The position numbers were made by a program, and so were the translations under genes. The notes below the pieces were generated by a model. It was not told where the DNA came from. It worked only from the letters and a program-made list of their open reading frames with translations, and did no database searches. A DNA stretch of 48,845 bases from Pseudomonadota bacterium (GTDB lineage: Bacteria > Pseudomonadota > Gammaproteobacteria > Acidithiobacillales > Acidithiobacillaceae). Where the stretch lies: the NCBI GenBank assembly GCA_021794385.1, contig JAJYQY010000102.1:1-48845 (forward strand), given 5' to 3'. Positions 1 to 48,845 of this stretch are shown piece after piece (positions within the stretch are counted from its first letter, which is position 1; each line of letters opens with the position of its first letter).

Positions 1-1174
1 GGCGGTTGGTGGAGATGCCGATCTCGGCGCCCAGGCCGTACTCGAAGCCGTCGGCGAAGCGGGTGGAGGCGTTGACCATGACGGAACTGGAGTCCACCTC
101 GCGCAGAAAGCGCTGGGCGCTGCCCAGGTCCTCGGTGAGGATGGCGTCGGTGTGCTGGGAGCCGTAGTGTTGGATATGGGCCATGGCCTCCGTTAAGTCA
201 TCCACGACTTTGACCGAGATGATCGGCCCTAAGTACTCGGTGTAATAATCCTCTTCCGTCGCGGTGATGGCGCCAGGAATGTGGGGCAGACTGCGGGGAC
301 AGGCGCGGATCTCGATGCCTTTGTCTTGCAGTGCCTTGGCCAGCCTGGGCAGGAGGTCCTGGACGCGCTGGGCATGGATGAGCAAGCTCTCGGCGGTGTT
401 GCAGGTACCCAGGCGCTGGGTCTTGGCGTTGATCACCACGCGCAGGGCCTTTTGCGCATCGGCGCTGGCATCCACATAGACGTGGCAGTTGCCATGAAGA
501 TGCTTGATGACCGGTACGGTTGCCTCCTGGCTGATGCGCTCGATGAGGCTCTTGCCGCCGCGGGGGATGATCACGTCTACGTGCCGATCCATGCGGATGA
601 GCATGCTTACTGCCTCGCGGTCGGCGGTACCCACATACTGCACGGCGTCCAGGGGCAGGCGGGCGCGGCCGAGGGCGGCGCGCAGGCGTTCGGCGATGGC
701 CATGTTGCTGTGCAGGGACTCGGAGCCGCCGCGGAGGATGATAACGTTGCCCGACTTGAGGCAGAGGCCGGCGGCGTCGGCGGTGACGTTGGGGCGGGAT
801 TCGTAGATCATGGCGATGACGCCGATGGGCACGCGCATCTTACCCACCTGGATGCCGCTCGGGCGATAGCGCAGGTCAGTGATCTCGCCCACGGGGTCGG
901 GCAGGGCGGCGATCTCCTCCAGACCTTTGGCCATGGCCGCGATGCGCCCTTCATCCAGACGCAGACGGTCGAGGAAGGCGGCGTCGCGCCCGGCCTCTTC
1001 GGCGGCACGCAGGTCCTTGCGGTTGGCCCGCTGGAGGTCGTCGGCATCGCGGCGCAGAAATTCGGCCATGCTGGCCAGGGCTTCATTTTTGGCACCGGTT
1101 TTGGCCCCCTGCAACTGCCGTTGGGCGGCGCGGGCGCGTGTGCCGATCTTGTCCATTTCGTTGTGGATATCCAC
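1..1174 (-). CDS. proA: Gamma-glutamyl phosphate reductase (partial, 3' end runs off window)
   Basis: Minus-strand translation from GTG at 1174 reads [20 protein letters not shown]...[36 protein letters not shown]..., typical ProA; not in ORF track because it runs off the edge. Confidence 0.93.
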
Positions 1175-1294
1175 CGGGGTCTCCTTGCTGGGCCGTGTGA
1201 TCCGTGTCCCGCCCTACTCCGGACGAATCCCGCCTCGGTCTGCCTGACCAGGGGGCTCCGGATGCCAAGCATGGGGGGCGATGGCGGGTGGGGC

Positions 1295-2317
1295 TCAATG
1301 GGCCTTATTGTGCCCGCTCGGGCCGGGGCCGGCAATGCGTAGGACCAGATCCGCCAGGGCGGGCCAGACGGGGGTGGGGTCCTGGCCCTTGATGCGGGCG
1401 TCAATGGCGGCGCAATCGCCCAGGGCGGTGAGCAGGCCGGCGGCGCTGAGGCGACGGGCGGCGTTGCGCAGCCAGTCCTGCCGCGGCGGGAAAATACGCG
1501 CCTTGCTGAAGAGGCTGGCGGCCTGGGTTTGGGGGTCCTGCAACTGCAGGAGCAGCCGGCAATCCCGGTGCAGGGCCCAGAGGCAGAGGGTCGGCTCGCC
1601 GTCGCCCTGGCGCAGGCGGTCCAGGATGCGTAAGGCATGGCGCGGCTCGCCGCGCAGGGCGGCGTCGGCGAGGTCGTAGATGCTGAACTGACTGCTGTCG
1701 GCCAGCACCGCCCGCACCGCCGCGGCATCCACCTGCCCGTTGCCCACCAGTTGCTGTAGCCGGGCAATGGACTGGCTGCAGGCCAGCAGATTGCCTTCGC
1801 TGAGACTGCTGAGGACTTGCATGGCCTCGGTATCGGCATGCAGACCTGCCTGGCCGAGGCGTGCCTCGACCCAGCGCGGCCAGTCCTTGCCTTCGGGGGC
1901 GTAGAGGATGAGGGTATGGCCCTTGCTCTCCAGGGTCTTGAACCAGACGGTTTTCTGGGTGCTGGCGTCGGGGCGGCCGCCACTGATGACGAGGATGGCG
2001 TCTTCGGGCGGCGAGGCGAGCCAGTAATCCAGGGCCGCCGCCCCTTCGCGGGGGAGCTTGGGGCTATCCAGGCGCAGCAGCAGGACGCGGCGCTCGGCAA
2101 AGAGGGAGCCGGCATCGCGCTCGTTTTTCATGCGTTCCCAGGGCGGCGCGCTGCCGCCGCTTAGACGCTCGCGCTGGGCATAGCCCTGCTGCCGGGCGGC
2201 GGCCAGGAGGGCGTCTTCGGCCTCTAAGGTGAGGAGGGGATCATCGGCAAAGAGGCCGTAGGCGCGGGCCAGGGTGCCGCGCAGATGGGCCGACCACTGT
2301 GCCGCCTTGAGGCGCAT
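1295..2317 (-). CDS. holA: DNA polymerase III subunit delta
   Basis: 340 aa ORF MRLKAAQWSAHLRGTLARAYGLFADDPLLTLEAEDALLAAARQQGY..., HolA-like; sits next to lptE and leuS as expected. Confidence 0.9.
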   Translation of the reverse strand: MRLKAAQWSAHLRGTLARAYGLFADDPLLTLEAEDALLAAARQQGYAQRERLSGGSAPPWERMKNERDAGSLFAERRVLLLRLDSPKLPREGAAALDYWLASPPEDAILVISGGRPDASTQKTVWFKTLESKGHTLILYAPEGKDWPRWVEARLGQAGLHADTEAMQVLSSLSEGNLLACSQSIARLQQLVGNGQVDAAAVRAVLADSSQFSIYDLADAALRGEPRHALRILDRLRQGDGEPTLCLWALHRDCRLLLQLQDPQTQAASLFSKARIFPPRQDWLRNAARRLSAAGLLTALGDCAAIDARIKGQDPTPVWPALADLVLRIAGPGPSGHNKAH

Positions 2318-2320
2318 GGC

Positions 2321-2821
2321 TTAGGGCTTGGCCGCGCGGAAGCGTGGGCTATTGAGCACGCGGGCCAGGATTTGCTGCGCCGCCTGACGGAGCATTTGCC
2401 GTTGCGCGGCGTTTTGTTGTTCGTTGGTGGCCAGTGGACTGGCGCTGTTGAAGCTGAAGCTGTTTTCCACCAGCAGCGGTTGCGGCGGGAGCAGGGTCTT
2501 GCCGTCCGCCCCGACGACGCTGATATCGGCGCGCAGGGTGTTGAGGAACTCCAGGGCGGCGCCGCTCGCCGGGCTGATACTGATGACGCGTTGGCTGATG
2601 CCGGCATTGTCGATGCGCAGCACCGGACCCGTTTTTTGCTGATAGTTGCCCTCCCGTTCCAGCGCCCTTGCCACTGCCTGGGCGAGGCTGCCTCCCGCCG
2701 GCCCGCTGCCTTCCACCCGTATCCCGGCCAGGGTGGGCGGAATGCTGGCTCCATCCTGCAGGTGAAAGCCGCAGGCGCCCAGGCTGAGGGCGAGGCCCAT
2801 GGCCAGCAGCAGCCGTTTCAT
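2321..2821 (-). CDS. lptE: LPS-assembly lipoprotein LptE
   Basis: [24 protein letters not shown]... lipobox LGAC and LptE-type GFHL motif; overlaps the leuS stop by 4 nt. Confidence 0.9.
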
Positions 2822-5292
2822 TGGGCCACCACATTGACGAGGCGGCCCGGCACGATCACCACCTTGCGCACGCTCAGGCCCGCAAGATGCTTCTGCAGCA
2901 GAGGGTGGGCCAGGGCCAGGGCCTCGATGGCCCCAACGTCGGCATCTGCCGGCACCTCCAGGCGTTCCCGCAGTTTGCCGTTGACCTGGACGACGATGGT
3001 GATGACGCTGGTTTGGAGGGCTTTCGGGTCGGCATTGGGCCAGGGGGCAAAGGCCAGTTCCCCCGCTTGCCCGAGTCGTTGCCAGAGGGCCTCGGCAATG
3101 TGTGGTGCGAAGGGTGAGAGGAGCAGCACCATGGAGCGTAAGCCCTCTCCGAGCACGGCGCGGAGGTCCGCCGGGGCGTCGCTGGGCACCTTCATCAGCG
3201 CATTGTTGAGCTCCATGATGGCCGCGATGGCCGCGTTGAAATGATAGCGACCATCCATGTTGCTGCTGACCCGGTCGATGCACTGATGGACGAGCCGCCG
3301 CAGGTCCCGGGCGGCAGGGGAAAGGGTCGCCGGTAAGGGCGGCGGTGTCCGGCCATACTCATGGACCAGGCGCCAGACCCGGTTGAGGAAGCGATAGGCC
3401 CCCTCGACCGCTGTGTCGGACCACTCCAGGTGTTGCTCCGGCGGCGCGGCAAAGAGGATGAAGAGCCGTGCCGTATCCGCGCCATAGCGGTCGATGAGAC
3501 CCTGGGGGTCCACGGTGTTGCCCTTGGACTTGCTCATCTTGACGCCATCCTTGAGCACCATGCCCTGGGTGAGGAGGCGGCGGAAGGGTTCATCGTGGCG
3601 GCCATCGGCCGGGAGGAGACCGGCGTCGCGCAGGAGCTTGTTGAAAAAACGTGCATAGAGCAGATGCAGGACGGCATGCTCGACGCCGCCGATGTACTGA
3701 TCCACCGGCAGCCACCGGGCGGCGCGATCATCCAGCATGGCGGCGGCGTCAGGGCAGGTGAAGCGGGCGTAATACCAGGAACTCTCCACGAAGGTATCCA
3801 TGGTGTCCGTTTCCCGCCGCGCCTCGGCACCGCACCGGGGGCAGGGTACCCGGTAAAAATCGGGGTCGTCCAGGAGCGGGGAGCGGGGGTTGTCCAGGTG
3901 GTAATGGGTGGGCAGGACCACGGGTAGGTCTGCCTCCGGCACCGGCACCACGCCACAGTCGGGGCAGTGGATCATGGGGATGGGGGTACCCCAGTAGCGC
4001 TGCCGGGAGATGCCCCAGTCGCGCAGGCGGTAGTTCACCGTCTTCTGCCCCAGTCCCGCTGCGGTTACGGCGGCGGTGATGCGGGCCTTGGCCGTCTCGT
4101 TATCCAGACCGTCATAGATGCCGGAATGGACGAGGCGGCCCGACCCGGTGTAAGCCCGCTCCAGGGTGCCGGACGGGATTTCCTCTCCCTCCGGAACCAC
4201 GACCACCTGGATCGGCAGGCCGTATTTCCGGGCAAACTCGAAGTCCCGCTGATCGTGGGCGGGCACACTCATCACCGCGCCCTCGCCATAGCCCATGAGG
4301 ATGAAGTTGGCTACCCAGACGGGGAGGGCCTGGCCGGTCAGGGGATGGCGCACGGTGATGGCGGTGGGATAACCCTCCTTTTCCTGGCTTTCCACCGTCG
4401 CTTCGGAGACGGCCACATGCCGGCAGCGTTCGAGGAAGGCGGCCAGTTCGGGCTGGGTCCGGGCCGCGGCCAGGGCCAGCGGGTGTTCCGGGGCAATGGC
4501 CAGATAGGTGGCCCCTAGGAGGGTGTCCGGACGGGTGGTGAAGACCTTGATGACGCCCTCGCCGGCGCTCAGGGGGAAATGGATCTCCGCCCCCTCCGAA
4601 CGGCCGATCCAGTTGCGCTGCATGCTGAGGACCTGGTCCGGCCAGCCTTCGGCCAGATGATCCAGGTCGGTCAGGAGCTCGTCGGCATAGGCGGTGATGC
4701 GCAGGAACCACTGGCGGATCTCGCGCCGCTCCACCAAGGCCCCGGAACGCCAGCCGCGCCCGTCCACCACCTGTTCATTGGCCAGCACCGTCTGGTCCAC
4801 TGGGTCCCAGTTGACGGTGCTGAGTTTCTGGTAGACCAGGCCCTTTTCCCAGAGCCGCACAAAGAGCCATTGCTCCCAGCGATAATATTCCGGTGTGCAG
4901 GTGGCAAACTCCCGCGACCAATCGTAGGACAGCCCCAGCCGCTGCAACTGCCCGCGCATGTGGGCGATGTTGTCGAGGGTCCACTGCGCCGGGGCCAGGC
5001 CGTGTTTCAGGGCGGCGTTTTCGGCGGGCAGGCCAAAGGCGTCCCAGCCCATGGGCTGCAGGACCGCTTTGCCGCGCATCCGCTGATAGCGGGCGATGGC
5101 GTCGCCAATGCTGTAGTTGCGCACATGGCCCATGTGCAGTTGCCCGGAGGGGTAGGGGAACATGGACAGGCAGTAGAACTTTTCGCCGGAGGCATCGTCC
5201 ATGGCGCAGAAAAGCCGGTTTTCCTGCCAACGGCGTTGCACCTCGCTTTCCAAGGTCTGCGGGGAATAAGGAGGGGTATCCTGGTTGGTCAT
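2818..5292 (-). CDS. leuS: Leucyl-tRNA synthetase
   Basis: [22 protein letters not shown] and [12 protein letters not shown] motifs; start taken at [12 protein letters not shown] (5292). Confidence 0.97.
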
Positions 5293-5496
5293 GGCTCCCG
5301 GGGATCTCGAAGGGGAAGTGGATTCAGGGAACATCATAAGGGCCATTCGAAAAACTGCAAACGCATCCCCCGCGGGATGGTCCAAAAGCGGGCGGCAAGG
5401 GCGGGAACCCGCCGTCGCGGGAACGACCGGGTTCTACCCATGGCCCATCACCAGATCCGCCGGCCAAGGGTGCCATAGTCCAAGACCCGGCTGCAA

Positions 5497-5570
5497 GGAT
5501 CGGCCCCTGCGGGCGCAGGACCCGGCGGGTGTTTCCCGTGGCGAGGGATGAAGATTCCGATCCTGCGCCC
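5497..5570 (-). promoter_or_regulatory. Candidate structured leader of leuS with competing inverted repeats
   Basis: GGATCGG (5497-5503)/CCGATCC (5557-5563) and GGGCGCAGGA (5511-5520)/TCCTGCGCCC (5561-5570) share bases 5561-5563; local hairpin CCTGC-GGGC-GCAGG at 5506-5519. Confidence 0.3.
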
Positions 5571-6163
5571 CCGTCCATGCCGGCCGCTGCTTGTGCAATT
5601 TTTCCCTAGGGATCGCGCAATCCGGAAAAGGCCAAGGGCATGGTGCCGAAAGGGCTGCTTTTTGAAATAAAATGTGTAATGGCGATGGCGGCGGTCCTGC
5701 ACAAAAGGGGCGCAGGTGCCACACTTGGATGGATACCGGACCTCTTTTTTGGTGCAAGTCCAGAGTAAATTTTTAGATCATGCCGGGTTACCGGGCAACT
5801 GGTCCAGGTCCTGCGGTCCGTCTCATTTCCACTTCTGCCCGGAGACAGCGCTTCAGCCGGCGATGAACTGCTCGACCGGGGTTGGCTGTGATATTGTTGC
5901 AACGATTGTTGTGTTATGAATATACGATATCAGGCAGACCCGGTGAGTAATGGTTCTTTAGCCCTATGTGCCAAATATTAGCAAATAATAACAACATATT
6001 AGCTTCATTTCTCAGCCATGGGTGGAGGATGCTTGTCATCTCTGTCACGATGCGTTACGGTGAAAAAGCAAGCGGAATATAGACCCAATCACGGAAGTGG
6101 CGATTGGATTGAAGTTGTGCCTGCATTGTCTACTTTGTAATCACTGATCTGAGGAGGAAGATT

Positions 6164-6619
6164 ATGCATTTCCGACTATGGAGTGTAATGGTTGGTCTTG
6201 GTTTGTCCGTTACGGGAGTAGGTTGGGCAATGGCGAGTACGGAGATGCCGATGCCTGCCCCCCAGCAGCAATCGTCACCAATGGGAATGGGCGCGGGGCA
6301 GGGTCAGTCTTCGCCGATGCCGATGGGTCCTGCACAAGGCCAGAGCTCGCCACCGGTGAGCCAGGCCGAGGTCAATCGTTTTGCTGCTGCAGTCACCCAG
6401 ATCAAACCCTTGAATGAGCAGATCCACCAGGAGCTGGGGGCAAAGAGCGTGTCGGCGGCGCAGCGTGAGGCCTTGATGAAGCAGTATGGGGCCAAGGTCC
6501 AGGAAGTGCTTTCTGCGCATCAGCTTACGGTGCAGGAATACGGCGTTCTCATGAATAAGGCACAGACCGATCCGGCCTTTGCCCAGCAGGTAGAGGCCGC
6601 CATCAAGGCCCATTCATAA
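6164..6619 (+). CDS. Secreted DUF4168-like protein with Met/Gly/Pro/Gln-rich linker
   Basis: Signal peptide-like N terminus, low-complexity repeats, then VSQAEVNRFAAAVTQIKPLNEQI... DUF4168-like; preceded by GAGGAGG RBS. Confidence 0.7.
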   Translation: MHFRLWSVMVGLGLSVTGVGWAMASTEMPMPAPQQQSSPMGMGAGQGQSSPMPMGPAQGQSSPPVSQAEVNRFAAAVTQIKPLNEQIHQELGAKSVSAAQREALMKQYGAKVQEVLSAHQLTVQEYGVLMNKAQTDPAFAQQVEAAIKAHS

Positions 6620-6644
6620 AACCGGCGCCGAGTTTCGCCGGTTT
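6619..6644 (+). terminator. Hairpin downstream of the DUF4168-like gene
   Basis: AAACCGGCG/CGCCGGTTT 9-bp stem directly after the stop codon. Confidence 0.5.
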
Positions 6645-6799
6645 GGACCCGGTATCGGTATAGATGCTGATACCGGCGGCAAGGAATGGCCCGCTTCGGC
6701 GCGACACATTGCGCGAATCGGGCCATTGGCGCGCTCCGCAAAGGGGTTTAGACTACGGCCCAGGAAAATTGCGCGAAAAATGGGGACGGATGGTACGCT

Positions 6800-7600
6800 A
6801 TGGCCGGATTGCCTGAGATCGAATTACTGAAAGAGAGACTCAAACGTGCCATGCTGCACAAACGGCTAGGCACCCTGCAGGTCAGCAATGCCCGGGGTGA
6901 GCATGTTGCCGACGGTGCGGGCATGGAGGATGGGGCGCTCAAGGGGCGGGAAATCACCGACGTGCGCCGCTATGGCCATTACCTCTTTCTGGAGTTGAAC
7001 CGCCAGGACATCCTTGTCATGAACCTCGGGGGTGAGCTGACGGGAGATCTGGAGCGCGGCCCGACGGCGAGCGAGGGGGAAGAAGGCCAGCGGGGGGCGC
7101 TGGAGATTCAGGTGAACGGCCATAACCGGCTGCGGCTGCAGGGAACCCAGTTGCACAATCGCCTGCGCCTCCTGGACGAAAACGCCGATGTCGATTTTCT
7201 TACCAAGCTGGGGCCCGATCCGCTGCTGGTGCATGACGGTCTCGGCGCCTTGCGTGATGCCCTGGCGCGGCGGCGGAGCGCCGTGCGGAATATCCTCCTG
7301 GATGATGCCTTTGTGCCGGGGATTGGCAGCACTTGGGCCGATGAGATCCTCTTCCAGGCCCGCATCCGCCCGGATCGGACGGCCCCGAGCCTCAGCGAGG
7401 AAGAGCGTAGCCGGCTCCTGGAGCAGATCCCACGGGTGTTGGAGCGGGCCGTGCGCTGTCAGGCCAAGCCCGGCCTCTTGCCCAAGACCTATCTTACCCG
7501 CCATCACCACGATGGGCATTGCCCAAGTTGTGGTGGGCCGTTGGGGACCCTCGCAGTGGGCGGTAAAAACGCCCTCTTTTGCCCGGTCTGTCAGCAGTAA
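6800..7600 (+). CDS. Fpg/Nei (MutM)-family protein, divergent, probably non-catalytic as a glycosylase
   Basis: LPEIE N terminus, H2TH-like PGIGSTWADEILFQARIRPDR, C-terminal zinc finger CPSCGGPLGTLAVGGKNALFCPVC; canonical active-site residues absent. Confidence 0.8.
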   Translation: MAGLPEIELLKERLKRAMLHKRLGTLQVSNARGEHVADGAGMEDGALKGREITDVRRYGHYLFLELNRQDILVMNLGGELTGDLERGPTASEGEEGQRGALEIQVNGHNRLRLQGTQLHNRLRLLDENADVDFLTKLGPDPLLVHDGLGALRDALARRRSAVRNILLDDAFVPGIGSTWADEILFQARIRPDRTAPSLSEEERSRLLEQIPRVLERAVRCQAKPGLLPKTYLTRHHHDGHCPSCGGPLGTLAVGGKNALFCPVCQQ

Positions 7601-7652
7601 GGCTGGCGGCTTGCCGGGCAGCGGTCCATGCCCTGAGCCGCGCCGCCTAGGG

Positions 7653-8108
7653 CTATTTGTGCCGCCAGGGTAGCCCTGCCGCCTTCCAGCCTTCCACCGT
7701 TCCCCGCATCCCCTGCTCGTTGGGGCGCCCTTCCAGACCGCCCAGGATGTTGTAACAGTGCTTGTAGCCGAGTGCGGTCAGGTGCTCGGCCGCCGCCTGG
7801 GAACGTCCGCCGGTGCGGCAGAGCAGGAGCAGCAGGTCGTCGGGCTGGGCATGCCGGGTGATTTCCGCGGTGAAATGGGGGTTGGGGGTCATGCCCGGGT
7901 AGAGCTGCCAGGGCACGTGACAACAACCGGGGACGAGGCCGGCAAAATCCAGTTCCGGATGGGATCTCACATCGATGAGCAAGGCCTTGGGGTTGGCCTG
8001 GAGAATGGCATGTGCTTCTTCCGGGGTCAGATCTCCCGCATGGATCTTGCCGCCGGCCTGAGTGCGCGCCTGGGCGCGAGACAAAATTTCCTCGATGGGG
8101 GACTGCAT
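7653..8108 (-). CDS. Rhodanese-like sulfurtransferase
   Basis: ALLIDVRSHPEL...LLLLCRTGGRSQAAAEHLTALGY, rhodanese CxxGGRS active-site loop. Confidence 0.85.
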   Translation of the reverse strand: MQSPIEEILSRAQARTQAGGKIHAGDLTPEEAHAILQANPKALLIDVRSHPELDFAGLVPGCCHVPWQLYPGMTPNPHFTAEITRHAQPDDLLLLLCRTGGRSQAAAEHLTALGYKHCYNILGGLEGRPNEQGMRGTVEGWKAAGLPWRHK

Positions 8109-8288
8109 TTTTCACCTCGTTTAGCGATAATTGCCTGGAATGGCAGGATCTTATTTCTTATTTTAGACTACAAACAAGACCATGTGAAAAATCATACAAT
8201 GATCAACGGGGATGAAAAATCCCTGGGCACTGCCGGAAATCTTTTTTTGGATCGACGTATCGGCACGAGTGCTTTACATGAATTTGCT

Positions 8289-9488
8289 ATGAGGCGGAGC
8301 AAGGGCATGGCGACAGCGGAACCGGTGAGTCGCAAGGAGCGGGGGCGGCAGAATCTGCGCATCACCCTGATGGGTGCGGCCACCAATGTCGTGCTCTTTT
8401 TTGCCAAGCTGGCGGGGGGTATTTTCGGCCACTCCCAGGCGCTGGTGGCCGATGCCGTCCATTCCCTGTCGGACCTCCTCTCGGACTTGGGCCTGATTCT
8501 GGCCATGCGTTTCAGCAGTCAGCCCCCCGATCAGGAACACCCCTACGGTCACGAGCGTTTTGAAACCCTCGCCGCGCTGGCCACCGGCTCCCTGCTGGCG
8601 ATCAATGGCGCCTGGATCGGGGTGGAGGCGGTGCAACGCCTCCTTGCCGGACACTTTGTGGTCCCCCATAGTTGGACCCTGTACATTGCCGCCTTTGCCA
8701 TTGTCGCCAAGGAAACCCTTTACCAGTTCACCATTCGCGTGGCGCGGCGCAACCGTTCCGCCGCATTGCGTGCCAATGCCTGGGATCATCGTACCGATGC
8801 CATCTCCAGCGTCATCGTCTTTATCGGTATCGGCGGCAGTCTGCTGGGCTTCCCCTATCTCGATTCGGTAGTGGCTCTGGTCGTCGCGCTGATGGTCCTG
8901 CGCATCGGTGCCGTGACGGCCTGGGCGGCCATTCAAGAGTTGGCGGATCGCGGTCTGGATGATGCCACCCTGCAGGAAATCCGCGACATCATCCTCGGCA
9001 GTGAAGGGGTGCGCGACCTGCATCTGCTCAAGACCCGCAAGATGGGTCATCAGGCCCTGGCCGAGGTGCATCTGCAGGTAGCGCCGACCCTGAGCGTTTC
9101 CGAAGGACATCAGATCGCCGAGCGGGTGCGTATGGCCTTATTACGGCAGGTGGCGGACCTCATGGATGCCACCATTCATATCGACTGCGAGAATGATGAA
9201 CAGGGCTCGCCGGTCTTGCCGGCGCGCAGCCAGATCGAGGCGACCATCCGGCAGGCGCTCCTGGCCGCCGAACTGCCTCTGCCCGAACAGGTGACCCTGC
9301 ACTACCTCGGCGGTAGTGTCGAGGCCCGCCTACAGTATGTCTTGCCGTCGGCGGGGGCTTTGGATAGCCTTCACCAACTGGAGGGGGCTATTCATCATGC
9401 CTTGGACGGTGGTATTCCCGGTGTTGGCCGGATTGGCGTATTGTGGCGCCATGGCGATAACGGTGATCGAGTACGTTTTGCCTCATGA
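8289..9488 (+). CDS. Cation diffusion facilitator (CDF) family transporter
   Basis: NLRITLMGAATNVVLFFAKLAGGIFGHSQALVADAVHSLSDLLSDL...HPYGHERFETLAAL; exact start uncertain (8289 or 8307). Confidence 0.9.
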   Translation: MRRSKGMATAEPVSRKERGRQNLRITLMGAATNVVLFFAKLAGGIFGHSQALVADAVHSLSDLLSDLGLILAMRFSSQPPDQEHPYGHERFETLAALATGSLLAINGAWIGVEAVQRLLAGHFVVPHSWTLYIAAFAIVAKETLYQFTIRVARRNRSAALRANAWDHRTDAISSVIVFIGIGGSLLGFPYLDSVVALVVALMVLRIGAVTAWAAIQELADRGLDDATLQEIRDIILGSEGVRDLHLLKTRKMGHQALAEVHLQVAPTLSVSEGHQIAERVRMALLRQVADLMDATIHIDCENDEQGSPVLPARSQIEATIRQALLAAELPLPEQVTLHYLGGSVEARLQYVLPSAGALDSLHQLEGAIHHALDGGIPGVGRIGVLWRHGDNGDRVRFAS

Positions 9489-9508
9489 TGGTGCAATACC
9501 AAAATGAA

Positions 9509-9525
9509 TGCACAAAAATGGTGCA
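9509..9525. promoter_or_regulatory. NtrC-type enhancer site upstream of glnA
   Basis: TGCACA-AAAAT-GGTGCA, close to NtrC consensus TGCACY-N5-GGTGCA. Confidence 0.65.
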
Positions 9526-9576
9526 TCTAAAAGGATCAAGCATTATTTAGGATCAAAGGATCGTATAACTGGCAGA

Positions 9577-9592
9577 TGGCACGATATTTGTT
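9577..9592 (+). promoter_or_regulatory. Sigma54 (-24/-12) promoter of glnA
   Basis: TGGCACG-ATAT-TTGTT matches TGGCACG-N4-TTGCW. Confidence 0.75.
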
Positions 9593-9643
9593 TACATTTT
9601 GGGCTACGAAACGGAATAGTTTTCAAACATGGAGGAGATGCAA

Positions 9644-11059
9644 ATGGGTTACAGCCCTAGTGATGTGGTTAAACTGATTCAGGACAAAGATGTCAAATTT
9701 GTGGATTTTCGCTTTACCGATACCAAAGGCAAGGAACAGCATGTCTCCGTGCCCGGCCACACCATCGAGGAAAACACCTTTGTCGATGGCAAGGCCTTTG
9801 ATGGCTCTTCCATTGCCGGTTGGAAAGGCATCAATGAATCGGACATGATCCTCCTCCCCGAAGCCGCCAGCGCCGTTCTCGATCCCTTTACCGACGAAAC
9901 GACCTTGATCATCCGCTGCGACATCATTGAACCGGCCACCGGCCAGGGCTATGAGCGCGACCCGCGCTCCGTGGCCAAGCGCGCCGAGGCCTATCTCAAG
10001 AGCACCGGCATTGCCGATAGCGCCCTTTTCGGGCCCGAAAACGAGTTCTTTGTCTTCGACTCCGTGACCTGGAACATTGATATGAGCGGCTGCGGCTACA
10101 AGGTCGACTCCGAAGAGGCCGCGTGGAATTCGGGCAAGGAGTACGAATCCGGCAACATGGGCCACCGGCCCGGGGTCAAGGGTGGCTATTTCCCCGTACC
10201 ACCCGTGGATTCCGCCCAGGACCTGCGTTCGGCCATGTGCCTGGCCATGGAAGAAATGGGTCTGATCGTCGAAGTGCATCATCATGAGGTGGCCACGGCC
10301 GGCCAGCATGAGATTGGCGTGGCCGCCAACACCCTGACCCGCAAGGCCGACGAGGTGCAGATCCTCAAGTATGTGATCCACAACGTCGCCGCTGCCTATG
10401 GTCAGACCGCCACCTTCATGCCCAAGCCCATCGTCGGCGACAATGGCAGCGGCATGCATGTGCACATGTCCCTGAGCAAGGAGGGCAAGAATCTCTTTGC
10501 CGGTGACCTCTATGGTGGCCTTTCGGAAGTGGCGCTCTATTACATCGGTGGTATCATCAAGCACGCCAAGGCGATCAATGCCCTGACCAACCCCAGTACC
10601 AACAGCTACAAGCGCCTGGTGCCCCATTTTGAAGCGCCGGTACTGCTGGCCTATTCGGCGCGCAATCGTTCTGCCTCCATCCGCATCCCCTTTGTGACCA
10701 ACCCCAAGGGTCGGCGTATCGAGGTGCGTTTCCCGGATTCGACCGCGAATCCCTACTTCGCATTTACCGCCATGCTGATGGCCGGCCTGGATGGTATCCA
10801 GAACAAGATTCATCCGGGAGACGCCATGGACAAGAACCTCTATGATCTGCCGCCCGAAGAGCTCAAGCATGTGCCCGGTGTCTGCGCCTCTCTGGAGGAG
10901 GCCCTGCATGCCCTCGAAGCCGACCATGAGTTCCTGATGAAGGGTGGCGTGTTCAGCGAGAGCTGGCTGGAAGGGTATCTGGATGTAAAATGGGCCGAGG
11001 TGCAAACCCTGCGCATGACCACCCATCCGGTCGAGTTCCAGATGTACTACAGTCTCTAA
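9644..11059 (+). CDS. glnA: Type I glutamine synthetase
   Basis: Full-length GS with [17 protein letters not shown] and adenylylation region [18 protein letters not shown] before [11 protein letters not shown]. Confidence 0.97.
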
Positions 11060-11101
11060 ACCCTGCCCTGTACCTCCCCTCGCGGGAGGCATGTGCCCCG
11101 C

Positions 11102-11126
11102 AGCCCCGTTCCGGCGGGGCTTTTTC
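11102..11126 (+). terminator. Rho-independent terminator of glnA
   Basis: AGCCCCG-TTCCGG-CGGGGCT followed by TTTT. Confidence 0.85.
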
Positions 11127-11157
11127 CTGTCCGGCCCGCGGGCTTTGCTGCCTTGAC

Positions 11158-11355
11158 CCTAGATCCGGCGGTTGGCGCAGGTGTTTTTTGCACCAAAGGC
11201 CCGCGCCTGTTGTTCTACGGCTTATCCCGCTGGTAGGCGAAAACTCGCCCTGCGGGCTCAAACAGTTCGCCTGCCGGGCGCGGGCTTTCGTCAAGAACAA
11301 CGACGGCTTGGGCTGAAGTCGCGGCAAAACACCTGCGCCAACTGCCGGATCTAGG
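11158..11355 (+). repeat. Copy 1 of ~195-bp structured repeat with copy-specific complementary arms
   Basis: Arms CCTAGATCCGGCGGTTGGCGCAGGTGTTTT / AAAACACCTGCGCCAACTGCCGGATCTAGG; core shared with 14567-14761 and, inverted, 20008-20205. Confidence 0.9.
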
Positions 11356-11391
11356 TTGACAGCAAGCGGGAAGGCACCCATATAGTGCGAC

Positions 11392-11988
11392 ATGCAGAGG
11401 GAGGGCGCTGTTTTGCACACGAAATCGTTATCCATGATAGGGAAAAAGGCCAAGGGGACGACTGCCGCGGGGGTGTCCCGCGCTGGCCTGTGGCTCGCCA
11501 TCGCCCTGGCGGGGTTGCTGGGTGGTGCCGCAAGCGATGCCGAGACCATTTATCGCTGGATAGGGGCGCAGGGGGTGCCCAGCTATGGCAACACGCCGCC
11601 ACCGGGTGCCAAGGGCGTGCAAGTGGTGTCCGGCGGCCCCACGGAAGAGGTGAGCACCCCGACCATCTCGGCGAGTCCGGCTGCTGCGCCGGCCGGGGCG
11701 ACCCCAGTCATCCCCGCCCCAAAACCGGCGGCGAATCCCGCCCTGCAGCAGATGGAAGCGCAGCTCGCCGCCGCCCGTTTGCAATTGATTCAGGCGGCCA
11801 AGGCCTATGAGGACGGGAAGGCCGTGCGCCTGGGTAACGAAAGAAACTATGTCCGTTATCAGGAACGGGTCAAGGGTCTCAAAAATCAGATGGATGCCGC
11901 GCAGTTGCGGGTGATCTTGCTGCAGCGCCAACTCCAGCAAATGGCCAGTATGCCCAATGCGGACAAGGCGGGTGCTGCCGCGCATTAA
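11392..11988 (+). CDS. DUF4124 domain-containing protein
   Basis: N-terminal TM/signal then ETIYRWIGAQGVPSYGNTPPPGAKGVQVV, DUF4124-like; start could be slightly downstream. Confidence 0.7.
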   Translation: MQREGAVLHTKSLSMIGKKAKGTTAAGVSRAGLWLAIALAGLLGGAASDAETIYRWIGAQGVPSYGNTPPPGAKGVQVVSGGPTEEVSTPTISASPAAAPAGATPVIPAPKPAANPALQQMEAQLAAARLQLIQAAKAYEDGKAVRLGNERNYVRYQERVKGLKNQMDAAQLRVILLQRQLQQMASMPNADKAGAAAH

Positions 11989-12180
11989 GGAGATTCTGAC
12001 CGCGCTCAGGGCGAGCGGTACTTGCGTCCGCATTTCTTTCAGCGCCGCGGAAGGGCGCCGCTGCCCAGCCATCAGCCCCCTGGATGAAAGGGCGGGTGGA
12101 GCGTGAAGTGATAGACCGATTCCCCGCGGATGGCTTACCATGGGTTGCGCCAATTGGTGTTGACCCAGGGAGACCCAGGA

Positions 12181-12939
12181 ATGCCCCGTTTTCTGCTGAG
12201 TAATGACGACGGGTATATGGCGCCGGGTCTTGCGGCCCTTGCCGAGGCTATGACGCCGTTGGGGGAAGTGGTGGTAGTGGCCCCCGAGCAGGACCGCAGC
12301 GGGGCCAGCAACTCCCTCACCCTCGACCGCCCCCTGCGCTTGCGGCGCGGTTTCAATGGCTTTCATTATCTGGTGGGCGGAACCCCCACCGATTGCGTTC
12401 ATCTGGCGGTGACGGGGCTGTTTGCCGAGGCGCCCGACATGGTCATTTCCGGCATCAATCGGGGTGCCAACATGGGCGATGACGTGCTCTATTCGGGGAC
12501 CGTGGCGGCCGCCATGGAGGGGCGTTTCCTGGGCCTCCCGGCCCTTGCCGTTTCCTTGGCCGGCAAAGACTGCACCCATTATGCAACGGCGGCCCGGGTG
12601 CTGGTCGGTCTGGTGGAAAGGCTGTTGCATAGCCCTTTGCCCGCCGATACCATTCTCAATGTCAATGTGCCGGATCTGCCCTTTGCCCGGTTGGAGGGTA
12701 CCGAAGTGACTCGGCTGGGGCGCCGCCATAAGAGCGAGGCCGCGATTCCGGCCCAGGATCCGCGGGGCGAGCAAGTATATTGGATTGGCCCTTCGGGCCG
12801 AGAGGCCGACGCTGGTCCGGGCACGGACTTCGATGCCGTGCGGCGTGCCTGTGTGTCGATCACCCCGCTGGATCTGGATATGACCCGGTATGCCTTTCTG
12901 GAGGATCTCAGCCAGTGGCTCACCAGCCCGCGCTCCTGA
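12181..12939 (+). CDS. surE: 5'/3'-nucleotidase SurE
   Basis: [24 protein letters not shown]... SurE N-terminal SNDDG motif. Confidence 0.96.
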
Positions 12940-12953
12940 GCCCCGAAGTGGGG

Positions 12954-13610
12954 ATGATCTCGCCGCGTACCCGTGCGCGCATGGTGCAGCGGCTGCAGGC
13001 CGAGGGGATCGACGATGTGCGGGTTTTGGCAGCGATGGGCCGCATCCCCCGCCATCGCTTTGTGGCCCAGGCCCTGGCTGGCCGCGCCTATGAGCCGGTT
13101 TCTTTGCCCATCGGCTATGGACAGACCATTTCCCAGCCGTGGACCGTGGCGCGCATGACCGAGGCCGCCCTCGCCGCAGAGCCGTTGCAGCGAGTGCTGG
13201 AGGTGGGTACGGGTTCGGCCTATCAGACGGCGGTCCTGGCAGCCCTGGTGGACGAGGTGTATAGCATCGAACGGATTGAGCCTCTCCTGCTCCGGGCCCG
13301 GGAAAAACTCGCGCAACTGGGCGTGGGCAACGTCCGGTTGCGTCATGGTGACGGCGTTGCCGGCTGGGCGGAGGCGGGGCCTTTTGATGCCATGGTGATC
13401 ACCGCGGCGGCGCCCTGGTCCCTGCCCGCGCTCTTTGCCCAACTCCGGCCGGGCGGTCGCCTGATCATGCCGGTGGCTGACGGAAGAGGGCAGCGCTTGC
13501 ATGATTTGCACTGGGATGGGCGCACGGCCCACGAAAGGGATCTGGGGCCTTGTCATTTTGTGCCTCTGCTGGCGGGAACGGTTGCTGTAGCTTCAGGAGA
13601 TCACGGATGA
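12954..13610 (+). CDS. pcm: Protein-L-isoaspartate O-methyltransferase
   Basis: [35 protein letters not shown]-binding motif; surE-pcm-rpoS synteny; start uncertain. Confidence 0.92.
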
Positions 13611-14563
13611 CGAATCGTGCAGAAGCAGAGGATGAGGATGCGGGGATCGCAGAAGATGCCGTGGTGGGAGCATTGAGCGACGGAGACGATGATGAGGCCT
13701 TGATCAGCATTCCCGTCGACATCCAGGATTGGGATGCGACTCGCTGTTATCTGCGCGAGATCGGCCATAGCCCGCTCTTGACGGCGGCAGAGGAAATTGC
13801 CCTGGGCCAGCGGGTGCAGGCAGGTGAGGCCGCCGCCCGCACCACCATGATCGAGAGCAACCTGCGCCTGGTGGTGCGCATCGCCCGCCGCTACATCAAT
13901 CGCGGCCTGCCGCTGCTGGACCTCATTGAAGAGGGCAATCTGGGCTTGATCCGGGCGGTGGAAAAGTTTGATCCGGAACGGGGTTTTCGCTTCTCCACCT
14001 ATGCCACCTGGTGGATCCGTCAGAATATCGAGCGCGCCATCATGAATCAGACGCGCACCGTGCGTCTGCCCATTCACGTCATGAAGGAACTCAGTGCCTG
14101 CCTGCGCGCCGCCCGTTGCCTGGGCCAGCGCCTCCAGCGCGCGCCTAGTGCCGAGGAGGTGGCGGAGGTCATGGAACGGCCGGTGGCGGATGTGCGCGAC
14201 TGCATGGAACTCGACGGGCGGGTAAGCAGCCTGGAGGCGCCCATGGGGCGGGATGGCGACCACTCTCTGGCGGATGTGCTGCCGGATACCGACGGCAGCG
14301 GTCCGGAGTCGGCCCTGGCCGACAAGGACCTGAATCATCAGTTGCGCGTCTGGATAGCGGCCCTGAGCGAGAAACACCGACTCGTCCTGCAATGGCGTTA
14401 CGGCCTGGATGGGGGGGAAAGTGCTACCCTCGAAGAGGTGGGGGCGCGTATGGGGGTAACCCGCGAGCGGGTCCGGCAGATTCAGGTGGAGGCCCTTTTT
14501 GCCCTGCGTCATCGCCTGGAGAGCGAGGGGCTGTCGGCGGAGTTCATCTTTACGAATCCCTGA
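13607..14563 (+). CDS. rpoS: RNA polymerase sigma factor RpoS
   Basis: sigma70 family regions 2-4: [50 protein letters not shown]; downstream of surE-pcm. Confidence 0.9.
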
Positions 14564-14566
14564 TCC

Positions 14567-14761
14567 CGGATACGCCCGTCGGCGGAGGGTTTTTTTGCTC
14601 CGGCGGTCCTTGCCTGTTGTTCTACGGCTCATCCCGCTGGCAGGCGAAAACTTGCCCTGCGGGCTCGAACAGTTCGCCTGCCGGGCGCGGGCTTTCGCCA
14701 AGAACAACGACGGCGCGGACCGAAGTCGCGGCAAAACCCCCTCCGCCGACGGGCGTATCCG
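14567..14761 (+). repeat. Copy 2 of ~195-bp structured repeat
   Basis: Arms CGGATACGCCCGTCGGCGGAGGG (perfect 23-bp inverted match) unrelated to copy 1 arms; shared core; starts 4 nt after the rpoS stop. Confidence 0.9.
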
Positions 14762-14780
14762 ACGGATACCGAGATCGGTT

Positions 14781-15158
14781 TCAGGTGCCGGGAGGCAAGA
14801 GGGCGGCAACCACGTCGCGGTCTTCGCCGACAAGGATATTGTAGGTGCGGCAGGCGGCACTGGTATCCATGATCTCGGGGTGCAGATTGAGTTCGCGCAG
14901 GGCGCGCAAGAGCGCCCGGTCGGGAAAGCGTTGGCGGTTGCCGGTGCCGAGCAGGAGAATTTGCGGAGCGCTGTCGTGGAAGCGGGCGAAATGCTCCGGA
15001 CGCAGATCATCCATGCGCTTGGGGCCCCAGGGGCTTTCCAGCCAGTCGGGGGCTACCAGCACTGCGGTGCCGTGGGTTACGCCGTGAATGACGATGCCCT
15101 GGGGCCCGTAGGCGCGGATGATGTTGTGCTGTTCGTCTCTTTGCAGATGCAGTTTCAT
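14781..15158 (-). CDS. Mth938-like/DUF498 domain protein
   Basis: IIRAYGPQGIVIHGVTHGTAVLVAPDWLESPW...LLLGTGNRQRFPDRALLRAL. Confidence 0.75.
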   Translation of the reverse strand: MKLHLQRDEQHNIIRAYGPQGIVIHGVTHGTAVLVAPDWLESPWGPKRMDDLRPEHFARFHDSAPQILLLGTGNRQRFPDRALLRALRELNLHPEIMDTSAACRTYNILVGEDRDVVAALLPPGT

Positions 15159-15252
15159 GGCGGATTTCCTTTTTTCAGATTGACAGGCCCGCGCCGCAAA
15201 TCTATTGTCTAGCGGTTTCGGTATTCGCTACAAGCCCTAGAGCACGCGCCCC

Positions 15253-16434
15253 ATGAATAGTGATTTTGAACGTATCCGTCGTCTTCCCCCCTATGTCTTT
15301 AATATCGTTACGGACCTGAAAAACCAGGCACGCAAGCGTGGCGAGGATGTGATCGACTTTGGCATGGGCAATCCCGACCAGCCTACCCCGCAGAATATCG
15401 TGGACAAGCTCTGCGAGACGGCCCAGCGCGGAGATACCCACCGCTATAGCGTTTCGCGCGGTATTCCCCGCCTGCGTCGGGCCATTACGAGTTGGTACGA
15501 GCGCCGCTATGACGTGCATCTCGATCCCGAGTCCGAGGCCATCGTCACCATCGGCTCCAAGGAGGGCTTGGCGCACCTGGCCCTGGCGACCATGGGCCCG
15601 GGGGATACGGTGCTGGTGCCGAGTCCCACTTATCCCATTCATCCCTACGGCTTTGTCATTGCCGGGGCTGACGTGCGCCATGTGCCCATGGTACCCGGCG
15701 GCGACTTCTTCGCGGAACTGGAAAAGGCCATCAAGGCGGCCTGGCCCAAACCCAGGATGTTGGTCCTCAATTTCCCCCACAACCCCACGGCAACGGTGGT
15801 GGAGCTGGACTTTTTCGAGCGCGTAGTGGATTTTGCCAAGGAGCACCGCATCTGGGTGGTGCATGATCTGGCCTATGCGGATATCGTCTTCGACGGCTAT
15901 AAGGCCCCGAGCTTTTTGCAGGTGCCCGGAGCCAAGGACGTGGGGGTGGAGTTTTTTACCCTCTCCAAGAGTTACAACATGCCCGGCTGGCGGGTGGGCT
16001 TCGCCGTCGGCAATCCCAAGCTCATCGGCGCCCTGGGGCGCATCAAGAGCTATCTGGACTACGGGACCTTCACCCCCATTCAGGTGGCGGCCATCACTGC
16101 CCTGGAGGGCCCGCAGGACTGTGTGGAAGACATCCGCCGCATGTATGAACACCGCCGCGATGTCCTCTGCGATGGCCTGGAGGCGGCGGGCTGGCCCGTG
16201 GAGCGACCCAAGGCCACCATGTTTGTCTGGGCGCGCATCCCCGAGGCCCTGCGCAAGATGGGCTCGCTGGAGTTCTCCAAGCTGGTGCTGGAGCGGGCCA
16301 AGGTGGCGGTAAGCCCCGGTATTGGTTTTGGCGAGATGGGGGATGAATACGTGCGTTTCGGGCTGGTCGAGAACGAGCACCGCACCCGCCAGGCCATTCG
16401 CGGCATCAAGCAGATGTTCCGCGAGGATCTATGA
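15253..16434 (+). CDS. alaC: Class I/II aminotransferase, AlaC-like (alanine aminotransferase)
   Basis: [40 protein letters not shown]-lysine motif. Confidence 0.85.
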
Positions 16435-17759
16435 GCAGGCCGATCATGGGCCCGGTGCGGGTGGGCATCCTCGGTATGGGGACCGTGGGCGGTGGAACGG
16501 TGCAGGTCCTGCGCCGTAATGCCGAGGAGATCGCCCGGCGCGTGGGGCGTGAGATCGTGATTGCCCAGGCGGCGGTACGCAGCCCTGCCCGTCTGCGGGG
16601 GCTGGACCTGCACTGCCCGGTCACCAGCGATCCCTTTGCGGTGGTGCGCAATCCCGAGATTGATGTGGTGGTGGAGGTGATGGGAGGCATCGAGCCGGCC
16701 CGTAGCCTGATCCTGGAGGCCATTGCCGCCGGCAAGCATGTGATCACGGCCAACAAGGCCCTGCTGGCGGAGCACGGCAACGCCATCTTTGCCGCTGCCC
16801 AGGAACAGGGGGTGGTGGTGGCCTTCGAGGCGGCGGTGGCCGGGGGCATTCCCATTATCAAGGCCATCCGCGAGGGCCTGGCGGGGAACCGTATCCAGTG
16901 GCTCGCGGGCATCATCAACGGCACCAGCAATTATATCCTCACCCAGATGCGTACCGCGGGCCGGGACTTTCCCTCAGCCCTGGCCGAGGCCCAGCGCCTG
17001 GGCTATGCCGAAGCCGATCCGGGCCTGGATATCGACGGCGGCGACGCGGCGCACAAACTGACCCTGCTGGCCTCCATTGCCTTTGGCATCCCGGTGGATT
17101 TTGCCCATTGCTACGTGGAGGGCATCCGCCATCTGGAGCGCGTGGACGTGGTGTATGCCGAAGATCTCGGTTACCGCATCAAGCTCCTGGGCATCGCCAA
17201 ACGGCGGTCCGACGGGGTGGAGCTGCGCGTGCATCCCACTCTCATCCCCGAGCGTCACCTGCTGGGCAGTGTCGAGGGGGCATTCAACGCAGTGCTGGTG
17301 GATGGCGACGCTGTCGGGCAGACCCTTTACTATGGTCGCGGCGCGGGTGCGGAGCCCACGGCCAGCGCTATTGTCGCGGACCTGGTGGATGTGGCACGGA
17401 CGTTGACGGCGGACCCCAGCAATCGGGTGCCGCATCTGGCCTTTCAGCCCGACTGCATGAGCGCACTGCCCCTGCTGCCCATGGCGGCGGTGGAAAGCGC
17501 CTATTACCTGCGTATCCACGCCCACAACCGTCCCGGTGTCCTGGCCCAGGTGGCCACGGTACTGGCCGAGCACGACATCTCCATCGAGGCGCTGGTGCAG
17601 AAGGAGGCGGCTGCGGCGGCGGATGTGCCCATTGTGCTGCTGCTGCATCGCTGCCGCGAGGGGGATCTGGATGCGGCGCTGGCGCGTATCCAGGCCCTAC
17701 CGGTGGTGACCCGCCCGGTACTGCGCCTGCGCGTGGAGGGGTTGGGGGAAGCTGTTTAG
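16431..17759 (+). CDS. hom: Homoserine dehydrogenase
   Basis: [28 protein letters not shown]-terminal ACT domain. Confidence 0.95.
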
Positions 17760-17816
17760 GCCCTGTTGCACCAGGGAAAAATGATTCATCATGCTGTGGA
17801 AAATGAGGAGGTCTTT

Positions 17817-18953
17817 GTGACCGCAAGCCGTTACACCGGCATTATCGACCGTTACCGCGCTTTTCTGCCCTTGGCCCCGGCGACCCGGGCCGTGAGCCTG
17901 GGGGAGGGGAATACGCCGCTCATCGAGTGTCTGAACCTGCCCCGGCAACTGGGCGTGGACCTGCGGATTTTTCTCAAGTACGAGGGGCTGAATCCCACCG
18001 GTTCTTTCAAGGACCGGGGCATGACCATGGCGGTGACCAAGGCCCAGGAAGAGGGCAGCGAGATGGTCATCTGTGCCTCTACCGGCAATACCTCGGCGGC
18101 GGCGGCGGCCTACGCGGCCCGCGCCGGGATGCGCGCCTTTGTGGTCATTCCCGAGGGCAAGATCGCCCTGGGCAAGCTCTCCCAGGCCATGATGCACGGC
18201 GCCCTAGTCTTGCAGATCCGGGGTAATTTTGACGTCGGGATGCGGATCGTGCAGGAAGTGGCCGCCCATGCCCCCATTACTCTGGTAAACTCGGTGAATC
18301 CTTATCGCTTGCAGGGGCAGAAGACCGCGGCCTTCGAGATCATCGAGGCCTTGGGTGAGGCACCCGATTATCACGCCCTGCCGGTGGGTAACGCGGGCAA
18401 TATCACCGCCCACTGGATGGGCTATTGCGAGGCGACGGACGGGCGCGAGGGCGCCGGGGATATCCTCACCGGGGCCTGTAAATTTTGTCACGGTCGCTGT
18501 TCCTATGGCCACGGCAGGGCCGGCAAGCGCCCGAAGATGTTGGGCTTTCAGGCGGCGGGGAGCGCGCCTTTCATCACCGGGCATTTTGTCGAGGACCCCG
18601 AGACCATCGCCACGGCCATCCGTATCGGGCACCCCATGTCTTGGGATCAGGCCCAGGTGGTGGCTCGGGAGAGCCGCGGTTGGTTTGCTGCCGTGACCGA
18701 TCAGGAGATCCTCGAAGCGCAGCGCTGGCTGGCGCGTTTCGAGGGCGTGTTCTGCGAACCGGCCTCGGCGGCCTCCGTGGCGGGGGTGGTGGCCGCGGCC
18801 CGTGCCGGGCGCCTGGAAGCGGGCGCGACGGTGGTCTGCACCCTCACCGGTCACGGCCTCAAGGACCCGGATACCGCCATTGCCCAGGGTGGCGAGGTGG
18901 TGACGGTGGACGCCACCCTGGCAGCGGTGGAACGCGCCATTCTCGATCATTGA
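17817..18953 (+). CDS. thrC: Threonine synthase
   Basis: GLNPTGSFKDRGMTMAVTKA PLP motif; GAGGAGG RBS just before GTG at 17817. Confidence 0.95.
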   Translation: MTASRYTGIIDRYRAFLPLAPATRAVSLGEGNTPLIECLNLPRQLGVDLRIFLKYEGLNPTGSFKDRGMTMAVTKAQEEGSEMVICASTGNTSAAAAAYAARAGMRAFVVIPEGKIALGKLSQAMMHGALVLQIRGNFDVGMRIVQEVAAHAPITLVNSVNPYRLQGQKTAAFEIIEALGEAPDYHALPVGNAGNITAHWMGYCEATDGREGAGDILTGACKFCHGRCSYGHGRAGKRPKMLGFQAAGSAPFITGHFVEDPETIATAIRIGHPMSWDQAQVVARESRGWFAAVTDQEILEAQRWLARFEGVFCEPASAASVAGVVAAARAGRLEAGATVVCTLTGHGLKDPDTAIAQGGEVVTVDATLAAVERAILDH

Positions 18954-19984
18954 TGCCTGCAGCCAAGGGGGACTCATCCAAGCGCGGGCTGACCCTCTGG
19001 CTCCCGGGGCTGCGCGCCTGGCCGGGCGAAGCGTTGGGCGAGATCCTGCCGCGTTACTGGGGGCGCGGGCGGCGGGAACGACTGCCGGCGGCGAACTTGC
19101 TGGATCTGGCGGCACGCCTCTGGGCCCTTCCGGCGGGTCCCCTGCCGGCAGCGGCGCTGCTGGCGACTGCCGATGGCGTGGCGGTGGATGGGCGCTGGGT
19201 CATTGCCCTGGAGGCCGTGCAGATACAGTCCCGACAGGGGCAGGCGGTGGTGCTGCCAATGCCGTCGGAGGCGCTGCAGGTAGAGGAAGTGGATACCTTG
19301 CTGGCCGCTGCCCGCGCCCATTTTGCGGGTGCTGACTGGGAGATCGTGGGCGGGGGGTCGTCGGGACGCTGGTATGTCCTGGCGGAAAGCGCGCCGGATC
19401 TGCAGAGTACGCCGATTTTTTCGGTGCTGGGTCGGGAACCCCTGGATCTCTTGCCCAAGGGCCGTGATGCGGGTTACTGGAATGGCATTTTCAACGAATT
19501 GCAAATGCTCCTGACGGTCCATCCGGTGAACCAGCATCGGGAGGAGGAGGGCCTGGAGCCCCTGCGATTTTTCTGGGCCTGGGGGGAAGGACGCCTGCCG
19601 CAAATCCGGCCGGCGGTCCGCTGGCAAGGGTTGGTCAGCCCCACCCCCTGGTTGCGTGCGCTGGCGGCGTGGGCGGGGGTGCCTTTGCTGCATGGGCTGG
19701 ATGCCTTGCCCGAAGCGGAGATGGAGACCTTGTGGGCGGAAGTGGGTGAGCTGCTGTGGGAATGGCCTGCGGACTGGCGCCTGGATGAGACCGCGCCGGC
19801 TTTCGCCGGCATCGTGCCGGTGCTGAATGCCGCCTTTGCCGCCGGTGCTTCGGTGCAGTTATGCAGCGGCGTAATGGCCGATGGGATGGCCGAGCGTGTG
19901 TGCTTGCGGCCGGGAGATCGCTGGCGCTTCTGGCGGCGGGCGGTGCAGCCGGGAAAGGGTGCCGCTTTTTTGGGGCGGTGGTGA
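18953..19984 (+). CDS. COG4255-like protein (RpfE-type/'phosphoglycerate mutase-like' annotation class)
   Basis: LTLWLPGLRAWP...GYWNGIFNELQMLLTVHPVNQHREEEGLEPLRFFWAWGEGRLP; position immediately upstream of recJ; overlaps thrC stop. Confidence 0.6.
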   Translation: MPAAKGDSSKRGLTLWLPGLRAWPGEALGEILPRYWGRGRRERLPAANLLDLAARLWALPAGPLPAAALLATADGVAVDGRWVIALEAVQIQSRQGQAVVLPMPSEALQVEEVDTLLAAARAHFAGADWEIVGGGSSGRWYVLAESAPDLQSTPIFSVLGREPLDLLPKGRDAGYWNGIFNELQMLLTVHPVNQHREEEGLEPLRFFWAWGEGRLPQIRPAVRWQGLVSPTPWLRALAAWAGVPLLHGLDALPEAEMETLWAEVGELLWEWPADWRLDETAPAFAGIVPVLNAAFAAGASVQLCSGVMADGMAERVCLRPGDRWRFWRRAVQPGKGAAFLGRW

Positions 19985-20007
19985 CGGGAGGATGGGCAGG
20001 CTATGAC

Positions 20008-20205
20008 CCTAAAAACGGCAGTGGGCAGAGGTGTTTTGCCGCGACTTCGGCCAGAGCCGTTGTTGTTCTTGGCGAAATCCCGCGCCCGGCAGGCGAACTG
20101 TTTGAGCCCGCAGGGCGAGTTTTCGCCTGCCAGCGGGATGAGCCGTAGAACAACAGGCGCGGGCCGCCGGAGCAAAAAACACCTCTGCCCCCTGCCGGAT
20201 CTAGG
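20008..20205 (-). repeat. Copy 3 of ~195-bp structured repeat (inverted relative to copies 1 and 2)
   Basis: Arms CCTAAAAACGGCAGTGGGCAGAGGTGTTTT / AAAACACCTCTGCCCCCTGCCGGATCTAGG; core is reverse complement of copies 1 and 2. Confidence 0.9.
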
Positions 20206-21939
20206 ATGACGCGCTGGGTAGAGCGGCCCGTGCCGATGATGGCTTATGCCGATTTGCAGGCGGCGGGTCTGAGTCCGTTGCTGGCGCGTCTCTATGCGGC
20301 GCGGGGCGTGGCGAGTGCTGCGGAACTGTCTCTGGAAGGTCGGGATCTGGCCCCCGCCAGTGGTCCGGCCGCTCTGCATGGCCTGGATGCGGCCGCGCGG
20401 ATCCTGGCCGACGCCCTCATGACGGGCAAAGGCATCGTCATTGTCGGCGACTATGATTGTGACGGGGCGACCGCCACCGCGCTGCTGGTGGAGGCCCTGC
20501 AGGCCTGCGGCGCGGCGCGCGTCGATTATGTGGTGCCCAATCGCTTCACCTGTGGCTATGGGCTGACCCCGGCGGTTCTGGAGCTGATACCCGCTGCGGC
20601 CGAAGTGCTGGTCACGGTGGATAATGGCATCTCCAGTTTGGAGGGGGTGCGGGAGGCCAAGGCGCGGGGTCTGCAGGTGGTCATCACGGATCATCATTTG
20701 CCCGGCGCAGAACTGCCCGCCGCCGACGCCATCGTCAACCCCAATCAGCCCGCTTGCCCCTTTCCCTGGAAGGGCAGCGCCGGGGTGGCGGTGGCCTTTT
20801 ATCTGGCGGCGGCCCTGCGCAGCGTCCTGGATGTCGAAGGCTGGTTCGCCGTCCGTCCCCGCCCCAATTTGGCGTCCCTCTGGGATCTGGTGGCCCTGGG
20901 GACGGTGGCCGACGTGGTGCCCCTGGAACGCAACAACCGCATTCTGGTGATGCAGGGCCTGCGCCGCCTCAATGCCGGACGCGGGCGCCCCGGCTTGCAG
21001 GCCTTGCTGGAGGTGGCGGGGCGGGCAACCGGGCGTTTGCAGGCCAGTGATCTGGGTTTCATCCTCGGGCCGCGCATCAATGCCGCCGGCCGTCTGGAAG
21101 ATATGGAGATCGGTATTCGCCTGCTGCTGGCGCCCGACCTGGAAAGCGCCAGACCTCTGGCGACGCAGCTCGATGAGCTCAACCGACAGCGCCGGAGCAT
21201 CGAAGACGATATGCGCAACACCGCGGAGATGCTGTTGGAGGTAGAGGCGGAACTCCTGCACAATTATGGCCTTTGCCTCTTTGAGCCCGGCTGGCATGCC
21301 GGGGTCATCGGCATCGTCGCCGGGCGCCTGCGCGAGCGTTATCATCGCCCGGTCATCGCCTTTGCGGATCTCGGGGACGGGTGGCTGCAGGGCTCCGGCC
21401 GCTCCATTCCCGCCCTGCACCTGCGCGATGCCCTGGCCCAATGCGCGACCCAGGCGCCGGGGTTGCTGGGGCGCTTCGGCGGCCATGCCATGGCGGCGGG
21501 CCTGCGCCTGCGTCGGGAGGCATTGCCGCAGTTCCAAGCGCTCTTTGAGACCGTGCTGCGGGCCCGGCTCAGCGCCGAGGACCTGGAAGAGTCCATCGCC
21601 ACGGACGGGACTTTGGGCGGTGCCGAGCTGGGGCTGGAAACGGCCCGTCTCCTGGAAGGAGCGGGGCCTTGGGGGAATCGCTTTCCCGAGCCCTTGTTCA
21701 GCGGCTCCTTTCGCGTTTGCGACTGGCGTTTGCTGAAGGGCGGGCATTTGCGCTTTACGCTGGAAACCCCCGGGGGCCAGCGGCTGGAGGCGGTGCAGTT
21801 TCATCCCCCCGCCGAGCCCAGTGGCACCTGGATCGAGGCTTTGTATATTCCGGAGATCAACCGTTATCGCGGTGAGGAACGATTGCAGCTACGCCTGCGC
21901 CAATGGCAGTGTAAAGAGGAAAACGATGCGAGAAATTAA
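20206..21939 (+). CDS. recJ: Single-stranded-DNA-specific exonuclease RecJ
   Basis: VGDYDCDGATATALL, VTVDNGISS, VITDHHLPG, GRFGGHAMAAG. Confidence 0.95.
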   Translation: MTRWVERPVPMMAYADLQAAGLSPLLARLYAARGVASAAELSLEGRDLAPASGPAALHGLDAAARILADALMTGKGIVIVGDYDCDGATATALLVEALQACGAARVDYVVPNRFTCGYGLTPAVLELIPAAAEVLVTVDNGISSLEGVREAKARGLQVVITDHHLPGAELPAADAIVNPNQPACPFPWKGSAGVAVAFYLAAALRSVLDVEGWFAVRPRPNLASLWDLVALGTVADVVPLERNNRILVMQGLRRLNAGRGRPGLQALLEVAGRATGRLQASDLGFILGPRINAAGRLEDMEIGIRLLLAPDLESARPLATQLDELNRQRRSIEDDMRNTAEMLLEVEAELLHNYGLCLFEPGWHAGVIGIVAGRLRERYHRPVIAFADLGDGWLQGSGRSIPALHLRDALAQCATQAPGLLGRFGGHAMAAGLRLRREALPQFQALFETVLRARLSAEDLEESIATDGTLGGAELGLETARLLEGAGPWGNRFPEPLFSGSFRVCDWRLLKGGHLRFTLETPGGQRLEAVQFHPPAEPSGTWIEALYIPEINRYRGEERLQLRLRQWQCKEENDARN

Positions 21940-23024
21940 CGAGATGCGCGCTCTGCGCGAAGATCTCCAGGCCCGGGTGCAGGGCCTGAGGGGGTTCCTT
22001 TGACCTCGATGAAAAGCGTGGTCGCCTGGAGGAAGTGCAACGCGAGTTGGAAGACCCCGGTATCTGGAACGATGCGGCCAAAGCGCAGGAACTCGGTCGG
22101 GAACGGGCGCGCCTGGAGGCGGTGATTACGCCGCTGGATCATCTGGCGGCCAGTCTGGGCGACGCCGGCGAGATGCTGGACCTGGCCGTGGCCGAGAGCG
22201 ATGAAGCCCTGCTGGCGGCGGTGGATGCGGATCTGGACCAGGCCCTGGCCACGGTGGAAAAGCTGGAATTCCAGCGCATGTTCGCCGGCCCCCAGGATGC
22301 CGCCAACTGCTTCGTGGACATCCAGGCCGGGGCCGGCGGTACCGAGGCCCAGGATTGGGCGGAGATGCTCCTGCGCATGTACCTGCACTGGTGCGAGGGA
22401 CATGGCTTCGGCACCGAGCTGGTGGAGGTTTCCGAGGGCGAGGTGGCGGGGATCAAGTCGGCGAGCATCCATGTGCGCGGTGACTACGCCTTTGGCTGGT
22501 TACGCTCGGAGACGGGGGTCCATCGCCTGGTGCGTAAGTCGCCCTTCGATTCGGGCAATCGGCGCCACACCAGTTTTGCCAGCGTCTTTGTGTATCCCGA
22601 GATCGACGACAGTTTCGAGGTGGAGATCAATCCGGCGGATTTGCGCGTGGACACCTATCGCGCCAGCGGTGCCGGCGGTCAGCACATCAACAAGACCGAC
22701 TCGGCGGTGCGGATCACCCATATGCCTTCGGGGATCGTGGTCGCCTGCCAGACCGATCGCTCCCAGCACAAGAACCGTGCGGAGGCCATGAACATGCTGC
22801 GCTCCAAGCTCTATGAGATGGAGATCCAGAAGCGCGATGCGGAAAAGCAGGCCTTGGAGGAGAGCAAGAGCGACATCGGCTGGGGGCATCAGATCCGCTC
22901 CTACGTCCTCGATCAGTCGCGAATCAAGGACCTGCGTACCGGCGTCGAAGTGGGGGATACGCAGAAAGTCTTGAATGGGGGCCTGGATGTCTTCATCGAG
23001 GCGGCCCTCAAGGCCGGTTTGTAA
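21926..23024 (+). CDS. prfB: Peptide chain release factor 2, programmed +1 frameshift: join(21926..22000,22002..23024)
   Basis: [25 protein letters not shown] then AGGGGG-TTC-CTT-TGA-C slippery site; downstream frame carries [20 protein letters not shown]. Confidence 0.97.
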
Positions 23025-23146
23025 CGGGCGGTGTGCAAGGATATTTTGGCATCGGGACGACGAAAAAAAACAGTAGAACAGGCGTTTTTCGCAGCGCAGA
23101 ACATTGACGGCGGGCCTTTTCCCGCTCGCCCAAGAGGAAGTGGAGC

Positions 23147-24634
23147 ATGGAGCAGGACAGCAACGATCAGATGATGGTGCGCCGCGAGAAGCAGGAGCGC
23201 TGGCGCGAGCAGGGGCAGGCCTATCCCAACGATTTTCGCCGGGATGCCCTGGCCGGCGATCTCCTCGCCCGTTATGGCGACATGGACGGGGCGGCCCTGG
23301 AGCAGGAACCCATTAGCGCCCGTCTGGCCGGACGACTCATGAGCCGGCGTCTCATGGGCAAGGCGAGCTTTGCCGATCTTCAGGATCAGGCGGGGCGCAT
23401 CCAGCTCTTCCTGGGGAAGGACCATTTGGGGGAGGCGGCTTACGGCCTCTTTCGGGAGCTGGATCTGGGCGACATTATCGGCGTCGAAGGGGAGCTCTTT
23501 CGCACCCGCGCCGGCGAACTCTCTCTGCGCGTGGGGACCCTGCGCCTCCTCAGCAAGGCACTGCGTCCCCTGCCGGAAAAATGGCATGGCCTCAGCGACC
23601 CCGAGACCCGTTTCCGCCAGCGTTATGTGGATCTCATTGTTACCGAGGCGGCTCGGCGCACCTTCCGCATTCGCGCCCAGACCGTGGCCGCCCTGCGCCA
23701 GGGTCTGGCTCAGCGCGGCTTTTTTGAGGCCGAGACGCCCATGATGCAGCCCATCCCCGGCGGGGCTACGGCGCGGCCCTTCATCACCCACCATCATGCC
23801 CTGGATATGACTCTCTATCTGCGCATCGCCCCGGAGCTCTATCTCAAGCGGCTGGTGGTGGGCGGTTTTGAGCAGGTCTTTGAGATCAACCGCAACTTTC
23901 GCAATGAAGGGATCTCCACCCGGCACAACCCGGAGTTCACCATGCTCGAATGGTACGAGGCCTATGCAGATTGCCATCGCGCCATGGACCTCACCGAAAC
24001 CCTCATCCGTAGCGCAGCCCAGACGGCCCTGGGTAGCGAGGCCATCACCTATCAGGGGCTGGAAATCGATCTCGGCCGGCCCTTCCTCCGCCTCAGTGTC
24101 GAGGAAGCGGTTCGTGCCCACAATCCGGCGCTTGCCCATGCGGATCTGCGCGATCCCCACTGCCTGGCCGAGCATCTCGCCCGCCTGGGCATGGGCTGCC
24201 ACCCCGGCTGGGGTTGGGGCAAACGCCTCATCGAGATCTTCGAAAAGACGGTGGAGGGCAAGCTGCAGCAGCCCACCTTCATCACCCATTACCCCCTGGA
24301 GGTGAGTCCTCTGGCCCGGCGCAACAACGACGATCCGGAGCTGACGGATCGCTTTGAGCTGATGATTGCCGGACGGGAGATTGCCAACGGCTTCTCGGAG
24401 CTCAACGACCCCGACGATCAGGCCGCGCGTTTCCGCGCCCAGGTGGCGGCCAAGGATGCCGGGGACGAGGAGGCGATGTTCTTTGACGCCGACTATATCC
24501 GCGCCCTGGAATACGGCATGCCCCCTACGGCCGGAGTGGGTCTGGGGATCGATCGCCTGGTCATGCTCCTGGCGGATCAGGCCAGCATCCGCGAAGTGAT
24601 CCTCTTTCCCCATCTGCGGCCGGAACAGGCATGA
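23147..24634 (+). CDS. lysS: Lysyl-tRNA synthetase class II
   Basis: [39 protein letters not shown], class II motif 3 [11 protein letters not shown]. Confidence 0.97.
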
Positions 24635-25872
24635 GGCCCTACGAGCTGTGGATCGGCCTGCGCTACACCCGCGCCAAGCGGCGCAATCATTTCATTTCCT
24701 TCATCACGGGTACGGCCATCATGGGGATGGTCATCGGCGTCGCCGCCCTCATCGCCGTCATGGCGGTGATGAACGGTTTCGACCATACCCTGCGCTCACG
24801 GATCCTGGCGGTAACCTCCGATGTCATCGTCCAGGGTAACGGCATGCCTGTTCTCGACTGGCCCGCGGCGGAGCAGAGGCTCGCCGCCCTGCCGGGGGTG
24901 ACGGGCGTCGCCCCTTATGTGCAGGCCCAGTCCATGCTCTCCAACGGCAGTCTGGTGAGCGGGGCGGTGGTGGAGGGAATCGATCCGACCCTGGAGAACG
25001 GGGTCAATCGCCTTGATCACGACATGAAGGCCGGTTCGCTGGCGGCCCTAAAGACCCCATGGAGCATCGTGCTGGGGAGTTCTTTGGCACGGGATCTGGG
25101 CGTGGGCGTGGGCGACAAGATCACCCTCATTTCTCCCCAGGGCGGCGTCACGCCCCTGGGCGTCACTCCGCGCCTGCGCCAGTTTACCGTGGTCGGCCTC
25201 TTTTCCGTGGGCATTTATGCCTATGACAGCGGGCTGGCCTACATCAATCTGGGCGATGCCCAACGCCTCTATGGGATGGGCAAGGGCGTAACCGGGCTGC
25301 GCCTCAAGATCAAAGACCCCTTCGCCGCCCCGCAGTTCGCCAGCACCCTGCAAAAGCAGATCGGACCGGCCTTTTATGTACAGGACTGGACGCAGACCCA
25401 CGAAAACTTCTTCAAGGCCCTGAAGATGGAAAAGCTGGTGATGTTCGTCATCCTCTCCCTCATCGTCGCCGTGGCCGCCTTCAATATCGTGGCAACCCTG
25501 GTGATGGTGGTCACGGACAAGGAGACCGATATTGCCATTTTACGCACCATTGGCGTTTCACCGCGCAGTATCACCGCCATTTTCATGATCCAGGGAGCGG
25601 TTATCGGGCTCTTTGGGACCCTCCTGGGGGTCATCGGCGGCGTGCTCCTGGCCCTCAATATCCCCACCCTGGTACCGGCCATCGAACAGCTCTTTCACGT
25701 GCAGTTCCTGTCGCCGGAGGTCTACTCCATCAGCCAGTTGCCGTCCCGCCTGGAGCCCATGGATGTGGTCCATGTGGCCATTGCGGCCCTGGTAATGAGC
25801 TGGGTGGCCACCATCTATCCGTCATGGCGCGCTTCGCGGATCGACCCTGCCGAGGCCCTGCGCTATGAGTGA
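24631..25872 (+). CDS. lolC: Lipoprotein-releasing ABC transporter permease
   Basis: [41 protein letters not shown], LolC/E family. Confidence 0.93.
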
Positions 25873-26593
25873 AGCAAGGCAGACGACGACCGCACCGGTA
25901 TTGCAGGTGGAGCACCTGCGCCAAGTCTTCGCCGTGGGGCGGGAGCGCCTGGAAGTGCTCCGCGACATCCGCCTGGAGGTGGCCGCCGGCGAGCGCCTGG
26001 CTATCATCGGCGCCTCGGGGCAGGGCAAGAGCACCCTGATGCAGGTGATGGGGGGGCTGGAAAAGCCCACCGCGGGTCGCGTCCGTATCCAGGGCCAGGA
26101 TGTCTATGCCCTCAACGAGCGCCGGCGCGGGCAATTGCGCAATCGCTCCGTGGGCTTCGTCTATCAACTGCACCGCCTCTTGCCGGAATTCACCGCCCTG
26201 GACAATGTCCTGCTGCCCCTGCTGGTGCGGCGCGAGCGTCGTGCGGTGGTCGAGCCCTGGGGGCGGGAGCTTCTGGGCCGCGTGGGGCTGGGTCAACGTC
26301 TCCAGCACAAGCCGGGAATGCTCTCGGGCGGCGAACGTCAACGCGTGGCTTTGGCCCGGGCCCTGGTCACTCGCCCGGCCCTGCTCCTGGCCGATGAGCC
26401 TACGGGCAATCTCGACAGCGATTCCGCCGAGGTGGTGCATGCGCTGATGCTGGAATTGAACCGTGAGCTGGGCACCGCCCTGGTCATCGTCACGCACGAA
26501 CCCAGCCTGGCCGCCCGCATGGCGCGGGTCTTGCGCCTGCACGACGGCGCCTTGCATCCGGTAGTGCTGCCGGCCGCTAACCCGTTGCCGTAG
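25865..26593 (+). CDS. lolD: Lipoprotein-releasing ABC transporter ATP-binding protein
   Basis: GASGQGKSTLMQVMGGLEKPT Walker A, LSGGERQRVALARAL signature, LLADEPTGNLD Walker B. Confidence 0.95.
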   Translation: MSEARQTTTAPVLQVEHLRQVFAVGRERLEVLRDIRLEVAAGERLAIIGASGQGKSTLMQVMGGLEKPTAGRVRIQGQDVYALNERRRGQLRNRSVGFVYQLHRLLPEFTALDNVLLPLLVRRERRAVVEPWGRELLGRVGLGQRLQHKPGMLSGGERQRVALARALVTRPALLLADEPTGNLDSDSAEVVHALMLELNRELGTALVIVTHEPSLAARMARVLRLHDGALHPVVLPAANPLP

Positions 26594-26633
26594 GATGGTC
26601 TGGGGATGGCGGACGTTTTTCGCCGTGTCACTG

Positions 26634-27221
26634 CTATTCAGACCGCGGCCTATGGGTCGGATGGTGATGGCGTTGCCACAGCCGCCAGTAGACCCAGAGA
26701 CGCCAACTCCAGAGAGTGCCCCAGTAGGCAATGATGGCCAAGGCTCCGCCGAACAAAAGACTGCCAAGCCAGGTGATGAGATAGGCGTGCCACAGCCGAT
26801 CACCCATGGCCGCCATACCGATCTGACCATAAAAGAGACGGTGGATGTCGATATAGTGAATGGTGATGGGCGGGGCAAGGCCGATCTGGTCCAATAGCCA
26901 GAAGCCGAAACGATAGCTGGCATAAAAATAGGGGACGATGGTCAGGGGACCCGTCACCACAAAGGGCATGATCACCGCGATGGGGATATAGGCCCGCCGC
27001 CACAGGCCGATGAGCAGGATGCTGAGGACGTGGCCAAAAAAGGGCAGGCTGCCGATGAAGGTGCCAATGGCCATGCCGCGGGCAAAATTGTGCCGATGCG
27101 GATGCCAGAAGACCGGGCGCGCCAGATAATGGGTGAAACGACCCAGGGGCCTTTTGTGGAGGATTTCCTCCCGCGTAGGGAGACGGCAGAATGAAGGCAA
27201 GCGCAAAGCGGGTAATCCCAT
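26634..27221 (-). CDS. DUF2062 domain-containing membrane protein
   Basis: PVFWHPHRHNFARGMAIGTFIGSLPFFGHVLSILLIGLWRR...; start inferred at ATG 27221. Confidence 0.75.
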   Translation of the reverse strand: MGLPALRLPSFCRLPTREEILHKRPLGRFTHYLARPVFWHPHRHNFARGMAIGTFIGSLPFFGHVLSILLIGLWRRAYIPIAVIMPFVVTGPLTIVPYFYASYRFGFWLLDQIGLAPPITIHYIDIHRLFYGQIGMAAMGDRLWHAYLITWLGSLLFGGALAIIAYWGTLWSWRLWVYWRLWQRHHHPTHRPRSE

Positions 27222-29409
27222 GCGGTCAGTGGCCCCTAGTGTAGCCAAGGGGGCGGGCCAGGCCAAATCCTGGCCCGCCTTTCTGTCATTCGCCCTTGCC
27301 GCGGGGCTGGGGCTGGGGGTATTCCAGTTTTTCAGCTACCTGCCGCCTCTCTGGATCCCCCTGCTCTGCGCTCTGTTGGCGGCAGTCCTGGCCTGGCGCT
27401 GGCGCTGGTGGAGCCTGCCGGCAGTCGCCGCCCTGGCTTTTGCCTGGGGAATCTGGCAGGCGGAACAGCGTTTGCAGGTCAACTGGCCGGCACCGCAGAC
27501 GGAGCCGGTGACCCTGGTGGGAGAAATCGTTTCCCCGCCGCAACTGCTCGGGCGGGAAACTCATTTTCTCGTTGCCCCCCGCTGGCTCGTCGAAGCTGGC
27601 CGTAAACGCCCCTTTCCGGCCCTGATAGACCTCCACGGCCATCTGCCCGAGGAGCCGCAAAGCGGTCAGATCTGGCAGTTCAACGCCCATCTGCAGCCCG
27701 CCTCCGCCTTGCCGGCATCGCCCTTTGGCGATGCCGCCCGCCAGCGCTTCTGGGACAATATCCGCGCGACCGGCAGCATTCACCATGCCCAGCGCCATAG
27801 CGACCCCCTCTGGAACCCGTTGCGGCAGATCGAGTCCTGGCGTCAGTCGGTGTTTGCCGCCAGCAATGCCATCCTGCCGCGGGCGGAGGCGGGCTTGGTG
27901 CAGGCCTTGAGTGTGGGCATGGGCGGGCAGATCCCGGCAACCGTCTGGGCGGCCTTCCGTGATACCGGCACTGCCCATCTCCTGGTGATTTCCGGTTCCC
28001 ATGTGGCCGTCGTCGCCGGCCTGGTCTTCTGGTTGACGCAATGGCTGTGGCGGCGGCTGCCGTGGCTGGTGAACCGCTATCCCGCCCTGCTGGCGGCGAG
28101 CGTGGCCAGTATCCCGGCGGCTTGGGCCTATGCCCTCTTTGCGGGCTTTGCCCTGCCCGCCGAGCGCGCCGCCCTGATGATTACGGCGGCGGCGCTCGCA
28201 CGTTGCATGGGGCGGCGCAGTGATACCTGGAGCGGCCTGGCGCTGGCGGCCTTGTGGATCTGTCTGGAAAATCCCGGGGCTATCCGCGAGATCAGCTTCT
28301 GGCTGTCCTTCGGCGCCGTGGCAGTGCTGGTCCTGGTGGCCTTTGTGGACCATGAGCAACCCTGGTGGCGCCGCCTGATGACGACGCAATGGGCCGTTTC
28401 CATCGCCCTTCTGCCCTTGCTGGCGGGGTTCTTTGGGCAACTCCCCCTCGTTTCGCCCCTGGCCAACCTGTTGGTCATCCCCCTGGTCGAACTCTTTGCC
28501 GTGCCGACGGCGCTCTTGGGCGCGTTGGCTGCCCTGCTTGGTGGCGACGGGCTGGCGCGGCTCTGTTTTCACCTCGTGGTGGTGAGCATGCACGGCGTGG
28601 TGATGCTGTTGGAAGCCCTCCTACGCTTGCCCTATGCCACCGTCGTCACCGGCCGCCCCGGCCTCTGGGCCCTCCTGGCGGCCGGCCTCGGGCTGGCCCT
28701 GTTCTTCTTGCCGCGGGCCTGGCCGGGGCGCTGGCTGGGTGTCGTAGGATTGTTGCCGCTGCTGCTGCCGGTACCCATTTCTTCGGCGCTGGATGTGGAA
28801 CTGTTGCCAGCGGGGGAGGGGATGCTCCTGTTCTGGCGGCAACAGGGCCACAGCGGCATCTTCACGGCCAACCTCTGGCGCAAGGGAGAGGCACGGGAGG
28901 CGGCGCTGTGGTTGCAGGCCAGCACCCAGCGTCGTGGCGTGACGTCCATAGAAAGTTGGGTGCGCAGCGACAGCTCGGCGCCCGAGCCGCTCCCGCGCGT
29001 GCAGCGGCAATGGTGGCCCCGGGGGGGCCGAGCCTATCCGGGTGGGCCGCTACCGTCTCTGGCCTGTGTTGCGGGTGGGCCGGCGCCCCCTGGCGGGTCC
29101 TTCCTGGCCGCCAAGTTGCCCCAATCCTGTGTTTTGCTGTTGGGCGATGCCCGCGGCCCCTTGCTGGCGGGCGACCTCGACGGCACGGCCATAGCCGCCT
29201 TGCGTCAGCGTTACGGAGCGCAGTTGGCCACGCGCTCGGCCCTTTTTGTGCCGGCCTCCCTGACTCTCGAAGAGCGCCGCCAACTGCAGTCGAGTGCGCC
29301 TTCGGCAACCCTGATCGTCGCCACTACCGCTCCGGGACTTCGCTCCTGGCGCTGGCTGGGCGATCGTCTACAAGGGCCGGGGTCCGTTGCCAGGGCCTAC
29401 TGGCAGTGA
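27220..29409 (+). CDS. comEC: DNA internalization-related competence protein ComEC/Rec2-like
   Basis: N-terminal domain and competence domain GMGGQIPATVWAAFRDTGTAHLLVISGSHVAVVAGL; C-terminal MBL-like region degenerate. Confidence 0.9.
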   Translation: MRSVAPSVAKGAGQAKSWPAFLSFALAAGLGLGVFQFFSYLPPLWIPLLCALLAAVLAWRWRWWSLPAVAALAFAWGIWQAEQRLQVNWPAPQTEPVTLVGEIVSPPQLLGRETHFLVAPRWLVEAGRKRPFPALIDLHGHLPEEPQSGQIWQFNAHLQPASALPASPFGDAARQRFWDNIRATGSIHHAQRHSDPLWNPLRQIESWRQSVFAASNAILPRAEAGLVQALSVGMGGQIPATVWAAFRDTGTAHLLVISGSHVAVVAGLVFWLTQWLWRRLPWLVNRYPALLAASVASIPAAWAYALFAGFALPAERAALMITAAALARCMGRRSDTWSGLALAALWICLENPGAIREISFWLSFGAVAVLVLVAFVDHEQPWWRRLMTTQWAVSIALLPLLAGFFGQLPLVSPLANLLVIPLVELFAVPTALLGALAALLGGDGLARLCFHLVVVSMHGVVMLLEALLRLPYATVVTGRPGLWALLAAGLGLALFFLPRAWPGRWLGVVGLLPLLLPVPISSALDVELLPAGEGMLLFWRQQGHSGIFTANLWRKGEAREAALWLQASTQRRGVTSIESWVRSDSSAPEPLPRVQRQWWPRGGRAYPGGPLPSLACVAGGPAPPGGSFLAAKLPQSCVLLLGDARGPLLAGDLDGTAIAALRQRYGAQLATRSALFVPASLTLEERRQLQSSAPSATLIVATTAPGLRSWRWLGDRLQGPGSVARAYWQ

Positions 29410-29500
29410 ACCTGGAAACTGCCGAACTCAGGATGAAGGATAGGCGGTATTCCGCTTTTCCTATGTTATATTGCAACTCGCGCGCAGATAGGAGGTCACC

Positions 29501-30109
29501 GTGCTGCAACTCTTCCAATTGGGCGGCTGGGTCTTGCCCATCATTCTCTTTGCCGCGGTGCTGGCCTTGGCTATCATCGGCAATCGCTTCTGGGTGCTGC
29601 GGCGCTCGCGCATCGCCCCGCCGACGCTGGCGGCCCAAGTCACCAATCTCGTCGAGGTGGGCAAGGTGCAGCAGGCGGTCAAGCTGCTCTACGAAAACGA
29701 TACCCCGTTGGCGCGCCTGATGCTGGCGGCCCTGCAACAGGCCGGGCAGCCGCGCGATGTCATCAAGGAAGTGGTCGAAGAAACGGGTCGTCACGAAGTG
29801 GCTCACCTCGACCGTTATCTGAATTTCCTTGGCAGCATCGCCGGCGTATCGCCGCTGCTGGGCCTGCTGGGTACGGTCTTTGGCATCATGTCGGCCTTTT
29901 CCGCCATCGGCTCGGTGGGAGTGGGCGATCCCAAGGCTCTGGCCAGCGGCATTGCCGAGGCCCTGATCACCACCGCCAGCGGTCTCATCGTCGCCATCCC
30001 CAGTCTGATCATGTACCGCTACTTGCGTGGGCGCGTCGATGGCCTGGTCCTGGAGATGGAGCGTGAGGCTCTGAAAGTCGTGAACCTGCTGGCGGGAGGC
30101 CAAGAATGA
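29501..30109 (+). CDS. exbB: MotA/TolQ/ExbB proton channel family protein
   Basis: LNFLGSIAGVSPLLGLLGTVFGIMSAFSAI...ALITTASGLIVAIPSLIMY; GGAGG RBS before GTG. Confidence 0.93.
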   Translation: MLQLFQLGGWVLPIILFAAVLALAIIGNRFWVLRRSRIAPPTLAAQVTNLVEVGKVQQAVKLLYENDTPLARLMLAALQQAGQPRDVIKEVVEETGRHEVAHLDRYLNFLGSIAGVSPLLGLLGTVFGIMSAFSAIGSVGVGDPKALASGIAEALITTASGLIVAIPSLIMYRYLRGRVDGLVLEMEREALKVVNLLAGGQE

Positions 30110-30510
30110 ACCTGCGCCGTCGCGGCATGGAGGAACCGGAGATCAATGTCATTTCCATGGTGGACATCGTTCTCGTGCTGCTGCTCTTTTTCATGGTGAC
30201 GACGAGCTTCGTGCATCAGTCGCACCTGTCCATGCAACTGCCCAAGGCTGACCAGGCCCCGGCCGGTGAGCCCAAAACCCCCATTACCATTGACCTCAAT
30301 GCCGCAGGCCAAGTCTCCATCGGCGGGCAGGCCATCCCCATGGGCGATCTGGCGGCGCGGCTCAAGGCCTTGGCGGCCCATGATCCCGAGCGCGTGATCG
30401 TGTTGCGGGCCGACAAGAATGCGACCCAGCAATATGTCATCGATGTGCTGGATGCTGCCCAGGCGGCGGGTCTTAACCGGATCAGCTTCGCCACCCTCAG
30501 CAGCCATTAG
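30106..30510 (+). CDS. exbD: Biopolymer transport protein ExbD/TolR family
   Basis: PEINVISMVDIVLVLLLFFMVTTSF. Confidence 0.93.
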   Translation: MNLRRRGMEEPEINVISMVDIVLVLLLFFMVTTSFVHQSHLSMQLPKADQAPAGEPKTPITIDLNAAGQVSIGGQAIPMGDLAARLKALAAHDPERVIVLRADKNATQQYVIDVLDAAQAAGLNRISFATLSSH

Positions 30511-30513
30511 CCC

Positions 30514-31179
30514 ATGCGACTGGAAGGGCAACGCCTGCAATGGCTGGCACGCCTGGCGGCCGGGGTCCTGCAGTTCACCGCCTGGAGCATGCGCTGGCGG
30601 GTGGAAGGAGAGGCACCGGTACGCCGCCTGCTGGCCCAGGGGCAGCCCATCCTCCTCGCCTTCTGGCATGGGCGCCTGGCGATGATCCCCTATGCCTACC
30701 GGCGGATCGGCGGCCGACGCGTACAGATCCTCATCAGCGAGCACCGGGACGGCGAATTCATTGCCGCGGCCATGGCCCACTGGGGCTACGGCGCCGTGCG
30801 CGGCTCTACCCGGCGCGGCGCCGTCAAGGGCGCGCGCGGCATGTTGCGGGCGGCCCGCACGGGCAGCGACCTGGCCATCACCCCCGACGGTCCTCGCGGT
30901 CCCCGCGAGGCGGTGCAGGAGGGGGTAGTGGAACTGGCGCGGCTCTCCGGTCTGCCCATCGTGCCGGTGACCTTTGCGGCTCGCCCGGCTTGGCGCTTCT
31001 CCAGTTGGGATGGCTTTGTGCAACCCTTTCCCGGTGCGCGTGGGGTGATCCTCTGGGATGAGCCCCTCTGGGTGGCGCGGGAGACCGATGCTGCCGCTGT
31101 GGAACAGTTGCGGCAGCAATTGGAAGCGCGGATGCGTGCCCAAAGCGCACGGGCCGATGCCCTTATGGAGCGGAAATGA
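30514..31179 (+). CDS. Lysophospholipid acyltransferase-like protein (DUF374)
   Basis: LLAFWHGRLAMIPYAYRR...ISEHRDGEFIAAAMAHWGYGAVRGSTRRGAVKGARGML...ITPDGPRGPREAVQEGVVELARLSGLPIVPV. Confidence 0.85.
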   Translation: MRLEGQRLQWLARLAAGVLQFTAWSMRWRVEGEAPVRRLLAQGQPILLAFWHGRLAMIPYAYRRIGGRRVQILISEHRDGEFIAAAMAHWGYGAVRGSTRRGAVKGARGMLRAARTGSDLAITPDGPRGPREAVQEGVVELARLSGLPIVPVTFAARPAWRFSSWDGFVQPFPGARGVILWDEPLWVARETDAAAVEQLRQQLEARMRAQSARADALMERK

Positions 31180-32324
31180 GCTATTACGGGGAAGTGATGC
31201 TCAGGGCGCGCTGGGCCAGTTGGCGGGATTGGCGGCAGCAGCGGCGCGGCCAGGCCAACGCCCGCTGGGGCTGGATCAGGCCCCCCACGGGTCGGGGACC
31301 GGCGATCTGGATGCAGGGCTTTGCGGACTACGACGATCTGCGGCTGGCGGCGGATCTGGCCAAGGCGATCCGGCAAAAACGCCTGGACCTGCGCGTGGTG
31401 CTCACCTTCGAGGTCGAGCATCCCGAGCTCCTGGAGCACATGGACGGCATTCCCGGCCTGGGCTACGGTTTTGGCCCCTGCGATCACCCCCAGGCCGTGG
31501 CGCGCACTCTGGAGCGTCTGGCCCCCCTGCGCTATCTGGCGCTGGGAGCCCCGCCGCGACGGCATCTGGCGGCAGCCCTGACCAAGCGCTCCATCCCCGC
31601 CGTATTCATGGGCACGGGGCCGGGGCCGGCGGCCCTGCCACCGGTGGAGGCGGTCTATCCGCGCAATGTCGAGCAGGCCGAGGCCTGGCATCCCTTGCTG
31701 CCGGCCGGGCGCATCGAGGAGCCCGTCGATTTTTCCACCCTCATCACCGTGGCCCAGGTGGAACCCAATTTTCGCGCCATGGCCTGCGGTGGTGATGACC
31801 GGCAATTATGGTGGGTGTCCGGGGTGTCGGCCGCGTCGGCGGCGCGGTGGATCAAGGCCTGGCAGGGCAGCCCCCTGCGTCGCAGCGGCCTGCTCTTCCT
31901 GAGCGGGCACGGCAAGGCGCCGGCAGGGCTGGAGCGGATGTCCCGATGGGCGCGGACGCCCTTGGCCGCAGGCAGCTCTCTGTGGGTGGACGAAGGACGC
32001 TGGCACCCGGCCCTGGCGGTAGCCGCCCAAGGCGTGCACCTGGAGGCGGCGACGAGTACGGGCGATATCTGGCAGGCCTTCGCCGGTGGTCGCCCCCTCA
32101 GTGCCGCCCCGACAGCGCGGCTGCCCAGGCCCGAGGCCATGGGCCCGGAACTCGTGCCTATCCTGGCTGACCCGAACACCGTTCTGGCGCGCTGGCGGGA
32201 CCTGGCGGGCGACCCCATGGCCGCCCGTGAGCAGGGCGATGCGGCCCGGCGGGCCTTCTGGGCCGAGCGGCGGCGGGCCGGCGAGCGCCTGCCCGCCTTC
32301 CTTGAGCGGGTCTTTGCCTGGTGA
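31176..32324 (+). CDS. WaaA/KdtA-like glycosyltransferase, divergent
   Basis: Weak KdtA-N-like fold pattern ([22 protein letters not shown]...[17 protein letters not shown]) and genomic slot between DUF374 and lpxK. Confidence 0.5.
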
Positions 32325-33295
32325 AGGGTGCCGCCCTGCTGGAACGACAGTGGCGGGACGGCGGCGCCCTGGCCACGGCCCTGCGCCCACTGGGGGCCCT
32401 TACCTGTGCGCTGGCCGGCTGGCGACGCCGCCATGCCCACGGCCGGTCGGCCGCCCTCCCCAGCATTGTGGTGGGCAATCTCCCCGTGGGCGGCAGCGGC
32501 AAGACGCCGCTGGTCATGGCCATCGCCGGTGAGCTGGCAGCGCGCGGCTGGCGACCCGCCATCATCAGCCGCGGTTATGGTGCCCACCCCCCCCATTATC
32601 CCTACCCCGTGCAGCCGGCCGACCAGCCCCGCTGTGCCGGCGATGAACCCCTGCTCCTGCGCGAGGTGGCGCCCGTCTATCTCAGCCCCCGCCGCCTGCC
32701 GGGCATTGCCGCCGCCGCCCAGGATGGCGCCACCGTGGCGGTGCTCGACGATGGCTTCCAGCATCTGGCCCTGCGCGCCCAGGTGCAGCTCTTGGTCTTT
32801 TCCGGCGCACGCCCCCTGGGCAATGGTCGCTGCCTGCCGGCGGGCCCCCTGCGCGAGCCACCCGCGGCCATGGCCGCGGCGGATGCCTTGCTGGTGGATG
32901 CTGCGGCCCAGGATGCTTTGGGCGCGATGGCCACCCCCCGGCGTTTCCGGTTTCGCATCGTGCCCGTTGACCTGGCCCTGGTGCGTGACCCCGGCATCCG
33001 CCAGCCTCTGTCCAGCCTGCAGGGCAGGGCAGTTACCGCCCTGAGCGGCATAGCCCGCCCCGAACGCTTTACCGCCATCCTGGCAAGCCTGGGGGCGCGG
33101 GTGCAAAGCCGGGTTTTTGCCGATCATCATCCCTTCTCCGCCAAGGACCTCGCCGCTTGTCCACGGCCCATCGTCATGACGGCCAAGGATGCGGTAAAAT
33201 GTCGTGCAATTGCCGGGCCCGATGACTGGTTCCTGCGCATTCGCGCCGATCTGGAAACGCCCTTCTGGGATTGGTTGGCGCAGCGCTTGCCGTAA
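32321..33295 (+). CDS. lpxK: Tetraacyldisaccharide 4'-kinase
   Basis: [24 protein letters not shown]...[13 protein letters not shown]...[10 protein letters not shown]. Confidence 0.95.
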
Positions 33296-33306
33296 AGGAG
33301 GACTGT

Positions 33307-33489
33307 ATGAGTGTGGATCATCGTTTGCTGGATCTGATTGCCTGTCCGCAGTGTAAAGGCCCCCTGTTCCCCTGTGCCCAACGGGAGGCGCTGTGTTGCG
33401 AGCGTTGCCACCTGAAGTTTCCCATTGTCGATGACATCCCGGTATTGCTCATTGATGAGGCCGAGCATTATGAGGGCAGGATGCCGTGA
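33307..33489 (+). CDS. Trm112/YcaR family zinc-ribbon protein
   Basis: LLDLIACPQCKGPL...LCCERCHLKFPIVDDIPVLLIDEA; between lpxK and kdsB. Confidence 0.93.
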   Translation: MSVDHRLLDLIACPQCKGPLFPCAQREALCCERCHLKFPIVDDIPVLLIDEAEHYEGRMP

Positions 33490-34256
33490 ACTTTTGCGTC
33501 CTCATCCCTGCGCGCATGGCCTCGACCCGCCTGCCGGGCAAGGTGCTCCTGGAGGTGGGTGGTTTGCCCATGATCGAGCAGGTCCGGCGGCGGGCCCTGG
33601 AGAGCGGCGCGGCGCGGGTGGTGGTGGCCACCGATCACGAGGAGGTCATGGCCTGTGTGCAGGATTTCGGCGGCGAGGCGGTGGCCACCGATCCCTCCCA
33701 CCACTGCGGCAGTGAACGTCTGGCCGAAGCGGCACGGCTCCTGGCGCTCCCCGATGAGGCCATCATCGTCAACCTCCAGGGCGACGAACCCCTCATGGAC
33801 CCGGCGCTGCTGGCGGCCACCGCCGCCCTCCTGGAGACCCATCCCCACTGCCCCATGGCGACGGCGGCCGTACCCATCCGGACCTGGTCGGAGCTGGTGA
33901 ACCCCCATGTGGTCAAGGTGGTGATGGACCGCCAGGACCGCGCGCTCTATTTCTCCCGCGCCCCCATCCCTTGGGACCGTGAACACTTCCCCCTGGATGG
34001 CGACGCCCCCTTGCCGGGTGCCTATTGGCGGCACCTGGGGCTCTATGCCTATCGCAGCGCCTTCCTGCAGATTTACGCCGCCTGGGCCCCCACGCCCCTG
34101 GAACGCAGCGAATCCCTGGAGCAGTTGCGCGCCCTGGAGCATGGGGTTGGCATTGCCGTATATCGTGGCAGCACCGCCCCCGCAGCAGGAGTCGATACCG
34201 CTGCCGACCTCGCACGCCTGCGTGCCCATTTTTCATCATCACCCAAGGAGATGTAA
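33486..34256 (+). CDS. kdsB: CMP-KDO synthetase
   Basis: [31 protein letters not shown]...[14 protein letters not shown] start overlaps upstream stop. Confidence 0.95.
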
Positions 34257-34777
34257 TGGACCTGAAAAAACTGCCTGCTGGTAAGGACCTGCCCAAGGAC
34301 ATCAACGTTGTCATCGAGATCCCCCAGGGTTCATCCATCAAGTACGAAGTGGACAAGGCCTCCGGGGCCGTCTTCGTGGATCGCTTCCTGTTCACGGCCA
34401 TGCACTATCCCCTGAACTACGGCTTCATCCCCAATACGCTTTCCGATGACGGCGATCCCACCGATTGTCTGGTCTGGTCGCCCCAGCCCGTAACGCCCGG
34501 CAGTGTCATCCGCGCCCGGCCCGTGGGCGTGCTGCTCATGGAAGACGAAAGCGGTGTCGATGCCAAGATTGTTGCCGTGCCCCAGGCCAAGCTCGCGGCG
34601 GGCTATGAGGGGGTGCAGGAGGTAACGGACCTGCCCGCGTCGCTGCGCGACCAGATCCGTCACTTTTTCGAGCACTATAAGGACCTGGAGCCGGGCAAGT
34701 GGGTCAAGGTCACGGGTTGGGAAAGCGCCGAACACGCCCGTAATATCATCAGCAAGGATGCCGCGCGGGCCGTTTGA
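34256..34777 (+). CDS. ppa: Inorganic pyrophosphatase
   Basis: [27 protein letters not shown]...[25 protein letters not shown]. Confidence 0.97.
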
Positions 34778-34804
34778 GGCCTTCCCGGCACCCGGCCATT
34801 CCGA

Positions 34805-34839
34805 GGGGACGGACTGATGGATGGGTCCGCCCCTATTTT
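34805..34839 (+). terminator. Terminator downstream of ppa
   Basis: GGGGaCGGAC-loop-GTCCGCCCC followed by TATTTT. Confidence 0.6.
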
Positions 34840-34938
34840 AGCCAAGCTCGTCATCCCGCCGTTGGCCCCCGTCCCTTGTCAGCGTTCGCTTCCGGGTGCA
34901 CACTAAGTTCTCCCGCGCGTAAAGATTCCGGAGATCCT

Positions 34939-35298
34939 ATGCTCCCGGTTCATCGTAGTCAGGGTCTGGCTGCTACTGACCCATCTTCCCTGGAGCCCGC
35001 CGGCCCCCTCTGGCAGCGGGTGCCTACCCGCGACGAAAATGGCGATCCCCTGGCGGATTTCATGATGCTCGTCCCGCGCCTGAAGCGGCGTAGCCCGGAG
35101 CAACAGCACGACGTGCTTGCGCGTATCAACCGCGTCCTGCTCAGTTATCAATCGTCGGTGGTCTTTGCCGAACTGAATCTGCGCACCAATCTCCTCTGGG
35201 TGAGTATCCGCCCACGGCTGGGCCTGTGCCTGGAGCTGCCCGCCGCCATCAAGGTCATGGTGCCCGAGGCCCTGCTGGTGGGCCCCTACTGGCGCTGA
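34939..35298 (+). CDS. Hypothetical protein
   Basis: 119 aa ORF MLPVHRSQGLAATDPSSL...; RBS GGAG upstream; no family recognised. Confidence 0.6.
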   Translation: MLPVHRSQGLAATDPSSLEPAGPLWQRVPTRDENGDPLADFMMLVPRLKRRSPEQQHDVLARINRVLLSYQSSVVFAELNLRTNLLWVSIRPRLGLCLELPAAIKVMVPEALLVGPYWR

Positions 35299-35407
35299 CT
35301 GGGGGAGGTGTTCATCGCTCCATAAGCCCCCGGTAAAGGACAGACCTAATATACGAAGGTGTCGATAGAGTCTAAGCAAGCTGGATTCAGGGGACCTGGA
35401 CGGCTCC

Positions 35408-35851
35408 TCAATAGGTCTTGTAGGGAAGGAATTTGCCGGACATGACGATCTTCACGCGATCCCCCTTTGGGTCTGCCTCACGCATCATGTCCATCTTGAA
35501 GTCGATGGCGCTCATGATGCCATCGCCGAATTCCTCGTGGATCAGCTCCTTGAAGGTGGTGCCATAGATACTGACTAGTTCGTAAAACCGGTAGATCAGC
35601 GGGTCGGTCGGCACCGAGGTGGGGAGACTGCCTTTGTAAGGCACGACTTACAGCCACTGGCGCTCTTCAGATGTCAAGTCAAAGAAGTCGCCCACGATGT
35701 CGGCCTGGTCAGCGGTCAAAGTCATCTGGCCCAGGCATGCGGCAGTCACCCATTCCTTGCTGAGACCCACCTTCTTGGCGATGTCCGCCCATTTCAGATC
35801 TTTAGCCACCTTCTTGGCGATGATTTTTTCCGTCACTTCGACCCGGTTCAT
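35408..35851 (-). pseudogene. cynS: Cyanate hydratase interrupted by a single in-frame TAA
   Basis: MNRVEVTEKIIAKKVAKDLKWADIAKKVGLSKEWVTAACLGQ...[57 protein letters not shown]; both halves in the same frame; stop at 35648-35650. Confidence 0.88.
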
Positions 35852-35886
35852 ACGGTTCTCCTGGGTTGCGCGGGATTTAGGATTGA

Positions 35887-38154
35887 TCAAGCCGGTTCCG
35901 CTGCGGTTTCGCGTAGCACTTCCACCACCGGCTTGCCATCCACCAGGGTCGCCTGGATACGGCCGCCTTTTTTGCTATCGCCGAAGAGGATATGTTCCGC
36001 CAGGGGTTTTTTGAGGTGCTCCTGGATCACCCGCGCCATGGGACGGGCGCCCATTTGCGGATCATAGCCCTGTTTCGCCAGCCATTGCCGCAACTCGGCG
36101 CTGACCTCCAGGCTGTAGCCCTTTTGCAGAAGCTGTTCGTCCAGCTCCATGAGGAACTTGTCCACCACGTGCAGCACCACCTCGGGGGCCAGCGGCGCGA
36201 AGGGCACCACGGCGTCGAGGCGGTTGCGGAATTCCGGTGAAAAGACGCGGCGAATGCTTTCCATTTCCTCGCCTTGCGGCCGCTTTGCCGCCTGAACGAA
36301 GCCCATCGCCTTTTTGCCATGGGCCTCGGCACCGGCATTGGTGGTCATGATCAGGATGACATTGCGAAAATCCACCGCATGGCCGCTGGCATCGGTGAGT
36401 TTCCCATGGTCCATGACCTGCAGGAGGATATTGAAAATATCCGGATGGGCCTTCTCGATCTCGTCGAGGAGCAATACGGCATGCGGATGTTTGTTCACCG
36501 CCTCCGTCAACTGTCCGGCCTGGTCATAACCCACATATCCCGGCGGCGCGCCGATGAGCCGCGATACGGTATGGCGTTCCATGTATTCGCTCATGTCGAA
36601 ACGCAGCAAGGGGATACCCAGGAGGGCGGCCAATTGCCGGGTGAGTTCGGTCTTGCCCACGCCGGTCGGCCCCGAGAAGAGAAAGGCACCCACGGGTTTT
36701 TCGTGATGGCGCAGGCCGGCACGGGCCATCTTGATGGCGGAACTCAGTTCGTGAATGGCCGCCTCCTGACCATAGATGACCAGGCCGAGATCCCGCTCCA
36801 GGTTCTTGAGGGACTGGCGATCATCCATGGAGACGGTCTTGCCGGGGATGCGCGCCACGCGGGCCACCATCTCCTCGATGTCGTGGACGCCGATGCTTTT
36901 CTTGCGCCTGGAGGGCGGGAGGAGGGCCTGGGCGGCGCCCACCTCGTCGATGAGATCGATGGCCTTGTCGGGCAGGAAACGGTCATGGATGTGCTTGATG
37001 GATAACTCTGCGGCCGCCCGCAGGGCCGCGTCGGTATAGCGCAAGGCATGGTGCGCCTCAAACTGGCCCTTGAGACCGCGCAGGATCTGCACCGTTTCCT
37101 CCTGGGAGGGTTCCGGCACGTCGATCTTTTGAAAACGTCGCGACAAGGCCCGATCCTTTTCAAAGTACTGGCGATACTCCTGATAGGTGGTGGCACCGAT
37201 GCACTTGAGCTCCCCGGAGGCCAGGGCCGGCTTGAGCAGGTTGGAGGCATCCATGGCACCGCCGGAGGCCGCCCCGGCGCCCACCAGGGTATGGATCTCA
37301 TCAATGAAGAGGATGGCATGGGGTTTTTTGGCCAGGGCCTTGAGAACCCCCTTGAGGCGCTCCTCAAAGTCCCCCCGATAGCGCGATCCGGCAATCAGCG
37401 CCCCCATGTCGAGGGCGTAAACGGTGGCGTCGGCGAGGATCTCGGGCACTTTTCCGGCCACAATGGCCCGCGCCAAGCCCTCGACAATGGCGGTTTTGCC
37501 CACGCCGGGCTCACCCACAAAGAGCGGATTGTTTTTGCGCCGCCGCGCCAGGACTTGCAGCGCCCGGGTCAGCTCTTCCTGGCGGCCGATCAGGGGGTCG
37601 AGGCGACCTCTGCGCGCCAAGGCATTGAGATTGCGGGCATAAGCGGTCAGCGGATCCTTGGCGGATTTCTTCTCCTCCGCTCCCCCGGGGGTGACGGACT
37701 CGTCCTCATCTTCAAAAAGATCGTCCTTGCGCACGCCATGGGCCAGATAATTGACCACATCCAGGCGCGACACGCGGGCTTTTTGCAGGAAATAGACGGC
37801 ATGGGATTCACGCTCGGCAAAGAGCGCCACGAGGACGTTGGCCCCCGATACCGCATCCTTGCCCGCCGACTGCACATGATACAGGGCGCGCTGGATGACG
37901 CGCTGGAAACCCACCGAGGGCTGCGTGTTGACCGTGCCTGCAGGCCCCGCTGCCGGCACTTTGTGTTCGAGGAAATCGCGGATCTCCTGCGCCAGGGCAT
38001 CGCGATCGGCGCCACAGGCTTCGAGCACTTCCATGCTTTGCGGGTTGTCCAGCAAGGCCAGCAGCAGGTGCTCCACGGAGGCATATTCATGGCCGTAGGT
38101 ACGGGCAATCTGAAAGGACTGATTGATGGATTGTTCCAGGGCCTTGTCAATCAT
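35887..38154 (-). CDS. clpA: ATP-dependent Clp protease ATP-binding subunit ClpA
   Basis: Two AAA+ domains ([30 protein letters not shown]), N-terminal Clp repeats; downstream of clpS. Confidence 0.97.
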
Positions 38155-38157
38155 GGC

Positions 38158-38466
38158 TCACTCCTTTTCCATTACGCACCGTAACGGGTGCTGGTGCTGT
38201 TGCGCATCGGCGGTAACCAGGGCGACTTTGGTTTCGGCCATGTCATAAGGATAAATCCCGCCCAGCCCTTTCCCCCGCTCGTGGATGTGGAGCATGACCT
38301 CCACCGCCTCGGCATGGGTCTTGAGAAAATACTGTTCCAGCACATTGACGACATAATCCATGGGTGTGTAATCATCATTCAGGAGTACCACCCGATACAT
38401 CCTGGGTTCCTGCACCCGGGGTTCACGCTCCAAAACCGTGTTCCGGCGGCGTTCCGTTCGACTCAT
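38158..38466 (-). CDS. clpS: ATP-dependent Clp protease adaptor ClpS
   Basis: MYRVVLLNDDYTPMDYVVNVLEQYFLKTHAEAVEVMLHIHERGKGLGGIYPYDMAETKV. Confidence 0.96.
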   Translation of the reverse strand: MSRTERRRNTVLEREPRVQEPRMYRVVLLNDDYTPMDYVVNVLEQYFLKTHAEAVEVMLHIHERGKGLGGIYPYDMAETKVALVTADAQQHQHPLRCVMEKE

Positions 38467-38555
38467 GCGGCAGCTCCAACTACGCTCATCAACTTCTAAG
38501 ACTCTGTCTATTGTGGTCCCAAGGGCAGGCGCTGGCAAGGGCAACGGTGCACCCC

Positions 38556-38595
38556 AAAAAGCTCGGGCGCGGGTGTTGCCACCGCGCGCCCGAGC
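38556..38595 (-). terminator. Rho-independent terminator of the parvulin PPIase gene (minus strand)
   Basis: GCTCGGGCGCG...CGCGCCCGAGC long stem followed by TTTTT on the minus strand. Confidence 0.85.
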
Positions 38596-38614
38596 CCACC
38601 CCAGAGAGGTTTGC

Positions 38615-39391
38615 TTACTTGGTGATGTCGATCTTGGCCTGATTGCGCAGGTCGGAGACAAACTTCGCGGCCTCCTGCTGCTGCAATTGCAGCTTGAGCC
38701 GGTCTTTCATGGCGCTCAGGGGTGGCGGGGTCATGGCGCGGGTGGCCTGGACCTCGATGACATGATAACCGAACTGGGTCTGCACCGGTCCTACCGGCTT
38801 GTCGATGGGGGCTGATTCAACGGCCTGGGCAAAGGGCGGTACGACCATACCCGGGACGATCCAGCCCAGTTCACCACCGTGGGCGGCGCTGGCCTTGTCA
38901 ATGGAGTACTTCTCCGCCAGGGCCGGGAACTTCTGGCCCTTTCTCAAGTCGGCCATGATCTTGTCGGCTTCGGCCTTGGTCTTGACCAGGATGTGACGGA
39001 CTTCGTATTCCTTGTTGCCCATGGCCTTGATGAAGTTGCCATAGGCTGTCTGGATCTCACTTTCGGGAATGGGATGCTCCTTGACGTATTGATCCACCGC
39101 CGCGTCGGCCAGGATCTGGCGTTTGGCAATGGCCAGGCGCTCCTTGACATCGGCGGACTGGTCCAGCTTGTGGGCAACGGCGTACTGCGACAACACTTCC
39201 ATGTTGACGAGGTTCTGTACCACCTGCTCACGGGCGTTGGGTTCTTTGGCCAGTTCCGGGCTCATGGACATGATGGCCTGGACCTGACTGTTATCGATGG
39301 GCTGACCGTTGACGGTGGCCACAGGAGCGGCGAAGGCGGGTGTCGCGCAGACGCCAAGGACGGCGGCGAGGACGATGGAGCGAAATTTCAT
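38615..39391 (-). CDS. Periplasmic parvulin-type peptidyl-prolyl isomerase
   Basis: Signal peptide MKFRSIVLAAVLGVCATPAFAAPVATVNGQPI; rotamase domain EVRHILVKTKAEADKIMADLRKGQKFPALAEKYS. Confidence 0.92.
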   Translation of the reverse strand: MKFRSIVLAAVLGVCATPAFAAPVATVNGQPIDNSQVQAIMSMSPELAKEPNAREQVVQNLVNMEVLSQYAVAHKLDQSADVKERLAIAKRQILADAAVDQYVKEHPIPESEIQTAYGNFIKAMGNKEYEVRHILVKTKAEADKIMADLRKGQKFPALAEKYSIDKASAAHGGELGWIVPGMVVPPFAQAVESAPIDKPVGPVQTQFGYHVIEVQATRAMTPPPLSAMKDRLKLQLQQQEAAKFVSDLRNQAKIDITK

Positions 39392-39454
39392 GAAAGATTC
39401 CTTTAGCAAGATATGCTTAGACTATTATCCATAGTGGCGGGGAAAGGGAAAGCC

Positions 39455-40024
39455 TTAGCTGACATTGGATCGCTGTAGGGGAGCTTCGACCTGGATGCGG
39501 GTTTCGGGGCCGAGGAGGAGTTCCACCAGGGTGAGGGCGAAATCCATGGCGGTGCCAGGGCCACGGGAAGTCACCAGGGGACCATCCACCACCACCGCTG
39601 TTTCCTGGTAGTGATAGTGGGGACTGTGGGGATCGAGGGTGCCCGGATAGGCCGTGACGGCCCGTCCTTCGAGGAGGCCCTGGGCGGCGAGAACGCCGGG
39701 CGCGGCGCAAATGGCGGCGATCATCCCCCCCTGTTCATGACGCTTCCGGAGCAGGCTGATGAGGTGTGCATCCTCCCCGAGCCGCTGACTCCCCAAGCGA
39801 CCGCCGGGCAGGATCAATACGTCAAAGGCTTCCTGCGCGACGTCGGCCAGGAGCGCGTCGGGTATGAGCCGTATCCCACGAGCGCCGCGCACCGGCCCCG
39901 CGGTCAGACCCGCCAGGGTGACCTGGACATCGGCACGGCGCAGGATATCGCAGACGATGACGGCTTCCATGTCTTCAAAACCCTCGGCGAGGGGAATGAG
40001 GACGCGGGGCATCGATGCTTTCAT
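39455..40024 (-). CDS. DJ-1/PfpI (YajL-like) family protein
   Basis: VLIPLAEGFEDMEAVIVCDILRRADVQVTLAGL...AAICAAPGVLAAQGLL. Confidence 0.9.
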   Translation of the reverse strand: MKASMPRVLIPLAEGFEDMEAVIVCDILRRADVQVTLAGLTAGPVRGARGIRLIPDALLADVAQEAFDVLILPGGRLGSQRLGEDAHLISLLRKRHEQGGMIAAICAAPGVLAAQGLLEGRAVTAYPGTLDPHSPHYHYQETAVVVDGPLVTSRGPGTAMDFALTLVELLLGPETRIQVEAPLQRSNVS

Positions 40025-40122
40025 CGCAACTCCTTATGACTGAGGTCCACCCAAAAAGTCCGCATCATTTGACCACCACGTCCGCAAAACGATCCCGCCA
40101 TGTCCTGGCCGGCATCAAAAAA

Positions 40123-41583
40123 TCATTGGCCGACGGCCTGGGGTAGAGGGATGCGCTCTTCCACCGTCTCCTTGCCCACCTGCACGGGCACCTGCTTGCC
40201 CTGGAGAATGGCCAGGGCCTCGCGCAACTGGTAGTCCTTGGCCAGATCCGGTTTTTGCGTAATGCTTTCCGACAGGGCCGCCTCGGCCTCCTGCTTCTCG
40301 GACTGCGTCAGCGCCGTGGGTGCCTTGGCCTCGGCCCCGGCAGGCAGGGTGAGGGTGTATTGGGGCGTGAGCTTGGCGCATTCGCTGGGTGCCTTGAGGA
40401 CACCGTGGAGTTCCGATTCCTTGAGCAAATCCCCATCGAGGGCGCGGAGCTGGGCATTGGCAGGCTGTACCTCCACATTGGGGACGATGCCCTGGCCCTG
40501 AATGGAACAGCCGGCGGGGGTAAAGTAGAGGGCGGTGGTGAGTTTGAGGGCCCCGCCGTTACTCAGGGGCATGACCGTTTGCACCGAGCCCTTGCCAAAG
40601 CTGCGCTGACCGAGCACCAGGGCACGGTTGTCATCCTTCAGGGCACCGGTAACAATCTCTGCGGCGGAGGCGGAGCCACCGTTGATGAGGACGATGAGGG
40701 GTGCGCCGTGGAGATAGTCCGGCCCGCTGGCCTTGAATTGCATGTCGCTGTCGGCAATGCGTCCCTTGGTATAGACGATCAGGCCGTGGTTGAGGAAGGT
40801 GTTGGCCGTTTCCACGCCTGCTCCGAGCACGCCGCCGGGGTTGTTGCGCAGATCCAGGATCAGGCCCTGGAGGTGGCCGCCAGCCTCCTTTTTCAGGTTC
40901 TCCACAGCCCGCCGTGTATCGGTGCCGGTATTGTCCTGAAACTGGCTGATACGGATGTAGCCATAACCGGGCGCCAGCATGAAGGCGCGGACGCTCTGCA
41001 CCTTGATGATGGCGCGGGTGAGGGTGAGGGTAATGGGCTGGTTTTGATGGGCGCGGAGAATGGTCAGGGTGACCTTGCTCCCCGGTTTGCCGCGCATCGT
41101 GTCCACGGTTTCCTGCAGGCCCATGCCCTGCACGGACTTGCCGTTGATCTTGATAATGAGGTCACCGGGCTGGATGCCGGCTCTGGCGGCGGGGGTGCCG
41201 TCAATGGGGGCCACGACCTTGATGATCCCGTGGTCGGCGGTAACCTCGATGCCGAGCCCGCCGAACTTGCCGTCGGTGAACGCCTCCATCTGCTTGAATT
41301 CCTTCGGGCTGAGGTAGGCCGAGTGGGGATCGAGAGCGGTGACCATGCCGTTGATGGCCCCGTCCATGAGCTTTTTGTCCGAGGCCGGGTCCACGTAATC
41401 GGACTTGATCAGGCTGAAGACCTGGCTAAAGGTCTGGATCTCCTCCAGGGGAACGCCGCCGCGGTCCCGGTCGGCATAGACGGCTACCGCAAAACTGAGT
41501 CCAGCGCCAATGATCACGCCAATACCGACCCCGAGCAGGGTGCGTGGCCGTGGCCTTGGGAAGTGGGGGGTGGGCATGGACAT
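40123..41583 (-). CDS. ctp: Carboxy-terminal processing protease, S41 family
   Basis: PDZ GLGIEVTADHGIIKVVAPIDGTPAARAGIQPGDLIIKINGKSV; NGGSASAAEIVTGALKD catalytic motif. Confidence 0.94.
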   Translation of the reverse strand: MSMPTPHFPRPRPRTLLGVGIGVIIGAGLSFAVAVYADRDRGGVPLEEIQTFSQVFSLIKSDYVDPASDKKLMDGAINGMVTALDPHSAYLSPKEFKQMEAFTDGKFGGLGIEVTADHGIIKVVAPIDGTPAARAGIQPGDLIIKINGKSVQGMGLQETVDTMRGKPGSKVTLTILRAHQNQPITLTLTRAIIKVQSVRAFMLAPGYGYIRISQFQDNTGTDTRRAVENLKKEAGGHLQGLILDLRNNPGGVLGAGVETANTFLNHGLIVYTKGRIADSDMQFKASGPDYLHGAPLIVLINGGSASAAEIVTGALKDDNRALVLGQRSFGKGSVQTVMPLSNGGALKLTTALYFTPAGCSIQGQGIVPNVEVQPANAQLRALDGDLLKESELHGVLKAPSECAKLTPQYTLTLPAGAEAKAPTALTQSEKQEAEAALSESITQKPDLAKDYQLREALAILQGKQVPVQVGKETVEERIPLPQAVGQ

Positions 41584-41675
41584 ACTCAGTTGTCTCCAGT
41601 GGCGTCAATGGGCGCCGAAGGCGGTCATTGTAAAGGAAAGTTACGCGAGAGGGCAGGGTGGCAGGTGTCGAGGCA

Positions 41676-43010
41676 TCAATTATGGATGTAATCCAGCGGG
41701 TTGACGGGATGGCCGCCGTTGCGCATCTCAAAATATAAACCGTCGTTGCCCAGTTCGCCACCACTGCCCACGCTGCCGATCTCCTGCTCCTGAGACACCT
41801 TCTCGCCCACATGGACGCTGGTCGCCCCCAGGTGCCCGTAGATGGCCAGCAGACTCCGTCCTTGCTGGACGATGACAATTTCGCCGTAACCCCGCAACGG
41901 TCCGGAATACAGGACCATGCCGGGGGCGATGGCATGGACCGGAGTGCCGACGGCGGCTTGGAAGGTAATCCCCTGCCAGTTGAGGCCGCCCGTCACCCGC
42001 GGACTGCCGAAGCGGGCGGTGATGGGTCCGGACACGGGCGGGGGGAAAGTACCGTGTCCGACAATGGGTCCGGTCGCGCTGGGTGGGAGCGGGGCTTGGG
42101 GTGCGCGGGGGGCTGTTGCCACGGGTGGGGCCTCCCGTGCCGGTGTCTGCCGGCCCCGTTCCCGCGCTTGGACGCGCGCCTCTGCCGCCCGGCGCGCCGC
42201 TTCCGCCGCGGCCTGGCGACGGGCAGCGGCAGCGGCTGCCGCCGCCCGTTCCCGTGCCAGTCGTTCCTGGCGCTGGGCCTCCGCGACGAGGCGTTGAATG
42301 AGGCCGTCCAGTTGCCGGGCATTGGCCTGCAGTTCCTGGATGCGGGCGCGGTCGGCGGCAATGCGTTCGGCCAGTTGTTTTTCCAGGACGGCGTGCCGGG
42401 TGCGCTGCTGCTGCAGCGTGTTTTCCTGGGTGCTGATGCGTTGGGCCAGGGTGTCCAGGGCCGCCTCCTGGGTCTTGACCTGGGTCTGGGTGATTTGTAA
42501 TTGGGCGGCCGTGGCCTGGGTGCTGACAATGAGCGCTGACCGCGCCTTGGCCAGGGCCCGGTAGTAGACCTCCATGCGCCCGAGCTGGGCGGGACGTTCC
42601 GTTTGCAGCCAGGCCGCCAGGGGCGAAATCCCTCCCATCATGTAGGCCGCGCGCAGTTGCTGGGCGAGGATGGCCCGTTGTTGTTCCAGCTTGGCTTGGA
42701 GTGCGGCAACCTCGGTCTTGAGTTGGGCGAGGTGCTGCTGCGTGGCATTGCGCTGCTGTTGAACGCTCTTGAGCCGGGTCGTAGCGGCGGCGATTTGCCG
42801 ATCCAGGGCTTGGATCTCGGTCTGGATCTGCGCCTGGGACTTTTGTCCGGCGGCGAGATGGGCACGCAGTTGACCGAGATTTTGATGGATATTCTGCAAC
42901 TGCTGGCGCGAATTCTGGATCTTGTCCTGGAGGCTGGCGCCATGGCCGGCGGGTAGGTAGAGTATGGTCAGGGCGGCAAGGGTCGCGGCAGAACCGGCGG
43001 ATTTGCGCAT
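41676..43010 (-). CDS. envC: Murein hydrolase activator EnvC-like, coiled coil plus LytM/M23 domain
   Basis: Long coiled coil then PVSGPITARFGSPRVTGGLNWQGITFQAAVGTPVHAIAPGMVLYSGPLRGYG. Confidence 0.85.
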   Translation of the reverse strand: MRKSAGSAATLAALTILYLPAGHGASLQDKIQNSRQQLQNIHQNLGQLRAHLAAGQKSQAQIQTEIQALDRQIAAATTRLKSVQQQRNATQQHLAQLKTEVAALQAKLEQQRAILAQQLRAAYMMGGISPLAAWLQTERPAQLGRMEVYYRALAKARSALIVSTQATAAQLQITQTQVKTQEAALDTLAQRISTQENTLQQQRTRHAVLEKQLAERIAADRARIQELQANARQLDGLIQRLVAEAQRQERLARERAAAAAAAARRQAAAEAARRAAEARVQARERGRQTPAREAPPVATAPRAPQAPLPPSATGPIVGHGTFPPPVSGPITARFGSPRVTGGLNWQGITFQAAVGTPVHAIAPGMVLYSGPLRGYGEIVIVQQGRSLLAIYGHLGATSVHVGEKVSQEQEIGSVGSGGELGNDGLYFEMRNGGHPVNPLDYIHN

Positions 43011-43013
43011 GGC

Positions 43014-44573
43014 CTAGGCGCGCTGGACTAGGCTGGGCTGGACCGGGCCGAGCTGGATCAGGCTCTTGCCGCCCATCTCCGGCGGGATGGGCAGGCCCAT
43101 GAGGGTGAGCAGGGTGGGGGCAATGTCCTCCAATGCCCCACCCGCCAGGATCTGCCCCGGCCGGCCGATGTAGAGCAGCGGCACGGGGTTGCAGGTGTGG
43201 GCGGTGTGGGCCTGCTGGCTTTCGTGGTCGCGCATCTGTTCGGCGTTGCCGTGGTCGGCGGTGATGAGGATTTCCCCCCCCTGGCCGCGCACGGCCTCGA
43301 CAATGCGCCCCAGGCTACGATCGACGGCCTCCACGGCGGCAATGGCCGCGTCCATCCGGCCGCAGTGGCCCACCATGTCGGGGTTGGCGATATTGCAGAT
43401 GATGACGTCGTAGTCCCGGCTGGCAATGCGCGCGATGAGGGTATTGCTCAGTTCATCGACGCTCATCTCCGGCTGCAGGTCGTAGGTGGGCACATTGGGC
43501 GAGGGGATGAGCATGCGATCCTCGCCGGGAAAGACCTTTTCCTCGCCGCCGTTGAAAAAGAAGGTGACGTGGGCGTATTTCTCGGTCTCGGCAATACGCA
43601 GTTGGCGCAGGCCGAATTGGGCCACCCACTCGCCGAAGGTGTTTTTGATCCGGGTGGGCGGATAGGCCACGGCCACGTCAAAGGCCTCACTGTACTCGGT
43701 GAGGGTGGCAAAGGCGGCCAACTGCGGCCGGGCCTGCCGATGGAAGCCGGCAAAATCGGCCTCGATGAAGGGACGGGTGATCTGCCGGGCACGGTCGGAA
43801 CGGAAGTTCATGAAGAGCACACTGTCGCCGTCGCGGATGCAGGCCGCTTCGGCGCCGATGCGCGTGGCCGTGACAAACTCATCGCTCTCCCCCCGCGCGT
43901 AGGCCGCCGCCAGGGCTTCGCTGCCGTTGGCGGCGACGTGACCGTGGCCCAGGGTGAGCAGGTCGTAGGCCTGCTGAATACGGTCCCAGCGATGGTCGCG
44001 GTCCATGGCAAAGTAACGGCCGATGAGGGAGGCGAGGGCTCCCCCGTGTTGCGCGATTTCGGCGTCGAGACGGGCCAGGGATGCGGCGGCACTGCGGGGA
44101 GCGGTGTCGCGGCCATCGAGGAAGGCATGGATGTAGACCGCCTCGGCGCCGCGGCTGCGCGCTAGGCGCAGGGCGGCGAAGAGGTGCTCCTCGTGGGAAT
44201 GCACGCCACCGTCGGAGAGGAGGCCCAGGATGTGCACGGCTTTGCCCCGTCCGGCAGCCGCATCCACGGCGGCGCAGAGGGTGGCGTTCTGATAGAAGCT
44301 GCCGGTCTCGATGGCGCGGTTGATGCGCTCATACTCCTGATAGACGACCCGACCGGCACCAAGGTTGAGATGTCCCACTTCGCTGTTGCCCATCTGCCCC
44401 CGGGGCAGCCCCACGGCGGCCTCGGAGGCGGTCAGCAGGCCGTGGGGATGGGTCTGCCACCAGCTATCCCAGTGGGGGGTGCGGGCCTGGGCAATGGCGT
44501 TGTCGTCCCCCTCTTCCCGATAGCCCCATCCATCCAGGATCATGAGCACGATGGGGCGCGGTTGTTGGGCCAT
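43014..44573 (-). CDS. gpmI: 2,3-bisphosphoglycerate-independent phosphoglycerate mutase
   Basis: MAQQPRPIVLMILDGWGYREEGDDNAIAQARTPHWDSWW...MGNSEVGHLNLGAGRVVYQE. Confidence 0.97.
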   Translation of the reverse strand: MAQQPRPIVLMILDGWGYREEGDDNAIAQARTPHWDSWWQTHPHGLLTASEAAVGLPRGQMGNSEVGHLNLGAGRVVYQEYERINRAIETGSFYQNATLCAAVDAAAGRGKAVHILGLLSDGGVHSHEEHLFAALRLARSRGAEAVYIHAFLDGRDTAPRSAAASLARLDAEIAQHGGALASLIGRYFAMDRDHRWDRIQQAYDLLTLGHGHVAANGSEALAAAYARGESDEFVTATRIGAEAACIRDGDSVLFMNFRSDRARQITRPFIEADFAGFHRQARPQLAAFATLTEYSEAFDVAVAYPPTRIKNTFGEWVAQFGLRQLRIAETEKYAHVTFFFNGGEEKVFPGEDRMLIPSPNVPTYDLQPEMSVDELSNTLIARIASRDYDVIICNIANPDMVGHCGRMDAAIAAVEAVDRSLGRIVEAVRGQGGEILITADHGNAEQMRDHESQQAHTAHTCNPVPLLYIGRPGQILAGGALEDIAPTLLTLMGLPIPPEMGGKSLIQLGPVQPSLVQRA

Positions 44574-44739
44574 AATTTTCCTCTGTAGTGCGGACGGGTT
44601 CTGGGTGTGGTGGCGGCTTGGCCGAGAGGAACCCTCACCGGTGCCGGGACCGGCCACATTTCCCATCAAAATCCGCTGCATTAAAGCAGATCACGGGCCT
44701 TCTGTCATGGGGCGGCGGCCCGGCGCCCGGCCACCGGCA

Positions 44740-47241
44740 TCAGCCTCCGGCCCTCGCCGCCAGTGGATCCAGGTGCCAGATATCGGCATTGTATTGGGCG
44801 ATGGTGCGGTCGCTGGAGAAGCCGCCGCTGGCGGCGGTGTTGAGGATGCTGAGCCGCAGCCAGTGGGCCTGATCCTGCCAGGCGCCAGCCACTTCGCGCT
44901 GGACCAGTTTGTAGCTGGTGAAGTCCGCCGCCACCATCCAGGGGTCATGGGGATGGAGCAGGGCAGCGATGAGGGGGTCAAAAATGCCGGGCTCAAACTG
45001 GTTGAAATAGCCGCTTTGCAAGAGTTGCACCACGCGCTGCAGATCCGGGTCGGCCCGGAGATAGAGCCGGGGGTCGTAATGGGGACGGAGTTTTGCGACC
45101 TCGCCGGCATTGAGGCCGAAAAGGAAGAAATGGTCATGGCCGACGGCCTCGCGGATCTCGATATTGGCGCCGTCCAGAGTGCCGATGGTGATGGCCCCGT
45201 TCATCATGAATTTCATGTTGCCGGTGCCCGAGGCTTCCTTGCCGGCGGTGGAGATCTGCTCCGAGAGATCCGTGCCGGCACAGATCCGCTCCATCACCGA
45301 TACCCGATAATCCGGCAGGAAGGCCACGCGCAGGAGGCCCTCGGTGGCGGGGTCGGCATTGATGACCGCGGCCAGGTTGTTGATCAGCTTGATGCTGCGC
45401 TTGGCCATGAAATAGCCCGGTGCGGCCTTGCCGGCGAAGAGCACATTGCGTGGCGTGATCTCCGCTCCATCGCCGCGCTTGATGAGGTCATAGAGGTGGA
45501 TGACATGGAGGGCATTGAGCAGTTGCCGCTTGTATTCGTGGATGCGCTTGACCTGGACGTCGAAGAGGGCGCTGGGGTCGAAGCGCACGCCCGTGTGGGC
45601 ATGGACGAGCTCCGCCAGGCGAGCCTTGTTGTCATGGCGCACGGCGCCCCAATGTCGGCGAAAGTCCGCGTCTTCGGCGGCGGGGGCCAGGGCCTGCAGG
45701 GCGGTGAGATCGCGTTTCCAGGTGTCGCCGATGCGGCTGGAGATCAGGGCCGAGAGGCCCGGATTGGCCCACTGCAGCCAGCGTCTTGGTGTCACGCCGT
45801 TGGTTTTATTGTTGAACTTTTCCGGCCAGAGGGCATGGAAGTCGGCAAAGAGTTCCTGTTGCAGGAGTTTGGTGTGCAATGCGGCCACGCCGTTGACGGA
45901 AAAGCTCCCCACCACCGCCAGATGGGCCATGCGCACCATGGGCTCGGCACCTTCTTCGATGATGGACAGGCGACGCAGGCGTCCGGTATCGCCGGGCCAG
46001 TGCCGGGCCACGTCGGTGAGAAAACGGGCGTTGATCTCGAAGACGATCTCCAGCAGGCGCGGCAGCAGTTGCCGAAAGAGCCGGACCGGCCATTTTTCCA
46101 GGGCCTCGGGCAGGAGGGTATGGTTGGTGTAGGCCATGGTTTTCCGGGTGATGGCCCAGGCTTGGTTCCAACCCAGGCCGTGCTCGTCCATGAGCAGACG
46201 CATGAGCTCGGGGACGGCACAACTGGGGTGGGTGTCGTTGAGCTGGAAGCAGTGATGGTCGGCAAAATGGCTGAAATCGTGGCCGTGCTCGGTGATCCAG
46301 TCGGAGAGCACGTCCTGGAGGCTCGCCGAAGCGAGAAAATACTGCTGGCGCAGGCGCAGTTCCTTGCCGTTTTCGCTGCTATCGTTGGGGTAGAGGACCA
46401 TGCTGATATGCTCGGCGGCATTCTTGGCCGCTACCGCCTCGGGGTAGGCGCCGGCGTTGAACTCACCGAGATCGAAGACATCCGTGGCCGCGGCCCGCCA
46501 CAAGCGCAGGGTGTTGACCATTTCGTTGCGATAACCGGGAATGGGGATGTCATAGGGCACGGCCAACACGTCGTTGCAGTCCACCCAGCGAAAGCGCTGC
46601 CGCCCCTGATCGTCGTGGAAGGGCTCGCTGCGCCCCCCAAAATGAATGGGCCGCACCCGGTCCGGCCGTTGCAGCTCCCAGGGATAACCATCTTTGAGCC
46701 AGTGGTCGGGTTCTTCGATCTGTTCGCCGTTGATGATCTCCTGGCGAAACATGCCGTAGGCATAGCGGATGCCATAGCCCGTTACCGGCAGGCGCAAGGT
46801 GGCGCAACTATCGAGAAAACAGGCCGCGAGCCGGCCCAGGCCACCGTTGCCCAGGCCCGCGTCATGCTCCATTTCCATGATGTCCGCCAGTTCCAGCCCT
46901 TCCTGGGCGAGGGCCTGCGCGGCGCTCTCTTCCAGCCCGAGGTTGAGCAGGGCATTGCCCAGGCTGCGGCCGAGGAGGAATTCCATGGAGAGATAAAAGG
47001 TGCGTTTGCTGCGTTGCTTGCGGCGCAGGCTTTCGCTCGCCTTCCAGCGCTCCACCAGGCGATCCCGCAGGCTCATGGCCAATGCGGTGTAGAGGTGCGG
47101 AGAAATCGTGCCTTCCCGATCCCGTCCCAGGGTGCGCAGGAAGTAATGGCGCAGATCCTTGCACAGGCTATCTGCGTCCATGCCGAGGGCGGGCAGGCCG
47201 CAGGCGCTGGTGGCGGGGTAGATATCAGCGGGCATGGGCAA
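44740..47241 (-). CDS. glgP: Glycogen/starch phosphorylase
   Basis: SMEFLLGRSLGNALLNLGL, PLP site EASGTGNMKFMMNGAITIGTLDGANIEI. Confidence 0.97.
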   Translation of the reverse strand: MPMPADIYPATSACGLPALGMDADSLCKDLRHYFLRTLGRDREGTISPHLYTALAMSLRDRLVERWKASESLRRKQRSKRTFYLSMEFLLGRSLGNALLNLGLEESAAQALAQEGLELADIMEMEHDAGLGNGGLGRLAACFLDSCATLRLPVTGYGIRYAYGMFRQEIINGEQIEEPDHWLKDGYPWELQRPDRVRPIHFGGRSEPFHDDQGRQRFRWVDCNDVLAVPYDIPIPGYRNEMVNTLRLWRAAATDVFDLGEFNAGAYPEAVAAKNAAEHISMVLYPNDSSENGKELRLRQQYFLASASLQDVLSDWITEHGHDFSHFADHHCFQLNDTHPSCAVPELMRLLMDEHGLGWNQAWAITRKTMAYTNHTLLPEALEKWPVRLFRQLLPRLLEIVFEINARFLTDVARHWPGDTGRLRRLSIIEEGAEPMVRMAHLAVVGSFSVNGVAALHTKLLQQELFADFHALWPEKFNNKTNGVTPRRWLQWANPGLSALISSRIGDTWKRDLTALQALAPAAEDADFRRHWGAVRHDNKARLAELVHAHTGVRFDPSALFDVQVKRIHEYKRQLLNALHVIHLYDLIKRGDGAEITPRNVLFAGKAAPGYFMAKRSIKLINNLAAVINADPATEGLLRVAFLPDYRVSVMERICAGTDLSEQISTAGKEASGTGNMKFMMNGAITIGTLDGANIEIREAVGHDHFFLFGLNAGEVAKLRPHYDPRLYLRADPDLQRVVQLLQSGYFNQFEPGIFDPLIAALLHPHDPWMVAADFTSYKLVQREVAGAWQDQAHWLRLSILNTAASGGFSSDRTIAQYNADIWHLDPLAARAGG

Positions 47242-47421
47242 TCCTTGGGGGCAGAGTCATTACACTGAAAACTACCAGAATGCCGGGGAGAAGGGGAGGC
47301 CTTGGTTTTTAGCAGGCAGATACCCATACTCCAGACAAGGGGGTAAGGCGCGCCGCCCGCCGTGCGTCGCCTCCGGGCTTGGTATCGCGTTTTTGGTTCA
47401 CACAAATGAAGGGGTAAGCAC

Positions 47422-47868
47422 ATGACCAGCACCTGGGTATTGGTAAGCAACGCCGCCGAGGCACGACTTTTTCTCAATGAAGGCTGCGGCAAGGGTTTGC
47501 AACTGGTCCGCGACTGGGAACATCCCGATAGTCGCAAGCACGAGGGGGATCTCGTCACGGATGGCGCGAGTCGTATCCAGCAAAGCGACGGCCGCGGTGC
47601 GCGCTCCTCCATCCAGTGGGAGACCAGCCCCAAGGAAACGGAAATGCAGCGCTTCGCCGCGGAACTGGTGGAATACCTCGCGGCAGGGCGGGTGGCCGGA
47701 ACATTTCGTCACCTGGTCCTGGTGGCGCCGCCGCATTTTCTGGGTCTGCTTCGGGAAAAAATGGATGCCGCCACCAGCGCCACGGTGCGCGCCACCTTGA
47801 ACAAGGACTATAGCCAGGAAACCGTGCCGGACCTGGTGGAGCGCCTCGCCAATGTGGTGTGTCCCTGA
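47422..47868 (+). CDS. Host attachment protein family (AtsE-like)
   Basis: TWVLVSNAAEARLFLNE...LVLVAPPHFLGLLREKM...LNKDYSQETVPDLVERL. Confidence 0.8.
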   Translation: MTSTWVLVSNAAEARLFLNEGCGKGLQLVRDWEHPDSRKHEGDLVTDGASRIQQSDGRGARSSIQWETSPKETEMQRFAAELVEYLAAGRVAGTFRHLVLVAPPHFLGLLREKMDAATSATVRATLNKDYSQETVPDLVERLANVVCP

Positions 47869-47884
47869 ACCGGAGAAAGGACCC

Positions 47885-48274
47885 ATGGCAAAATCCTTGG
47901 GGGACTATATCCGCGAAGCGCGTCGGCAGATCCGCGAAATCGACTGCGACACCCTGGAAGACTGGCTGCGCAGCCGTGACGATGTCCTGGTCGTGGACGT
48001 GCGGGAAGCGGACGAGTATCTGGAGGGGCATTTGCCCGATGCCATCCTGGTGCCGCGGGGCAATATCGAGGCCCTGGCCGATCCCGATTACGGGCATTGT
48101 CATCCGCAACTGGCCGCAGCCCGGGATCGGCCCGTGGTGCTCTACTGCACCAGCGGGACGCGCTCGGCACTGGCCGCCGTTACCCTCCAGGAAATGGGCT
48201 TTGCCCAGGTCTACAACCTGGCGGGTGGCCTGGAGGTCTGGGATGCCGAAGACAAGCCGGTGACGAGCGGCTGA
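47885..48274 (+). CDS. Rhodanese-like domain protein
   Basis: VLVVDVREADEYLEGHLPDAILVPRG...VVLYCTSGTRSALAAVTLQEMGF. Confidence 0.88.
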   Translation: MAKSLGDYIREARRQIREIDCDTLEDWLRSRDDVLVVDVREADEYLEGHLPDAILVPRGNIEALADPDYGHCHPQLAAARDRPVVLYCTSGTRSALAAVTLQEMGFAQVYNLAGGLEVWDAEDKPVTSG

Positions 48275-48353
48275 GGCCGGTTCCGGCGGTTGGCCCCGCC
48301 ACCCGCTGTCAACGTGGAACAACGATCGGTCAAATCCCGGCGCGCGCATCCCA

Positions 48354-48424
48354 GTAGGAGCGGCCCATGGCCGCGACCTTCTCGGGCGTCGGCGCTGGTG
48401 GTCGCGGCCATGGGCCACTCCTGC
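48354..48424. repeat. REPIN-like inverted pair of REP sequences
   Basis: GTAGGAGCGGCCCATGGCCGCGACC ... GGTCGCGGCCATGGGCCACTCCTGC, 23/25 inverted match, each arm itself palindromic at the GGCC..GGCC core. Confidence 0.8.
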
Positions 48425-48485
48425 CGGTCGTGAGGGCCGTTTCCTGATGGCGGGTGCGCCGGAAGCCTGTCCGTTGGCTGAAGCT

Positions 48486-48845
48486 TCAGTCCAGGGAGTG
48501 ACCGAAGTTCTCCCGAAAACGGGCGCTGAATTCGGCCCAGGTGAAGTGATGGTTCTGGGTGCCTGCCGTTTCGATCTTGTAGGCGCCCATCAGGGAGGCG
48601 ATGCGCCCGCTGGTCTCCCAGTCCAATCCCCTGTCCAGACCAAAGAGCAGGCCGGCGCGGTAGGCATCGCCACAGCCGGTGGGGTCCGTGACGGCCATGG
48701 GTCGGGCCGCTGGGATGTGGATCTCCCGACCGTCGGTATGGATGACGGAACCGTGTTCGCCGCGGGTGATCACCAGCGCGCGCAGGCGCTGGCTGAGGGC
48801 GGCGGTGCTCAAGCCCGTACGCGCCTCCACCAGCTTGCATTCATA
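48486..48845 (-). CDS. PfkB-family carbohydrate/adenosine kinase (C-terminal part; 5' end runs off window)
   Basis: ALVITRGEHGSVIHTDGREIHIPAARPMAVTDPTGCGDAYRAGLLFGL, PfkB C-terminal signature. Confidence 0.88.
   Translation of the reverse strand, partial: YECKLVEARTGLSTAALSQRLRALVITRGEHGSVIHTDGREIHIPAARPMAVTDPTGCGDAYRAGLLFGLDRGLDWETSGRIASLMGAYKIETAGTQNHHFTWAEFSARFRENFGHSLD

Follow-up and report, generated by a model that had tools for sequence, protein, structure and literature searches.

FpgL, a conserved Fpg/Nei-fold paralogue of the Acidithiobacillaceae lacking most glycosylase active-site residues

The window, a stretch of 48,845 nucleotides from an Acidithiobacillaceae genome, carries an open reading frame for a 266-residue protein of the Fpg/Nei fold, here named FpgL, between a divergent leuS homologue and a convergent rhodanese-domain gene (Table 1). 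ORF calling and alignment confirmed the reading frame, coordinates and motif differences from MutM described in the first-pass annotation, and its view that the fold markers and four-Cys zinc finger are kept is borne out by the Pfam domains: Fapy_DNA_glyco (PF01149) scores 41.8 bits (cut-off 25.5) and H2TH (PF06831) 70.1 bits (cut-off 34.7). The zf-FPG_IleRS model falls slightly below its cut-off (20.2 against 21.3 bits), which is exceeded in the relatives L005 and L028, and the four zinc-finger cysteines are invariant across all clades aligned. FpgL falls far short of the curated equivalog cut-offs, both for MutM (TIGR00577, 121 against 203; NF002211, 121 against 212) and for Nei (PRK10445, 41 against 252; Nei2, 39 against 400); the best PDB match by sequence is plant FPG (3twl). 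FpgL thus belongs to the Fpg/Nei fold superfamily and lies outside the MutM and Nei functional families. The ATG at 6800 is the first ATG, GTG or TTG downstream of the preceding in-frame stop, and an upstream start is impossible in relatives such as L019, whose open frame opens S-MAELPE; with stops directly upstream in relatives, a wrong start codon is ruled out and the N terminus is not mis-called.

Table 1. Features of the FpgL locus. Canonical residues are numbered as in the mature E. coli protein, with P1 directly following Met, in alignment A4. Clades: A, Acidithiobacillaceae FpgL; B, sister family; C, family f122; D, loopless Fpg; E, MutM.
Feature	Position	Strand	Basis or remark
leuS homologue, divergent neighbour	2818..5292	-	upstream in B, C and two genera of clade A
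Promoter-like TTGGCG-17-TAGACT	6726..6754	+	putative; 45 nt before start codon
FpgL CDS	6800..7600	+	PF01149 41.8 bits, PF06831 70.1 bits, TIGR00577 121 bits
Start codon and Ala-Gly replacing Pro1-Glu2	6800..6808	+	alignment
His60 at Lys56 position (RYGHY)	6977..6979	+	Lys in every D, E row and in no A, B, C row
Asn75-Leu-Gly-Gly78 at His70-Met73 positions (HLGM)	7022..7033	+	alignment
Gln117-Leu-His119 at Arg108-Phe110 (DNA wedge)	7148..7156	+	Gln throughout the family; every D, E row has Arg
H2TH domain, residues 137-221	7208..7462	+	PF06831, E 1.6e-19
Ser177-Thr-Trp179 at Asn168-Ile-Tyr170	7328..7336	+	no Asn in any A, B, C row; A and B always have Trp
KPGLLPKT, short stretch replacing the alphaF-beta9 8-oxoG loop (MutM: GTTLRDF...GYF)	7466..7489	+	A4
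Four-Cys zinc finger C241, C244, C261, C264; Lys256 at Arg258 position	7520..7591	+	Pfam and alignment
Rhodanese-domain gene, convergent neighbour	7653..8108	-	PF00581; adjoins FpgL in 8/8 clade A loci compared
Cation-diffusion-facilitator-type (CDF) transporter gene	8283..9488	+	named by eye; synteny marker
glnA homologue	9641..11059	+	named by eye; synteny marker

Comparison of loci by tblastn found the order holA-lptE-leuS (divergent), FpgL, rhodanese gene (convergent), CDF and glnA in two genera of clade A and in the sister-family genome G200. The sister-family genome G054 retains the leuS side, holA, leuS, the rhodanese gene and CDF remain close to FpgL in f122, and in two other clade A genera typA replaces the upstream neighbour. 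The conserved synteny points to vertical descent and rules out a recent horizontal gain or mobile gene; plasmid matches are distant Fpg-type proteins, with about 26% identity for the best among the matches listed. Lying between divergent and convergent genes, FpgL has no operon partner in the loci compared that would hint at a repair pathway. A DUF4168 protein with Met/Pro/Gln-rich repeats (PMGMGAGQGQSSPMPMG) is encoded between leuS and FpgL (6164-6619); of the loci compared, only those from the window's genus have this gene.

The -35/-10 pair of the putative FpgL promoter recurs in 18 genomes from two genera, with a spacer of 17 nt in all but one case (18), while other family members carry a TAGACT or TACACT -10 located 27-41 nt upstream, where only the -10 is clearly conserved. 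A strict sigma-70 consensus scan gave no match at this element. With the promoter-like element as the only conserved feature, no operon and an empty scan, specific regulation of FpgL was rejected as a proposal. Upstream of FpgL in L024, L026 and L028, from one genus, a reverse-strand promoter-like pair TTGGCA...TAGACT directed toward the divergent gene was seen by eye, and TAGACT could be a -10 sequence that these bacteria use widely.

In window FpgL the active-site positions read P1→A, E2→G, K56→H, H70→N, M73→G, R108→Q, F110→H, K154→R, N168→S, Y170→W and R258→K, with Glu5 retained in the LPE motif (A4). The Pro-Glu N terminus of MutM/Fpg glycosylases is thus Ala-Gly, their Lys56, Arg108, Phe110 and Asn168 are all replaced, and the Pro-Glu and Lys expected of a Nei enzyme are missing; a NEIL3-like arrangement is matched only in its non-proline first residue, Glu being Gly and Lys being His. 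Position 1 is Ala in 17/17 family rows and Pro in the sister family and outgroups. Of the 27 family members whose N terminus could be read, 24 begin MAELPE and one MADLPE, so that of the Pro1 and Glu2 losses first reported for this gene the former extends across the family and the latter is limited to the window's genus (2 genomes). Lys56, Met73, Arg108, Phe110 and Asn168 are replaced in 21/21 rows of clades A, B and C and His70 in 20/21, whereas Lys56, His70, Arg108 and Asn168 are present in every loopless Fpg and MutM row. The DPRRFG loop, described initially as absent, has indeed lost R108 and F110 (to Gln and His), but the segment is replaced by GTQLHNRLRLL and not deleted; the earlier wording that essentially all catalytic residues are gone holds for most of them and is slightly strong given Glu5. 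Not listed there were M73→G, R258→K and the absence of the alphaF-beta9 8-oxoG capping loop, which is also missing from the loopless Fpg clade. FpgL is in addition electroneutral (36 K+R, 36 D+E), whereas the same organism's MutM carries about +11.

The K51A mutant of mycobacterial Nei2 has neither lyase nor glycosylase activity, while P2A abolishes the lyase and E3A the glycosylase (PMC11323726); insertion of Met, Arg and Phe (Arg109/Phe111/Met75) by Fpg kinks the DNA and everts the lesion (PMC5422863), phosphates are contacted by Fpg Asn and Arg (PMC4737139), and the short capping loop of plant FPG is the apparent reason for its weak 8-oxoG removal (PMC10573277). With Lys, Pro, Glu, the wedge and the phosphate contacts gone (the zinc-finger Arg being conservatively Lys), ordinary Fpg catalysis by FpgL is very unlikely, and from the alignment we infer that catalysis has been lost.

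An AlphaFold2 model built from 46 sequences (pLDDT 87.9, pTM 0.87, with only residues 92-96 under 50) superposes on Lactococcus Fpg (LlFpg) and plant FPG, its top Foldseek matches in the PDB, with TM scores of about 0.8; it supersedes an earlier model from 11 sequences (pTM 0.57), whose fold matches had low TM scores. The model indicates that the Fpg fold is retained, although some caution is due because its input alignment contains true Fpg proteins.

In a tree of 49 proteins the window FpgL groups with its own family (support 98/97), the sister family joins next at 100/100 and f122 follows at 100/97, forming a clade A+B+C distinct from loopless Fpg and MutM, with each of the five groups split from all the others by a single branch. 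The sister family and f122 keep Pro1-Glu2 in an MPELPE N terminus, so that the initial observation that no PEL start can be restored upstream stands for the Acidithiobacillaceae and not for the sister family, which still has PELPE. In both, K56, the wedge residues M73, R108 and F110, and N168 are already gone, with H70 remaining in 1/4. Since Pro, Glu and Lys are also present in Nei-type enzymes (PMC11323726), their absence from FpgL represents loss, and because the MPELPE relatives are already without the lysine, wedge and phosphate contacts, these were lost first, Pro1→Ala came later as a mark of the whole Acidithiobacillaceae, and Glu2→Gly came last, in the window's genus only. One sister-family FpgL (L103, G054) has a long acidic C-terminal extension of about 60 residues that other members are without.

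FpgL orthologues were found in 29/29 family genomes, single-contig chromosomes included, and in 31/31 sampled genomes of the order; the closest named relative of the window protein is from Acidithiobacillus sulfuriphilus (94% identity). In the class-wide and phylum-wide samples, which cover part of each so that further holders may exist, only one more family (f122) has an orthologue beyond the order, and the next-best matches come from loopless Fpg whose active site is intact, followed by MutM. The window genome also encodes a canonical MutM elsewhere (G000:C140), flanked by release-factor-like and methyltransferase-like ORFs, and a Pfam search for every Fpg gene recovered canonical MutM in 9/9 genomes from three clades; nearly all family genomes have a second, weaker Fpg match, which fits this coexistence. 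In the f122 genomes G264 and G149 (L097, L098, L104, L105) a partly degenerate FpgL coexists with MutM and with a loopless Fpg whose active site is intact; three Fpg-fold genes in one genome make these bacteria well suited to a study of division of labour.

The dN/dS of FpgL is 0.04-0.14, compared with 0.07-0.29 for MutM, and is the lower of the two in every comparable genome pair. Given this purifying selection and the presence of orthologues throughout the family and order, the residue pattern is far beyond chance, and the synteny, low dN/dS and conserved promoter-like element together mark FpgL as an intact, old and maintained gene. Conservation within the family is higher in the C-terminal (H2TH/zinc-finger) half of FpgL than in that of MutM (0.77 against 0.66), the N-terminal halves being equal. 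New invariant residues in clade A (R157, R188, R190, R216, R219, Q221, K223, T233 and R234) include many in the H2TH/helix F region and many arginines.

Several known systems resemble FpgL in part. Alkyltransferase-like proteins have lost their reactive residue and signal damage to excision repair; they retain the lesion pocket, whereas FpgL is without wedge and loop. AlkD2, AlkF and AlkG, built from HEAT-like repeats, and S. pombe Mag2, of HhH fold, have no ancestry in common with FpgL but are non-excising glycosylase paralogues, as FpgL is proposed to be. They bind DNA weakly or by structure without excision, and AlkD2 and Mag2 exist beside an active enzyme (PMC4433238). Within the Fpg fold, canonical MutM (G000:C140) shares with FpgL the two-domain architecture, H2TH, four-Cys zinc finger and LPE with Glu5, and differs in Pro1, Glu2, Lys56, His70, Met73, Arg108, Phe110, Asn168 and the 8-oxoG loop, all absent from FpgL. 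Loopless Fpg (plant FPG1/AtMMH-1; clade D, L106-L110 and L130) resembles FpgL in the shortened stretch that precedes the zinc finger, with its LPxxFL motif, but its bacterial members keep Pro1, Glu2, Lys56, His70, Arg108 and Asn168. Mycobacterial Fpg2/Rv0944 is likewise an extra Fpg paralogue without N-terminal catalytic residues; it is N-terminally truncated (PMC2734929), whereas FpgL has its full length and is conserved throughout an order. In the literature searched, whose coverage is incomplete, we found no publication on the FpgL paralogue.

An ordinary MutM, a pseudogene or an artefact of wrong start, frameshift or contamination could be suspected, as the window's assembly is incomplete (72% complete), but with a separate MutM in the genome, orthologues in every family genome, dN/dS well below 1 and no upstream start we give this almost no credence; decay to a pseudogene is ruled out by the dN/dS and the 31/31 conservation. 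An enzyme of altered chemistry is harder to dismiss, though still improbable. Here the Ala1 amine, exposed on Met removal, would form a Schiff base with AP sites, giving lyase activity or capture without Lys56. An N-terminal Ala would still supply a primary amine, the Met-Ala start is invariant in the family, Glu2 is retained in most members (24/27) and Glu5 is retained; moreover, the N-terminal residue of NEIL3, an active lyase/glycosylase that keeps the adjacent Glu, is Val, and Nei2 P2A still traps 6.1% of input DNA (73% for wild type) (PMC11323726). FpgL, however, also lacks the lysine, missing in all members, whose Nei2 counterpart is essential (lyase and trapping by K51A are undetectable; PMC11323726), the phosphate clamps and wedge are lost, and the window's genus has Gly in place of Glu2.

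Recruitment of the fold outside DNA damage, as a protein scaffold, in RNA or ribosome binding or in transcription control, is a stronger contender that we nonetheless consider rather unlikely. Nearly all known DNA contacts and the MutM-like net positive charge are lost, and the new clade A invariants would fit such a role. FpgL also gives weak NFACT and S13 matches via the H2TH domain, but the catalytically intact loopless Fpg L107 gives them too; they therefore reflect the shared H2TH only, and an argument for an RNA or ribosome role from these matches was dropped. Nor does any neighbouring gene back a specific alternative.

The reading we favour, with somewhat better than even confidence, is that FpgL is a vertically inherited, non-catalytic Fpg/Nei paralogue kept for a non-cutting job, and that 8-oxoG/Fapy repair in the cell probably falls to canonical MutM. 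FpgL would have arisen from an Fpg that had no 8-oxoG capping loop, or from a common ancestor with such enzymes, and its lineage shed the lysine, phosphate contacts and DNA wedge before Pro1 in the Acidithiobacillaceae and Glu2 in the window's genus; with MutM handling 8-oxoG/Fapy, FpgL may have been kept for its non-cutting task mainly through the H2TH/zinc-finger half. Because this half is kept, and by analogy with AlkD2, AlkF/G and Mag2, nucleic-acid binding appears the likeliest such task. As a guess drawn from the same analogy, FpgL might bind abasic, damaged or branched DNA without base excision, the bound site being shielded or passed to another repair system. Counting against DNA binding, FpgL is not electropositive and the canonical DNA contacts are missing, so even this property may be gone. 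Of the original proposal of an Fpg-fold protein repurposed for damage recognition, repurposing is well supported by the predicted fold, the coexisting MutM, the stepwise residue loss and the strong constraint, but damage recognition is less secure, since the Met73/Arg108/Phe110 eversion wedge, the Lys56/His70/Asn168 phosphate contacts and the 8-oxoG loop are lost and the protein is electroneutral.

As only Fpg/Nei glycosylase models match FpgL, repair-gene counts in acidophiles may be overstated. A more tentative possibility, which we would not presently expect to hold, is that FpgL represents a new class of DNA-repair accessory protein, kept in all acidithiobacilli to sense or shield abasic or damaged DNA without cutting it; if so, it would be the Fpg counterpart of the alkyltransferase-like proteins, with intermediates that keep Pro1 and have lost most other active-site residues surviving in sister lineages. 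Living relatives hold successive stages of active-site loss, making the transition from glycosylase to non-enzyme testable, and the system could show whether the nucleophile is lost only after the lysine and wedge. A repair fold held for another job, under constraint stronger than that on the enzyme itself, points to a new function in bacteria used for bioleaching.
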